Part shown: one piece after another, positions 1-64,000 of the stretch
Layout of the letters: every line of letters starts with the position of its first letter
How positions within the stretch are numbered: the stretch's first letter is position 1
Source of the DNA: Mucilaginibacter sp.
GTDB lineage: Bacteria; Bacteroidota; Bacteroidia; Sphingobacteriales; Sphingobacteriaceae
Assembly (NCBI RefSeq): GCF_028287845.1
Contig: NZ_JAQBOW010000071.1
Location: forward strand, 1 to 64,000
Direction of reading: 5' to 3'
DNA: 64,000 nt
Translations under genes and position numbers: made by a program
The notes under the pieces: model-generated
The model's input: only the letters and a program-made list of their open reading frames with translations
What the model was told of the DNA's origin: nothing
Database searches by the model: none

Positions 1-401
1 TCAACTTGTTTCCAAAGCAGTTTTGCCTGCTCAAAAGTTTCGGCACCTTTTAAAGCCAAAAATGGAGATACCTCTAAACTAACATATCCGTCACCTTTAG
101 CACTTTCATTATATAAACCTGCAAACAAATCGCATGCGTTTTGAATATCTTTTATAGCCAGACCAAAGAAAATTTCCTCATTGGTTTTATCACCTTCTGA
201 TAGTGTTGCAATATCATTATCATACATATCGCTGCTGCTTATGGCTTTTTCAAAAATGGCCGGGTTAGAGGTTACGCCTCTTATGCCATCGTCGTCTATT
301 AAAGCTTTAAGTTTGCCATTGCTTATAAAAGCCCGATCAATAAAATCAAGCCAGATGCTTTGACCGAAACTGTGTATTTGTTTTACTTTATTGGTTTCCA
401 T
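1..401 (-). CDS. tal: transaldolase, N-terminal part (truncated by window edge)
   Basis: Reverse-strand reading from ATG at 401: METNKVKQIHSFGQSIWLDFIDRAFISNGKLKALIDDDGIRGVTSNPAIFEKAI..., with the transaldolase motif GVTSNPAIFEKAI. Confidence 0.88.
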   Translation of the reverse strand, partial: METNKVKQIHSFGQSIWLDFIDRAFISNGKLKALIDDDGIRGVTSNPAIFEKAISSSDMYDNDIATLSEGDKTNEEIFFGLAIKDIQNACDLFAGLYNESAKGDGYVSLEVSPFLALKGAETFEQAKLLWKQV

Positions 402-506
402 TATATTAATTTTTTTTAAAAGATCTATTTTATTAATTGTGATTGTTTTGCTGTGTGCGACAATAAGTGTACCATATATGCAGCCTATTGTCATATAATA
501 ATCCTA

Positions 507-1217
507 TTAACCGCTGTTTGAGGCTACTAAAACTTCTACATTATAGTTGATAAACAAACCGCTTTCAATTACACCAACTATTGCTTTTATTTTAAATTCC
601 AGATCATTGCTTATTTCATCGAAACGGACATCTAACAGCAGGTTACCATTCTCGGTTATAACTGGTCCATCCTTACCGGTTGCTAATCTTAAAACCAGGC
701 TATTTGCTCCCAGCTCTTTCAACTTTTCCTCTACGTGCGGTAATGCTGCCGGAAAAACCTCTATAGGTACAGGAAATTTCGTTCCTAATTTATCTACCAG
801 TTTGGTGTCATCAATTATAATATAATTTACCGGGCTAGTGCTTATCAGTAACTTTTCTTTAAATAATGCACCGCCACGGCCCTTTATTAAACAATGATTG
901 GGGTCAACCTCATCGGCACCATCAAACAACCAGTCGGGCCGGTTCTCATACAGCGTGGTTAGCGGTATGCCTAAATTGGTACAAGCCAGTGCAATTTCAA
1001 TAGAAGTTGGTATCGCTGTAATGCTCAACTGTTCGGCTTTTATTTTATCGGCTATTGCAAATAAAGCTAAGTAAGCGGTCGAGCCCGAGCCAATCCCTAT
1101 TACATCACCATCCTTTACCTTTTCGGCAATTTTATCAGCCAGCTTTTGTTTGCCGGCGCTATTGGTGATAGTGCCCGCCCAGCTTAGATTTTTGATGATG
1201 TCGCTATTCCAGTTCAT
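507..1217 (-). CDS. rpiA: ribose-5-phosphate isomerase A
   Basis: IGIGSGSTAYLALFAIADKI, DGADEVDPNHCLIKGRGGALFKEK motifs; start chosen at MNWNSDIIKN, because the upstream ORF extension lies in a simple repeat. Confidence 0.93.
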   Translation of the reverse strand: MNWNSDIIKNLSWAGTITNSAGKQKLADKIAEKVKDGDVIGIGSGSTAYLALFAIADKIKAEQLSITAIPTSIEIALACTNLGIPLTTLYENRPDWLFDGADEVDPNHCLIKGRGGALFKEKLLISTSPVNYIIIDDTKLVDKLGTKFPVPIEVFPAALPHVEEKLKELGANSLVLRLATGKDGPVITENGNLLLDVRFDEISNDLEFKIKAIVGVIESGLFINYNVEVLVASNSG

Positions 1218-1225
1218 TGTTTTAG

Positions 1226-1297
1226 ATATGAGACGTGAGATATGAGATGTGAGATGTGAGACAAAACCCAAGGGTCAAATCTCACATCTCCATACTC
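1226..1297. repeat. imperfect GAGATGTGAGA repeats with inverted copy TCTCACATCTC
   Basis: GAGATGTGAGA at 1251-1261 and exact inverted copy at 1280-1290, preceded by degenerate gAGATaTGAGAcGTGAGATATGAG. Confidence 0.7.
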
Positions 1298-1301
1298 AAA
1301 T

Positions 1302-3311
1302 CTATTTTAAAAGCGCTTTCGCTTTCTTAACTACATTATCAACCGTAAAGCCAAAGAACTTATAAAGGTCTTCTGCCGGGGCCGATTCGCCGAAAGTTGT
1401 CATACATAAAGTATCGCCTTCGTCTGTAATATATTTATGCCAGCCAAGCGGCGAAGCCATTTCTACAGCTAAACGCTTTTTAATTGCTTTAGGGAACACT
1501 TTCTCTTTGTAAGCAGCGTCTTGTTTTTCAAATAGCTCCCATGATGGCATACTTACCACGCGGGCAGCAATACCTTCTTCTTTCAGTTTGGCTTGCGCGT
1601 CCATAATTAACGCAACTTCGCTTCCGGTAGCCATTAATATAACGTCTGGAGTGCCGTCAGAGTCTGACAAGATATAGGCGCCTTGCTCTAACTGGCTTGC
1701 TTTACCATATTTATCCTGGTCAAGGATAGGTAATCCCTGGCGGGTAAATACTAAAACAGTTGGGCCGCCGGTTTTCTCAATAGCCACGCGCCATGCATGT
1801 GCGGTTTCGTTAGCATCAGCCGGACGAATAACCGTAATGTTTGGTATAGAGCGTAATGATATCAATTGCTCAACAGGCTGGTGGGTTGTACCGTCCTCGC
1901 CTAAGCCAATACTGTCATGCGTATAAACAAATATCGGGCTTATCTTCATAATGGCCGCTAAACGGATAGGCGGGCGCATGTACTCAGAGAACATTAAAAA
2001 TGTTGCACCAAAAGGTTTTAGGCCCTTGGTTAATGCTATACCATTTAAAGCAGAACCCATTGCATGCTCGCGTATACCGAAGTGGAAGTTACGTCCGTTA
2101 CGGTTCTCAGAAGTAAATGAATCTGATTCTTTAAGGTTAGTTTCTGTTGATGGGGAAAGATCTGCAGCGCCGCCAATTAAATTAGGGAAACTGCCGGCAA
2201 TTGCATTTAATACTTTACCCGATGCCTGGCGTGTTGCCATTTTAGGGTCAGAACCTTTAAATGAAGGTAATTTATCCAACCAGCCTTTTGGTAATTCACC
2301 GCTAACGGTTAATTCATACTCGTCAGCCAGTTCAGGGAATTTTGTTTTGTAATCTGCAAACAGCTCGTTCCATTTTTTCTCAATACCGATACCTCTTTCG
2401 CCTTTGGTTTTGTAATATTCTTCAACTTCTTTTGGTACGTAGAATGATTTATCCGGATCAAAGCCAAAAAACTCTTTAACCAGTTTAATTTCGTCGGCAC
2501 CAAGCGGCGAACCGTGCGAACCTGCGGTACCAGATTTATTCGGGCTGCCATAAGCAATTAGCGAACGAACCCTTATTAAGGATGGTTTTTGTGTTTCGGC
2601 TTTAGCGTTTCTTAAAGCTAATTGTAAACCATTCACATCATTAGCATCATCAACAGACTGTACATGCCAGCCATATGCCCTGAAGCGCGCGTCTACATCT
2701 TCATTAAAGGTTATATCTGTACTGCCTTCAATTGATATTTTATTGTCATCGTATATATAGATCAGGTTACCCAGCTCCAAATGGCCCGCTAACGAAGCTG
2801 CCTCTGATGTTACCCCTTCCATCATATCGCCATCACTGCAAATAGCGTAGATATGGTAATCAAATAAATTAAAACCTGGCTTGTTATAACGGCCAGCCAA
2901 ATGTTTTTGCGCGATAGCAAAACCTACACCGTTTGCAAAGCCTTGTCCAAGCGGGCCGGTTGTTACATCAATGCCGGGGCACAAGCCGTACTCTGGGTGA
3001 CCGGCAGTTTTGCTGTGTAATTGCCTAAAGTTTTTTATATCATCTAATGACAGGTCATAACCTACCAAATGCAAAAAGTTGTATTGCAAAATACAGGCGT
3101 GGCCGGCAGATAAGATAAATCTGTCGCGGTTTGCCCAATCAGGGTTTTTAGGGTTATAATTTAAAAACTCCGTCCAAAGTACATGGCCAACAGGTGCCAA
3201 CGCCATAGCTGTACCCGGGTGGCCCGAGTTAGCTTTTTGTACAGCATCAGCCGACAAAATTCGTACGGTATTAATTCCTAATTCCTCAACGCTTTGATTT
3301 TTTGAATCCAT
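1302..3311 (-). CDS. tkt: transketolase
   Basis: Full-length transketolase: SGHPGTAMALAPVGHVLW, GPLGQGFANGVGFAIA, SDGDMMEGVTSEAASLAGH, THDSIGLGEDGTTHQPVEQL. Confidence 0.96.
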   Translation of the reverse strand: MDSKNQSVEELGINTVRILSADAVQKANSGHPGTAMALAPVGHVLWTEFLNYNPKNPDWANRDRFILSAGHACILQYNFLHLVGYDLSLDDIKNFRQLHSKTAGHPEYGLCPGIDVTTGPLGQGFANGVGFAIAQKHLAGRYNKPGFNLFDYHIYAICSDGDMMEGVTSEAASLAGHLELGNLIYIYDDNKISIEGSTDITFNEDVDARFRAYGWHVQSVDDANDVNGLQLALRNAKAETQKPSLIRVRSLIAYGSPNKSGTAGSHGSPLGADEIKLVKEFFGFDPDKSFYVPKEVEEYYKTKGERGIGIEKKWNELFADYKTKFPELADEYELTVSGELPKGWLDKLPSFKGSDPKMATRQASGKVLNAIAGSFPNLIGGAADLSPSTETNLKESDSFTSENRNGRNFHFGIREHAMGSALNGIALTKGLKPFGATFLMFSEYMRPPIRLAAIMKISPIFVYTHDSIGLGEDGTTHQPVEQLISLRSIPNITVIRPADANETAHAWRVAIEKTGGPTVLVFTRQGLPILDQDKYGKASQLEQGAYILSDSDGTPDVILMATGSEVALIMDAQAKLKEEGIAARVVSMPSWELFEKQDAAYKEKVFPKAIKKRLAVEMASPLGWHKYITDEGDTLCMTTFGESAPAEDLYKFFGFTVDNVVKKAKALLK

Positions 3312-3333
3312 TTCTTTTTTTAATATAAATAGT

Positions 3334-4095
3334 TTAGATAATTGATTTAATGGTTGATGAGGGTACAACGGGCATGGGTTCTGCATCTGTAGCCCATAAC
3401 CTTGCGCCTCCTTTTATTCCGTCCTGGTTGGTTACTATTTTTACATTAGTATCCAGTTTAAAGTTAAGCTCGCGGGCGTTGCCGCCGCCTATATATAGGT
3501 AGTCATAATTGAACAGTGTTTTCAGGACTTGTAAAACATGTTCCATCCTAGTGTTCCATTTCTTTTTGCCTTCTGCTTCATAGGCGCCATCACCTACGTA
3601 ATTATCATAGGTATTATGCCGGGTAATAGGGCTTTGGCCAATTTCCATATGCGGCAATAGCTTGCCATCTAATAATAACGCCGTACCAAACCCGGTGCCC
3701 AGGGTTAGTACCAATTCAAGGCCTTTTCCACTTACTACGCCAAGTCCCTGCATATCTGCATCATTCACCACTTTTGCAGGTTTACCCAATACCTCTTCCA
3801 GTTTTTTACCCAGGTTAAAATTTACCCATGAAGCATTATCAAGATTAGGCGCGGTTTTAACAATGTTATCGCGAACATACCCGGGGAAACCTACTGATAT
3901 CTTATTATAATTTGGAAATGACTTTGCCAGTTCTTCTATGGCTTTAACTATATTGTCCGGATTGGCCGGCAATGGGGTTACCACTTTGTTATAATCCACC
4001 AGTAAAGCCCCGTTACTATCTAAAACGGTTGCTTTAATATGCGAACCGCCAATATCAACAGAAAGAACTTTAAGCTGTGAAGGGATGTTTTCCAT
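3334..4095 (-). CDS. ROK-family kinase (polyphosphate glucokinase-like)
   Basis: VDIGGSHIKATVLDSNG, VVNDADMQGLGVV, LGTGFGTALLLDGKLLPHMEIG motifs. Confidence 0.82.
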   Translation of the reverse strand: MENIPSQLKVLSVDIGGSHIKATVLDSNGALLVDYNKVVTPLPANPDNIVKAIEELAKSFPNYNKISVGFPGYVRDNIVKTAPNLDNASWVNFNLGKKLEEVLGKPAKVVNDADMQGLGVVSGKGLELVLTLGTGFGTALLLDGKLLPHMEIGQSPITRHNTYDNYVGDGAYEAEGKKKWNTRMEHVLQVLKTLFNYDYLYIGGGNARELNFKLDTNVKIVTNQDGIKGGARLWATDAEPMPVVPSSTIKSII

Positions 4096-4360
4096 AACTA
4101 TTGTGGATGGCAAAAGTAATATGTATTTTGTAATTATAACAATCTTGCGGTCGAACTATAAACGGTTTTAATAGATAGTCTGCCTGAAAAGCAGGCAAAT
4201 CGGTTTCTGGAGCTAAATTAGGCACTTTTTTTAAATGCGTACTGACAAAAAAATTTAAAAAAAATACTTTAATATGATGAATGTGATCTGTAATAATACT
4301 TTAAAAAAACAGTGTTTGCAATCGATAACATATGGGTTTTAATAATTTTTTCAGGGGACT

Positions 4361-4400
4361 TTTTTACGAATACGTTTGCGTAAAAATCAGCGCGTAAAAG
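4361..4400. promoter_or_regulatory. candidate operator: TTTTTACG-N10-CGTAAAAA plus third half-site CGTAAAAG
   Basis: Perfect 8-bp inverted repeat at 4361-4368/4379-4386, half-site at 4393-4400, within the 546-bp gap upstream of the Gfo/Idh gene. Confidence 0.45.
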
Positions 4401-4641
4401 CATTGTAAATTTGTATACTAAAAATGTTACGGTTTTTGCATTCCTTTTTTTTAGTTATTCCTTTTTAATTTTTTAATTTCAACCTTTGGCTATGAACTAT
4501 TGATAGCACGACTAATTAACCAATTATAAAAAATCGTTCAGGAATTAACAGTTTTAAGATCGTTATTTATCTATACAACGTATTTTAAACCTTTTTTGAA
4601 CAGTATAAGCTATAAACAACAACTAATTAAAACTAATAAAC

Positions 4642-6168
4642 ATGAAAGAAAATGAAGAAAAAGGAGGGGCCACTTCACGCAGAAATTTTGTGAAGCAAGG
4701 CGCTCTTGCTGCTGCTGCGTTTACCATTGTACCCCGCTTTGTGCTTGGTAAAGGCTTTAGGGCACCAAGTGATACCCTTTATATTGCCAGTGTGGGTATT
4801 GGCGGAAAAGGAGACAGCGACATTGCCGCCTTTGTTAAAAGCGGGAAAGCTAAATCGGCATTTTTATGCGATGTGGATGCAGTTAAAGCGGCTAAGGTAT
4901 TTAACCAATACCCGGATGCTAAGCGTTATATCGATTGGAGAGAGATGTTTGAGAAAGAACATAAAAACTTTGACGCCGTACACATCGCTACGCCAGATCA
5001 TACCCACGCGGTAGTGGGCTCGGCAGCAATGCAGTTAAAAAAACATACCTGGATACAAAAACCAATGGCGCATGATGTATACGAGGCGCGTATGCTGGCC
5101 AACATGGGTCATAAATTTAAAGTGCAAACTCAAATGGGTAACCAGGGCTCATCAGCCGACGGTGTTAGACAAATGATGGAATGGTATGAAGCAGGCGTAA
5201 TTGGTGATGTAACCGAAGTATACTGCTGGACAGACCGCCCGGTTTGGCCACAGGGAGATCACCAGGCAAATACGCCAAACGGCTTGCAATGGCCTAAACA
5301 ATCGGCTACCCCGCCAAGTACTTTAAACTGGGATTTATGGCAAGGCACAGCACCAGCTAAATCATTCCCGATAGGTACAGATCAACCGGGTGGCATTAAC
5401 GTATTGCCATTTAACTGGCGCGGATGGTGGGATTATGGCACTGGTGTATTAGGTGATATGGGTGCACACATTTTACATGGACCAATGAAAGTATTAGGCT
5501 TACAGTATGTATCATCCGTGCAAACAAGTGTAGGTGGTGGAGGTTCTTTTGATACAGGCCCTGCTTCAAGCTACACCATTATGACTTTCCCTAAATCCGA
5601 TAAAACAAAAGGACCGGTAAAAGTGCACTGGATGGATGGCGGTATAATACCTCCACGCCCGGAAGAATTAGACCCAAGTGAATTATGGGGTGGCGGACAA
5701 ATGCGCGACGGTGGAATGTTGTTTATAGGCACCAAAGGTAAAATGTTGGCAGGCTGCTATGCTGCAAGAGCTCGTTTGTTACCGGTTTCACGTATGGATG
5801 AAGTAAACGTTCCGCAAAAATATGATAGGGTAAAAGGCAGTACAGACGGTCATTATGCCCAATGGGTTGAAGCGTGCTTGGCAGGTTATGGCAATATGAA
5901 AACCAGTTCTCCGTTTGAAGAGGCTGCGTTATTGACCGAAGCTATGCTGATGTGTAATTTAGCCATACGTGGTGTTAATGTTCCTAAAGCTTCTGACCCT
6001 GCTGCACCAGCAGCTAATGATAATTTTGGACGTAAACGTGTAACTTACCCTGCGCGTTACATCAATTTAAACTATGATGCAGCAAACATGAAAGTTACTA
6101 ATGTTGACGAGGTGAATCAATTTGTTAAACGCCAGTACCGCGATCCGTGGAAACTTAGCGGCGTATAA
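4642..6168 (+). CDS. Tat-exported Gfo/Idh/MocA-family oxidoreductase
   Basis: Tat signal SRRNFVKQGALAAAAFTIVPRFVLG; NAD-fold GIGGKGDSDIAAF; HIATPDHTHAVVGSAAMQLKKHTWIQKPMAHDVYEARML. Confidence 0.92.
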   Translation: MKENEEKGGATSRRNFVKQGALAAAAFTIVPRFVLGKGFRAPSDTLYIASVGIGGKGDSDIAAFVKSGKAKSAFLCDVDAVKAAKVFNQYPDAKRYIDWREMFEKEHKNFDAVHIATPDHTHAVVGSAAMQLKKHTWIQKPMAHDVYEARMLANMGHKFKVQTQMGNQGSSADGVRQMMEWYEAGVIGDVTEVYCWTDRPVWPQGDHQANTPNGLQWPKQSATPPSTLNWDLWQGTAPAKSFPIGTDQPGGINVLPFNWRGWWDYGTGVLGDMGAHILHGPMKVLGLQYVSSVQTSVGGGGSFDTGPASSYTIMTFPKSDKTKGPVKVHWMDGGIIPPRPEELDPSELWGGGQMRDGGMLFIGTKGKMLAGCYAARARLLPVSRMDEVNVPQKYDRVKGSTDGHYAQWVEACLAGYGNMKTSSPFEEAALLTEAMLMCNLAIRGVNVPKASDPAAPAANDNFGRKRVTYPARYINLNYDAANMKVTNVDEVNQFVKRQYRDPWKLSGV

Positions 6169-6186
6169 TTTACCGCTCTTAATATT

Positions 6187-6223
6187 AAAAAGGAGGCGCT
6201 TGCTACAAGTTGCCTCCTTTTTT
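6187..6223 (+). terminator. intrinsic terminator
   Basis: AAAAAGGAGGC ... GCCTCCTTTTT stem with T tract just after the Gfo/Idh stop. Confidence 0.8.
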
Positions 6224-6250
6224 GTTAAATGGTTGTTTTAAATTAGCAAG

Positions 6251-8839
6251 ATGATTACCAATAATATATGGGGTGTCACCCTGAGGCCCCTAAATTTAAT
6301 ATTGCTTTGTATTTTACTCCTGTTTTCCTGTGGATATGGCTTTTCGCAAACCCCATCCCGCAATGACCATATTTTTCCATCATCACCCAAAGCCAAACCT
6401 TATATTGATTATGACGCCCGGGGATTTTTAATCAACGGCAAACGAATATTTATAACATCAGCCGGAATGGAATATGCCCGCGTGCCCCGCGCGCTCTGGC
6501 ATGACCGTTTATTGCGCCTTAAACGCGCAGGGTTTAACGCGATAGAAATGTACACTTTCTGGAACTTTCATGAACCCAAAGAGGGCCAATTCAATTTCAC
6601 AGGCGACCATGACCTTAACGCATTTTTAAAAATGATAAAGGATATGGGCATGTATGCCATTGTTCGCGTTGGCCCCTATTATTGCGGCGAATGGAACATG
6701 GGCGGTTTCCCCATTTGGTTAAAATTTAAACCCGGTTTGCGGGTGCGCGAGGATAATCCGCAGTTTTTATCAGCAGTAGACAAGTTTTTTGACCAATTAA
6801 TGCCCATAGTAACCAATAACCAAATTAACAACGGCGGCTCTGTTATTATGGTGCAGTTAGAAAATGAGCACCGCGCGGCATGGGGTACGATAACCCCCAA
6901 CAATTACTTTAAGCATTTAATAGCTAAAACGGTTTCCTTAGGATTAGAAGTGCCGTATTTTTTTAGCGGGCTGCATTCGGGCAATGACCCTGCCGGGGAT
7001 GTTAGTAATTTGGATGACACCAGGCGACCCAATCCATGGTTCTCTACCGAGTACTGGGGCGTTTGGTATTTAAATTATGGTCCGCAGGAACAGGACTCCT
7101 CTTTGTACGACCGCCGCACCTGGAAAATAATAGCGCATGGGGGCAATGGCTATAATGTATATATGGCGCATGGCGGTACCAATTTTGATTATAATAACGA
7201 CAGGGATAACGCCGCGTCGTATGATTACGGCGCATCAGTTGGCCAGGCGGGTGATCTGCGCCCGTTGTATTATAGCTTTAAGCGGGCCAATTGGTTTGCG
7301 CGGAGTTTCGGGGATATATTGGCAAATAGCACCAATACAGATGATGGCAAACCAACCATATCAGACACCGGTATTAAAGTTACCGCACGCAAAAGCTCGT
7401 TAGGGACAATAGCTTTTTTGGATAATGCTGATTCTGTTGCCCATCAATTTAAATTGCACCCGCCTACAAATAGCGCTGTTAAAACATCCGCAGAAATTAA
7501 ATTGGCAGCGGGAGAGATTATGCCGGTTGTAAAAGACTATCAATTAACGCCGGAGATTAAATTGGCTTGGGCGCCAACCAGAATTTATAGCATTATTCCG
7601 CAAGGAAATACTACTGCGTTATTGCTATACGGAGGTATCGGCTCATCGGCTCAATTATATTTTAATGTGCCAAAGGGATTGACGATCATTAAAGACGCTT
7701 TCAATTTTAAAATAGCTGATGATATAATGAGCTTTAATGCTAAAATAGGTTCATCACCTTTGGAATATAGTTTTAAAGCCGGCAGTCAATATATCAGGAT
7801 AATAACGGTTAGCGATGTACTGGCATCGCATACCTGGTTGGCTGAAGCTGATGGACGAACGCATATCATTATAGGCCCTGATTATGCCGCTGATCTGATC
7901 AGCAAAAACAACAAATTAAGTTTGCTGATTGAGCACCCCTGGGTAGATAAAAGTACTTTCCCAACATGGATATTTAAACCAACCGGAGCGGTTATTAAAG
8001 TAAATCAAAAACCACAAACTGCTCAACATATAGTCAAACTAAAGTTAGGTGTATGGCAAGTTAAAGACGCCTCGTCAGCAGCGCTCCCCGGCTACGATGA
8101 TAGCCGTTGGAAACAAAGCGACAACCCGCTGCAAATGGGAGCCGATGGCGATATAACTGCTGATGCCTGGTATCGTACACGATTAAAGGTTGCCGAAACA
8201 GGTAATTATATACTGAAATTTAAAAATGTCCGCGACAGGGCCGCCCTGTTTTTAGATGGCAAACGCATAGATACCGGTGCGGTGTTTAATAAAACAGTTA
8301 ATCTGCATTTAAAAGAAAACACCAATTATACCCTCGCGCTTTTTACCGCGCATGATGGGCGCAATAAATTGATATTCCGCGTAGGCGAAATAGACACCAT
8401 TGATGCCAAAGGATTATCCGGCCCTGTAACTCTGCAAAAGGCAGATGACAGCGGAAAGGTAATAGCAGTAAATAACTGGCGTATGAAAGGTGGCGGCGAT
8501 CCAGTTGTTTTAAATGGCTGGCGGGGACTTGGACAGGTTTCTTATAATACACCGCACTATTATCGCACCACATTAAACCTTCCGGCTTTAAAAGGCTCTC
8601 AGCCTATATGGCGGGTAAATACTACCAGTTTAAGCTACGGCTCGGTTTGGGTTAACGGCCATAATTTGGGCAGATATCCCGAAAAAATAAAAATAAACGG
8701 ATTGTATATACCCGGGTGCTGGTTAAAACCCGGAGCTAATAAACTGGTTATTTATGATGAAAATGGGGTGTTGCCAAACAAAGTTTCTGTTGAAGCAGAG
8801 GTGGCAGCCAGCCGTAATGAGCAAACGTTACATATTTAA
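6251..8839 (+). CDS. secreted GH35 family beta-galactosidase-like glycosidase
   Basis: Signal peptide; GFNAIEMYTFWNFHEPKEGQFNFTGDHDLNAFL; IMVQLENEH (acid/base) and FSTEYWGVWY (nucleophile) motifs. Confidence 0.93.
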   Translation: MITNNIWGVTLRPLNLILLCILLLFSCGYGFSQTPSRNDHIFPSSPKAKPYIDYDARGFLINGKRIFITSAGMEYARVPRALWHDRLLRLKRAGFNAIEMYTFWNFHEPKEGQFNFTGDHDLNAFLKMIKDMGMYAIVRVGPYYCGEWNMGGFPIWLKFKPGLRVREDNPQFLSAVDKFFDQLMPIVTNNQINNGGSVIMVQLENEHRAAWGTITPNNYFKHLIAKTVSLGLEVPYFFSGLHSGNDPAGDVSNLDDTRRPNPWFSTEYWGVWYLNYGPQEQDSSLYDRRTWKIIAHGGNGYNVYMAHGGTNFDYNNDRDNAASYDYGASVGQAGDLRPLYYSFKRANWFARSFGDILANSTNTDDGKPTISDTGIKVTARKSSLGTIAFLDNADSVAHQFKLHPPTNSAVKTSAEIKLAAGEIMPVVKDYQLTPEIKLAWAPTRIYSIIPQGNTTALLLYGGIGSSAQLYFNVPKGLTIIKDAFNFKIADDIMSFNAKIGSSPLEYSFKAGSQYIRIITVSDVLASHTWLAEADGRTHIIIGPDYAADLISKNNKLSLLIEHPWVDKSTFPTWIFKPTGAVIKVNQKPQTAQHIVKLKLGVWQVKDASSAALPGYDDSRWKQSDNPLQMGADGDITADAWYRTRLKVAETGNYILKFKNVRDRAALFLDGKRIDTGAVFNKTVNLHLKENTNYTLALFTAHDGRNKLIFRVGEIDTIDAKGLSGPVTLQKADDSGKVIAVNNWRMKGGGDPVVLNGWRGLGQVSYNTPHYYRTTLNLPALKGSQPIWRVNTTSLSYGSVWVNGHNLGRYPEKIKINGLYIPGCWLKPGANKLVIYDENGVLPNKVSVEAEVAASRNEQTLHI

Positions 8840-8922
8840 AACGAAACTGTTACAGGAACTTTCGGGTTTATTTAATAATTTTGTTATCGAACTAATAAGT
8901 AATACAAACCAATTTTAAAATA

Positions 8923-9324
8923 ATGAAAAAAATATTGTTATCAGTCGTTTTATTGCTTACCGTAGTTACGGTATGTTTAGCAGCAAGTGTAGACGGCGTT
9001 TGGAAGGGACTTGTTGAAGGACAGTACAATTTAACGTTAACTCTAAAAGTTGACGGTGATAAATTAACCGGTGTTTTTGCATTGGTTGATAATAACCCAA
9101 AATCTGAAAATCCGGATGATGCAGGCTATACCCCTTTTGTGGCAGCACAAATGGGCAAAAACCCTATTACCGATGGTAAAGTAGACGGAAATAACATTTC
9201 GTTCACTACCACCTTTAATGGCAAACCTGTTATGTATAAAGGAACCATCGCTGATGATAAATTAGTGCTGACCACAACCTTTAATAACCAGCCCGTAAAA
9301 GCGACGCTTAGATTAGCTAAATAA
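8923..9324 (+). CDS. small secreted beta-rich protein of unknown function (paralog of 10305-10652)
   Basis: Signal peptide MKKILLSVVLLLTVVTVCLA; GVWKG, KLTGVF, DGKVDGNNISF, YKGTIADDKL shared pattern with the later gene. Confidence 0.7.
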   Translation: MKKILLSVVLLLTVVTVCLAASVDGVWKGLVEGQYNLTLTLKVDGDKLTGVFALVDNNPKSENPDDAGYTPFVAAQMGKNPITDGKVDGNNISFTTTFNGKPVMYKGTIADDKLVLTTTFNNQPVKATLRLAK

Positions 9325-9328
9325 GAAA

Positions 9329-10213
9329 TTAAACATCGCAAATTTTGATAGCCTCTTTTAAAGAGGCTATTTTTTTGTCTTGATTTTTGGGCAGATACTC
9401 CTGGGCCACATGGCCTTTAAAGCCCGTGGCTAATATGGCTTTCATAATAGCGGGATAATACAGTTCCTGCGTTTCATCGGGCTCATGCCTGCCAGGTACA
9501 CCAGCCACATGATAATGCGCTATATATTGATGATTAGCCTGTATGGTGCCTATTATATCTCCCTCATCCATCTGCATGTGGAAAATATCATACAACAATT
9601 TAAAATTTTCGGATCCCAGGCGTTTTACCAGTTCCACGCCCCACGAGGTATGGTCGCATTGATAATCTTTGTGGGTGAGCTTGCTGTTAAGCAGTTCCAT
9701 GCAAATTATAACGCCATGTTTTTCGGCAAGGGGCAGTATGTTTTTTAGACCTTCAACGCAATTGGCCCAACCTGTTTCATCGTCTTTTCCATCGCGGTTG
9801 CCGCTAAAGCATATCAGGTTTTTGTACCCGGCCGCGGCTACTTTAGGTATCATGGCGGTATATTTTTCTATTAGTAACTCATGATATTGTTTATCGTTCC
9901 ACCCGCGCGGGATGCTGATTTCGGCACCATTGCACATGGACGAATAGAGCCCGTACTTTTTTAAAGTCGGCCAATCCTCAGGCCCAACCAGGTCAATGCC
10001 TTTCAGCCCCATTGCCTTGGCTTCGGCGCAGAATTGTTCTAACGGAATGTCCCTGAAGCACCATCGGCAAGCTGAATGATTGATATTGCCTTTTAGTTTA
10101 TAGGGTTGTTCATCCGCAGATTGAAACGCAGATAGTGTACCGGCAGCAGCTATTGCCCCGGTGCCCGCCAGTATATTCTTTATGGCCCATCTGCGACCTG
10201 ACGAAGATTTCAT
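9329..10213 (-). CDS. Tat-exported TIM-barrel sugar isomerase/epimerase (hydroxypyruvate isomerase-like)
   Basis: RRWAIKNILAGTGAIAAAGTLSAF Tat signal; AP-endonuclease-2-like TIM-barrel motifs GLKGIDLVGPEDWPTLKKYGL, GVIICMELLNSK, LLYDIFHMQMDEGDII, HVAGVPGRHEPD. Confidence 0.9.
   Translation of the reverse strand: MKSSSGRRWAIKNILAGTGAIAAAGTLSAFQSADEQPYKLKGNINHSACRWCFRDIPLEQFCAEAKAMGLKGIDLVGPEDWPTLKKYGLYSSMCNGAEISIPRGWNDKQYHELLIEKYTAMIPKVAAAGYKNLICFSGNRDGKDDETGWANCVEGLKNILPLAEKHGVIICMELLNSKLTHKDYQCDHTSWGVELVKRLGSENFKLLYDIFHMQMDEGDIIGTIQANHQYIAHYHVAGVPGRHEPDETQELYYPAIMKAILATGFKGHVAQEYLPKNQDKKIASLKEAIKICDV
9348..9377 (+). terminator. terminator-like hairpin embedded in the 3' end of the opposing CDS
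   Basis: ATAGCCTCT TTTAA AGAGGCTAT followed by TTTTTT, 24 nt after the stop of 8923-9324. Confidence 0.7.
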
Positions 10214-10304
10214 AGGCTAAAATTACCCTATTTCGTTTACACCGTATAATTTTTTGAGCGCATTAAACATCAATAGTTTATTTTTGTCTGAAATAGAAAT
10301 GGGT

Positions 10305-10652
10305 ATGAAGAGGAAGTGTGTATTGCTATTGTTAAGTGTTGTGCTGATTGCTACTGTATGTTACGCCAATAGCGTTAGCGGCAAGTGGACCGGCACCATC
10401 GCCCTGTTGTATGATGTTACCGTGAACATGAAGGAAGATAACGGCAAAGTTAGCGGAACAGTAACCACCGAAATTGGCGATATCCCCCTAAATAACGGCG
10501 TTATAACCGGCAACGATATTATATTTAAACCATTTACCTATAACGGCCTCGCGGTATCGTCTGTAAAAGGAAAGATAGATGGGGATAAAATGGGTGTTAC
10601 CGTAGTTTTCCAGGGCATGAATTTTACCGGGATTTTGAATAGGGTGAAGTAA
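10305..10652 (+). CDS. small secreted beta-rich protein of unknown function
   Basis: MKRKCVLLLLSVVLIATVCYA signal; GKWTGTI, GVITGNDIIF, VKGKIDGDKMGV, similar layout to 8923-9324. Confidence 0.65.
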   Translation: MKRKCVLLLLSVVLIATVCYANSVSGKWTGTIALLYDVTVNMKEDNGKVSGTVTTEIGDIPLNNGVITGNDIIFKPFTYNGLAVSSVKGKIDGDKMGVTVVFQGMNFTGILNRVK

Positions 10653-10682
10653 GCCCTCCCTTGCGGGAGGGTTGGGTGTGGC

Positions 10683-13418
10683 TTAATCCTCAAACTTTAT
10701 CGCGCTAAATAATAATAACGCATCAATAGGTTTGGCCTTATCATTCTTAAATACAAAGTACACATCGTGCATGCCGACGCTTTCTTTAATATCGGTTTTT
10801 ATCCAGTTTAGGCTTTTGGGTTTTTGGTCCAGTTGCTCAAATTGAATTTGGCCCAACAAAGTTCCGGTTGGCGAATCTAATCTAACTTCTATTGTTCCGC
10901 CGGGATTGTTTTCTAAGGCGGTTGCGGTGGCTGCCAGTTCCAGTTGTTTAATACCGGTCATATCCAGTTTTTTAAAGGCGATGTAGCCATCCTTGCGGGC
11001 TACAACATTTGTGGTGCCATCCAGTCCGTTTACTTTGGTAGCGGCATTCTTCATGATAGGCGCGGTTGCCGCCCACACCTGCGGGTTATGTAAAACAATA
11101 GTCGATACCGTAGTTTGTTTCGGGATGTTTTTATTGCCTTTATCAGTATAAGCCGCGCGGATGATGTAAGAGCCGTTGCCATTATCTTCAGCAGGTACTT
11201 TAGGTGTATATGTGCCTTTTACCGGCATGGTATTAACATTGTTATTGGTAACGTTAATAATGTAGTTCACAATGGTACGCGCGTCATTTAACGTAATAGC
11301 GGGATGGGCGGGCATGGCTATCGGCCTGTTCCAATGTCCGCTGCCACCGTTGCGGATGGTATGTGCCAAACGCTCAATCTCGGCAGGGTTATCTTTGTAC
11401 TTGGCTGATATATCAGTAAAGCTTGGCGCTACATTTACGGCATTAACGCTATGGCAATTTTTACAATCGGCATGGCTCATTAAGGCAATGGCCACCGCAA
11501 ACTGGGTGGAGGCATCAACACTGCTCTGTTCCTGGGCTACCTGCACATAATCAAATCCCTCAGATGTATAATTAATGCTCATAGAAACCTGCGCCGGACT
11601 AATAGTACCTGACGCTAAGCTACCATCCTCTTTATCAGTTACACTTACGGTATAATTTATCGGTTTGTTATTAAAATAGAATGAGCTGTTATTATCCAGG
11701 CCGACCTTTACCACAGGCGCCTCATTACCCGCAATTATTTTTACAGTTTTACTATTGCTTGCGCCTTTCGCGTCCGTCACGGTTAAAGTAGCCATATAAA
11801 CACCGGGCTTGGTTAATGTTATAGCCGGGTTTGCAGTTGGGTATATTTTAGGCTGCGCGCCTGCTGTGGTTACTTTCCAGCTATATTTTAACGCGTCGCC
11901 GTCGGCATCGTAGGTTCCGGCAGATGACAGCGTGATATTTAACGGAACAGTACCACCTTGTTTATTGGTAGATGCCATTACCGTTGGTTTACGGTTACCC
12001 GCGTTATATTCGATCCGTACCAGCTTGGCATTATCGCTTTTGCCAAACCAAACACTACCATACTCTAATACATACAGGTCGCCATCAGGGCCAAATTTCA
12101 TGTCTATCGGCTCGATAGGGTGATATGATGGCAAAAACTGCTCCATTCCCTTATAGTCGCCATTAGCTTTCATGGAGATAGACATGATCCAGCCGCGGGC
12201 CAGGTCGGTGGCCAGCCATTTGCCTTCATAATAGGCAGGCCACGGGCGTTTAGCAAGCGGACGATCAGAGCGGTGATATATGGGCCCCCCAACCGAACTG
12301 CGGCTGCCGGTACCTACCAATGGAAACTCCGGCGAAGCCGAATAAGGATAATAAATAAATGGCGGTGCTACTGCGGGCAACTCTTTTAAACCGGTATTGT
12401 TAACAGAATTGTTAATGGGTTTATTGGGATCTTTTTTAGGTCCCGCCTCGCCGTTTACATAATCAAAAATAGGGAAGGCCGCGTTAGGGCCAACAAAATA
12501 TGGCCAGCCAAAAAATCCCGGTTTACGGGCCTGGTTCAGCTCGTCATAGCCTTTAGGGCCAAGGTCGCTGTCCTCCGTTGCATCCGGACCAATATCGCCC
12601 CAATATAACCAGCCGGTTTTACTGTCAATAGATGGTCGCCACGGGTTACGATGACCCATTGTATAAATCTCGGGGCGGGTTTTATCCATTCCTTTCGGGA
12701 ACAGGTTGCCTGCCGGGATGGTGTAGGTGCCATTCGGCTCGGGATGTATTTTTAATATTTTACCTAACAGGCTGTTGGTATTTGCGGTGCCGCGCTGATC
12801 GTCCCAGTGCAGTTTATCCGGGCGCTCATCTGTTGATGAAGATAGCAACGCGCCGGTGTTATTACCAATGGTAAGATATAGGTCATGCCTGGCATCCCAA
12901 GTCATGCCGCCGCCGGTATGGCAGCAAACTTCGCGCTGCGATTCAAACTGTAGTAATACTTTTTCAGATCCTGCAACTAAAGCATCGTTCTCAAATTTCC
13001 AGCGGGTAAGCATCCATTTTTTTTCTGTCGGATGTGAGTAAAAGGTATATATCCAATGGTTCTTATTAAAATCAGGGTCAACAGTAAGCCCCATTAATCC
13101 TTCTTCGGCTTCGGTAACTTTACCCCTTGCGCTGGTATATTTGGTATTAACGGGCAGGGTAGCAATTACCTTTATCATTTTGGTTATAGGGTCGAATAGT
13201 TTTATGGCACCTTTGCGCTCGCTTATTAAAACACGCCCATCGCTCAATACCTCGAAAGTATTAGGTTCATCCAGGTCGCCGGGTTGGGTAAGCGTTACCG
13301 GGGTAAAGCGGCTCTCATCTGGTTTTTTAGGTTCATCGCCGGTAAATGCGAACAATAACGCGGCGGTTAAAAACAATACAATAGCAGATATTTTGATAAC
13401 AGGTTTGTTGCTAAACAT
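10683..13418 (-). CDS. PQQ-dependent sugar dehydrogenase-like beta-propeller with PKD domain, class I cytochrome c and C-terminal carbohydrate-binding-like domain
   Basis: EPNTFEVLSDGRVLISERKGAIKLFDP, HRNPWRPSIDSKTGWLYWGDIGPDA; PKD LSSAGTYDADGDALKYSWKV; heme site CKNCH; C-terminal LDGTTNVVARKDGYIAFKKLD. Confidence 0.88.
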   Translation of the reverse strand: MFSNKPVIKISAIVLFLTAALLFAFTGDEPKKPDESRFTPVTLTQPGDLDEPNTFEVLSDGRVLISERKGAIKLFDPITKMIKVIATLPVNTKYTSARGKVTEAEEGLMGLTVDPDFNKNHWIYTFYSHPTEKKWMLTRWKFENDALVAGSEKVLLQFESQREVCCHTGGGMTWDARHDLYLTIGNNTGALLSSSTDERPDKLHWDDQRGTANTNSLLGKILKIHPEPNGTYTIPAGNLFPKGMDKTRPEIYTMGHRNPWRPSIDSKTGWLYWGDIGPDATEDSDLGPKGYDELNQARKPGFFGWPYFVGPNAAFPIFDYVNGEAGPKKDPNKPINNSVNNTGLKELPAVAPPFIYYPYSASPEFPLVGTGSRSSVGGPIYHRSDRPLAKRPWPAYYEGKWLATDLARGWIMSISMKANGDYKGMEQFLPSYHPIEPIDMKFGPDGDLYVLEYGSVWFGKSDNAKLVRIEYNAGNRKPTVMASTNKQGGTVPLNITLSSAGTYDADGDALKYSWKVTTAGAQPKIYPTANPAITLTKPGVYMATLTVTDAKGASNSKTVKIIAGNEAPVVKVGLDNNSSFYFNNKPINYTVSVTDKEDGSLASGTISPAQVSMSINYTSEGFDYVQVAQEQSSVDASTQFAVAIALMSHADCKNCHSVNAVNVAPSFTDISAKYKDNPAEIERLAHTIRNGGSGHWNRPIAMPAHPAITLNDARTIVNYIINVTNNNVNTMPVKGTYTPKVPAEDNGNGSYIIRAAYTDKGNKNIPKQTTVSTIVLHNPQVWAATAPIMKNAATKVNGLDGTTNVVARKDGYIAFKKLDMTGIKQLELAATATALENNPGGTIEVRLDSPTGTLLGQIQFEQLDQKPKSLNWIKTDIKESVGMHDVYFVFKNDKAKPIDALLLFSAIKFED

Positions 13419-13561
13419 AATGGTTAATTGGTTATTACGGGCTGTAAATATAATAAATGCGCACCAACACTTAAACGTTGAGGTATAACAGTTATTTAAT
13501 GAATGCAGTTTTGTAAGGAAAATGTTATGATAACAGCGTGCTACCAGCGTTATTGCGGCGA

Positions 13562-13804
13562 CAACTCACCCTGTCTCGCTATGCTCGACATGAGGCTGTC
13601 TCAAAATTGATATATAAAAATCAAAACAGTATTATATTTTCCGGATTTAACTCTCTGCGTTCTTTGTGTCTTCTTTGCACACTTTGCGGTAAAGATTTAA
13701 ACGCAGAGACCGCAAAGGAGACGCAAAGATCACAAAGGCCAAATATTATTTTGTTGCTATTTACTGCTAATAGCTTTTGATATAACCTCCCAGGGGGTGA
13801 GTTG
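13562..13804. repeat. imperfect inverted-repeat element with internal ACGCAGAGA/CAAAG repeats
   Basis: Outer CAACTCACCCTG (13562) versus CAGGGGGTGAGTTG (13791-13804); inner tctctgcgttctttgtgtcttctttgc.. facing aaacgcagagaccgcaaaggagacgcaaagatcacaaagg. Confidence 0.55.
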
Positions 13805-13906
13805 AGCACAGGCCCCGTAAAATATCGATTCATTCATTGTATTATTTCTCAATAAACTATTATCTTCATTATTATCTAACCCTGTCGCAGTCAAACAATC
13901 ACAAAT

Positions 13907-14812
13907 ATGAAATACAAACTACTTACCCTGCTGCTGTTTATTGTTTCGGCAGGTTTTGCGCAAACAGATGCTAAACTTACTGCCAAATTGCAGGATCTTT
14001 TAAAAGGTTTTAACGGACAGGCGGGCATATATGTGCAAAACCTGAAGACGGGCAAAACGGCAGCTATTAACGCGGATACGCTGTTCCCCACGGCCAGTAT
14101 GATAAAAGTGAGCATTCAATGCGGGGTGATGGATAAAATTGAAAAGGGCCAGCTGCAATACAACCAAAAACTGGTATACCGCGACTCGTTGTTATATGCA
14201 GGCAGTGATATTTTGGGGTCGTTTAAAGATAAGGATACTATTGCCCTAAGCAAAGTAGCCATGCTGATGATAACCATGAGCGATAATACGGCCAGCCTAT
14301 GGCTGCAAAAGCTTGCTGGCGGCGAGTATATTAATAATTGGCTGGACCAAAATGGTTTTACGGCAACGCGGGTAAACAGTAAGGTACCGGGTCGAGAGGC
14401 TATGCGCGGGAAATATGGCTGGGGTGTAAGTTCGCCTTACGAAATGTGCCGGTTGTTCACTATGATACGCCAGGGCAAGGCTGTTAGCGCAGCAGCCAGC
14501 GAACGGATGTACCGCAACATGGGCCGCATTTATTGGGACGAACGCGCACTGTCGCAAATACCGCCTTATGTGCATGCTATAAGTAAACAGGGGATGGTGA
14601 ACGCGTCGCGGTCTGAAACGGTGCTGGTAAACGCCCCGCATGGCGACTACGTTTTTTGCATCACCACCAAAAATAATCATGACCAAAGCTGGACCCCCAC
14701 TAACGAAGCGGACCAGCTGATCCGCAAGGTATCTGCCCTGCTATATCATTATTATGAGCCAAAAGATAAATGGGTGCCTGTTGATGGGATTGGGAAGTAT
14801 ATGTTGAATTAG
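13907..14812 (+). CDS. serine hydrolase of the class A beta-lactamase-like family
   Basis: Signal peptide; PTASMIKVSI (SxxK), MSDNTAS (SDN), AISKQGMVNAS (KxG-like). Confidence 0.82.
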   Translation: MKYKLLTLLLFIVSAGFAQTDAKLTAKLQDLLKGFNGQAGIYVQNLKTGKTAAINADTLFPTASMIKVSIQCGVMDKIEKGQLQYNQKLVYRDSLLYAGSDILGSFKDKDTIALSKVAMLMITMSDNTASLWLQKLAGGEYINNWLDQNGFTATRVNSKVPGREAMRGKYGWGVSSPYEMCRLFTMIRQGKAVSAAASERMYRNMGRIYWDERALSQIPPYVHAISKQGMVNASRSETVLVNAPHGDYVFCITTKNNHDQSWTPTNEADQLIRKVSALLYHYYEPKDKWVPVDGIGKYMLN

Positions 14813-14830
14813 CAGGATAAAAAGGTGAGC

Positions 14831-14893
14831 ACCTGATTTAGGGTGAACCCACCTGGTCTTACCTGACCCCACCTGATCCTACTTGACCCTACC
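14831..14893. repeat. 10-bp degenerate tandem repeat (ACCTGRYCCY)
   Basis: acctggtctt / acctgacccc / acctgatcct / acttgaccct in register at 14851-14890; related acctgattta at 14831. Confidence 0.75.
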
Positions 14894-14951
14894 CTGCTGT
14901 CCGAAGTTTGCAGTTGCAGGATATTTAGTAGTAATATACTTTTAAAGCATC

Positions 14952-15029
14952 ATGAGTACCAAATACAAATTCAAAAACCAGGAGTTAATGAGGCACACTG
15001 CATACTCGACGCCAGATGGGGTAATATAA
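14952..15029 (+). pseudogene. possible remnant of the start of a REP-associated tyrosine transposase (RAYT, Y1)
   Basis: MSTKYKFKNQELMRHTAYSTPDGVI* resembles the usual MS(T/S)KYKF(R/K)NQ start of Sphingobacteriaceae Y1 transposases (recalled, not searched); sits among REP-like hairpins. Confidence 0.4.
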
Positions 15030-15334
15030 ATTAGAAAGAAATGATTTATTCAAATTTAGAATTTACATTTTCTTGTTTTACATTTGGATATAATGGGACA
15101 CCAAACATTAAAGCTTATTGAATTATTAATACCACTAATAGCATCAACTATGGTAATTATTGATTATTCAAAACAATGCATGATGCCTATAATTGAACAC
15201 TTTAACAATAAAAAAAATCTTTTTTTTAAGAATTCTTAAATTTTTGTAGACGTTTTCTATATTTTCGAAATAATTCAAGACATATTCTAATTGTAGTCTT
15301 TATAATTGTAGACGAAAGTAATTCTATTGACTTT

Positions 15335-15485
15335 CCGCTGTCCGAAGTCTCCCTTGCTGTCCGAAGGTTGCAACTTCGGACTACTATGCCTGTAGTCTGT
15401 GACTACAGTACGCAATGATCTTTTTAACACAATAGTCTAAAGACTATTTGCATAGTCGTTCGAAGTCGGAGACATTCGAACAGCG
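15335..15485. repeat. REP-like multi-hairpin element, copy 1
   Basis: Bounded by CCGCTGTCCGAAG and CGAAGTCGG..TCGAACAGCG; internal GTCCGAAG..CTTCGGAC, TGTAGTCtgtGACTACA, AGTCTaaAGACT hairpins. Confidence 0.7.
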
Positions 15486-15563
15486 AGAGAAGTACAAGTT
15501 GAATTAGTAGGGTAAAGAATGAACACCTGATTTAGGGTGACTCTACCTGGTCCTACCTGAACC

Positions 15564-15771
15564 CAATGTCATTAAGTTAAGAGAACCCCATCGGGGTTCA
15601 AGGTCGGTAGAAGAATAAATACCAACGAAATGCCGTGCCGTCAGGTACGGAACTTCGCCGATTGTTGCGTACCTGACGGCACGCCAAATGATTTTCTATG
15701 ACGTTTTTCTACCGACGTTTTGCACCTACGGCGCATTTTTTTAAATAATCTTCCTTAACTTAATGACATTG
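15564..15771. mobile_element. MITE candidate (208 bp) with nested palindromes
   Basis: TIR CAATGTCATTAAGTTAAG at 15564 and CTTAACTTAATGACATTG ending 15771; internal GTCGGTAGAA/TTCTACCGAC and CGTGCCGTCAGGTACG/CGTACCTGACGGCACG inverted repeats; no ORF. Confidence 0.75.
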
Positions 15772-15935
15772 TACCTGGTCCTACCCGAAGTTTGTAACTT
15801 TGGACTACTATAAATTATATTAACAGATGTTAATCTTGATCCGCAGAGGGCTAATTAATTGCCAATATTTAATATTCTGAATTAAAAGCTTATATAATCC
15901 GGAAGTCTCTTATTAAATTAGGCCAAAGAATTTTT

Positions 15936-16736
15936 ATGAAATCACTTAAAGATCAGGTTATATGGATAACGGGCGCATCTTCGGGTATTGGCGAAGCGCT
16001 GGCCTGCGAGCTGTCGGCCCAAGGCGCTAAACTTATCCTGTCAAGCCGACGAATACCTGAATTGGAACGGGTAAAGAATAACTGCGCCCATTCTGACAAT
16101 GTATATATCCTTCCACTCGACCTGACCGACAGCACAAATCTTGAAGCGAAAGTACCCACCGCCATAGCGTTATTTGGGCATATCGACATTATGGTGCATA
16201 ATGGTGGTATTTCACAACGTGCGCCCGTTGCCGAAACCGATATTGCCGTTCATCGGCAAGTGATGGAGCTTAACTATTTCAGTTATATTATATTAACCAA
16301 AGCGCTTTTGAATCATTTTATCGAGCGACGTTCGGGTTATTTTGTGGTAACCAGCAGCGTAATGGGCAAAATAGGAACGCCAATGCGCGCGGCTTACGCG
16401 GCTGCCAAACATGCATTGCATGGCTATTTCGATTGTCTACGCGCCGAGGTGGACAAGTACGGCATCAAGGTAACCATACTTACACCCGGCTATGTTCATA
16501 CGCCGATAGCTGTAATATCCGGCGACGGAAGTTTTATCAGCGGTAAATCTGAACAGATCAATAGCGGGTTTTCAGCCGATAAAGCTGCCGGACAAATTAT
16601 AAAGGCAATCCAAAATGAAATATTCGAGCCTTATATCGGCAAATTCATTGGTGAAGAAAGACTGGCGCTTTTTGTTAAACGCTATCTGCCGGGATTGTTT
16701 GCCCGGTTGATTCCACGGTTAGGCACACCCAAATAG
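15936..16736 (+). CDS. SDR-family short-chain dehydrogenase
   Basis: VIWITGASSGIGEALACELSAQGAKLILSSRR (TGxxxGIG), HNGGISQR, YAAAKHAL (YxxxK). Confidence 0.93.
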   Translation: MKSLKDQVIWITGASSGIGEALACELSAQGAKLILSSRRIPELERVKNNCAHSDNVYILPLDLTDSTNLEAKVPTAIALFGHIDIMVHNGGISQRAPVAETDIAVHRQVMELNYFSYIILTKALLNHFIERRSGYFVVTSSVMGKIGTPMRAAYAAAKHALHGYFDCLRAEVDKYGIKVTILTPGYVHTPIAVISGDGSFISGKSEQINSGFSADKAAGQIIKAIQNEIFEPYIGKFIGEERLALFVKRYLPGLFARLIPRLGTPK

Positions 16737-16777
16737 TTACTTCGTTTTGCTATGCAAAGCGGGCAGAATGCCGTTTT

Positions 16778-16808
16778 CGTTCAAGTCGGAAATCGAACAG
16801 CGGGAGAT
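16778..16808. repeat. partial REP-like repeat end
   Basis: tcgttcaagtcggaaatcgaacagcgggaga matches the right end of the 18127-18271 element. Confidence 0.6.
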
Positions 16809-16850
16809 AGCCGCTTTTCGAATTGCATAATAGTCTAGCACCACTATTCA

Positions 16851-18020
16851 CTATTTGTTTAATAATGTATCAATTATAGTAGTAGTTTTCGCTTCAAAAT
16901 CATCAGAATATCCTATAAACGTATTTGCTATTTTTCCCTCTTTGTCGATCAAATAAAAAGTTGGAAAGCTATCTACGTGATATGATTTTACCACGCCTGC
17001 GGCATCAACATAACCGGGGTATTTTATACCATATTGTTTTTCAAATGCCAAAACCGTTTTTTTGCTGTCTCTGTCTGTTACGCTTGCTATTACAATATCT
17101 TTACTCTTATATTTTTCATAAAGTTTATTTAATGGTTTTATGGCATCCATACAGGGAAGACAGCCAATAAAATAAAAATCCAACAATACAACTTTTCCTT
17201 TCAGTTGTGTCAATGACACCTTTTTGCCATCTGCCGAATACATGGTCCAATCGGGAGCAACTGTCCCGGATGTTAACAAAGCAAGAGGTGGAGTAGTTTG
17301 CGGTTTAGGCAGGTGGAAACCTTTAGGTACTGTAAAAGTAGCTATACCAATGTCGGCCTGATCTAACTTATAATCAGAATAGCTATTTTCTGTATAGGAA
17401 TTTGTTATTCCGTTTCCAACAAAGTTATTTCTTGATTGGCTAATTATACTTTTAGGTAAGCCGGTTTGTTTATTAACAAATAAATGCACACGTGTATAAT
17501 AATGTTCTTTACTAATTACAGTGTCATAAATAGTGGTAATTATATGAGTGCAGGTAAGTGCGTTAATAATTGTGTCACCTCCATTTATAACTGGTCTCTT
17601 TTCATTAGTTTTAGATTTCATTAGTTTCAGATAAAAAAACAATGAACCTCCAATAGCCCCCGACAGCGTCTTTTTAATCTGATAAGTACTGTCCTGAGGA
17701 GTTAAATTGATAAGGTTTTGCCCATTGTATAAATTTATATCATAATTTTTACCTTCGGTATCTGATGTTTCCCTTCTGAACAGATAACCAATAAACTTGT
17801 CTTCTGGAGTTTTTAAAAAAATATCTTTACCTTTTTTTATTAATGTATCGCTTGTAAAGTCCTTTTGCTTATAAATGTATTGATAGCTAAAGTTTTTATA
17901 ACTTTCAAGTTTATCAATCACATTTTGCACTAAAGAAGTTTGCGCTTTTACATCGGTGTTATACAGGAAAAATGCAATACAAATAGCCGCTTTAATAAGC
18001 ATTCTGATTGTGTAAGTCAT
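16851..18020 (-). CDS. TlpA-like thioredoxin-domain protein
   Basis: Signal peptide; PDWTMYSADGKKVSLTQLKGKVVLLDFYFIGCLPCMDAIKPLNKLYEKYK (CLPC active site). Confidence 0.88.
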   Translation of the reverse strand: MTYTIRMLIKAAICIAFFLYNTDVKAQTSLVQNVIDKLESYKNFSYQYIYKQKDFTSDTLIKKGKDIFLKTPEDKFIGYLFRRETSDTEGKNYDINLYNGQNLINLTPQDSTYQIKKTLSGAIGGSLFFYLKLMKSKTNEKRPVINGGDTIINALTCTHIITTIYDTVISKEHYYTRVHLFVNKQTGLPKSIISQSRNNFVGNGITNSYTENSYSDYKLDQADIGIATFTVPKGFHLPKPQTTPPLALLTSGTVAPDWTMYSADGKKVSLTQLKGKVVLLDFYFIGCLPCMDAIKPLNKLYEKYKSKDIVIASVTDRDSKKTVLAFEKQYGIKYPGYVDAAGVVKSYHVDSFPTFYLIDKEGKIANTFIGYSDDFEAKTTTIIDTLLNK

Positions 18021-18126
18021 ATCTGTTAATATTAGGTTAGATAATTGCGATTTGGCACTTTTTGTTTAAATGTACAGGTATTATCAAATTAGTTAATGGA
18101 TGTGGATGGATTTAACATTTTTTAAC

Positions 18127-18271
18127 CCGCTGTTCGTAGTATTTCCCTTGCTGTCCGAAGTTTGTAACTTAGGACTACTACGCCTGTAGTCTGCGACTAC
18201 ATTACGCAATGATCTTTCTTAAGTCTAAAGACTATTTACAAAATCGTCCGAAGTCGGAAATCGAACAGCGG
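18127..18271. repeat. REP-like multi-hairpin element, copy 2
   Basis: CCGCTGTTCG ... CGAACAGCGG ends; GTCCGAAGTTtgtAACTTaGGAC, TGTAGTCtgcGACTACA, AGTCTaaAGACT internal hairpins; same order as 15335-15485. Confidence 0.75.
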
Positions 18272-18301
18272 CAGATGAAACAGCGCGACTGTTTCATCTG
18301 C
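18271..18301. repeat. perfect 13-bp hairpin
   Basis: GCAGATGAAACAG cgcga CTGTTTCATCTGC. Confidence 0.7.
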
Positions 18302-18310
18302 CATATTTTT

Positions 18311-18509
18311 TGTTACACCAGTCAAAAATTACCCATTTCACAATAATTTGATTACCAACAAATTAACAAACATTTAAGCTTAAAAATTCTGACGTAAAAG
18401 TTGTTACATTTTGTTACATCACTTTTTGGTAATATGGTTGTTTCCAATGATTTAAGTCAAAATCTTGTTACACCTGTTACATTTTGTTACACATTTGCGT
18501 GTAACAAAA
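18311..18509. promoter_or_regulatory. cluster of TGTTACA heptamers with terminal inverted repeat
   Basis: TGTTACA at 18311, 18402, 18412, 18466, 18475, 18485 and inverted TGTAACA at 18500; TTTTGTTACAC/GTGTAACAAAA 11-bp inverted repeat at 18482-18509. Confidence 0.5.
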
Positions 18510-18555
18510 CAATGCCGCCGGGGTAACTATATTGTTCGCTCTTTCCCATCTACCA

Positions 18556-18930
18556 GTTACTTTTCCCTTGATGGAAAAGTAACCAAAAGATCAAGTCAGC
18601 AGAGAGGCTTCTTTGCCGCACGAGGCTTTTGCGCTGCAAAGCAGATAAAACCACGGGCTGTAATATTTTGCCCATGTTGTCGCGCAGACCGGCGCTTCAG
18701 CAAAATTTACTATGCCCCTCCCGCCGCACAGTCCAGCTTGTTTTACCTCCTTTCATCCGAAGCTTATCTGCTGACGCTTTGCTCAACAGGACCCGCAATT
18801 TTCATATTAATGAGCAATGAAAAGTGGGCAAAGGCCTGCCGGAAAACGCGGGCCGGGTGTCTGGCCTTGAGCGGCGAAGGATTTTTCCGGCTTGATCTTT
18901 TGGTTACTTTTGGATCAAGCCAAAAGTAAC
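18556..18930. repeat. 375-bp element with 40-bp terminal inverted repeats
   Basis: GTTACTTTTCCCTTGATGGAAAAGTAACCAAAAGATCAAG at 18556-18595 versus reverse complement of 18891-18930 (GTTACTTTTGGCTTGATCCAAAAGTAACCAAAAGATCAAG). Confidence 0.8.
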
Positions 18931-19004
18931 AGCCCCCGCGGCAATTGAGCGGGCGGATGCTCAATTTGTGTAACAAAGGAAGTTAGCACCCAAACACGCC
19001 ACTT

Positions 19005-21293
19005 TTACTTATGCGTCGCCGCCATATAGAAAGTTATCTCGCCACCTTTCATAATATCAGCATGTTTTAAAAACAGTGTGTTTAATGGTTTGCCGTTTAG
19101 CACTATCTTTTGCACATACACGTTCCGGGCGCTTTGGTTATTTACGTGGATAGTAAATGTTTTACCACCAGCCAATTGTATAACCGCTCCATCAACCGCC
19201 GGACTGCCAATTGCATATTGGTCCGATCCCGGCGCAACAGGGTAAAACCCTAACGAGCTGAAGATGTACCAGGCGCTCATCTGGCCGGTATCGTCATTTC
19301 CACCCAAACCATCCGGGGTTGGCTTGTACATCTTTGGCAGTATCATGCGCACGCGCTCCTGTGTTTTCCAGGGCTTATCGGTCCAGTTATATAAATATGC
19401 TACATGGTGCGATGGCTCGTTGCCATGCACATAATTGCCTATGATGCCGTCGCGGGTAATGTCCTCGGTTTCGGCAAAATACTTATCCGGCAGGTTAAAG
19501 CTGAACAGGCTGTCCGCATAAGCTACAAAGCGTTTGTTGCCGCCCATTAATTTAATCAGCCCCACAGGGTCATGCGGTACATATAAGGTATAGTTCCATG
19601 CGTTGCCTTCAATAAATCCCTGACCAATGGTAGTAAGCGGATCAAACTTTTTACGGAAGGTACCATCTGCCAATTTAGGGTGCATAAAACCTGTTGCAGG
19701 GTCGTACACATTTTTATAATTCTGTGCCCGTTTGCTAAACTCGTTATAAATAGCCGTGTTGCCCAGCTTCTTAGCCATTTGCGCGATGCACCAATCGTCA
19801 TAAGCATACTCCAAAGTTGATGATACCGCGTTGCCATCCTTTTCGTCGGGGATATATCCCATGTCCATATAGTAACCTATGCCCTGGTAATCGCGATGGC
19901 GGGCCGTGTTTACACAAGCTGCTAACGCATGATGGACGTTAAACGGCGCATTCCCTTTTATCACCGCGTCTGCAATTACCGAAACACTGTGGTAACCACT
20001 CATGCACCAGTTCTCATTAGCCGAGTTGCTCCATACCGGCAGCATGTTTTCCGGGCTTTGGTCGTAATGCGCCAGCATGGATTTTACCATGTCGGCATTA
20101 CGCTGCGGTTCAATAATATTAAACAGGGGGTGCAGCGCGCGGTGGGTATCCCATAAACTAAAAGTGGTGTAATTGGTAAAACCGGTTGCTTTATGAATAT
20201 TCTGATCCAAACCTTTATACCGGCCATCTACATCCATATAAACAGTTGGGTTTATCATGGTATGGTACATGGACGTGTAGAAGTTTTCCTTAGTTTCTTT
20301 ATCTCCGGCGATTACAATTTTATGCAGCTCTTTTTCCCATTGCAGTTGGCCCGTATGTTTAATTTTATTGAAATCCCAGGTTTGGGCTTCGGCTTTCATA
20401 TTGGCTAAAGCGCCTTCCATGCTAACCGGCGATAACGCGAATTTGATCTTTATCTTTTCACCTTCATTTGTTTTAAAATCAAAGTAGGCCCTTATTTGCT
20501 TTCCGGCTATTTCGGGGAAGTTTTTGGTTTGATTGAATTTCCCCCAGAAACCGCCATACACCTCGCGTTTAGAATAATTTTTGTAGCCGTGGGCGATGAA
20601 TGGCTTAGAGAACGTCATGGCGAAATACTGCGTGCGGGTGCGTGCCCAGCCATTAGTTTGGCGGAAACCCATTACCAAAGTATCATTAACCACCCGCAAA
20701 TAGGTCCACACGTTTTTATCAGGGTAATTGTATATGCCCGCCATCAGGTCCAGAATAATATGCGCGTTATCAGATTTTGGGAAAGTGTATTGATGAAAGC
20801 CGACACGTGTTGTGGTGGTCATTTCGGCAATAATATTGTGCTCGTCTAATTTTACTTTGTAGTAATTGGCCTCGCTTACCTCATTCTGATGCGAGTATGG
20901 CGAGCGGTAGCCGCTATGCGGTTTATCTGCTGTACCGGGATTTAGCTTTAGCGTACCAACAGTAGGCATAATTAAAAAATCGCCCAGATCTGAATGGCCC
21001 GTACCGCTAAAATGGGTATGGCTAAAACCTACTATCGTTTTATCATCATATTGATAACCCGCGCAATATTTATAAACATCGGGGTTATACTTGCCGTCCA
21101 TTTCATAGCCAATGGTATCTGTTTCAGGGCTTAGCTGCACCATCCCAAAGGGCACAGTGGCGCCGGGGAAGGTATGACCCATGCGTTGGGTACCTACAAT
21201 TGGCTTAACATATTGTATTAAATTTTCGGGTGATTTTTGCGCGTTGGCTATAAAGCCTGTACAAATAAGCAGGGCAGTAAATATTTTCTTCAT
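19005..21293 (-). CDS. secreted GH92 alpha-mannosidase-like protein
   Basis: PFGMVQLSPET, VGFSHTHFSGTGHSDLGDF, NENWCMSGYHSVSVIADA, GNDDTGQMSAWYIFSSLGFYPVAPGS. Confidence 0.95.
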   Translation of the reverse strand: MKKIFTALLICTGFIANAQKSPENLIQYVKPIVGTQRMGHTFPGATVPFGMVQLSPETDTIGYEMDGKYNPDVYKYCAGYQYDDKTIVGFSHTHFSGTGHSDLGDFLIMPTVGTLKLNPGTADKPHSGYRSPYSHQNEVSEANYYKVKLDEHNIIAEMTTTTRVGFHQYTFPKSDNAHIILDLMAGIYNYPDKNVWTYLRVVNDTLVMGFRQTNGWARTRTQYFAMTFSKPFIAHGYKNYSKREVYGGFWGKFNQTKNFPEIAGKQIRAYFDFKTNEGEKIKIKFALSPVSMEGALANMKAEAQTWDFNKIKHTGQLQWEKELHKIVIAGDKETKENFYTSMYHTMINPTVYMDVDGRYKGLDQNIHKATGFTNYTTFSLWDTHRALHPLFNIIEPQRNADMVKSMLAHYDQSPENMLPVWSNSANENWCMSGYHSVSVIADAVIKGNAPFNVHHALAACVNTARHRDYQGIGYYMDMGYIPDEKDGNAVSSTLEYAYDDWCIAQMAKKLGNTAIYNEFSKRAQNYKNVYDPATGFMHPKLADGTFRKKFDPLTTIGQGFIEGNAWNYTLYVPHDPVGLIKLMGGNKRFVAYADSLFSFNLPDKYFAETEDITRDGIIGNYVHGNEPSHHVAYLYNWTDKPWKTQERVRMILPKMYKPTPDGLGGNDDTGQMSAWYIFSSLGFYPVAPGSDQYAIGSPAVDGAVIQLAGGKTFTIHVNNQSARNVYVQKIVLNGKPLNTLFLKHADIMKGGEITFYMAATHK

Positions 21294-21503
21294 GAAGAGC
21301 AGTTAATCTTAAAGTTCAAATATAAGCAAAGCTTACTTATACTTTCCAACCCAACTCTGCGTCACTTACCGTAAAGAAGGTTAGTGATCTCAATCTTTTA
21401 ATTATATTTACAAACATCTTTGCCAATATGGCATGCAAAATATAAATTGTAACAACGGTATATGTTTTGTGCTCTAATTATCAAAAAAACAAAAACTAAA
21501 AAA

Positions 21504-22082
21504 ATGAAAAAGCTATTCTCGGCAATATTGGTTATCGTGGCAGCAATGTCATTAAGCTCATGCAGCTATAACAGCATGGTACAAATGGATGAAAACGTTA
21601 AGGCCAAATGGGGTGTGGTACAAGCACAGTATCAACGCCGGTCTGATTTGATACCTAACCTGGTTGCAGCTGTAAAAGGTGCGGCTAATTTTGAAAAAAG
21701 CACTTTAACAGATGTTATTAATGCCCGTGCAAAAGCAACATCTGTACAGGTTGATCCATCTAAATTAACACCCGAGTCTATTAAGGCTTTCCAGGCTGCA
21801 CAAGGACAATTAAGCTCTGCTTTGGGCAGGTTGATGGTGGTTACAGAAAATTATCCGCAGTTAAAAACCAACGAAAACTTTTTGGGGCTGCAAGCACAGA
21901 TAGAAGGCACAGAGAACCGTATTACGGTTGCACGGAACGATTTTAACGGCGCTGTGCAGGATTATAACACCAAGATCCGTTCATTCCCGGCAAACATTAC
22001 TGCTAAGATGTTCAGCTTTAACCCTAAGGGATACTTCGAGGCTGAAGCAAGTGCAGATAAAGCGCCGAAAGTGCAATTTTAA
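21504..22082 (+). CDS. lemA: LemA family lipoprotein
   Basis: Lipobox-like LSSCSYN; AQYQRRSDLIPNLVAAVKGAANFEKSTLTDVINARAKA. Confidence 0.93.
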   Translation: MKKLFSAILVIVAAMSLSSCSYNSMVQMDENVKAKWGVVQAQYQRRSDLIPNLVAAVKGAANFEKSTLTDVINARAKATSVQVDPSKLTPESIKAFQAAQGQLSSALGRLMVVTENYPQLKTNENFLGLQAQIEGTENRITVARNDFNGAVQDYNTKIRSFPANITAKMFSFNPKGYFEAEASADKAPKVQF

Positions 22083-22190
22083 TTAATGAGTGAATGAGTG
22101 AGTTTTGAATGAGTGAATGTTTCACTATCGCTTATTCAAACCCCGCTTAATTATTCACTCAATCACTCATTCCATCATTCACTAATTAAA
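22081..22190. repeat. GAGTGAATG-type simple inverted repeat
   Basis: AATGAGTGAATGAGTGAG ... ATTCACTCAATCACTCATTCCATCATTCACT. Confidence 0.7.
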
Positions 22191-22195
22191 AACTC

Positions 22196-22627
22196 ATGGC
22201 AGTATTTAACGACGAGGAGCAACAACGCATACGCGAGGCGATAGCTGATGCCGAAAAATGTACTTCGGGCGAATTGCGGGTTTGTATTGAAAAAACCTGT
22301 AGTGAGGATGTGCTTGACCGCTCGGCTAAATATTTTTACCAATTGGATATGCATAAAACTAAACTGCGTAACGGCGTATTAATATATGTTGCTGTTGTAG
22401 ATCGCAAGTTTGCCATTATTGGCGATGCAGGGATAAACCAGGTAGTGAGCGAAGACTTTTGGGACAGCACCAAGGAAGATATGCTGGAACACTTTAAAAA
22501 TGGCAACATAGTTGAAGGCATTGTTACCGGTATTAAAATAGCCGGTGAGCAACTGAGTAAATACTTTCCGTATGACCGGGATAAAAATGAACTATCAGAC
22601 GATATTGCCTTTATGGATGGCGATTAA
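22196..22627 (+). CDS. TPM domain protein
   Basis: IREAIADAEKCTSGELRVCIEK, RNGVLIYVAVVDRKFAIIGDAGINQVV. Confidence 0.88.
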   Translation: MAVFNDEEQQRIREAIADAEKCTSGELRVCIEKTCSEDVLDRSAKYFYQLDMHKTKLRNGVLIYVAVVDRKFAIIGDAGINQVVSEDFWDSTKEDMLEHFKNGNIVEGIVTGIKIAGEQLSKYFPYDRDKNELSDDIAFMDGD

Positions 22628-22637
22628 ACTTAAAACC

Positions 22638-23435
22638 ATGTTCAAAAAAATTATATTATTTGTTAGTTTATTGCTTTGTACCTGGAGCGTTTTCGCGCAG
22701 CAGCTTCCACCCAAATCAAACACAATAGTTACAGATTATACCAATACCCTATCGGCCGAGGAAAAACAGCGGCTTGAAAGTAAATTAGTTGCTTTTAATG
22801 ATTCATCCTCAACCCAAATTGCGGTTGTGATCATGAAATCTATTGGCGACTACGATGTTAACGAATATGCCCAAAAACTTGGCCGCGCATGGGGCGTAGG
22901 GCAAAAAGGCAAAAACAACGGTATCATGGTGTTGGTGGCGTTGGATAACCGTAAATTATCTATCCAAACGGGTTATGGTGTTGAAGGTGCATTACCTGAT
23001 ATTATTACCCAGCAAATACGTGTTAATGATATGAACCCACGCTTTAAGCAGGGCGATTATTATGGTGGTTTAGACGCGGGTACTGATGACATTATTAAAT
23101 ATACAAAAGGCGAATATAAGGCCGAGAAGAAAGCCCGTCAAAGCAAAGGCGATGGCGGCAGTCCGGTTGGTTTTATAGTTATTATAATTGTAGTTATACT
23201 GATAGCTGTATTTCGTAACCGTGGCGGCGGCGGTGGCCAGGTTATTGGCAGCCGTGGCGGCGCCAGTCCGTTCTGGTGGTTTCTTGCCGGCTCAATGCTG
23301 GGTGGCGGTAATCGTGGTGGCGGCGGCGGTTGGGGAGGTTTCTCTGGTGGCGATGGCGGTGACAGTGGTGGCGGTGGTTTCGGCGGATTTGGCGGCGGCG
23401 ATTTTGGTGGCGGCGGATCTGGCGGAAGCTGGTAG
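22638..23435 (+). CDS. TPM domain membrane protein with Gly-rich tail
   Basis: VTDYTNTLSAEEKQRLESKLVAFNDSSSTQIAVVIMKSIG..NNGIMVLVALDNRKLSIQTGYGVEGALPD; C-terminal GGGGSGGSW. Confidence 0.92.
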   Translation: MFKKIILFVSLLLCTWSVFAQQLPPKSNTIVTDYTNTLSAEEKQRLESKLVAFNDSSSTQIAVVIMKSIGDYDVNEYAQKLGRAWGVGQKGKNNGIMVLVALDNRKLSIQTGYGVEGALPDIITQQIRVNDMNPRFKQGDYYGGLDAGTDDIIKYTKGEYKAEKKARQSKGDGGSPVGFIVIIIVVILIAVFRNRGGGGGQVIGSRGGASPFWWFLAGSMLGGGNRGGGGGWGGFSGGDGGDSGGGGFGGFGGGDFGGGGSGGSW

Positions 23436-23573
23436 GACCGTTGATTTATTTTGATTAAGAGATTACGTTGATGCTTGTTTTAATCCAAAGGCGTATTTCG
23501 ATCAAACAAAATTCATATTCATACATTAATCAATCAACGAAATCATACAATCATTAAAATCAGCGGTTCAGAG

Positions 23574-24122
23574 ATGGATAAACTTAACTGGAAAATTTGC
23601 CATTCAGAATATATACATAAGGGCCCATGGGCAACCCTGCGTACCGATAAATGCGAAATGCCCGATGGCCGCGTTGTTGATGAATATTTTGTTTTAGAAT
23701 ATCCTAACTGGGTAAACGGAGTAGCTTTAACTGCTGATAATAAAATTATAATGGTTCGCCAATATCGCCATGCGGCAAATATTGTTTCCTTAGAAATTCC
23801 GGGTGGTGTTATTGATGGCGACGAAGAACCGGAGGCAGCCATGCGCCGCGAGTTGCTGGAAGAAACAGGTTATCAGTTTGATGAAATAGAACTGTTATGT
23901 ACAGTTTATGCTAATCCATCAACCTCAAACAATCATACCTATTGCTATTTAGCTAAAGGCGGCATTAAAGTGCAGGAACAAACTTTAGACGATCATGAAG
24001 AGTTAATAGTGGAAGAATATTCCATAGACGAAGTAAAGCAACTTTTAGCCGATAATAAAATTGCCCAGTCCCTGCATTGTACCGGGTTGTTTTATGCTTT
24101 TATGAAGTTGGGAGAATTGTAA
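23574..24122 (+). CDS. NUDIX hydrolase (ADP-ribose pyrophosphatase-like)
   Basis: Nudix box GGVIDGDEEPEAAMRRELLEETGYQ. Confidence 0.93.
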   Translation: MDKLNWKICHSEYIHKGPWATLRTDKCEMPDGRVVDEYFVLEYPNWVNGVALTADNKIIMVRQYRHAANIVSLEIPGGVIDGDEEPEAAMRRELLEETGYQFDEIELLCTVYANPSTSNNHTYCYLAKGGIKVQEQTLDDHEELIVEEYSIDEVKQLLADNKIAQSLHCTGLFYAFMKLGEL

Positions 24123-24269
24123 TGCTTTTTTGGTGATATGCTCTGTTATAGCTCAGTGCTATTTGTCTGATAAGTAAACTCTTATCTGGTGTTTTATCCG
24201 GCATCCTCAATAGTGCCTGCTTTTGTAAGGCCCTTTTTCTATCCCATCTTTTTATTCTATAGATAGATG

Positions 24270-24300
24270 TTTGAATTGTCAAAAACAAACGCTACCTTTG
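24270..24300 (+). promoter_or_regulatory. Bacteroidota-type promoter for the DEAD-box gene
   Basis: TTTG (24270-24273) - 19 bp - TACCTTTG (24293-24300), matching the -33 TTTG / -7 TAnnTTTG pattern. Confidence 0.65.
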
Positions 24301-24341
24301 CGCCCGATTTGGCGATGAAGCCAGATACGTTATTTTTAATC

Positions 24342-26207
24342 ATGAACCCATTTATTGAACTGGGAATCCGTCATGATATTGTTAATGCCATCTCTGAGTT
24401 AGGATTTGAAAATCCTACACCAATCCAGGAACAATCAATCCCGGTATTGTTAACAGGCAGCAACGATTTTGTCGGATTAGCCCAAACCGGGACCGGTAAG
24501 ACTGCTGCCTTTGGCCTACCACTGTTGGAATTGTTGGATTTTGAAGAAAACCATCCGCAGGCGCTTATTTTATGCCCAACACGCGAACTTTGTTTGCAAA
24601 TTACTAACGACATTAAAAACTACTCCAAAAAAATGGGCAACGTTAACGTTGTTGCCGTTTATGGCGGAGCCAGTATTTCTGATCAGTTACGCCAGATAAG
24701 ACGCGGCGTGCAAATTGTAGTAGCCACACCTGGCCGTATGCTTGATATCATCAACCGTAAGGCTATTGATTTTACAAAGGTGAAATTTGTAGTATTGGAT
24801 GAAGCCGATGAAATGCTCAATATGGGCTTTCAGGAAGATATTGACAGTATCCTATCTACCACACCCGAAGAAAAGAAAACCTGGTTGTTTTCTGCAACTA
24901 TGCCGGCCGAAGTGCGCCGCATAGCTAAAAAGTACATGAATGAGCCGTTTGAGCTTACCATGGGCACCAAAAACACTGGCAACGCTAACATTGAGCATGA
25001 GTACTATATAGTACGTGCCCGTGATAAGTATGCTGCTTTTAAACGTATTGTTGATTTTAACCCCGATATTTTTGGTATTGTATTTTGCCGTACCAAGATC
25101 GAGACACAGGATATTGCCGAAGCTTTAATGAAGGATGGCTACAATGCCGATTCATTACACGGCGATCTGTCACAACAACAACGCGATAAAGTTATGAAAC
25201 GCTACCGCGAGCGTAACCTGCAATTATTAATTGCTACTGATGTTGCCGCGCGTGGTATTGATGTTAACGATGTAACACACGTTATTAACTATTCATTGCC
25301 TGATGAAGTTGAGAATTATACCCACCGTAGCGGCCGTACAGCCCGTGCCGGTAAAACAGGGGTATCTATTTCTATCATCAATGCTAAAGAATTAGGTAAA
25401 ATACGCCAGATTGAAAGAGGCTTAGGCAAAAAATTTGTTAAGGTAGAAATACCTACAGGTTTTGATGTTTGCGAAAAACAATTATTCTCTATCGTTCATA
25501 AAATACATGACGTTGAGGTTAACGACCAGCAAATTGAACAATATCTTCCGCGTATTATGGAAGAATTTAAGGACCTTACTAAAGAAGATTTCATTAAACG
25601 TTTTGCATCTATAGAGTTTAACCGCTTTTTAGATTACTATAAAAACGCGCCTGATTTGAACGCGCCAATTGAAGAAGGACGCTTTGATCGCGACCGTGAT
25701 CGTGGAGAACGTGGTGAGCGCTCAAGCCGTGGAGGCGAGTCTGGCGGTAAATCAGAATACACGCGTTTATTTATAAACTTAGGTTCTGTTGATGAGTTTA
25801 ACCGTGGCGATCTGTTAGGCTATATCTGCACCAATGGCAAAATAAGCGGCCGCACAGTTGGCAAAATAGATGTTAAAGGTGTTTACTCTTTCTTTGAAGT
25901 ACCAAATGCCGAGTCGGAAGCTGTTATCAACAACTTTAAAGGCGTTGAATTTAAGGGCCGTGAAGTTAGGATAGAAGTATCAGGCGAAGGCACCAGCACT
26001 ACCCGTAGTGGCGGTGGCGAACGCAGAGAAGGCGGTTACCGTGGCGGCGAACGCCGTGAAGGTGGCGGTGGCTATAACCGTAGTGGTGGTGGCGAACGCA
26101 GAGAAGGCGGACATCGTGGTAGCAGTAATCCAGCGGCAGGTGGTGGTTTCCGTGATTTTTCCGGCAAACGCCGTGAAGATCGCCCGGAGCGCAAACGCAG
26201 GTTTTAA
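24342..26207 (+). CDS. DEAD-box RNA helicase with DbpA-like RNA-binding domain and RGG-rich tail
   Basis: AQTGTGKTAAFGLP, VLDEADEMLNMGF, FSATMP, HRSGRTARAG; C-terminal GGGERREGG repeats; start moved to MNPFIELG because 24267 overlaps the promoter. Confidence 0.95.
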   Translation: MNPFIELGIRHDIVNAISELGFENPTPIQEQSIPVLLTGSNDFVGLAQTGTGKTAAFGLPLLELLDFEENHPQALILCPTRELCLQITNDIKNYSKKMGNVNVVAVYGGASISDQLRQIRRGVQIVVATPGRMLDIINRKAIDFTKVKFVVLDEADEMLNMGFQEDIDSILSTTPEEKKTWLFSATMPAEVRRIAKKYMNEPFELTMGTKNTGNANIEHEYYIVRARDKYAAFKRIVDFNPDIFGIVFCRTKIETQDIAEALMKDGYNADSLHGDLSQQQRDKVMKRYRERNLQLLIATDVAARGIDVNDVTHVINYSLPDEVENYTHRSGRTARAGKTGVSISIINAKELGKIRQIERGLGKKFVKVEIPTGFDVCEKQLFSIVHKIHDVEVNDQQIEQYLPRIMEEFKDLTKEDFIKRFASIEFNRFLDYYKNAPDLNAPIEEGRFDRDRDRGERGERSSRGGESGGKSEYTRLFINLGSVDEFNRGDLLGYICTNGKISGRTVGKIDVKGVYSFFEVPNAESEAVINNFKGVEFKGREVRIEVSGEGTSTTRSGGGERREGGYRGGERREGGGGYNRSGGGERREGGHRGSSNPAAGGGFRDFSGKRREDRPERKRRF

Positions 26208-26318
26208 TATTAAGGTGAATGGTTGATTAAGTTGATAAGGTGAATGGTTAACCACTCACGTATTCAACTACTCACTGCTCTCCAAATGATAGTTTTTAGT
26301 TTAGTTAGTTTAGTTTAC

Positions 26319-26350
26319 AAAGCCTCCCCGATTAATCGGAGAGGCTTTTG
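26319..26350. terminator. intrinsic terminator after helicase
   Basis: AAAGCCTCCCCGATTAATCGGAGAGGCTTTTG hairpin. Confidence 0.75.
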
Positions 26351-26392
26351 TTTTTTAAAGCAAATTGAAAATATTTACTAATCCAATCACTA

Positions 26393-26713
26393 TTACCGCG
26401 TAAATTCTATCAATTGCAAATCAGGGTCCTGTATGGTAAGCCTGTTAGGCTCCAGCTTTTGTATCACAAACTTGGTATAGGGCTGATTACCTTCAAATGA
26501 AGTATAAATAGTATCGCCTTTTAAAAAATACTGTTCGGGCACTTCGGCATTATTATCCATGGCAAAGCCTTTGTCCGTCACTTTTAGTTTTGTTTTACCA
26601 TCTTTTGATGTCCAGCTACCCTGTAGTTTATCTTTTACAGGATTGGTGCATGACATACTAAATAATAGAATTGCAAATACTATGTGTACGGTTATTAAGG
26701 CATATGTTTTCAT
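26393..26713 (-). CDS. small putative lipoprotein, unknown function
   Basis: MKTYALITVHIVFAILLFSMSC lipobox; GSWTSKDGKTKLKVTDKGF. Confidence 0.7.
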   Translation of the reverse strand: MKTYALITVHIVFAILLFSMSCTNPVKDKLQGSWTSKDGKTKLKVTDKGFAMDNNAEVPEQYFLKGDTIYTSFEGNQPYTKFVIQKLEPNRLTIQDPDLQLIEFTR

Positions 26714-26746
26714 GATATAAGAATTGTGATACGCCTGTAAGACTTA

Positions 26747-27058
26747 TTAATGTTTGTAAGGTTTATTTCTTAACTGCCATTTTTTAAGATATTTATAATG
26801 GCCGCCTTTGTCTACATAAAAATAACGCGAGTGTTTATCAATATAAACGTTCTCACCGGTTGGAGCCCAATGGCCTTCATATCTTTTATCGGCAACGGCT
26901 ACGGCGCCTTTTACGGCAACCTCTGATGTTTTATGACCAACATCCTGAGCGGCATGGCCAATTTTTTTGGTTACAGGTTCGTGGTGTTCCTGGGCATAGC
27001 TTTGGCTGGCGGCAAAAATACCTGCTGATAGCAGAGCAATTTTAAGTGAGTTTTTCAT
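26747..27058 (-). CDS. small secreted protein, unknown function
   Basis: MKNSLKIALLSAGIFAASQSYAQ signal peptide followed by a charged region. Confidence 0.65.
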   Translation of the reverse strand: MKNSLKIALLSAGIFAASQSYAQEHHEPVTKKIGHAAQDVGHKTSEVAVKGAVAVADKRYEGHWAPTGENVYIDKHSRYFYVDKGGHYKYLKKWQLRNKPYKH

Positions 27059-27084
27059 GGGTCTAAATAAGTTATTTTAGGATG

Positions 27085-28092
27085 TTAACACAGTTTCTCT
27101 GCCAATTGTTTCATTTCAAGAGCAGGGGAACGCTTTTGATATAAAATAGCGTAAACAGCTTCGCATATAGGCATGTTCACTTTGTATTGTTTATTGATCT
27201 GGTGCAGGCAATTTACGGCGTAATAGCCTTCGGCTATCATGTTCATTTCCAGTTGGGCCGATGTTACGGTATAGCCTTTGCCTATCATATTACCAAAGGT
27301 GCGGTTACGGCTAAACTGCGAGTAAGCGGTAACCAGCAGATCGCCCAGGTAGGCAGATTCTTTTATATCGCGGGTTATGGGGTGTACCACATCAACAAAA
27401 CGCTTTAGTTCGCGTATGGCGTTTGATATTAATACCGATTGAAAATTATCGCCATACCCTACTCCATGACAAATGCCGCTGGCAATAGCATATATATTCT
27501 TTAATACGGCGGCGTATTCGGTGCCATAGATGTCATCAGATACAATTGTTTTAATGTAACGGGTATTGATCATCCCCGCAAATTCGGCAGCAAGAGCGGG
27601 ATCGCCAGAGGCTATGGTTAAATAGGATAGTTTTTCTAATGCAACCTCTTCGGCATGGCAGGGGCCGCTGATAACGGCAAAATCGTTGAATGACATATCA
27701 TATTTCTTATTCAGAAACTCACCAATAATAAGGTTCTCATCAGGAACGATACCCTTTATGGCAGATACTATCTTTTTGCCGGCGAAATCTTCGGCACTAA
27801 TATCAACTAAAGCTTCTTTTAAAAACGCGGCAGGTACATTAAGCAGCACCACATCTGCAAGCTTAATTAATGCCTTAAGGTCTGTCGAGATATTTTGCGC
27901 AGGCACCTTTATTTCAACCGAGCTTAAATAGTTTGGATTATGGCCGAATTTATGCACATGTTTTACCGACTGCGGGTTGCGCATCCACCAAAAAATTTCT
28001 TTTTCGGTAACGTTATCAGTTAACATTTTAATATTGGCTGTAGCCCAGCTACCCCCGCCAACTACTAATATTTTGTTATTTTTATTTTGCAT
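27085..28092 (-). CDS. gpsA: NAD(P)-dependent glycerol-3-phosphate dehydrogenase
   Basis: ILVVGGGSWATANIKML, AVISGPCHAEEVALEKLSYLTIAS, YGTEYAAVLKNIYAIASGICHGVGYGDN. Confidence 0.94.
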   Translation of the reverse strand: MQNKNNKILVVGGGSWATANIKMLTDNVTEKEIFWWMRNPQSVKHVHKFGHNPNYLSSVEIKVPAQNISTDLKALIKLADVVLLNVPAAFLKEALVDISAEDFAGKKIVSAIKGIVPDENLIIGEFLNKKYDMSFNDFAVISGPCHAEEVALEKLSYLTIASGDPALAAEFAGMINTRYIKTIVSDDIYGTEYAAVLKNIYAIASGICHGVGYGDNFQSVLISNAIRELKRFVDVVHPITRDIKESAYLGDLLVTAYSQFSRNRTFGNMIGKGYTVTSAQLEMNMIAEGYYAVNCLHQINKQYKVNMPICEAVYAILYQKRSPALEMKQLAEKLC

Positions 28093-28156
28093 TAAAAACT
28101 TTGTCTCGCAACAGGTTTAATTGACGGGGCAAAGTTAATGAAAATGTGTAGATGTT

Positions 28157-28252
28157 GTCTGAACCGTGATTTTTAGGATTTACAGATTAGCTTGATTAAA
28201 ATGCAGGAAAATCCAATAATCCCTAAATCCTAAAAATCATGGTTCAGAAGAC
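28157..28252. repeat. inverted repeat GTCTGAACCGTGATTTTTAGGATTTA / TAAATCCTAAAAATCATGGTTCAGAAGAC
   Basis: Left arm 28157-28182, right arm 28224-28252, near-complementary. Confidence 0.75.
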
Positions 28253-28312
28253 AAACAAAAAAGGCCAACCACACGGTCAGCCTTAAATTACATCATTTGC
28301 ACATCTGCATAT

Positions 28313-29653
28313 TTACTTATTATCGTTAGTAAACAATTTAGATTTATCTACTTTTTCAACCAGGGCGCCATCTTTTAATGTTTTGGATATGGCAGGGTAT
28401 GGGGCAGATACTACCTCGTCGCCGGCTTTTAAGCCTGAAGTTATTTGTACATACATATCATCCTGTATACCGGTTGTTACCATTACCTGTTTAACCTTGC
28501 CTGCGTTATACACAAAAACATATTCTTTTGCAGGCGCTGTGCTTGCTGTTTTAACCGGGGTAGTAGTTGTGCTTTTTTTAGCGCCACTCATATCCATCTT
28601 TTTATCTTCGCGGGTAGTTACCGCTTGTATAGGTACTGCCAGTGCCTGGGTATGGTTTGTTTTAATATCAACGGTGGCTGTTAATCCCGGGCGAAAAGGT
28701 GATGGATTATCGCCTTTTTTGTTTAGCAGATCATTATATGATTTTGCGTCTATCCTAACTTTAACGGTAAAGTTGGTAACCTGGTCTGCATTGGTGCCTA
28801 CCACGTTTGCCGAGCTGCCAATCTCTGTAACCACACCATTGAATTTTTTACCTAAAAAGGCATCCACTTCAATTTTTGATGAGTCGCCAATTACTATGCG
28901 GTTAATATCATTTTCATTCACATCAACATTTACATCCATTTGGCTAAGGTCTGATATGGTCATGATCTCTGTCCCTGCAAATTGCGCGGTACCCAAAACG
29001 CGCTCGCCTTTTTGTACAGATAGTTTAGAAACCACCCCGTCAACAGGCGAATAAATGGTTGTTTTATACAAGTTATCCTGCGCTTCTTTAACTGATGCTG
29101 ATGATTGTGCCAGGCCATAGGTTGAGCCTATTACATTTTGCTTGGCAGCTTCAAGGCCCGCTTTTGCACCTTCATAACTGGCTTTTGCGGCGTCAAATTC
29201 TGCCGCGGTTAATACTTTATTATCATATAGCTCTTTACTGCGTTTATAAATTGCTGCCTGGTTATTATAGGTAGCTTCGGCTTGTTTTAGCATCTGACTT
29301 GAATTGCCAACACTGGCTTTTTGCGAATTATAAGATGCAACCGCGCGCTCATAACCCGATTTTAAAATATCAGGGCGTATTTTACAAAGCAATTGGCCCT
29401 TTTTTACAACATCGCCTTCTTTAATGGGCAATTCAACCACCTCGCCGGATACTTCCGGGCTAATTTTTACTTCAACATGCGGTTTGATTTTACCGCTTGC
29501 AGAAACCGTTTCATTAATTTCACGCACAGCAGATTTTTCTGTAGCAACCTGTGTTTTATCAGATTTGCCTATCATGCCGGTTGCTTTACCGATTATCAGC
29601 AGCGCAATTAGTACGCCAAGTATTATCAAAATATATTTTGTAGTCTTTCCCAT
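28313..29653 (-). CDS. HlyD/MacA-family efflux periplasmic adaptor
   Basis: ETVSASGKIKPHVEVKISPEVSGEVVELPIKEGDVVKKGQLLCKI; TTIYSPVDGVVSKLSVQKGERVLG. Confidence 0.92.
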   Translation of the reverse strand: MGKTTKYILIILGVLIALLIIGKATGMIGKSDKTQVATEKSAVREINETVSASGKIKPHVEVKISPEVSGEVVELPIKEGDVVKKGQLLCKIRPDILKSGYERAVASYNSQKASVGNSSQMLKQAEATYNNQAAIYKRSKELYDNKVLTAAEFDAAKASYEGAKAGLEAAKQNVIGSTYGLAQSSASVKEAQDNLYKTTIYSPVDGVVSKLSVQKGERVLGTAQFAGTEIMTISDLSQMDVNVDVNENDINRIVIGDSSKIEVDAFLGKKFNGVVTEIGSSANVVGTNADQVTNFTVKVRIDAKSYNDLLNKKGDNPSPFRPGLTATVDIKTNHTQALAVPIQAVTTREDKKMDMSGAKKSTTTTPVKTASTAPAKEYVFVYNAGKVKQVMVTTGIQDDMYVQITSGLKAGDEVVSAPYPAISKTLKDGALVEKVDKSKLFTNDNK

Positions 29654-29674
29654 GATTGTTCAGGATTTTTTATT

Positions 29675-31111
29675 TTAAAGTGTTATGGTGTTACCCAGGT
29701 AATAATCAATTATTTTACTTCTGAAAACGACGCTGTATTTTGCTTCGATCATGTCATTTTGCGATTTACTAAAATTGGTAACCGCTGTATTATAATCCAG
29801 AGAGTTTATCAAACCAACATCATACCGCTGCTTGGTAACATTCAATGCATCTTTATTAGCTTCGAAAGTTTGCAATGCTGATTGGTATTGTTTTTCGGCA
29901 GCCTGCAAGTCAAGCACGGCTTGTATAATAGTTTTACTTAAGTTATTCTTAGCAATTTGTGTACTTAGCTGCGCGTTTTGATAGTTGAGCCGGGCTTTAC
30001 GCATCGTGGTACGGTTGGCAAACTTATTAAATATAGGTATTTGCACACTTAAGCCAATCGACTGGTTAAAGTTATCATTGATCTGTCTGAATGCAGAATA
30101 GGGGCCGTAAATAGGTTGCTGATATGAGGTTACAACAGCCTGATTAGTAGCCTGTACTATACCTATTTGCTGCGTAATAGCTGTTTGCCCAATAATTTGT
30201 TGATTTAAACGATCTGAGTAGCTGGAAGCCAACCCGCCAAATAAACTAACCGTTGGGTAAAAATTTCCGTTTGCTATTTTAATTGCCTGGGCATAAGTTT
30301 TTTGCTGTGTTTCGGCCAGGCGAATATCCGGGTTAACGGTTAATGCCGTTTTTATAACCTCGTTAGCATCATATATTGTTTTTATATCGGTAAGCTTGCT
30401 TATGTCCGGTCGTTCAACAGCAATCTCTGCATACGGGTTCATCTCCATATATTGCTTTAATATCAGCACAGACAGATCCAGTTGATTTTGAGCAGTAGTT
30501 AAATTAAGGGTAGCTGTTGATACCAGTGCTTTTGCCTGCGAAAGATCAGCCAGAGTTTGGTTACCTACTTTAAAGCTTATCTGTGATTTATTTAATGTTT
30601 GGTTAGCAATATCAATTTGTTGTTTAGCGGCGGCTACCAGATCCTGGTTAGTTAATATCTGCAGGTAGTCGGTTACTACATTTAGTGTAAGGTCGTTTTT
30701 TATTTTGGCAGTAGTGCTTTTATCAACATCAAGTAATAGTTTGTTTTGCACTATCTGATTACGCAACTGCCCGCCCTGGAACAGCGTTAACTGTAACTGA
30801 GCGTTGCCATTTATATTTAAAGAGGTTGATGAAGTATAAGTAAAGGACCCGGCAACCTGGCTGCGGCCAAAGTTATAGCCCCCTTGTGTGTTTGCGTTAA
30901 TGCTTGGCAGCAAATTATTTTTAGCCTGGTCCAGATCTGCGGTACCAATAGACTCGGTAACCTGTGCTTGTTTGATGGTTAAATTGTTAGCCAAAGTGCG
31001 ATCGACCGCCATTTGCAGGGTTATTTTTTCTTGCGCCTTTGCTGTAAAGCCTATCATGACTGTAAACAACAAACCAAGAATGCTTACCCTTTTAAATATA
31101 AATTGTGTCAT
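29675..31111 (-). CDS. TolC-family outer-membrane efflux protein
   Basis: ITLQMAVDRTLANNLTIKQAQ..; LLPSINANTQGGYNFGRS; YDVGLINSLDYNTAVTNFSKSQNDMIEAKYSVVFRSKIIDYYLG. Confidence 0.93.
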   Translation of the reverse strand: MTQFIFKRVSILGLLFTVMIGFTAKAQEKITLQMAVDRTLANNLTIKQAQVTESIGTADLDQAKNNLLPSINANTQGGYNFGRSQVAGSFTYTSSTSLNINGNAQLQLTLFQGGQLRNQIVQNKLLLDVDKSTTAKIKNDLTLNVVTDYLQILTNQDLVAAAKQQIDIANQTLNKSQISFKVGNQTLADLSQAKALVSTATLNLTTAQNQLDLSVLILKQYMEMNPYAEIAVERPDISKLTDIKTIYDANEVIKTALTVNPDIRLAETQQKTYAQAIKIANGNFYPTVSLFGGLASSYSDRLNQQIIGQTAITQQIGIVQATNQAVVTSYQQPIYGPYSAFRQINDNFNQSIGLSVQIPIFNKFANRTTMRKARLNYQNAQLSTQIAKNNLSKTIIQAVLDLQAAEKQYQSALQTFEANKDALNVTKQRYDVGLINSLDYNTAVTNFSKSQNDMIEAKYSVVFRSKIIDYYLGNTITL

Positions 31112-31205
31112 AAGGTTATTCCGTACAATTATTAGATATGAGTATTAGCTACTATATTTGAGAACCGCATCAATTGCACAATTTACTCAAATATAATAAC
31201 TGTAA

Positions 31206-31829
31206 ATGTACCTGGTTAAAACTCCCTGGTTGCTTAAAAAGCTATATCCCCAATTAATATGGGATGTGAACAAGGCGGGCCGTTGCATTTATCTGACGTT
31301 TGACGATGGACCTATACCTATTGTTACACCCTTTGTATTAAATATTTTACGACAATATAATGCTAAAGCTACGTTTTTTTGCATTGGCGATAATGTACGT
31401 AAACATCCGGAGATATTTGAACAGGTAAAAGCAGATGGCCATGCCATAGGCAATCATACCTACAACCACCTTAAAGGTTGGAAAACCGAAGATAAAATTT
31501 ACCTGGATAATTTTTTGTTAGCTGATGAATTGATCGGCTCCAATCTGTTTCGTCCGCCGTATGGGCGCATAAAAAGCTCGCAGGTAAAATTGCTTAAAGA
31601 TGCCAAACCCGGTTTGCAAATTATGATGTGGAACATATTAAGCGGCGATTTTGACATCAACCTAAAACCTGAAAAGTGTCTTGATAATGTTTTAAAAAAT
31701 ACGACCGATGGCGATATTGTATTATTTCATGATAGCCTCAAAGCGTTAGACCGATTGGAGTATGCTTTGCCTAAAGCAATGGAAATTTGGAGTAAGGAAG
31801 GGTATGCGTTTAATGCGCTGCCCGTTTAA
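31206..31829 (+). CDS. polysaccharide deacetylase family protein
   Basis: YLTFDDGPIPIVTPFVLNIL, GNHTYNHLKGW, LFRPPYGRIKS, DGDIVLFHDSLKA. Confidence 0.93.
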   Translation: MYLVKTPWLLKKLYPQLIWDVNKAGRCIYLTFDDGPIPIVTPFVLNILRQYNAKATFFCIGDNVRKHPEIFEQVKADGHAIGNHTYNHLKGWKTEDKIYLDNFLLADELIGSNLFRPPYGRIKSSQVKLLKDAKPGLQIMMWNILSGDFDINLKPEKCLDNVLKNTTDGDIVLFHDSLKALDRLEYALPKAMEIWSKEGYAFNALPV

Positions 31830-31937
31830 TTAGGTATTTGTCCCAGGGACACGTGAATACACCTGGGACAGTTGGGACAGTCATTTTGATAATTACAAAA
31901 ATAAGTTGTAAATTTATATTTTAATGGACACCCGCTC

Positions 31938-32147
31938 CTATTTCACCGGCTGCTGCGTTTGCGTAGTTGCGGAATCTTGCTTCCCATCATTTTTTATGAC
32001 CGTATAGACAATGGCCCCAATAACGGTAATAGCCAAAACTATCAACCCTATCCAGCCCGAGCGTTTGTCCTGGCGTATCAGCCATATTAAAAATGCAACA
32101 AGCGGCAGTACAAAAATTATCCAGAAGATTAACGAGGGAGCGGTCAT
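31938..32147 (-). CDS. small membrane protein, unknown
   Basis: MTAPSLIFWIIFVLPLVAFLIWLIRQDKRSGWIGLIVLAITVIGAIVYTVIKNDGK, two predicted TM segments. Confidence 0.6.
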   Translation of the reverse strand: MTAPSLIFWIIFVLPLVAFLIWLIRQDKRSGWIGLIVLAITVIGAIVYTVIKNDGKQDSATTQTQQPVK

Positions 32148-32150
32148 TTT

Positions 32151-32252
32151 AATGAGTGAATTAGTGATTGAGTGAATGTGATTAATAAAGTATTTAATAA
32201 TTGAATTCGTTGGCAACCATTCACTCAATCGCTAATTCACTCAATCATTCAT
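32151..32252. repeat. GAGTGAAT-type simple inverted repeat
   Basis: AATGAGTGAATTAGTGATTGAGTGAATG / CATTCACTCAATCGCTAATTCACTCAATCATTCATT. Confidence 0.75.
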
Positions 32253-32255
32253 TAT

Positions 32256-33257
32256 CTACATCGGCATTCTTGCCAGGGGTGCAATGTTTTGCCCGGCGAA
32301 ATCACCTTTTAAAAATTTATGGTAGCCGGCTATGGCTATCATTCCGGCATTGTCGGTACAGTATTGCATTTCGGGGATAAAACAGTTCCCGCCGTTTTTA
32401 TCGCCCATTTGTTGCAGGCCCTGCCTTAAACCTGTATTTGCCGATACGCCCCCTGCCAAAGCTATGTCCTTTATACCATAAAGATCTGCCGCTTTTTTTA
32501 GTTTGTTCAATAATATGGTAACTATTCGTTTTTCAACCGATGCGCAAATATCATTTAAATTTTCGGTTATAAAATTAGGGTTAAGCGCTACGTTATCTCT
32601 AATAAAATAAAGTATAGATGTTTTCAATCCGCTAAAACTAAAATCAAATCCGGGTATTTGCGGCTCCGGAAATTTGTAGGCATCAGGGTTACCCAAACGG
32701 GCATGTTTATCAATTAATGGGCCGCCGGGATAAGGCAATCCTAAAATTTTACTTGTTTTATCCATTGCTTCGCCGGCGGCATCATCCAATGTTTGGCCCA
32801 CTACTTCCATATCAAAATAATCTTTCACCAAAACTATTTGGGTATGCCCGCCTGATACTGTAAGGCATAAAAACGGGAAGGTTGGCTTGCGCTCGGCAAT
32901 AAAATGCGCCAGTACGTGCGCCTGCATATGGTTAACCTCAATAATCGGGATGTTTTTTGCCAATGCAAAAGCCTTGGCAAATGATACACCTACAAGCAGG
33001 GAACCTAAAAGTCCGGGGCCGCGTGTAAAAGCTACTGCATCAATGGCATTTTTGCTTACTTTTGCATTTGATAGTGCTTGTTGTACAGCGGGAACAATAT
33101 TTTGCTGATGAACCCTTGAGGCAAGCTCAGGGACAACGCCTCCGTAAGCTTCGTGTATGGCCTGTGTAGCAATAACATTGCTCAGGATAACCCCATCAAC
33201 ACATATAGCTGCAGAGGTGTCATCACAAGAAGATTCTATTGCTAAAATTACCGGCAT
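32256..33257 (-). CDS. tsaD: tRNA N6-adenosine threonylcarbamoyltransferase
   Basis: ILAIESSCDDTSAAI, VNHMQAHVLAHFI, LTVSGGHTQIVLV, LAGGVSANTGLR. Confidence 0.96.
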   Translation of the reverse strand: MPVILAIESSCDDTSAAICVDGVILSNVIATQAIHEAYGGVVPELASRVHQQNIVPAVQQALSNAKVSKNAIDAVAFTRGPGLLGSLLVGVSFAKAFALAKNIPIIEVNHMQAHVLAHFIAERKPTFPFLCLTVSGGHTQIVLVKDYFDMEVVGQTLDDAAGEAMDKTSKILGLPYPGGPLIDKHARLGNPDAYKFPEPQIPGFDFSFSGLKTSILYFIRDNVALNPNFITENLNDICASVEKRIVTILLNKLKKAADLYGIKDIALAGGVSANTGLRQGLQQMGDKNGGNCFIPEMQYCTDNAGMIAIAGYHKFLKGDFAGQNIAPLARMPM

Positions 33258-33367
33258 TTTACAAAATCAAAATTTATATGTCAAACTTCGGCACACTTAA
33301 TTCGTTAGAAGTTTAATTAATATACAAAGTTATTAAAAAAGCACTAAAAATAGCCCTAAGTATAGTA

Positions 33368-36300
33368 TTGCTCCTGTTACTAATGGCGAGTGTATTACTA
33401 TTGGTTTTTCAGTACAAACCTGTACAAACATGGGCCGCTAAAAAAGCTGCTGCTTACTTATCAACCAAGTTGGGCACCGAGGTTAGTGTACAGGGCTTGT
33501 ATATTAAACCATTCTCATCGATTGTGCTTGAAGATTTTTATGTGCTTGATAAGCAAAGGGACACTTTGGTACGTACCCCCAAATTAACCATAGAGCTTAA
33601 TGGCTTTTCTGTTTTTAGCAGTATTAGGGATAGAATTATTGATTTTAAACAGATACAGCTGGATAATGGCTCTTTCTATTTAAAAAATCTGGAAGGTAAC
33701 GTTACTAACTTGAAATTTATTTTAGATAGTTTAAAATCTAAGGATACAATCCAAACAGTGCCGGGTAAGCCGTGGACCACTATATTTGAAAAAACAATTG
33801 TAAACAACTTTCATTTCCGCTATAAAAATCAGTTAAGGCATGAGGTAGTTAAGGGGATAAATTTTGATGATATAGATGTACGTAACTTTAGCACTGTAGT
33901 AAACCATATGGACCTTATGAACCATTTGTTTAAGGGCGAGGTGCAATACTTAACACTGAAAGAAAAGGGCGGTTTTTACTTAAAAAACTTTAGAGGGAAT
34001 ACCACAGTTGATACCGACCATATACTGGTACAGCACATGCTGATACAAACGCCAAGATCTGTTATCAAAGATTATTTTAGCATGAAGTACAGAAAGCTTG
34101 ATGATTTTAATGATTTTGTAAATAAGGTGCGTATGGAGGGTGATTTTAAACAATCGCACATATCATCAACAGATATAGCCTACTTTACAACCTCGCTGGA
34201 AAAAGTGAATTTTGAGCTGGGTGTTGATGGGCGGATACAGGGAGCGGTAAATAACCTAAAGACAAGGCACCTTACCGTTACAGCGGGACAGGCCACATTT
34301 ATTAAAGGCGATTTTAATTTAAAGGGATTGCCGGATTGGGATAAAACTTTGCTTGACCTTAAATTTGAACAGTTAGCCACCAATAAAAGGGACCTTGACT
34401 TTTTATACAGTCATTTTACCGGAACACCCGGGGCTAAAATGCCCGATATAGTTGGCAAATTTGGCAATGTTAATTTTTCGGGAAAGTTTAAAGGATTACC
34501 AAATAATTTTGCGGCATCCGGCACATTTAAAACCCAACTGGGGCGGTTTGATCCGGATATTAACCTGGAAATAAATAAAACCGGTACGCCAAGCTATACC
34601 GGTAAAATAGCTGCTTATAACTTTGACCTCGGCACGCTGGTTGGTACCACCACCTTGGGGCGTACTTCATTTAATGCCAATGTTAAAGGCAGCGGCGACG
34701 CGCTTAAAAATCTGAACGAAAATATAATTGCGAAGATAAATTATATTGATTTGAATGGTTACCAATACCAAAATGTAACAGCAAACGCGACCTTTATAAA
34801 CAAAAAAATTAACGGCAGTCTGTCAATTAAAGATAAAAACATTCTGTTTGATGGCAACGGAACTGTGGATCTTAACCCACAACTACCGGTTTATGATTTT
34901 ACCGCTGCCATACACGATGCGCATTTAAATAAATTAAAGTTTATTACAGATACTATTACAGTAAGCGCGCAGCTTAAAACCAAATTTTCTGGCAATGACC
35001 TTAAAAATTTTGAGGGCCGTATTATGTTTTCGCCTATCCGGATAATCGATCCGCGTAATAATTATTTACTGGATTCAGTTTACTTTTCTGCCAGTGGCAA
35101 AGGCAATGAAAGGCTGATAGCGCTTAAATCTGATGCGCTTGACGGCAGCATTAAGGGCAGCTATGATTTGGCTACTTTACCCTCGTATTTTAAAACCATT
35201 GTTAAAAAATATATCCCATCATTACAATTAGATGCCACTACACCAAAACCTCAGAATTTTGATCTGAATTTAAAGATCAAAAACCTTGATCCGCTTACAG
35301 CCATCTTTTTTCCGGATCTGCAAATACCAGAGCAGGGAACTTTTATAGGTAAGTTTAATTCGAATAGTAAAACAGCCACAATTAACGGCTTTATAAAAAC
35401 CATAAAATACAAGAAGATAGTCTTTCACAACTTTATTTTAGACGAAAGCACATCCGACGCTAATTTAGGGATCAATATTTCATTGGATCGTATAGATCTT
35501 ACAAACGACTTGTTTATTAAAAACATTGACATTACTAATTTTGTAAGTAATGATAGTTTAAAATTCAACGTAAAGCTGGCCGATAAAGATGCTACCAACC
35601 AGCTTGACTTGTACGGCCTGGTTAAGTTTGGGCAGGATACTACCGCAAAACTAATATTACTACCATCAGACATTATACTGGAGCACCAGGATTGGAGGCT
35701 AACAGACCAGGTAAGAGTAAGGCTGTTAGACGGTAAAACGCAGGTATCGGGCTTCGAGCTTTCAAACGGACAGCAAAAAGTAAGGATAGATGGTTTTATA
35801 TCTGATAACCCGGAAGATCAATTAAAGGTAACCTTTGACAAATTTAGAATGAGCACCCTTAACCAGCTCACAAAATCATCTGATATTGTGTTGAGCGGCA
35901 AGCTTAATGGTGACGTACTGCTTTCGTCTATTTTAAAATCGCCGGGAATTGATGCACACATGAATATTGATTCATTAAAAATGAATAAAACGCTGGTGGG
36001 CAATGTTAAACTTGTATCCAGTCTTGATAATGAACGGAAGCAGGCCAATGTAAATTTAAACATTCTTAACAAGGGTTTAGAAACGCTTAATATTGGCGGC
36101 ACTTACTCTTTAGGAAAAGAAGAGACCGATAAGCTTGACTTTACAGTTAAAATGAACGAGACAGAGGCCGTAATTTTTGGGCCTTTTGTTAAAGATCTGG
36201 TGTCTGAGCTAAAAGGAACCATTTCTACCGACCTGAAATTAACAGGATCATTGGCAAAGCCGCAATTAAATGGCAGCGTTACCTTAGCTAATACCGGTAT

Positions 36301-37867
36301 TACCGTAAATTATTTAAAAACGGCTTATATAGCCAATGATAAATTAATTGTAACTAACAGTGTTATAAATATTGATAACCTGAGCTTAAAAGATATGCAT
36401 GGCGGTGAGGGAACTGTTAAGGGAAGTGTTGATTTGAACAACCTATCTAACCCTACTATTAACGCTGTGCTTACAGCCAGAAACCTGATGGCTTTAAACA
36501 CTACTTTTAAAGACAATCACCTTTATTTTGGTACAGCTTACAGCTCGGGCAGGTTTAGCTTTGTGGGGCCCATTGATAATATAAGCATAGATATTAGAGC
36601 ACGCACAGAAGCTGGTACGGTATTTAATATTCCGCTAAATACATCTACAACGGTTAGTGATTATGATTTTATAAAATTTGTGAGCCATAAGGATACTACC
36701 GGGCTTAATATTCCCAAAGTAAAAGCATTTAATGGTGTAACACTAAATTTTGATTTAACGGTTGATGAAAAAACCACCGTAAAAATAACAACCGATCTTG
36801 GCGTATTAACCGGGACGGGCCAAACAACAAACTTAAACATGCACATAAATAGCCTGGGCGATTTTGATATGGTTGGCAGTTTTTTAATTACATCCGGAAA
36901 ATTTGAATTTACGGCTAAAAACTTTATCAGTAAAAACTTTGCTGTAAACCAGGGTGGCACTATACGCTGGACGGGTAACCCTTCCAATGCGGAAATTAAC
37001 CTGAATGCTATTTATGAGGTACGTACAGACATTTCGCCCCTTTATACTGCCGCTGGTTTGCAATCACCAAAAGGTAATGAGCAGGTGTTGGTACAGGCAG
37101 AAATGCTTATTACCAAATCCCTGCTACATCCGGATATTGGTTTCGATTTTAATTTTCCTACTGATCCTTCGATAAAAGACGACCTGGGAACTTACCTGGC
37201 CGATAATAATAACCGTAACCAACAAGCATTAAGCATTATTGTAAGACGCAGCTTTGCATCAGGAACCGGCAATAATAATTTAACCAATCAGGTATTTAGT
37301 ACAGCGGGCAGCGCCGTAAGCGAATTGTTTTTTAATAGGGTGAACAGCTTTATATCACAATCAAACATCCCTAATTTTGATTTGAACATACGCTCATTTA
37401 ATGATGCCAGCGCATCATTAAAATTTTTAAAGGACAGGCTGCTAATAAACGGAAGCTTGTATAGTACCAGCGCTAATGGCAATAGCTTATTTAATAACAG
37501 TACTAATTTGCTTAATTCAAACTTTAGCAACCTTACCAAAGATTTTGAAACATCATATCTTATACGGGCAGGCGGTACAAACGGCGCGCTAACTGCACGT
37601 TATTCTTACCGTGTTTTAAATACCACTACTTTAAATACAATTGACCAATTGACCGTGCAATATGTTAATGGATTAGGGTTGGTTTATCAACGGGACTTTG
37701 ATACCCCGGGAGAGTTTATAAGAAATATGTTTTCGAGAGGGAAACGTGCAGCTAAGCCTGTTGTAAACCCAACGCCAATTGTACCGCCTTCAGGCATACC
37801 CGCTACTACAATAACCACACCCCCTGCATCTGTAAAAAATGATGAAGAGGAGGAAGAAGCTCAATGA
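33368..37867 (+). CDS. TamB-family translocation/assembly protein
   Basis: ~1500 aa; N-terminal TM, AsmA/TamB-like repeats, C-terminal DUF490-type region ([20 protein letters not shown].., [13 protein letters not shown].., [13 protein letters not shown]); real start may be upstream of the TTG. Confidence 0.85.
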
Positions 37868-39063
37868 TCACGCATTATGGTGTGATCCATCTTATCTCTT
37901 TTTGTTTTAAGATAAGCCTCATTGTGGGGGTTTGAGGCAATTTCAATAGGTACATTTTCTACCACTTCTAATCCGTATCCTATAAGTCCGGCCCTTTTTT
38001 TAGGGTTATTGCTCATTAAACGCATTTTTGATATTCCCAGGCTGCGTATTATCTGTGCGCCAATACCATAGTCACGCTGGTCCATAGCGAAACCTAATTG
38101 TATATTAGCCTCAACGGTATCAAAACCATTCTCCTGCAAATTATAGGCCTTTAATTTATTTACCAGCCCTATTCCACGGCCTTCCTGGTTCATATAAATA
38201 ATGGCGCCCTTGCCCTCTTTGTTTATCATCTCCATAGATTTATGTAACTGAGGGCCGCAATCGCACCGGCATGAGCCAAAGATGTCGCCGGTAATGCATG
38301 AGCTGTGTACACGTACCAATATGGGCTCATCCGGTTCCCAGGTTCCTTTTACTAAAGCCATGTGGTTTTCGCCGGTGTTAAGCTGCGTGTAGGCTATCAT
38401 TTCAAAATCGCCCCATTCGGTAGGCAATTTTACAGATACTTCTTTTTTTATTAAGGTTTCTACATCTAACCGGTAAGCTATCAGGTCTTTTATAGATATA
38501 ATTTTCAGATCAAATTCTTTGGCCATTTGCTCAAGTTCGGGCAAACGGGCCATATCGCCATTTTCGGTCATTATCTCACAGATAACCCCGGCAGGTTCAA
38601 ACCCGGCCAATACGGCCAAATCAATAGTTGCCTCTGTATGGCCGGCCCTGCGTAATACACCGCCATTTTTAGCTATCAGCGGGAATATATGCCCCGGCCT
38701 GCCTAATGCTTCAGGCGTAGTTTCGGGATCAATTAATGACATTATCGTTTTTGAACGGTCCGTAGCCGAAATGCCTGTAGTACAGCCTTCCAGCAAATCA
38801 ACAGAAACCGTAAAATTAGTTTCGTATGATGTGGTGTTATGGCTTACCATTAGCTCCAGCTCCAATTCGGTAGCGCGTTGCTGGGTAATTGGCGCGCAAA
38901 CCAGGCCACGGCCATGCCGTATCATAAAATTTATAGCTTCGGGCGTAGCATTACGTGCAGCGGTTAAAAAATCGCCTTCGTTTTCTCTATCCTCGTCATC
39001 AACAACAATTATAATTTTACCGGCTTTTAAAGCTTCAATGGCTTCTGGTATGGTATTTAGCAT
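37861..39063 (-). CDS. ribBA: bifunctional 3,4-dihydroxy-2-butanone-4-phosphate synthase / GTP cyclohydrolase II
   Basis: [70 protein letters not shown]. Confidence 0.96.
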
Positions 39064-39161
39064 TTTATTGGATTTGGTAACTTTTTATAGATACGTGCCT
39101 AATAGTAACAAAGTTACTGATAATGTAAAAATTATGGGTCGGTTAACTGTAAAGATTGTTT

Positions 39162-39248
39162 GTTAGCTATTAAAGATTGGAGGTTGAAGATTAGTAATGG
39201 CAGGTTTTATAATTTAGTTAACTAATCTTCAATCTTTAATAGCTAATC
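39162..39248. repeat. AGATTAG-type inverted repeat
   Basis: GTTAGCTATTAAAGATTGgaggTTGAAGATTAGT / ACTAATCTTCAATCTTTAATAGCTAATC. Confidence 0.75.
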
Positions 39249-40691
39249 TTTAATCTCTTTAACAACCACTCTCTTAATGCTGCCAAATAAGTTATTAAAG
39301 AAACGCTTGTACATTTCGGCATCAAATATTACAGAATCGGTAGCGGCTTTATAAGAAAGGAATAAACCAATAGGTGTTAAAATAATAATAGCTATCCACA
39401 TACCAATAAACGGAGAAGCATCGCCGGCTTTAACCGCTTTTTCGCCAATTGTTGATATGATATAATAGATTAAAAAGAATATAACCGAAACTACAACAGG
39501 CAAACCCAAGCCACCTTTACGTATGATGGCCCCAAGCGGCGCGCCAATTAAAAACAAAGCAAGGCACGCTGCCGATAGTGTGTATTTTTTTTGATATTCT
39601 ACCGATGCGCTATGCACACTGCCCGAAGCATCTTTATACCGCTCGTCGCGGGTTTTTATAAGGTCCTGTACAGAGCGCACTTCGCTTTGCGCGTTTGTAA
39701 TATAGCTAAGCCTATCTGTATTGTTAGCTGTTTTTAAAACCCCTTGTTTGTATTTTATATAATTGCTTTTAGCATGTTTTGCCGGCATAAAAAAATACTT
39801 AATATAGGGCGTCACTAACGTATAATTAACCCGCCGTCCGCTATCAATTAAATGGTTGATGTGCCCCATGGTATCCCTAAGCTGTTTTATATTCATCATC
39901 TGGAAAGCGGTTTTAAACTCGCTTTCGTTAGTGCGGTGAAGTTTAAAACCAGACATATCTAATTTGTTTTCTGTTGATTTAAAACGAAATCGTGTAAGTT
40001 TCTGGCGGGGGTTGGGGCTATAGGTTGGCCCGCCAGGATCCTCCTGGTATTTTATACCGTCTTGCAGTTGCATAACTAGATACTGATCATCAGATGAACG
40101 AAACATTTTGCCTTTTTTTGCAAATAAAAGATAGCTTTCATTGGTGCTCAGGTCTTTATGATAAATGGTTATATCATAAAGGGTTTGGCCATCCGGATCT
40201 TTATGCATTACGCGGATAGTATAACCCGGAAAGCTATTGCTGAACACACCCTCGGGTAAAAAATTAGCCGATTTCTGTTCGCGGGCATCATATAGTAAAG
40301 AAAAGTATTTAAGATTGGCTACCGGCAGCATATAGTCGGAAAAAATGAACGCGCTTATACTGAGTACAAGAACTACCACAAACATGGGGTACATGGCCCG
40401 GTTTAATGATATCCCGGCAGATTTGATGGCAACAAGCTCATAATTTTCGCCAAGGCTGCCGTAAGTCATGATAGAGGATAGCAGTACAGAAAGCGGCAGC
40501 GCCATCTGCACATTGGTGGCCGAGGCATACACCATCAATTCAACTATAATGTACCACTCAAACCCTTTGCCTATCAGGTCGTCAATGTATTTCCATAGAA
40601 ATAGCATCAGCAGCACAAACATTACTATCAAAAAGGTCACCAAAAAGGGCCTTATAAATGATTTAAGTAATAAAAGATGTATCTTTTTCAC
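39243..40691 (-). CDS. LptF/LptG-family LPS export permease
   Basis: YjgP/YjgQ pattern: LLKSFIRPFLVTFLIVMFVLLMLFLWKYIDDLIGKG, MTYGSLGENYELVAIKSAGISLNRAM. Confidence 0.9.
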   Translation of the reverse strand: MKKIHLLLLKSFIRPFLVTFLIVMFVLLMLFLWKYIDDLIGKGFEWYIIVELMVYASATNVQMALPLSVLLSSIMTYGSLGENYELVAIKSAGISLNRAMYPMFVVVLVLSISAFIFSDYMLPVANLKYFSLLYDAREQKSANFLPEGVFSNSFPGYTIRVMHKDPDGQTLYDITIYHKDLSTNESYLLFAKKGKMFRSSDDQYLVMQLQDGIKYQEDPGGPTYSPNPRQKLTRFRFKSTENKLDMSGFKLHRTNESEFKTAFQMMNIKQLRDTMGHINHLIDSGRRVNYTLVTPYIKYFFMPAKHAKSNYIKYKQGVLKTANNTDRLSYITNAQSEVRSVQDLIKTRDERYKDASGSVHSASVEYQKKYTLSAACLALFLIGAPLGAIIRKGGLGLPVVVSVIFFLIYYIISTIGEKAVKAGDASPFIGMWIAIIILTPIGLFLSYKAATDSVIFDAEMYKRFFNNLFGSIKRVVVKEIKD

Positions 40692-40718
40692 AGGTACAAA
40701 ATTAGGGAAAAATCCCCG

Positions 40719-41099
40719 TTATGCGCCTAATACGCTTACAAGGTATCGTATTTGGTTATCCCAGATCAATCTGCGTTCGCCCATTGTATCTTCGGTGGCA
40801 AAATCAGTTATGCTAAGTGCAACATCGTTGGTTAGCTCATCCTGTATTATTTCCATCTCAAAAAAACAATGCGGATCGTCTTCCATCCATTTAAACCTAA
40901 CCAGTTTATTTTCTTTAATGTTTATCAGCTTGGCTTTTTGCTGTTCATCATCCCAGGTAAAGGTATAAACCTGATCGCGCACGCTAACATCATCAGCAAA
41001 CCATTGGGTAAGACCATTAGGCTCGTTTAGAAAGGTGTATAATATTCTTGGAGATGATTTTATTTCATACTCAATATTAAATCTCTTTTTCTCAGACAT
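40719..41099 (-). CDS. START-like/SRPBCC domain protein
   Basis: KFNIEYEIKSSPRILYTFLNEPNGLTQWFADDVSVRDQVYTFTWDDEQQKAKLI-type sequence (supplied ORF reads KKRFNIEYEIKSSPRILYTFL..). Confidence 0.85.
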   Translation of the reverse strand: MSEKKRFNIEYEIKSSPRILYTFLNEPNGLTQWFADDVSVRDQVYTFTWDDEQQKAKLINIKENKLVRFKWMEDDPHCFFEMEIIQDELTNDVALSITDFATEDTMGERRLIWDNQIRYLVSVLGA

Positions 41100-41169
41100 C
41101 GGGGAGTTTATAATTGAAGGCTAATAAGCCACAATGTTAACATTTTTTCTAAAGGAAACGAATTTCTGC

Positions 41170-41177
41170 TATATTTG
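41170..41177 (+). promoter_or_regulatory. putative -7 element TATATTTG upstream of the tRNA
   Basis: TAnnTTTG match about 78 bp upstream of the tRNA; a clear -33 element was not established. Confidence 0.4.
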
Positions 41178-41254
41178 CAAACCTTTTTTATGGGTAACCA
41201 TTTTTAAGATAAAGCGGCTAAGCTAATTAGCGTGTCTTAACACTTAAAAAAAAC

Positions 41255-41328
41255 GGCGGGGTAGCTCAGATGGTTAGAGCGTAGGATTCATAACCCTAAG
41301 GTCGGCAGTTCGATCCTGCTCCCCGCTA
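41255..41328 (+). tRNA. tRNA-Met (anticodon CAT)
   Basis: GGCGGGG..CCCCGCT acceptor, GCTC AGATGGTTA GAGC D-arm, TTCATAA anticodon loop, GGCAG TTCGATC CTGCT T-arm. Confidence 0.92.
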
Positions 41329-41335
41329 CTGGCAG

Positions 41336-41366
41336 AAAGCCTTCGAGAAATCGAAGGCTTTTCTTG
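41336..41366 (+). terminator. intrinsic terminator of the tRNA
   Basis: AAAGCCTTCGA gaaa TCGAAGGCTTTTCTTG. Confidence 0.8.
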
Positions 41367-41479
41367 TTTGATAGAGTTTGCCGACTTAGCTAAATAATGG
41401 CAATGCCTGTTGTAATCCTTTAAGGCGCTATCAGTGAGCGATATAATGATAATCTTTTGTAAACATTAGGCATCTACAA

Positions 41480-41724
41480 GGGCAGACGCATTAAAATAAC
41501 TCAAAGAGTACCGCCTATATAAGGAGGCTCCAATAGGAGCCAAAATAGGGTTTGTCTCGTCCGTCTATAAACAGGGAGCTCCTCCGGAGCCAGTATTTGC
41601 TGAAACAAAGCGGACATTTGACTCCGGGGGAGTCACCTGTTTATAGAAAAGCTATAAAGTTAGAAAAGGCTCCATGGGAGCCTCCTAATGATGTGTATTA
41701 TTATTTTAATGAGTCTGCCCTGAG
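41480..41724. repeat. palindromic MITE-like repeat, copy 1
   Basis: GGGCAGACGCATTAAAATAA ... TTATTTTAATGAGTCTGCCC; near-identical to 44621-44871; nested AGGAGGCTCC, ATAAACAGG and GAGCTCC palindromes. Confidence 0.85.
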
Positions 41725-41791
41725 CCATCTACCCGTTGATAGGGTCTATTACGTAATTTAATCCTATCTTTATTTTCTAAACCTTAACGCA

Positions 41792-43135
41792 ATGATTAAA
41801 AAAAGACCCAATCTTTTATTGCTGTTCCTGATTTTACAAAGTTGCACCTATGCTCAAACTTTCAACAAAGCCAAGTTAGATAGTTTTTTTGTTGCGCTGA
41901 ACACGCGGGATGAAAACATGGGTAGCATCGCCATAGCTGCCAATGGAGTGGTGGTCTATCAAAACGCCATCGGTTATAGTCAGGTAAATAAAGGTTTAAA
42001 AACGCCAGCGACCATTGAAACTAAATATCGGATAGGCTCTATCAGTAAGATGTTTACCGCAACTATGATATTTCAGCTAATCGATGAAGGTAAGCTTAGC
42101 TTTGAAACGCGCTTGGCGAGTTATTTCCCACAACTTCCTAATGCCGGAAAGATCACCATAGGAGAAATGCTTGACCACCGTAGCGGTCTTCATAATTTTA
42201 CGAATGACTCGCTTTATAGGACATATATGAGCATCCCTAAGTCAGAAGCCGAAATGACCGCCATCTTTGCCAGGCAGAAACCCGATTTTGAACCGGATGC
42301 AAAGGCTGAATATAGCAATACCAATTTCGTGCTGCTGGGTTATATCATTGAAAAATTGACTGGTAAAACCTATGCCGAAGAATTAAAAAAACGCGTCACC
42401 ACAAAAATAGGCTTGGCAGACACTTATTACGGTACTAAAGCCAACCCAGCCAATAATGAAGCATACTCCTACGATTACGCAACACAGTGGACGCAAGTGC
42501 CCGAAACGGATATGAGTATTCCAGGTGGGGCTGGCGCGATTGTATCTACGCCGACTGACCTGATTAAATTTATAAATGCGCTTTTTGCAGGCAAACTCAT
42601 TAGCCAAGCTAGTTTAGAGTTGATGAAAACGATGAAGGACAATTACGGTATGGCCATGTTTGCCTTTCATTTTTTTAATGATAAAAACGGTTATGGACAT
42701 GCCGGAGGCATTGACGGATTTTCCAGTTTACTTATTTATTTTCCCGAGGATAAGCTGGCTGTAGCCTATATCTCCAATGGTATCAGGTATTCAACCAATG
42801 ATATTGTCAAAGGTGCATTAAGTATTTATTTTAACCGCCCGTTTTCAATCCCTGAGTTTAATGAGTCTAAAACGATTACACTAAATACTACTGACCTTGA
42901 TAAATATGTGGGTAAGTATACCAGTACCCAAATGCCACTAAAGATTGATATCACTAAAAACAATACCGTGCTGTTTGCGCAAGCCACTGGTCAGAGGGCA
43001 TTGCCGCTGGAAGCTAAAGGAGGTGATAAATTTGTTTTTTCTGCTGCTGGCGTTACTTTGCAATTTGAGCCCCGTAAAAAAACTTTTACTTTAACCCAAG
43101 GAGGAAAGACCTATTTATTTACTAAAACCGACTAA
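41792..43135 (+). CDS. serine hydrolase, class C beta-lactamase-related
   Basis: SISKMFTATM (SxxK), YSNTNF (YxN), HAGGIDGFSS (HxG). Confidence 0.93.
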   Translation: MIKKRPNLLLLFLILQSCTYAQTFNKAKLDSFFVALNTRDENMGSIAIAANGVVVYQNAIGYSQVNKGLKTPATIETKYRIGSISKMFTATMIFQLIDEGKLSFETRLASYFPQLPNAGKITIGEMLDHRSGLHNFTNDSLYRTYMSIPKSEAEMTAIFARQKPDFEPDAKAEYSNTNFVLLGYIIEKLTGKTYAEELKKRVTTKIGLADTYYGTKANPANNEAYSYDYATQWTQVPETDMSIPGGAGAIVSTPTDLIKFINALFAGKLISQASLELMKTMKDNYGMAMFAFHFFNDKNGYGHAGGIDGFSSLLIYFPEDKLAVAYISNGIRYSTNDIVKGALSIYFNRPFSIPEFNESKTITLNTTDLDKYVGKYTSTQMPLKIDITKNNTVLFAQATGQRALPLEAKGGDKFVFSAAGVTLQFEPRKKTFTLTQGGKTYLFTKTD

Positions 43136-43310
43136 TGGGATTAAATTGTAAATTCGAGATTGACTGTCCGGTATGGGCTACAAAAGCCACTCAAAGGTGG
43201 CTTTTTTGCTTAGCTACAGCTTTGTCCTGTCATATCCCATTACAAGCCGACTAATAGCTTTTATATTAAAAACGAGGCCGAAGAAAGTAATTGATTGATA
43301 ATAATTACAT

Positions 43311-44585
43311 TTGATAAAACTCGCCCTGTATATGAAAAAAATATCCTTCATATCGCTATTTATTTCATGCTTTTTTACAGCCGGAGCGCAAACAATTAAG
43401 AATGCCAACCTCATTATTGGCAAGGTTGATAGTATACATTCTGAAATATTAAATGAAAACAGGCAGGTATGGATATATCTTCCTGCCAGTGCCGGCAATG
43501 TTATTTATGCCCGGCAACATTATCCTGTATTGTATTTATTAGATGCCGAAGATCACTTTACGTCGGTTACCGCAATGATTCAACAATTAAGCGAAATAAA
43601 TGGTAACACGGTAGTCCCCGAAATGATAGTTGTAGGAATAACCAATACAGACAGGACACGCGATCTTACACCAACCAATTCGCTGATTGGTTTTAATGGT
43701 AAAACAAACCCGGGATTAAAAACTTCCGGCGGCGGCGAAAAATTTGCAGCATTTATAGAAAAAGAATTGATGCCCCACATTGACTCTTTGTATGCCCCAT
43801 CACCTTATAAAGTAATAATTGGCCATTCACTTGGCGGGTTGGAGGTGATGTATATCCTGGTGCATCATCCCGGTTTGTTTAATGCTTATGTGGCTATCGA
43901 CCCAAGCATGTGGTGGGATTCCAGAAAATTATTGAACGAAACAGAGGGCGTGCTGGCCCAAAAAAAATTCGAAGGCAGATCTTTATTCATGGCGATAGCC
44001 AATACGATGCCTTCGGGTATGGATACGATGGAAGCCAGAAAGGACACATCTGCAGCTACCATTCATATCAGAGCTTTATTGACGCTTAATGAGGCCATAA
44101 GAAGCAACGCCGCTAACGGCCTGACGTTTGCTTATAAATACTATTATCAGGATAATCATGGGTCTGTTCCGCTTATTGCAGCGTATGATGCCCTGCATTT
44201 TTTATTCAACGGATTTGGTTTTACCGCAGACGAAATTGCTGAGTTTTTTGATTTAACTGTTAAGGTTGATGCAGCAACATTAATTAGCGATCATTATCAA
44301 CGGATTTCAAATCAAATGGGGTACAAGGTGCTTCCGCCGCAGTCATTGTTTGGCCTGATCGGTCGTTCCCTTTTGGTGAAAAATATGCCGGAGCAGGCCT
44401 ACTCGGTCTTCAGTTTATATCTCCATAATTATCCAGACAGCTTTAACGCAAATGATAGTTTTGGCGATTACTATAAAAGCAAAGGGGACACACAGCATGC
44501 GATTGAATATTATTTAAAAGCGCTTGCTATTTTGGAGAACAGTGATACAAGGGCAAAACTTAAGCAACTTCAGGAAAAGAATTAG
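43311..44585 (+). CDS. secreted alpha/beta-hydrolase esterase (IroE/Fes-like) with TPR-like tail
   Basis: PVLYLLDAEDHFTSVTAMIQQLS, IIGHSLGGLEVMYIL (GHSLGG), AIDPSMWWD; ORF could start at 43332 (MKKISFISL). Confidence 0.9.
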   Translation: MIKLALYMKKISFISLFISCFFTAGAQTIKNANLIIGKVDSIHSEILNENRQVWIYLPASAGNVIYARQHYPVLYLLDAEDHFTSVTAMIQQLSEINGNTVVPEMIVVGITNTDRTRDLTPTNSLIGFNGKTNPGLKTSGGGEKFAAFIEKELMPHIDSLYAPSPYKVIIGHSLGGLEVMYILVHHPGLFNAYVAIDPSMWWDSRKLLNETEGVLAQKKFEGRSLFMAIANTMPSGMDTMEARKDTSAATIHIRALLTLNEAIRSNAANGLTFAYKYYYQDNHGSVPLIAAYDALHFLFNGFGFTADEIAEFFDLTVKVDAATLISDHYQRISNQMGYKVLPPQSLFGLIGRSLLVKNMPEQAYSVFSLYLHNYPDSFNANDSFGDYYKSKGDTQHAIEYYLKALAILENSDTRAKLKQLQEKN

Positions 44586-44620
44586 GAATTGTTGTAACCG
44601 CAGGAGTCCGCAAAGGACAA

Positions 44621-44871
44621 ACTCAGGGCAAACGCATTAAAATAACTCAAAGCGTATCGCCTATATAAGGAGGCTCCAATAGGAGCCAAAAATAGGTTTG
44701 CATTGTCTTCTATAAACAGGGAGCTCCTCCGGAGCAATATTTGCTGAAACAAAGCGGACGTTTGACTCCGGAGGAGTCACCTGTTTATAGAAATAAGCTA
44801 TAAAGTTAGAAAAGGCTCCGATAGGAGCCTCCTAATAGCGCGTATTATTTTTTAATACGTTTGCCCCGAGT
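44621..44871. repeat. palindromic MITE-like repeat, copy 2
   Basis: ACTCAGGGCAAACGCATTAAAATAA ... TTTTTTAATACGTTTGCCCCGAGT; same internal sequence as 41480-41724. Confidence 0.85.
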
Positions 44872-44941
44872 ACAAAGATCACAAGGCCAGGCATTATTTC
44901 CTTTTGCTTATATTTGGCTATGTTTCCTCATCCGTTTTAAT

Positions 44942-45835
44942 ATGCTTGACTTTCGCTTACAGGTTTTTTACACAGTTGCCAAAAGACTCAATTTTACTAA
45001 AGCCTCGGCCGAATTGTATATTAGCCAGCCTGCGGTAACAAAGCATATTAAAGAATTAGAAGCAAGCTACAAAACATCCCTGTTTGAACGGAGCGGCAAT
45101 AAAAAGATCAGTTTAACCCCGGCCGGGGAAGTGCTTTTGCAATACACCGATAAACTATTGGATATTTATCGCGAGTTGGAATATGATATGAATACGCTTA
45201 TTGACCAGCATAAAGGCATATTGCGCCTCGGTGCAAGCACTACAGTAGCGCAGTATGTTATACCGCCCATATTAGCACAGTTCCATAATAAATTCAGGGA
45301 TATCAAGGTGCAACTTATCCCCGGTAATACCGAAGAAATAGAACAAGCTTTGTTAAGTAAAGAAATTGATGTGGGTATTATTGAGGGCGTTGCTCATAAT
45401 CCGCAAATAAAATATGAGAAGTATTTAAAGGATGAATTAGTGCTGGTAAGTGCCGCGAATAACGCATCAATAAAAAAGGAAACCATTAAACCCGAAGAGC
45501 TTAAAAACTATCCTTTGCTAATGCGCGAGCCCGGTTCGGGAACTTTGGATGTGATAGCACATGCTTTAAAACCCCATCACATTAAATTAGCAGACCTGCA
45601 AATAGAGATGCAGTTAGGCGGTACTGAAAGTATTAAATCTTATCTGTTGCATAGTAATTGCCTGGCATTTTTATCGATACATTCTATTTTAAAAGAATTG
45701 AAGAATGGCGAATGCCGTATTATTGATATTAAAGGCCTTTCTATTGAGCGCCCATTCCATTTTATACAGCCGCATGGCCAGCCATCTTCACTTGCGGAAC
45801 TATTTACGTGTTTTGCCCGAAATTATAAGCTTTAA
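44942..45835 (+). CDS. LysR-family transcriptional regulator
   Basis: MLDFRLQVFYTVAKRLNFTKASAELYISQPAVTKHIKELEASYKTSLFERSGNKKISLTPAGE; upstream ORF extension lies partly in the repeat. Confidence 0.94.
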   Translation: MLDFRLQVFYTVAKRLNFTKASAELYISQPAVTKHIKELEASYKTSLFERSGNKKISLTPAGEVLLQYTDKLLDIYRELEYDMNTLIDQHKGILRLGASTTVAQYVIPPILAQFHNKFRDIKVQLIPGNTEEIEQALLSKEIDVGIIEGVAHNPQIKYEKYLKDELVLVSAANNASIKKETIKPEELKNYPLLMREPGSGTLDVIAHALKPHHIKLADLQIEMQLGGTESIKSYLLHSNCLAFLSIHSILKELKNGECRIIDIKGLSIERPFHFIQPHGQPSSLAELFTCFARNYKL

Positions 45836-45860
45836 ATAAGAAATTATAAGCTTTAAATAA
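45819..45860. repeat. perfect 21-bp tandem duplication over a stop codon
   Basis: GAAATTATAAGCTTTAAATAA at 45819-45839 and again at 45840-45860. Confidence 0.9.
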
Positions 45861-45957
45861 AATGATGCTATCAATAACTTTTGGTTATTGATAATTAGAT
45901 TATGTAATAAAAAAGGTGTGGCCCAATAACGGACCTTTGAGTAGCAAAAAGAAAAAA

Positions 45958-46932
45958 ATGCATACTCAAAATCAATTAACACCCACCAGCGGATATATCT
46001 TCGACGTTAATGATAATACCCGGAAAATTTTATTTATAGGCTGTATGGCCCTTTGTGTTACTACGTTTATAAGCCCGGCAATAGCTTTGTTAATGGGCCT
46101 TGTTATTGCCCAGCTAACGGGCCATCCCTATCTCCAACTTAATCATAAAGCAACACATTTGTTATTGCAAATATCTGTAGTAGGCTTGGGTTTTGGCATG
46201 AATGTGCACCATGTTATGCAGGCCGGAAAAGAAGGGATATTGTTCACCATTGCATCTATAACCGGAACTCTTGTTTTTGGTTATTTTATGGGTAAATGGT
46301 TAAAAATAGAACAGAAAACATCCTATCTAATTGCCGCCGGTACTGCTATTTGCGGTGGCAGCGCCATTGCAGCTATATCGCCCGTTATTAAAGCCGAAGA
46401 GAAGCAAATATCTGTCGCGCTGGGCTGTGTTTTTATTTTAAACGCTATTGCTTTGTTTGTGTTCCCCATTATTGGTCACCACCTTAATATGTCGCAAACG
46501 CAATTTGGCTTATGGTGTGCCATTGCTATTCATGACACCAGCTCTGTTGTTGGCGCTTCCAGTAAATATGGCGCTCATGCCCTGGAGGTTGCTACAACTG
46601 TAAAGCTGGCCCGCGCCTTATGGATCATACCTGTGGCTTTTATGTCGACATTTATTTTCAAAAACAAATCTAAAAAAATCAGCATACCTTATTTTATCGG
46701 TTTATTTATATTGGCCATGCTTGCTAATACCTATATACCGGCAACAAAATTGATTAGTCCCTATATGATCATTATAGCGAAAGCCGGATTAACGCTTACC
46801 TTATTTTTGATAGGCGCGGGGCTTTCCAGGAAAGTATTAGCATCCGTAGGGCTAAAACCATTATTGCAGGGAGTGGTACTTTGGATTGTTATTTCAGTTA
46901 CTGCATTATATGCGGTAATGCATTTAGCATAA
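45958..46932 (+). CDS. YeiH/UPF0324-family membrane protein (putative sulfate exporter family)
   Basis: LLQISVVGLGFGMNVHHVMQAGKEG, AAGTAICGGSAIAAISPVIKA, AIAIHDTSSVVGASSKYGAHALEVATTVKLARALWIIP. Confidence 0.93.
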   Translation: MHTQNQLTPTSGYIFDVNDNTRKILFIGCMALCVTTFISPAIALLMGLVIAQLTGHPYLQLNHKATHLLLQISVVGLGFGMNVHHVMQAGKEGILFTIASITGTLVFGYFMGKWLKIEQKTSYLIAAGTAICGGSAIAAISPVIKAEEKQISVALGCVFILNAIALFVFPIIGHHLNMSQTQFGLWCAIAIHDTSSVVGASSKYGAHALEVATTVKLARALWIIPVAFMSTFIFKNKSKKISIPYFIGLFILAMLANTYIPATKLISPYMIIIAKAGLTLTLFLIGAGLSRKVLASVGLKPLLQGVVLWIVISVTALYAVMHLA

Positions 46933-47199
46933 TCCTTCCTAACTATTTAATCGACTTGATTTTCAGCACATTGTAATTTTTGGTGTGCCAAGGTGTGCCT
47001 GGTACAGTACAGTAATAATATTTAATGGAAGATAACTCATCATAGATTTGCCATTAAACGCAATCATTCCTTTTGCGATTGACCATTCATGTATATTTGC
47101 TATTGCAAGCAGCCACGTGAGTCATCCTGTTATAATTTGGTTAAGCAACTGGCTGAAAATAAAGTGAATCGATACATCATACCATAAACATAAAAAATC

Positions 47200-48054
47200 A
47201 TGAACACAACAAAAATAGGCTGGATAGGGCTGGGCAAAATGGGTATTCCCATGTCGCAATCATTAATAAAAGCTGGCTTTCCTGTAATTGTATACAATCG
47301 CAGTAAAGAAAAAGAAGCGGGTTTAAAAGCAAGCGGTGCCGGTGTTGCATTAACCCCAGCGGCTTTGATACAGCAGGCAGAGGTAGTTATCATTATGGTT
47401 ACTGATGATAAAGCTATTGGAGACATTTTTAAAGGCGGCAATGGCCTGTTAGGTGCAGGCACCAGCGGAAAGATCATCATTAACATGAGCACGGTATCGC
47501 CGGCAATAAGTAAGGAAATGGCTACTGCCTGTGAGCAGCAAGGCAATCATTATTTGGATGCACCGGTGTCTGGCAGTGTAAAGCAAGCGCAGGAAGCACA
47601 ACTGGTTATTATGGCAGGTGGTGATGAAAGCACTTTCGAAAAATCTAAGCCAATACTTGAAAAAATTGGCCGCATGGCCCTGCGTGTAGGTGATACCGGC
47701 TCGGGCAACACGGCGAAACTCGTTATTAATACCTTACTTGGCATACAAGCTCAAGGATTGGCGGAGGCAGTTGTTTTTGCGCAACAGAACGGCATTAAAA
47801 ATACAGACCTGATGACGCTCATCAATAACAGCGCGCTAGGCAGCCCATTTATTAAAATAAAAGGCGAAGCCATTGTAAATAATAACTTTAATGCCATGTT
47901 TTCATTAAGCAACATTGCGAAAGATCTGCGCCTTGCCAAGAACATTGGCCTTTCAACCCCGCTTGGTGAGGTTGCTTATCAAACATTTCAAGATGCAGAG
48001 CCAGCTTTGGGTGATGAGGACATTATTGCGGTTTACAAACAAATAAGTATTTAA
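47200..48054 (+). CDS. NAD(P)-dependent 3-hydroxyisobutyrate dehydrogenase-family oxidoreductase
   Basis: IGWIGLGKMGIPMSQSLIKAGFPVIVYNRS, DAPVSGSVKQAQEAQLVIMAGG, GSGNTAKLVIN. Confidence 0.93.
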   Translation: MNTTKIGWIGLGKMGIPMSQSLIKAGFPVIVYNRSKEKEAGLKASGAGVALTPAALIQQAEVVIIMVTDDKAIGDIFKGGNGLLGAGTSGKIIINMSTVSPAISKEMATACEQQGNHYLDAPVSGSVKQAQEAQLVIMAGGDESTFEKSKPILEKIGRMALRVGDTGSGNTAKLVINTLLGIQAQGLAEAVVFAQQNGIKNTDLMTLINNSALGSPFIKIKGEAIVNNNFNAMFSLSNIAKDLRLAKNIGLSTPLGEVAYQTFQDAEPALGDEDIIAVYKQISI

Positions 48055-48083
48055 TTTTGCCGGAACCGAAATTGGAATTAAAG

Positions 48084-48126
48084 AATTTTAAGGGATTGTT
48101 TTAGGGCAAAACAATCCCTTAAAATT
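48084..48126. terminator. 19-bp perfect hairpin, probably terminator (possibly bidirectional)
   Basis: AATTTTAAGGGATTGTTTT agggc AAAACAATCCCTTAAAATT between convergent genes. Confidence 0.65.
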
Positions 48127-48170
48127 TCTCATCATAGCGTTATGCAACAGCTATAAAAGTTGTATAAATA

Positions 48171-48821
48171 TTATTCAGACCAGGGCGAATGTAAAATGCA
48201 ATCGCAAAAGTTTTTTCTATGGAAGTTCGGGATCATATACGCGCAAACATCCGCTTTAATGTTACCAAAAGTGGTTTCTGTTTTGTGTTCAAATCCACTG
48301 AAAAAAGTCGGTATTATCTTTTTCTTAAAATCATTTCTTGGAAACGCTGCTATAATGTCCATTCTATTCTGCTCGGTAAGGTTTTCATATCCCTCGCCCA
48401 TTACATCAAGCCCAACGCCTGAATACATCAGGGCAACCTCGGGTTCTTTGTGTTCAGCAATTCCGATGGTTGTGTGAAGGGCTATGGTATCCCAAACAAG
48501 CTGAAGCGATTCTTTTGGAAGTCCGTGACTTTTAAGAAAATCCCGCGCGGCATTTGCGCCATCCACTTCGAATCTTTTATCAGGGCTACTGTAGTGTTTG
48601 GTTAAACCAAGATCATGAAAGACAGAGCTTACATAGAGCAATTCCGGATCATACACTATACTATTGCGCTGCCCGTTAAGGGACGAAAAAAGAAAAACTC
48701 TTAACGAATGATTATAAATAAATTCTGTGCCATGCTCGAGTAAAAGCTCAGTAGCTTGCTTAGCTATGCTGCTATCCGGAATCTTAATGCCGGCTACGGT
48801 TGATAATTGATTGACTAACAT
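48171..48821 (-). CDS. HD-domain phosphohydrolase-like protein
   Basis: HSLRVFLFSSLNG.., YVSSVFHDLGLTKHY (HD), DTIALHTTIGIAEHKEPEV. Confidence 0.82.
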   Translation of the reverse strand: MLVNQLSTVAGIKIPDSSIAKQATELLLEHGTEFIYNHSLRVFLFSSLNGQRNSIVYDPELLYVSSVFHDLGLTKHYSSPDKRFEVDGANAARDFLKSHGLPKESLQLVWDTIALHTTIGIAEHKEPEVALMYSGVGLDVMGEGYENLTEQNRMDIIAAFPRNDFKKKIIPTFFSGFEHKTETTFGNIKADVCAYMIPNFHRKNFCDCILHSPWSE

Positions 48822-48884
48822 ATCTTTGTTTTTTATTCAAAGATATTGAACACGGCGCTTTGATGGAATGTCAAAAACGGGCCT

Positions 48885-49751
48885 TTACATGCCAATATTT
48901 ACGAAGATAGACCGATAACTATCAGGAGAAACTGACGCCATCCTTTTAAAGTAATGACTAAACTGTTCGGGGGTAGAAAAGTTCAGGTTATAGGCAATTT
49001 CCTTAACCGGTTTTGATGTGAATTGCAAAAAACGTTTGGCCTCTGCCAACAGTTGCCCGTCTATGATTTCCTTTGCGCCCTGACCGCCACATTTTCTACA
49101 AATATCGCTTAGCTTCCGGGCACTCAAACCAAGCATTTCTGCATAAGTCTCTACAGATCGGTTAGATGAAAATTGTTTAATAACAAGTTCCATAAATTTT
49201 CTATATAGCTGATTTTCCTGCTTATCATAAGCACCCTCCCGAAGTGCATCCTTCAGATTAGCAATCTTTATCATTATAACTTTTAAATAGGCAGCTATTG
49301 CATCAGGTTTATTTATGTATTCTTCCGAAACATATTCCTGGTGCATCATATCAAAAAGGGGCAAAAGATTGTTAAACTCCTTCTCTGAAACCGGTATATA
49401 TTGGTGTGAGCTTACATTATTGAAGAGCACCGCTTTACAATTGTTGGCGCTTGCCGGAGTTCTTTCCCAAAAGCTATCTCCAAAACTTAAAGTATATCCT
49501 TTTATGAATTTAGCTGTATAGAGTGAAAAAAGTTGCCCTTTAGAAAGTAAAAATACTTCATTACCTGAAATAGGGTAAGACCTATTGTCTATCATAACCT
49601 CGCCGGTGCCATTGGTAAGCAGCAGTATCCTGTGATAGTTTAATCTCGTAACTCCAACCGGCAAACCATCTTTTAAAAAGGAAATAGAAAAGGAATCTTT
49701 AATTTCCTGCTCCTTTATTAAGTTCTGATCAATGTTGAGAGCGGCTTTCAT
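48885..49751 (-). CDS. AraC-family transcriptional regulator
   Basis: C-terminal SNRSVETYAEMLGLSARKLSDICRKCGGQGAKEIIDGQLLAEAKRFLQFTSKPVKEIAYNLNFSTPEQFSHYFKRMASVSPDSYR. Confidence 0.93.
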   Translation of the reverse strand: MKAALNIDQNLIKEQEIKDSFSISFLKDGLPVGVTRLNYHRILLLTNGTGEVMIDNRSYPISGNEVFLLSKGQLFSLYTAKFIKGYTLSFGDSFWERTPASANNCKAVLFNNVSSHQYIPVSEKEFNNLLPLFDMMHQEYVSEEYINKPDAIAAYLKVIMIKIANLKDALREGAYDKQENQLYRKFMELVIKQFSSNRSVETYAEMLGLSARKLSDICRKCGGQGAKEIIDGQLLAEAKRFLQFTSKPVKEIAYNLNFSTPEQFSHYFKRMASVSPDSYRSIFVNIGM

Positions 49752-50156
49752 ATATACTTGCAAATTTAAGCACACGCTATTTAAAAGGTAGCTATTACTT
49801 AATTTTTTTACATTGATCCGATATCTGTAGTTTGGCTTCTAAGATTGATTTAAATAAAGAAGATAAATTAGGTAAGATCTTTAATAACTTAACTGCCTGA
49901 AATGTTATTTAATCAGGATGAAAAGAAAGCACTTGCTAAAAAACAATTTGAGGGAATCTTACAGCCATACAGTAAGACCGGCAAGTACTCTTTAGATCAT
50001 TAGCATCTGACTTTATTATAATACTGCTAAATATTCCCTTGTCAAATATTATCAGAACATTTACTAACGGCCAGGTGTTGTATTATATAGTTATAAGCCA
50101 CTATAAATGAGCTTTCTAATAATTGGCAATAATAAATTTTAATAAATACCATAACT

Positions 50157-50675
50157 ATGAAAAAGTTAATCACACTATTAATGCTGCTAGGCAACATTAC
50201 AGCCTTTGCCCAAAGCCAAACGGGGGCCAATCCGGATTCGGCCACTTTAATATTTGTAACCCAGGCCAACTTAAGCAATATGAAAGAGGTACATACCGGA
50301 CAACTGGCCATTAGTAAGGCTAAAACCGCCGGCGTTAAAGCCTTTGGCACCAGGATGGTTGCAGATCATACTAAAGCAGATAATGAGCTGATGCAGATAA
50401 TTAAATCAAAACGTTGGCAGGTATCACCACCGGCTGCTGCCGATGTGGCTCCTGATGATATGCTAACCCGTAGTTTAGGTTATAATTTTGATAGAAACTA
50501 TGTAAGGATGATGGTGCAAGATCACAAAAAAGCTGTTGCTTATTTTGAAACAGCTGCCGTTAATGTACCCGATCCGGAGGTAAAAGCATTTATAAGAAAA
50601 ACTTTGCCTGTGTTAAGGCAACACCTGGCCAGTATACAAACCATTGCCACTAATATGGGTATTACTTATAAATAA
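50157..50675 (+). CDS. DUF4142-domain secreted protein
   Basis: Signal peptide; KAFGTRMVADHTKADNELMQI, YVRMMVQDHKKAVAYFETAA, VKAFIRKTLPVLRQHLASIQTI. Confidence 0.87.
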   Translation: MKKLITLLMLLGNITAFAQSQTGANPDSATLIFVTQANLSNMKEVHTGQLAISKAKTAGVKAFGTRMVADHTKADNELMQIIKSKRWQVSPPAAADVAPDDMLTRSLGYNFDRNYVRMMVQDHKKAVAYFETAAVNVPDPEVKAFIRKTLPVLRQHLASIQTIATNMGITYK

Positions 50676-50988
50676 GCGATTATTAATATTAATGCGTTTG
50701 GTGATTAAAATCGATATAAAAAATTAATTCCCGGGTGAAGTAAGCAAATGCAACAATAAACCTATATCCGTTAAATGTTATTACTGTACCATGTACACGT
50801 TGATGCATCAATTGTGGTACGCTGAAAATTAACGGATTAATAGCAGTTGTGTGCGAATTTGTACTATTAATAAATGGACAGCCTTTGGTAAAATTATGTT
50901 AATAAGTTTTTGAGTGTACTTAAAACACTATATTGTTATTGTTCGTACAATATTATATCTTGTTTTAATTATGGAATAATAATATATT

Positions 50989-51246
50989 ATGGAAAAAATA
51001 TATATAACAAATCAGGTTAAATTAGAAATATTAAATATTGGGGGCCTAGCTTCAACACAACCTTATAATTTAAATGGATTTACACCCTTATTTACCTTAG
51101 GATACAGTAACTTTCCGCATTGTAAAATATTAGAAGACAGGCTACAATCAATAGCAATCCAATACAATACCGGGAAATTGATTTTGCCGGATAGTATATC
51201 AGAAGATCTTACTGTTAAACAGTGTATTGAATTAGTAATGATGTAA
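50989..51246 (+). CDS. small protein of unknown function, directly upstream of the STAND/NACHT-like gene
   Basis: 85-aa ORF 22 nt upstream of 51269; no recognised motif. Confidence 0.6.
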   Translation: MEKIYITNQVKLEILNIGGLASTQPYNLNGFTPLFTLGYSNFPHCKILEDRLQSIAIQYNTGKLILPDSISEDLTVKQCIELVMM

Positions 51247-51268
51247 TGTATAAAAAACAATTTGGGCA

Positions 51269-53836
51269 ATGATAATGAACACGATTTCATTACATCAATA
51301 CGAACAATTAAAAAAAAGAATACTTGTAACAGCCGGTATCAGCCATGTTTTACCCGCAGATTGTAAAGTACTATCACATCGTGTATCAAAAAAAACCGGT
51401 AATAGAATTAGTGAAACTACTTTTAAACGTATATATGGTTTTGCCCATAGTAAGTTTACGCCATCATTGTTTACGCTTGATATACTGGCAAAATATTGTG
51501 ATCATAAAGGATGGAAGGATTTTTGCGAAAAAGAGGATAACAGTTTAATAAAAAACCAGAATGAAAATTTAAACTGGCAATTATTGCAGCAAACCGCTCA
51601 CAAAATAACCGCATTTACACTACAGGCCCTAAAAAACAAATCGGGTATTCCATATAATCAAACTATTAAAAGGGATTTTATTGATTTTCATTTTGATGAA
51701 TTTTTAAACTCTGGCTGTACAGGCACACTATTGACTGCGCCTGCCGGATATGGAAAAACCATAGCACTATGCCATTGGATTGAAGAAAAAATGGCTGCAG
51801 ATGCAGCTAATGGGACTAATGACATTATACTATTGTTTAGCAGCAGTGCTTTAATGAGCGTTTTGCTAAGTGGCAAAGGTTTGAACGACTGGATACTTAC
51901 TTTACTTGGGTACAGTATTGATAATGATATTAATGTTTTATTAGATATTAAGCAAAGGAAGGATAGTAAGTTTTACCTTATTGTTGATGGGTTTGATGAG
52001 TTTATGTTTAAAAATGAGCAATTCAAGGTTACTTTAAATCAGCTAATTGATGTTTTTTCACTTTACCAATCGCACGATTGGTTTAAACTTGTTTTAACTA
52101 CGCGCTTTGCTACCTGGATAAATAATAGCCAGACTATGGAAATTGGTACCGGCACATGGTTTACGGGGCTTGAAAATGATAGTTATAGTAATGTGCCATT
52201 GTTTAATAGAGAGGAGCTTAAAAAGCTTTGCCATAAGATTAACCCCGCAGTAGAAAGCGTTATTTCTATAGAGGTAGCCGAAAGTTTTAATCATCCTTTA
52301 TACCTGCAATTTTATTATAAACTTAATAAAGTAAACTTCTCATTAAACAGTGTTGATCATTTTTCTATCTATGAATTGATCTCTACATTCATTATACATA
52401 GGGTTTTTCTGGGCAATTACCCTACAGAAAAATTATTGTTTATTAAAAAGTTTGTTGAAGCGCTTGATTTTGAAAATGATGTTTACCAAATAGATAGATT
52501 ACAGGTGAATGATCTTATAAAGCAATATAGCCATGCCTACCAGGAGTTATTAAGTATAGGCTTTTTAAGAGAAACGAATGAAAGCAGTAAGTACCATTAT
52601 AATAACTGCATAGTATTTGGTAATGATAATTTTCTGGAGTATAGTATTGCCAGGATATTACTTTATGAAAATAGTAACTTGTTTGATGCTGATTTGATTA
52701 AAAGAATAAACACTTTACTAGCTAATAGCCCGCGGAAAGTAGAGGTATTAAAGTGGTGCATAATGCATGCTATAAACTCGGGCCAGTTAAGAAATATCGA
52801 CCAATTAACAGAGGCGATCCTGGGATCAAATGAAAAATTAGAGTTGATTATATTTTTGGGCAAATTGTTGGAGAAAGAATCCTTATCAGTAAAAAACAAT
52901 GAAGCTCTGGTGCAGTATTTTAAGCAGCCTTTTAGTAAAAAAATATTTGAATATTTTTTCGGATTTGAGCTTATTAATCCGGACTATAAAAAAGTGCTGA
53001 ATGTTTTATTAAAATTTGAGTTTTCAACTAAAAAAAAGATATTAATTCATACTACTTTAGGAATAATAGCAGCTATTCAGCTTGATTTAAATGAGCTGGA
53101 GGCTTGCCTTTTAAATTTAAAAGCCTTCCAAAAAACAGCGTATGATTCTTTTATCATAAATCCATTAAACTGCCTTGATGCTTTATACTATCATTTAAAA
53201 TATGGCATTATTAAACGGGAGGTTCTGCGCGATCTGACTAAATTATCATTTAATCCGCCCACAGACAGAACGGGGTTTAAAAAATGTGCATCAAATGACC
53301 TATTGTATTTATTGGGGTTAAATACAATGATGTTATGCTATAACTCTAAAAAAACAATCAGGTTTATTGAATTTTTAAAGAAAAATTATAAACCTGATTT
53401 GTTTGGTGATAATACAACGCAATATGGATTCTTTTTAAAAGTTATAACTGCCGATGCTTATTATGATTTGGGTAATAATACAAAGGTAGCAGAAACGTAT
53501 TACGCTATTTCTAACGCTTATAAAAATAGCGGGGAACGGTTAACGCCTTATATGAAAATTTTGTTTCATAACCTAAAAGTTAAAACCTTAATAAACACAC
53601 CGCGTGCAATTCATATCGTTACCGAAATGAAAAGCATTAATGCCATTGCTGATAAATCCGGCTATAAATTTCCTAAGCTGTATGTATCTGTGATATTATT
53701 AAAGAGCGCTGATTTGCAAACATCAATGCCCAAATTGTATAAACAGGTAAATTATGATTTTATAAAAATGCTACACGAAAATAAGCTAAACACCAAGATT
53801 TTTTTGCAGCAGAATGCAATAAGTAATGGAGCATAA
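51269..53836 (+). CDS. STAND/NACHT-like P-loop ATPase with conserved N-terminal HTH-like domain
   Basis: Walker A LLTAPAGYGKTIALCHW; Walker B FYLIVDGFDEFM; downstream KLVLTTRFATWI sensor-like; N-terminal KVLSHRVSKKTGNRISETTFKRIYGFAHSKFTPSLFTLDILAKYCDHKGWKDFC; long helical C-terminus. Confidence 0.8.
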   Translation: MIMNTISLHQYEQLKKRILVTAGISHVLPADCKVLSHRVSKKTGNRISETTFKRIYGFAHSKFTPSLFTLDILAKYCDHKGWKDFCEKEDNSLIKNQNENLNWQLLQQTAHKITAFTLQALKNKSGIPYNQTIKRDFIDFHFDEFLNSGCTGTLLTAPAGYGKTIALCHWIEEKMAADAANGTNDIILLFSSSALMSVLLSGKGLNDWILTLLGYSIDNDINVLLDIKQRKDSKFYLIVDGFDEFMFKNEQFKVTLNQLIDVFSLYQSHDWFKLVLTTRFATWINNSQTMEIGTGTWFTGLENDSYSNVPLFNREELKKLCHKINPAVESVISIEVAESFNHPLYLQFYYKLNKVNFSLNSVDHFSIYELISTFIIHRVFLGNYPTEKLLFIKKFVEALDFENDVYQIDRLQVNDLIKQYSHAYQELLSIGFLRETNESSKYHYNNCIVFGNDNFLEYSIARILLYENSNLFDADLIKRINTLLANSPRKVEVLKWCIMHAINSGQLRNIDQLTEAILGSNEKLELIIFLGKLLEKESLSVKNNEALVQYFKQPFSKKIFEYFFGFELINPDYKKVLNVLLKFEFSTKKKILIHTTLGIIAAIQLDLNELEACLLNLKAFQKTAYDSFIINPLNCLDALYYHLKYGIIKREVLRDLTKLSFNPPTDRTGFKKCASNDLLYLLGLNTMMLCYNSKKTIRFIEFLKKNYKPDLFGDNTTQYGFFLKVITADAYYDLGNNTKVAETYYAISNAYKNSGERLTPYMKILFHNLKVKTLINTPRAIHIVTEMKSINAIADKSGYKFPKLYVSVILLKSADLQTSMPKLYKQVNYDFIKMLHENKLNTKIFLQQNAISNGA

Positions 53837-53837
53837 A

Positions 53838-53870
53838 AAAAGGCTCCCTGGTAACCAGGGAGCCTTTTTC
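53838..53870. terminator. intrinsic (bidirectional-looking) terminator
   Basis: AAAGGCTCCCTGG TAA CCAGGGAGCCTTTTT between convergent NACHT-like gene and infB. Confidence 0.85.
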
Positions 53871-53889
53871 TGTTATAAAGTTAATGCTA

Positions 53890-56853
53890 TTAAAGCTTGC
53901 GTTTAACCTCTACATTTTCGTAAGCTTCAACAATGTCACCTACTTCGATGTTGTTAAAGTTTTGGATATTTAAACCGCACTCGTAGTTTGCCGATACTTC
54001 TTTAACATCGTCTTTAAAGCGTTTTAATGAAGCCAGTTCGCCGGTATAAATAACCACACCTTCGCGCACTATACGTATTTTACTGTTACGGGTAATTTTA
54101 CCATCTAATACCATACACCCTGCAATGGTACCAACCTTGCTAATCTTGAAGGTTTCGCGTATCTCTACGTTAGCAACAATCTTCTCTTCGAAAGTTGGTG
54201 CAAGCATGCCTTCCATAGCAGCCTTGATCTCGTTGATCGCATCGTAGATGATAGAGTAAAGCCTGATATCAATTTGCTCGGCCTCGGCCAGTTTACGTGC
54301 GCCACCTGAAGGACGTACCTGGAAACCAATAATTATCGCGTCAGAAGCGGAAGCTAATAATACATCAGATTCTGATATCTGTCCAACAGCTTTTGATATA
54401 ACGTTAACCTGTATCTGCTCGGTAGATAGTTTCAACAATGAATCGGATAACGCTTCAATTGAACCATCCACGTCACCTTTAACAATAATATTAAGCTCTT
54501 TAAAGTTACCAACTGCCAAACGGCGGCCAATTTCATCAAGGGTGATATGTTTTTGTGTGCGTAAACCTTGTTCGCGTTGTAATTGTAAACGCTTATTGGC
54601 AATCTCACGTGCTTCAACTTCGGTTTCTAACACGTTAAATTTATCACCAGCTGTTGGCGCGCCCTGCATACCTAATACCTGTACCGGTGTTGATGGCCCT
54701 GCAGATTCAACACGCTGGCCGCGCTCATTGGTCAATGCTTTTACACGACCGCTGTAACAACCCGCTAAAATAGGATCGCCTACCTTTAATGTGCCTGCCT
54801 GTACTAATATAGTAGTAACAATACCACGGCCCTTGTCTAAAGCTGCCTCAATAACAGTACCAACGGCACGTTTCTTAGGATTAGCTTTAAGTTCTAACAA
54901 TTCGGCTTCAAGCAACACTTTTTCTAAAAGCAGATCGATGTTTAAGCCTGTTTTTGCCGAAATTTCTTGTGTTTGATATTTACCACCCCATTCTTCAACC
55001 AAAATATTCATGGCCGATAGTTGCTCACGCACCTTGTCGGCATTAGCACCCGGGCGGTCAATTTTATTGAATGCAAATATAATTGGGGCACCTGCAGCCT
55101 GTGCGTGGTTTATAGCCTCGCGGGTTTGCGGCATCACACTATCATCAGCAGCAATTACAATAATTACAATATCTGTTACCTGTGCACCCCTTGCACGCAT
55201 AGCGGTAAACGCCTCGTGACCCGGTGTATCCAGGAATGTTATTTTTCCTTTATTATCTGGCAATGTTACTTCATAGGCACCAATGTGCTGGGTAATACCA
55301 CCGGCTTCGCCACCTATAACATTTGTTTTACGTATAAAATCAAGCAATGAGGTTTTACCATGATCTACGTGGCCCATTATGGTTACAATAGGTGCACGGG
55401 GGATCAGATCTTCCGGAGCATCCGGTTGATCAAGGATAAATTCTTCGTCCTGTGGTTTTACAAACTCAATCTGGTAGCCAAACTCATCAGCAACAATACT
55501 TAGTGTTTCTGCATCAAGACGTTGGTTAATGGATACAAACATACCCAGGCTCATACAGGTTGATATGATCTGCGTTACAGGCACATCCATCATTATCCCT
55601 AACTCATTAGCCGTAACAAATTCTGTAACCTTCAATACTTTTGATTGCGCATCTTGCTCTAATGCCAACTCATCCGCATTTGCAGCCACATCATCACGTT
55701 TTTGACGACGGAATTTAGCCCGCTGTGCGAACTTGCCAGATTTACCTGCGCCGCTTAAACGGGCAAGCGTTGCCTTAATTTGGTCCTGTATATCTTTTTC
55801 TGAAGGCTCTTCTTTAGGGCCGGTACTTGCCGGAGCATTACGGTTAAAGTTATTATTAGGGCGATTGCCTTGATAGCCGCCACCGGTATTATGAGGCCTG
55901 TTCCTGAAATCAGGACGATTGGCGTTATTATTGTTATTACCGCCACTTTGTGGAGCTGTGCCACCACCAGCCGGATTAGCTCCCTGCTGATTGTTAGTGC
56001 CGCCACTTTGTCCGGGAGGTGGATTATCTTTACGTTTTCTTTTACGTTTATGATCCGCATTAGTGTTTGATGATGAAGCTACCGGGTTACGTTTTGGCAC
56101 AACAGGTAAAGTTATCCTGCCAACAATATTCGGCCCGCTTAAACGCTCGGCCTTAGCTCTGATAACATCATGGTCGCCGCCACCTTCTTCATTAGGTTCA
56201 ACAGCAACAGGTGTTACAACCGGAGTCGCTATTTTTTTCACCTCTTCAGCCTTAGGTGGCTCTGGTGCAACTTCCTTTTTAATTTCAGCTACCGGTTCTG
56301 ATAGTTTTATTTCTTCTTTTGGTTCTTCTTTTATTTCTTCTTTTAACGCAACAGGCTCTGGCTTTACAACTTCTTTTTCAATCTTCTCGATTGGTTTAGC
56401 ATGTAAGTTATTCAGATCTATTTTCCCAACAACTTTTACACCCGGAAGTGAATCGGAACTTTGCTCTTCTACCTTTACAGGCTCAGGAGCAGGTACCGGC
56501 TTTGGTATTTCAGCCTGAACAGATGGGGCAGTGTAATTGCCGGCATTTTTTATCAGAATCTCTTCATTCTCAAAATCCCTTGAACGACGGTTTGTTTCAA
56601 CCGGCTTATCAGGAGTAATGCCAGGCTCGTCTTTACGTATCTTGCCGATACTTATCTGCTTGGCTTCTTCCTTGATACTTTTGTCAACAGCAAACTCTTT
56701 CAACAATGCGCCGTACATGTCGTTATCCAGCTTTGCCATAGGTTGTTTTTCAACCTTGTAGCCTTTGGTAGCCAAAAAATCGACAATGGTACCCATGCCA
56801 ATGTTAAGCTCTTTTACTGCTTTTATTAATTTTATTGATTTGTCTTCTGACAT
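53890..56853 (-). CDS. infB: translation initiation factor IF-2
   Basis: [73 protein letters not shown]. Confidence 0.97.
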
Positions 56854-56916
56854 TTATTAATTCTTTCTCTGCTTTATTGTAATGCAAAAATACGATTTTA
56901 ATTTTGCTTATTTTTT

Positions 56917-58152
56917 TTATTCAAATTCTGCTTGTAAAACTGATAGTACTTCTTTTACTGTTTCTTCTTCTAAATCGGTACGTTTTACCAATTCGCCTAC
57001 AGTTAAAGCTAAAACCGATTTTGCTGTATCTAAACCAATACGTTTAAACTCATCAATGATCCAGCTTTCAATTTCATCTGAAAATTCTTCAATATCCACA
57101 TCTTCATCATGCTCATCAGCCTCACGGTAAACATCAATTTCATAACCGGTTAATTTACCGGCCAGTTTAATATTATGCCCGCCACGGCCTATCGCTAATG
57201 ATACCTGGTCGGGTTTTAAATATACTGCCGCTGTTTTTTTCTCATCATCCAGTTTAATAGATGTGATCTTAGCCGGCGATAATGCACGTTGTATATATAA
57301 TTGAATATTATTAGTATAGTTTATTACATCGATATTTTCGTTCTTCAACTCGCGAACGATACCATGTATACGCGATCCCTTCATGCCCACACAAGCACCA
57401 ACCGGATCAATACGATCATCGTATGATTCAACCGCTACTTTAGCTCTTTCGCCCGGCTCGCGTACAATTTTCTTGATGGTTATTAAGCCATCAAAAATTT
57501 CAGGTACTTCCAGCTCAAATAAGCGTTGTAAAAACTCAGGCGCTGTGCGCGATATAATGATCTTAGGGTTGCTGTTAAGCATATCTACCTTATAAACAAT
57601 AGCTTTTACGCTATCGCCTTTTTTAAAGTAATCGGCAGGTATTTGCTCTGTTTTGGGCAATAAAAGTTCATTACCTTCATCATCAAGCACTAAAGTCTCT
57701 TTTTTCCATACCTGGTAAACTTCACCTGTAACAATTTCACCAACGCGGTCTTTATATTTCTTAAATATCTCGTCTTTCTCCAGTTCTAATATTTTAGATA
57801 CCAGTGTTTGGCGAGCGGCTAATATAGCACGGCGACCAAAACTCTCTAAAGTGATCAGCTCAATATAGTCATCACCTACTTCCAGATCCGGATCAAGCGT
57901 TTTCGCTTCTTTTAATTCAATTTCCAGGTCATCATCCTCGCTAAAGCCATCTTCCATAACCACACGTGTGCGCCAAATTTCTAAGTCGCCATTATCCGTA
58001 TTCACAATTACGTCACAATTTTCATCTGTTCCGTATTTTTTGCGGATCATACTTCTGAAAACGTCTTCCAACACGCTCATCATCGTTGGACGATCGATGT
58101 TTTTGAAATCTTTGAATTCCTGGAAAGAATCAATTAAATTAATATTGCTCAT
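56917..58152 (-). CDS. nusA: transcription termination/antitermination factor NusA
   Basis: IISRTAPEFLQRLFELEVPEI, VESYDDRIDPVGACVGMKGSRIHGIVREL, VSLAIGRGGHNIKLAGKLTGYEIDV. Confidence 0.97.
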   Translation of the reverse strand: MSNINLIDSFQEFKDFKNIDRPTMMSVLEDVFRSMIRKKYGTDENCDVIVNTDNGDLEIWRTRVVMEDGFSEDDDLEIELKEAKTLDPDLEVGDDYIELITLESFGRRAILAARQTLVSKILELEKDEIFKKYKDRVGEIVTGEVYQVWKKETLVLDDEGNELLLPKTEQIPADYFKKGDSVKAIVYKVDMLNSNPKIIISRTAPEFLQRLFELEVPEIFDGLITIKKIVREPGERAKVAVESYDDRIDPVGACVGMKGSRIHGIVRELKNENIDVINYTNNIQLYIQRALSPAKITSIKLDDEKKTAAVYLKPDQVSLAIGRGGHNIKLAGKLTGYEIDVYREADEHDEDVDIEEFSDEIESWIIDEFKRIGLDTAKSVLALTVGELVKRTDLEEETVKEVLSVLQAEFE

Positions 58153-58237
58153 TTTTCATTAAAGTTATTTGTTCATTAAAGGCAATGAAGCTATCATGGG
58201 CTTGTTCTTTTTTTTAAGCTGTAGCTCATGATGGTTC

Positions 58238-58729
58238 TTACTTAAATGATATTAAAACCTTTGTTTCTATTATTTGCTCTACCGGGATAACGCTTTCAAT
58301 AATTTCGGCCTTTTTCCCTTTTTCTTTTATTTTTTCTTCAATCAGTACAGCATCTTCTGTAATTGCCGTTAGCTTACCTTCTCTTTTACTGCCATCGGCC
58401 ATTTTTATAGCCAGGTCTCTGCCAATGTTTTTGGTGTATTGTCTTACCATAGTTAGTGGTAAATCAATACCCGGCGATGATACTTCAAGGTTGTAAGGTG
58501 TTTTTATCACATCTTCCTCTTCCAGCTTAAAACCCACATAACGGCTTATCTGCACACATTCGGCTATCCCAATGCCTTTATCACCATCAACCAGTATAAT
58601 CAATTTTCCGTTCGGGTGTAATTTAGCACTCACCAAAAATAAATCAGGCCGCGCAATTTCGGCAATCTTCTCTTCAACCAGTTCAACAACCCTTTTTTCA
58701 ATGTTCATATCCGCATCCTTTTCCGCCAT
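58238..58729 (-). CDS. rimP: ribosome maturation factor RimP
   Basis: LVDGDKGIGIAECVQISRYVG, YNLEVSSPGIDLPL; upstream of nusA-infB. Confidence 0.93.
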   Translation of the reverse strand: MAEKDADMNIEKRVVELVEEKIAEIARPDLFLVSAKLHPNGKLIILVDGDKGIGIAECVQISRYVGFKLEEEDVIKTPYNLEVSSPGIDLPLTMVRQYTKNIGRDLAIKMADGSKREGKLTAITEDAVLIEEKIKEKGKKAEIIESVIPVEQIIETKVLISFK

Positions 58730-58825
58730 TACCGGAATGATTGGTAAACTAAAAGAGGGGGCAAACGGCCCCCTCTTTCTTAATTAGGTGCAAATATACT
58801 GAAATATTTTTGATTTTCAAGCAGT

Positions 58826-59242
58826 TCATGGCTTAAAAATCAAATCAATAAAATGTAATTTTCCTATTCGGGCATTACCTTTAATATAATCCCATATGTT
58901 TTTGTTGCCCGCGTAGTTATAATAGCGCACAAAATAACTTTGTTGTTTTGTAAATGGGGTATCCGGAGTAAATATTAGTATGCTGTCTTTAAGCTGATAC
59001 TGCCCGGGCTGTATGGGCTGGTAGTCTTTCATATCAGTATCTGCCGGCAGGCGGTAAATGGCGAATAAACTTTGCCAGGCATTTATTGTATCCCTGTTAA
59101 TATCATGCATGATAACAGACTCGATACCGGTTATTTTTAAGGATTGGTTGTTATTAACCAGGCTAATATTTACGGTAGTTTTAGGTGGATTTGCTGTGCA
59201 ACCCAGGCAAACGCATATTATTAACAACCAAAATTTTTTCAT
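58826..59242 (-). CDS. putative lipoprotein, unknown function
   Basis: MKKFWLLIICVCLGCTANPP lipobox. Confidence 0.72.
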   Translation of the reverse strand: MKKFWLLIICVCLGCTANPPKTTVNISLVNNNQSLKITGIESVIMHDINRDTINAWQSLFAIYRLPADTDMKDYQPIQPGQYQLKDSILIFTPDTPFTKQQSYFVRYYNYAGNKNIWDYIKGNARIGKLHFIDLIFKP

Positions 59243-59316
59243 TAAGTAATATTACTAAAACAGATAGATTTAAAAGTATTATAAAACAAAAGGTATAAAG
59301 TTTAAATTTATACCAT

Positions 59317-60822
59317 ATGCTGCCACTGCTAACTGCCCAACAAATCCGCGAAGCGGATGCTCACACAATAGCTAATGAGCCTATTATCTCCATTGATCTA
59401 ATGGAGCGGGCATCGAAGGCATTTGTGGGTTGGTTTATTAATCGTTTTCCGGATAAGGGCAACGCCATATCAGTTTATTGCGGCACCGGTAATAATGGTG
59501 GCGACGGCTTGGCAATAGCCCGGATGCTGCACGATCATAAATACTTAAATTTAGATATAAAAATTGCCCGATACACTGATAGGGCAACCGACGACTTTAA
59601 TACCAACCTGCACCGTTTGCAGCAAATGAGTCTTAGCTTACACGAACTTAAGGCCGATGCAGAATTTCCTGCTGAAAATAGCGCTATTATTATTGATGCC
59701 TTATTGGGCAGCGGTTTAAATAAGCCATTAATGGGCGATTATAAAAGGCTGGCGACATACATTAACCAACTCAAAAGAACGGTTGTAGCCATTGATGTGC
59801 CTACCGGCCTTTTTACCGATGGCGAAATTGATAACGAGGCGGCTGTTATAAAGGCCGATCTGGTAATTACTTTTCAACAACCTAAAATTAATTTTCTGCT
59901 GCCTGAATCTGCCCCGCATATTAAATGCTGGGAGGCGGTAAACATTGGCATTGATGAGGAGTTTATAGCATCACTTAAATCACCTTACCTGTTTATTGAG
60001 GAAAAGGACATAAAGAAACTACTAAGGCCACGCCGTAATTTTAGCAATAAAGGCACTTACGGGCATGCTTTAATTGTGGCCGGTCAGGAAAAAACTATGG
60101 GGGCCGCTTTATTAAGTTCGGCAGGATGTGCCTATGCCGGGGTGGGTTTAACTACGGCTTGCGTACCCGAAAGCAGCCTTACTGCTTTAAATACTTACCT
60201 GCCCGAGATTATGGCAATTGTAAGAAAGGGAGTTGAACTGCCCGAAATAAAATGGCAGCAGTTTGCTGCCATAGGTATAGGCCCCGGGTTAGGAAAAGAT
60301 AAAAATGCCTTAGCATTAATAACCGAAATTTTTACCAACTATAAAAAGCCGGTGGTTATTGATGCGGATGCGCTTAACCTGCTGGCAAGTAATCCTGATC
60401 TTTGGGAAAAAATACCCGCGGGAAGTATATTAACCCCGCATATGAAAGAGTTCGACCGTTTGTTTGGCAAGCACGTCAATTGGTGGCAGCGCCTGCAAAG
60501 CAGTTTAGAAAAGGCAAAGCAGCATCATATATATATCGTTTTAAAAAATGATTACACACTGATAGCCACGCCTGATGGAAATGTTTATTTTAACAGCACA
60601 GGTAACCCTGCAATGGCAACCGGTGGTATGGGCGATGTGCTTACAGGTATTATCACCTCTTTATTGGCGCAAAAATATTCTCCCTGCGAAGCTTGCCTTA
60701 TTGGGGTATATATACATGGAAAAGCGGGCGATGAACTAGCGATGCCCAATCGTTTAAATGTTGTTTTGCCAGGGCAGCTGGCCAAACACCTGCCTATTGC
60801 AATGGCAAAATTAATGGCATAA
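59317..60822 (+). CDS. nnr: bifunctional NAD(P)H-hydrate epimerase/dehydratase
   Basis: VYCGTGNNGGDGLAIARML, AIDVPTGLFTDGE, YGHALIVAGQEKTMGAALLSSAGCAYAGVG, GNPAMATGGMGDVLTGII. Confidence 0.95.
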   Translation: MLPLLTAQQIREADAHTIANEPIISIDLMERASKAFVGWFINRFPDKGNAISVYCGTGNNGGDGLAIARMLHDHKYLNLDIKIARYTDRATDDFNTNLHRLQQMSLSLHELKADAEFPAENSAIIIDALLGSGLNKPLMGDYKRLATYINQLKRTVVAIDVPTGLFTDGEIDNEAAVIKADLVITFQQPKINFLLPESAPHIKCWEAVNIGIDEEFIASLKSPYLFIEEKDIKKLLRPRRNFSNKGTYGHALIVAGQEKTMGAALLSSAGCAYAGVGLTTACVPESSLTALNTYLPEIMAIVRKGVELPEIKWQQFAAIGIGPGLGKDKNALALITEIFTNYKKPVVIDADALNLLASNPDLWEKIPAGSILTPHMKEFDRLFGKHVNWWQRLQSSLEKAKQHHIYIVLKNDYTLIATPDGNVYFNSTGNPAMATGGMGDVLTGIITSLLAQKYSPCEACLIGVYIHGKAGDELAMPNRLNVVLPGQLAKHLPIAMAKLMA

Positions 60823-60855
60823 AAAAACGGAGCAAGTATTATGCATCCGTTTTTC
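60823..60855 (+). terminator. terminator-like hairpin
   Basis: AAAAACGGA ... TCCGTTTTT directly after the stop. Confidence 0.65.
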
Positions 60856-60930
60856 CTACTTATTAACTGATCTTATAAAGAACTAATACTCTGAGAAAAT
60901 TATTGATAAGACGCTGGTAGTCTTAAAAAG

Positions 60931-60978
60931 TTACAAAAAAAGCAATTTTTTTGTAAAAAACCGCATTTTTTACAAAAA
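60931..60978. promoter_or_regulatory. two mutually exclusive AT-rich hairpins
   Basis: TTACAAAAAAA gcaa TTTTTTTGTAA overlaps TTTTTGTAAAAAA ccgca TTTTTTACAAAAA. Confidence 0.35.
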
Positions 60979-61327
60979 TTAACTTTTTTTAACCATTTTA
61001 CCCGAAAATTTTAATTTATAGAGGTGCAAATTGACATACAATGCCGGTTTGTATGCTTTTATGACATTTTTTAAGTAAAATTTATAAAAAATTCCTTTTT
61101 TGGTTAAAAAATGCAACTTTTTCATTAAGATCAATTAAAATGATACAGGATTTGAATTATTGACCTATATGTTAAAACTCACCAATAAACTTCATTTCGC
61201 TCATGGTTGGTTAGTGCTGCGGCCTGTTGGCTAACGGGTTACTTTAAATGCATTGGCTAAATAATAGCAGCTTTTTGTTTTTTACTATCGAAGATAGTAA
61301 TGTGCGCTGAATTGGTAATCAGGCTAT

Positions 61328-61444
61328 TTAATATTTATTGCGTTGATTTTCTGAAGATTCAACCGCGTTTGCAAGTGCATATCGCTCCAGTGCTTTTTCC
61401 ATCTCCACAATATCGGCCTTTATTACCGTTTGTTTTTGAATCAT
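61328..61444 (-). CDS. candidate small protein (38 aa) downstream of lipA
   Basis: ATG at 61444: MIQKQTVIKADIVEMEKALERYALANAVESSENQRNKY*; not in the supplied ORF track, length below its cutoff. Confidence 0.35.
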   Translation of the reverse strand: MIQKQTVIKADIVEMEKALERYALANAVESSENQRNKY

Positions 61445-61509
61445 TGCTTTCACTGCAGTTTTTCTTTAGGGGATATATCGCCCAAACGTTGAAGAGATGA
61501 AGGGATTTA

Positions 61510-62388
61510 TCAGATTTCGAACAGGTGTTTTTCAGCATGATATGATGATCGAACCAACGGCCCGCTCTCTACATACCTAAAACCTTTATCAAGCCCAATC
61601 TGTTTGTAAAAAGCAAATTGATCTGGGTGTATCCAATCAATTACGGGGTGATGACTGCGTGTTGGCTGTAAATATTGACCCAAGGTTAATATATGTACGC
61701 CAGCTTCCAGCAAGTCGTCCATTGCTTCTAAAACATCTTCTTCTTTTTCGCCTAAACCCAACATGATGCCTGATTTGGTACGTAATCCCGAAGCCGATAT
61801 TTGCTTCAGTGCTTCCAAACTGCGATCATATTTAGCCTGTATACGCACCTCTTTTGTCAAGCGCCTTACGGTTTCAAGGTTGTGCGACACTACTTCAGGG
61901 CGGGTTTCAATCACCCTGGCCAAATTATCCCATACCCCTCTAAAGTCGGGCAGTAAAGTTTCTAAAGTAGTTTCGGGGCTTTCGCGGCGGATAGCATTAA
62001 TAGTATCGGCCCAAATTATTGAACCGCCATCTTTTAAATCATCCCGATCAACAGAAGTAATAACGCAATGTTTTACCTGCATCAGCTTAACCGAGTTTGC
62101 CACACGGTTAGGTTCGTCCATATCAACGGCAAGCGGCCTGCCTGTTGCCACCGCGCAAAATGAGCAGGAGCGTGTGCAGATGTTACCTAATATCATAAAG
62201 GTTGCAGTACCCGCCCCCCAGCACTCACCCATATTAGGGCAATTGCCGCTTTCGCAAATGGTATGCAGCTTATGGGTATCAACCAAACTACGCACATGGG
62301 CGTATTCTTTCCCTACGGGAAGTTTTACCCTTAGCCAATCAGGCTTGCGTTGTGGCTGATTAGCTGGAACTACCGGCAATTCTATCAT
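61510..62388 (-). CDS. lipA: lipoyl synthase
   Basis: [36 protein letters not shown]; CxxxCxxC radical-SAM site. Confidence 0.97.
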
Positions 62389-62525
62389 GAAACAAAAGTA
62401 GTTAAAAACCAGCTAACCCAATAAACGGCCAGAACAAATATTACAGTAAGTTGATGCTAGCACAAATTAATAAAGTTTTAAATTTGTAATGAATCAAGAA
62501 TTAACTTGACGGATTTATTAATCAT

Positions 62526-62981
62526 TTGAATAATCACGTAAAAATTTTATTTCGGTTTTATAGCGACATTTTAGAAGAGGAAACTGTGGAAACAATGTGG
62601 GCTATTACTATCGATGAGAGTAAAGGGCTTTATAAATTAGATAGCATTCCTTTTTATGCGCCGTTGATAGCGTCGGACGATATTGTATTTGCTGAATATG
62701 ACGATATAGAACTAATGCTTACTTACAGAAATACAGTTGAGTATTCGGGAAATTCAACAGTAAGAGTCGTTATAATGGACGATGCCAATGAAGCTAATGA
62801 CATACGTAAGATTTTTGAAACTTTAGGTTGTGTTTCGGAAAAGGTTAACAAGGTTTATTTCGTAATGGAAATCCCAGCAGATATTGACTATAAAACAATA
62901 AAAAACAAATTAATTGAGCTTGAAAATAAACAAGTTCTAGAATATTCAGAACCTTGTCTTTCCAATATTCATAAATATTAA
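62526..62981 (+). CDS. DUF4265-like protein
   Basis: HVKILFRFYSDILEEETVETMWAITIDESKGLYKLDSIPFYAPLIASDDIVFAEYDD; TTG start. Confidence 0.72.
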   Translation: MNNHVKILFRFYSDILEEETVETMWAITIDESKGLYKLDSIPFYAPLIASDDIVFAEYDDIELMLTYRNTVEYSGNSTVRVVIMDDANEANDIRKIFETLGCVSEKVNKVYFVMEIPADIDYKTIKNKLIELENKQVLEYSEPCLSNIHKY

Positions 62982-62994
62982 ATTAAACAAAATC

Positions 62995-63396
62995 ATGGCA
63001 ACTATTGAAACAACATACCTTGGCGGCTTACGTACCGAGGCAACTCACTTACAATCCGGAACTAAATTAATTACTGACGCGCCCACTGATAACAAAGGGA
63101 AAGGAGAAGCCTTTTCGCCAACCGATCTGTTGACCGAATCGTTAGCAGGGTGCATGTTAACTACAATGGGTATAGCTGCTGATACGCACGGCATCGATAT
63201 AGTTAATACCAGTGCCGAAGTTACTAAAGTAATGGCCACCAACCCACGTCGCGTAGCCGAGATAGTTATCAATCTGAAATTCCCGGCAACATATGATGAT
63301 AAGGAAAGGAAAATACTAGAACTGGCGGCTACAACCTGCCCGGTTTACATAAGCCTGCACCCTGATGTTAAAAAAACAATTGATTTTGGGTGGTAG
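62995..63396 (+). CDS. OsmC-family protein
   Basis: FSPTDLLTESLAGCMLTTMGIAADTHGIDI, CPVYISLHPDVKKTIDFGW. Confidence 0.92.
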   Translation: MATIETTYLGGLRTEATHLQSGTKLITDAPTDNKGKGEAFSPTDLLTESLAGCMLTTMGIAADTHGIDIVNTSAEVTKVMATNPRRVAEIVINLKFPATYDDKERKILELAATTCPVYISLHPDVKKTIDFGW

Positions 63397-63399
63397 GTT

Positions 63400-63530
63400 G
63401 TTGAAGATTATAGATTAGCTATTTAAAGATTAGGCCTGCCAAAAGTATAAAGTTTTATAATTTTATTAAGCGATGAGCCCAATCTTTAATCTCTAATTAA
63501 CTAATTTTTAATTAACTAATCTCTGATATA
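63400..63530. repeat. AGATTAG-type degenerate inverted repeat
   Basis: gattatagattagctatttAAAGATTaggc ... gcccAATCTTTaatctctaattaactaattttt between convergent genes. Confidence 0.55.
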
Positions 63531-63841
63531 GTCTCGTCCACAGATATCCCACCATGCGATTGATCAAGAATGCATTCGCCATTTTTAATTAATAATAATT
63601 GCGGTGATTCGTGGTGCACGCTAAATAGTTGTGCTACATGGTTAGATACGTCCCGATACTGTATCAAGTCTAAAAAATACAACGGCATGTTTTCGGGTAA
63701 GTTTTCCCAATCTAATTCAAAACGCTTTTTAGCCATCATACTGATGGAGCAGCGGGTGCTGTGTTTAAAAATTAAACTATAACCTTCTTGTTGCTTAATT
63801 TGGGTAAGCTGATCTGTAGTTTCTAATAATGTCCACTTCAT
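63512..63841 (-). CDS. ytxJ: bacillithiol system redox-active protein YtxJ-like
   Basis: SLIFKHSTRCSISMMAKKRFELDWENLPENMPLYFLDLIQYRDVSNHVAQLFSVHHESPQLLLIKNGECILDQSHGGIS. Confidence 0.9.
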   Translation of the reverse strand: MKWTLLETTDQLTQIKQQEGYSLIFKHSTRCSISMMAKKRFELDWENLPENMPLYFLDLIQYRDVSNHVAQLFSVHHESPQLLLIKNGECILDQSHGGISVDETISEIS

Positions 63842-64000
63842 ATGGCGCAAAGGTAAGGATGCTTATTTCGTTCTAAGTAATTACAACGTCAAACAAATAT
63901 TTGTTTTAAGCAAGTCTAAGAAAATGACGGGTTAGTTACGTCCTCGGGGATAAGAGTTATAAGCCGGGCAAAGTTTATTTGTACAAGAGGTGATGGTTCC

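Follow-up and report, generated by a model that had tools for sequence, protein, structure and literature searches.

A STAND/NACHT-type ATPase of Mucilaginibacter as a candidate MalT-like regulator of giant type IX adhesin genes in Bacteroidota

The 855-aa protein encoded in the window, i.e. the whole stretch of 64,000 nucleotides of Mucilaginibacter DNA analysed here, may be a MalT-like STAND transcription regulator that, with its N-terminal domain on a directional DNA repeat, controls a neighbouring giant type IX adhesin gene. We give this reading a probability of about 0.65. The wider proposal, that an NLR-like STAND regulator family with a new N-terminal DNA-binding domain controls giant adhesins across Sphingobacteriales and Chitinophagales, and that its Mucilaginibacter members receive input from a two-component system and from a protein of acyl-carrier-protein (ACP) fold that lacks the serine, stands at even odds in our judgement. 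If true, a conserved set of regulator, DNA site and target would open the question of adhesin control in Bacteroidota, where the timing of the production of multi-thousand-residue surface adhesins is, to our knowledge, little studied. The family would also enlarge the small number of STAND proteins known to act as transcription regulators and not as immune sensors, the N-terminal domain would represent a DNA-binding family not described before and shared with membrane-anchored proteins, and a bacterial NACHT-like ATPase need not mean a phage-defence gene.

Both genes of interest lie on the plus strand of a Mucilaginibacter genome, and all relatives of their products that were found are from Bacteroidota. 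An 85-aa ORF (50989-51246) is followed after 22 nt by the 855-aa ORF (51269-53836). Upstream of the pair is a DUF4142-like gene, which we take to be such by eye from its sequence and not from a tool, and downstream is the convergent infB. Between the ATPase gene and infB a hairpin (53837-53869, plus strand; 15-bp stem, -27.7 kcal/mol, z -7.09) carries a U-run on each of the two strands and is probably a bidirectional terminator; it was not called in a simple pattern scan for terminators. The GC content is 0.29-0.35 at the pair and about 0.43 in infB. The sequence-only reading had described this layout, with a strong terminator at its end and a composition more AT-rich than that of infB, and all of it was confirmed; the small ORF is moreover a real gene, with 15 aligned homologs and a dN/dS of 0.16. 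A single transcription unit of the two genes is plausible, and comparison with a relative (L099, below) shows that the ancestral unit was longer than two genes. A sigma-70 promoter scan of the locus was uninformative; Bacteroidota promoters differ from the sigma-70 type.

The ATPase begins with a five-helix N-terminal domain (residues 1-97, 51269-51559; the helices span residues 8-95), proposed here to bind DNA, in which alignment shows a conserved SETT-KR-GFA core. A STAND NTPase module follows (residues 98-450, 51560-52618), delimited by the AlphaFold2 model, PDB fold matches and a NACHT profile match at residues 158-262, and then a C-terminal repeat region (residues 453-850, 52625-53818), all-helical in the modelled secondary structure and presumably the sensor. 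Within the module are a Walker A motif (APAGYGKT, residues 157-164, 51737-51760), a Walker B motif (LIVDGFDEF, residues 237-245, 51977-52003) and a sensor-like stretch KLVLTTRFATWI (residues 273-284, 52085-52120) that contains R279. These motifs, on which the sequence-only reading had relied, are not due to chance: across 99 non-redundant homologs G162 of Walker A and D240 of Walker B are invariant (99/99 each), K163 is kept in 94 and R279 in 98. The N-terminal domain is the best conserved domain in the same 99 homologs, and the C-terminal repeats are the least conserved (0.34-0.41 versus 0.49-0.54 in the homolog alignment).

An AlphaFold2 model of the ATPase (pLDDT 84, from a 25-sequence alignment) matched STAND proteins in the PDB with E values of 3e-7 to 2e-4. 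The best match was 6mfv, a STAND-TPR protein (E 3e-7), and others were SAMD9, Avs4, NLRP14, Avs5, CED-4, NLRC4 and NOD2. Global TM-scores were low (0.2-0.3), so the match is one of the NTPase module, with a flexible arrangement of domains. The predicted fold places this bacterial ATPase among the relatives of the immune-receptor ATPases of animals and plants. The Pfam NACHT profile scored 20.3 bits (E 5e-4), below its curated cut-off of 26.7, and the protein is filed as STAND with NACHT-like motifs and not as strict NACHT. Predicted fold and conserved motifs together support the earlier assignment as a STAND/NACHT-like sensor ATPase with a signalling function.

Gene maps were drawn for 40 relatives and 80 named loci. 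In these the ATPase gene adjoins, mostly divergently, a gene whose product is exported and exceeds 2,000 aa. The arrangement recurs in Chitinophaga, Pedobacter, Parapedobacter, Olivibacter and many Mucilaginibacter. Outside Mucilaginibacter, 38 of the 44 named loci (L133-L177 without L170, related strains included) have the two in divergent orientation, no more than 1 kb apart. In the one giant that was scanned there are 19 Ig_7 repeats together with a CHU_C signal for type IX secretion, and PorP/SprF and OmpA-family genes come after the giant gene in some loci. Such downstream genes and a giant, CHU_C-signalled repeat adhesin are shared with the SprB/SprF type IX adhesin system of Flavobacterium (PMC9870892), from which the adhesin here differs by its Ig_7 repeats and its own N-terminal domain. 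In the open-access literature no paper was found on a STAND ATPase beside a SprB/SprF-like giant adhesin, nor any joining NACHT or STAND proteins with Mucilaginibacter or type IX adhesins.

The linkage extends to gene content. Among 251 family genomes, probed with the giant's N-terminus and with the ATPase at full length and tallied by hand, 76 have both, 8 the ATPase only, 12 the giant only and 155 neither (Fisher p 1e-41, relatedness ignored). Within the genus of the window all 18 genomes with the giant also have the ATPase, and the 12 giant-bearing genomes without it belong to genera g8 and g16. Genomes of g16 in which the N-terminal domain of the giant is present and a full-length ATPase is not are G112, G137, G166, G196, G199, G211, G217, G238, G247 and G107. 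In Mucilaginibacter sp. 44-25 (L083:7713-10269, also L130) the ATPase is split by a stop into 189 and 675 aa alongside an intact giant, and is a natural broken copy.

Upstream of the ATPase gene or of its operon lies a directional 15-bp repeat, TTCATTTTGTTCATT, made of two TTCATT units 9 bp apart. At two mismatches or fewer the 46 divergent regions contain 73 matches (3.1 per kb), each of them on the ATPase strand, and the flanks 10 (0.012 per kb), related strains being included in these counts. The best forward match is within two mismatches in 42 of the 46 regions and the best reverse match in none. Genome-wide the repeat is rare: with one mismatch allowed it is found at 0-22 places in a genome. 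The motif came from an alignment of Pedobacter and Chitinophaga divergent regions that make up part of the 46, so the fair tests are the heads of operons and the ATPase paralogs without an adjoining giant.

Operons of the first kind, in Mucilaginibacter, run c6-c5-histidine kinase-response regulator-small gene-ATPase, and were not used in motif discovery. Their first gene, c6 (L057:13198-13575; L099:4910), represents an unclassified family of ~125 aa at the start of the two-component operon; a C-terminal CPPxC motif is conserved in it, and Pfam gave no match. The repeat lies upstream of c6, at three mismatches or fewer, in 18 of 18 listed loci with the ATPase or its N-terminal domain (15 distinct after removal of duplicates), and in none of the four c6 operons without an ATPase, where the best match has six mismatches (Fisher p 1.4e-4 on all rows; p = 1/3876 = 2.6e-4 on the 19 distinct loci). 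Paralogs without an adjoining giant also carry it upstream (L103, L119, L115, L112). At one locus (L075) a free 95-aa N-terminal domain, which may be a recent truncation, replaces the ATPase, and the site is kept. ATPase loci with no recognisable site are L117, L134, L167, L171 and L123-L125.

The repeat thus goes with the ATPase rather than with the adhesin or the two-component genes nearby, and binding of the repeat by the N-terminal domain would be the simplest reading. Two other roles for the repeat were considered and rejected. The response regulator as its binder does not agree with two-component loci without the ATPase, which are without the repeat, and a mere promoter element of the adhesin does not agree with ATPase paralogs that carry the repeat with no adhesin alongside.

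Against known DNA-binding families, Pfam and PDB-profile searches with the N-terminal domain gave no match, and HHalign against the XRE domains of the window's genome gave a probability of 6.8%. A known helix-turn-helix, suspected by eye from a lambda-repressor-like PSLFTL..LA, was rejected since all three approaches were negative. Relatives of the domain also occur in other proteins, free-standing or preceding a transmembrane segment. Proteins of ~420 aa at L195:1476-2768, L196:1019-2311, L197:1214-2470 and L198:1370-2599 combine a diverged N-terminal domain with one transmembrane segment and an extracytoplasmic part; this layout is typical of one-component regulators, and the proteins look like membrane-anchored members of that class. 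The repeat is absent at the membrane-anchored and other diverged relatives of the domain. In genome G061 a free 73-aa N-terminal domain gene (L202:2943-3164) adjoins OmpA- and SprF-like genes, with no repeat at two mismatches or fewer.

That the domain falls outside recognised DNA-binding families, together with the strong linkage of ATPase and giant, would also suit a post-transcriptional role, in which the ATPase serves as a cytosolic chaperone or in quality control of the long type IX substrate and another factor binds the repeat. This is unlikely, as the site follows the ATPase even without an adjoining giant and without a response regulator, and ATPases are conserved without a giant in 8 genomes.

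The locus in the window is a reduced form of the Mucilaginibacter operon. The nearest named relative, the Mucilaginibacter sp. RYN_311 MAG (L099), is 93% identical in the ATPase, 95% in the small protein and 97% in InfB, and its gene order at the same place is DUF4142-c6-c5-histidine kinase-response regulator-small gene-ATPase-infB, with an exact TTCATTTTGTTCATT at L099:4827, 83 bp before c6. By blastn, L099 3647-4618 corresponds to window 49927-50870 and L099 7601-14870 to window 50872-58161, so that at the junction (50870-50872) 2,982 bp of L099 (4619-7600) are missing, containing c6, c5, the histidine kinase, the response regulator and the exact site. Because distant relatives have the same gene order, this is a loss in the window and not a gain in L099. 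A clean deletion of ~3.0 kb appears, on these alignments, to have removed four genes and the DNA site in the window lineage, and it could be recent.

Neither an adhesin nor a TTCATTTTGTTCATT site was found at the window locus, and with the N-terminal probe the giant is absent from both the window and L099 genomes. Other parts of the window genome do contain Ig_7 repeats, in some cases close to the end of a contig, so a giant may lie there unassembled. The loss of the c6-c5-kinase-regulator genes and of the site, with no giant found, could mean that the remaining pair is an orphan remnant that has lost its role since the deletion and is on its way out. Both ORFs are intact, however, as are the ATP-binding motifs. 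Between the window and L099 the dN/dS is 0.165 for the ATPase and 0.159 for the small gene, similar to the 0.149 of the DUF4142-like gene (infB, 0.062), and at ~0.16 the two genes do not look decayed. A remnant on its way out is, in view of this, rather improbable.

The 85-aa protein (50989-51246) is a member of the family found in the c6-c5-kinase-regulator-small gene operons, with a mean column identity of 67% over 15 aligned sequences. Its C-terminus looked ACP-like by eye before modelling, and AlphaFold2 predicts a small helical bundle (pLDDT 90.6). Of the 50 PDB fold matches listed, practically every one is an ACP or an ACP chain of a complex, with TM-scores up to 0.68, the matches being individually weak (each E > 0.2). 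The likeness to acyl carrier proteins is one of predicted fold: Pfam and PDB profile searches gave no sequence match to them, and the 15-sequence alignment has no conserved serine at the site of phosphopantetheine attachment, for which reason the protein is not filed as an ACP.

The earlier proposal of a two-gene module holds in part. About two thirds of the 15 mapped small-gene loci also have the ATPase, and most also have the kinase and response regulator. Five of the 15 are without the ATPase, four of them with an intact c6-c5-kinase-regulator set and one with kinase and regulator only, and ATPase loci of Pedobacter and Chitinophaga are without the small gene. The small ORF does not, then, always accompany the ATPase, each occurring without the other in the mapped loci, and an obligatory partnership is rejected. 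By its gene neighbourhoods the 85-aa protein is no less a part of the c6-c5-kinase-regulator operon than a companion of the ATPase.

Transcriptional control of the adhesin by the ATPase could proceed as follows. The C-terminal helical repeats would sense a signal, and the NTPase module would act as a nucleotide switch and drive oligomerisation, both by analogy. An oligomer could line up several N-terminal domains on the directional tandem repeat. Bound there, upstream of its own gene or operon, the ATPase would control the neighbouring giant adhesin gene with its sprF/ompA-type partners. In Mucilaginibacter, where the regulator gene often closes the c6-c5-histidine kinase-response regulator-small gene-ATPase operon, the ACP-fold protein could plausibly serve as an accessory ligand or as an inhibitor. 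A deletion in the window lineage took out the two-component genes together with the DNA site and left the small gene and the ATPase, both apparently still constrained. Computation shows the predicted STAND fold and the conserved ATPase motifs, the linkage of the ATPase with the adhesin and with the repeat, the deletion, and the predicted ACP fold of the 85-aa protein. We infer DNA binding by the N-terminal domain, from sequence comparison, together with oligomerisation of the ATPase, a function for the 85-aa protein, and control of the adhesin gene by activation instead of repression.

The analogy is based on the structure and mechanism of MalT (PMC10427625). MalT and other STAND activators (PMC10427625) share with the ATPase a STAND NTPase and a helical repeat sensor region. 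Targets preceded by several tandem DNA sites of one direction are common to MalT and the ATPase family, the window locus being without a site. MalT also has a small partner, MalY, of which the 85-aa protein is a possible counterpart. In contrast to MalT, the proposed DNA-binding domain is N-terminal and appears unrelated to the LuxR-type domain of MalT. There is no significant match in sequence; in a PDB sequence-profile search with the ATPase, E. coli MalT was the sole hit, at a non-significant E of 0.19.

The sequence-only reading had put forward a defence or signalling system as a candidate. The ATPase resembles the anti-phage bNACHT and Avs proteins (PMC12169576) in its tripartite STAND architecture, NACHT-like ATPase and fold matches to Avs4 and Avs5; it differs in having no recognised effector domain and in its linkage with adhesin genes and with a DNA repeat. 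Clade-14 bNACHT proteins are likewise without a discernible N-terminal effector domain (PMC12169576). An anti-phage sensor of the bNACHT/Avs type, triggering cell suicide or an effector upon infection, would accord with the STAND fold shared with Avs4, Avs5 and NLRs, with the weak Pfam NACHT match and with the patchy presence of the ATPase within the genus, but it is very improbable, as PADLOC gave no match to the window ATPase at E 10 and only scattered weak Cas3/GajB matches in a few of 25 relatives, searches of phages, plasmids and viral contigs gave no relative of the ATPase, Pfam and PDB profiles recognised no N-terminal effector domain in it, and its conserved neighbours are the giant adhesin and two-component genes, with a conserved DNA repeat upstream.

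Further sites of the repeat were noted. In the Pedobacter-like genome G173 an adhesin-SprF-response regulator group and a second giant gene have two oppositely oriented sites between them (L183:5360-5408), a pair that suggests a wider adhesin regulon. In the window's genome, contigs C23 and C52 overlap at their ends by more than 100 bp and share an exact TTCATTTTGTTCATT (L179:4491-4505 and L180:6455-6469). This site is ~180 bp upstream of a gene for a 1121-aa acyl-CoA mutase-like protein, a possible remaining target in that genome.
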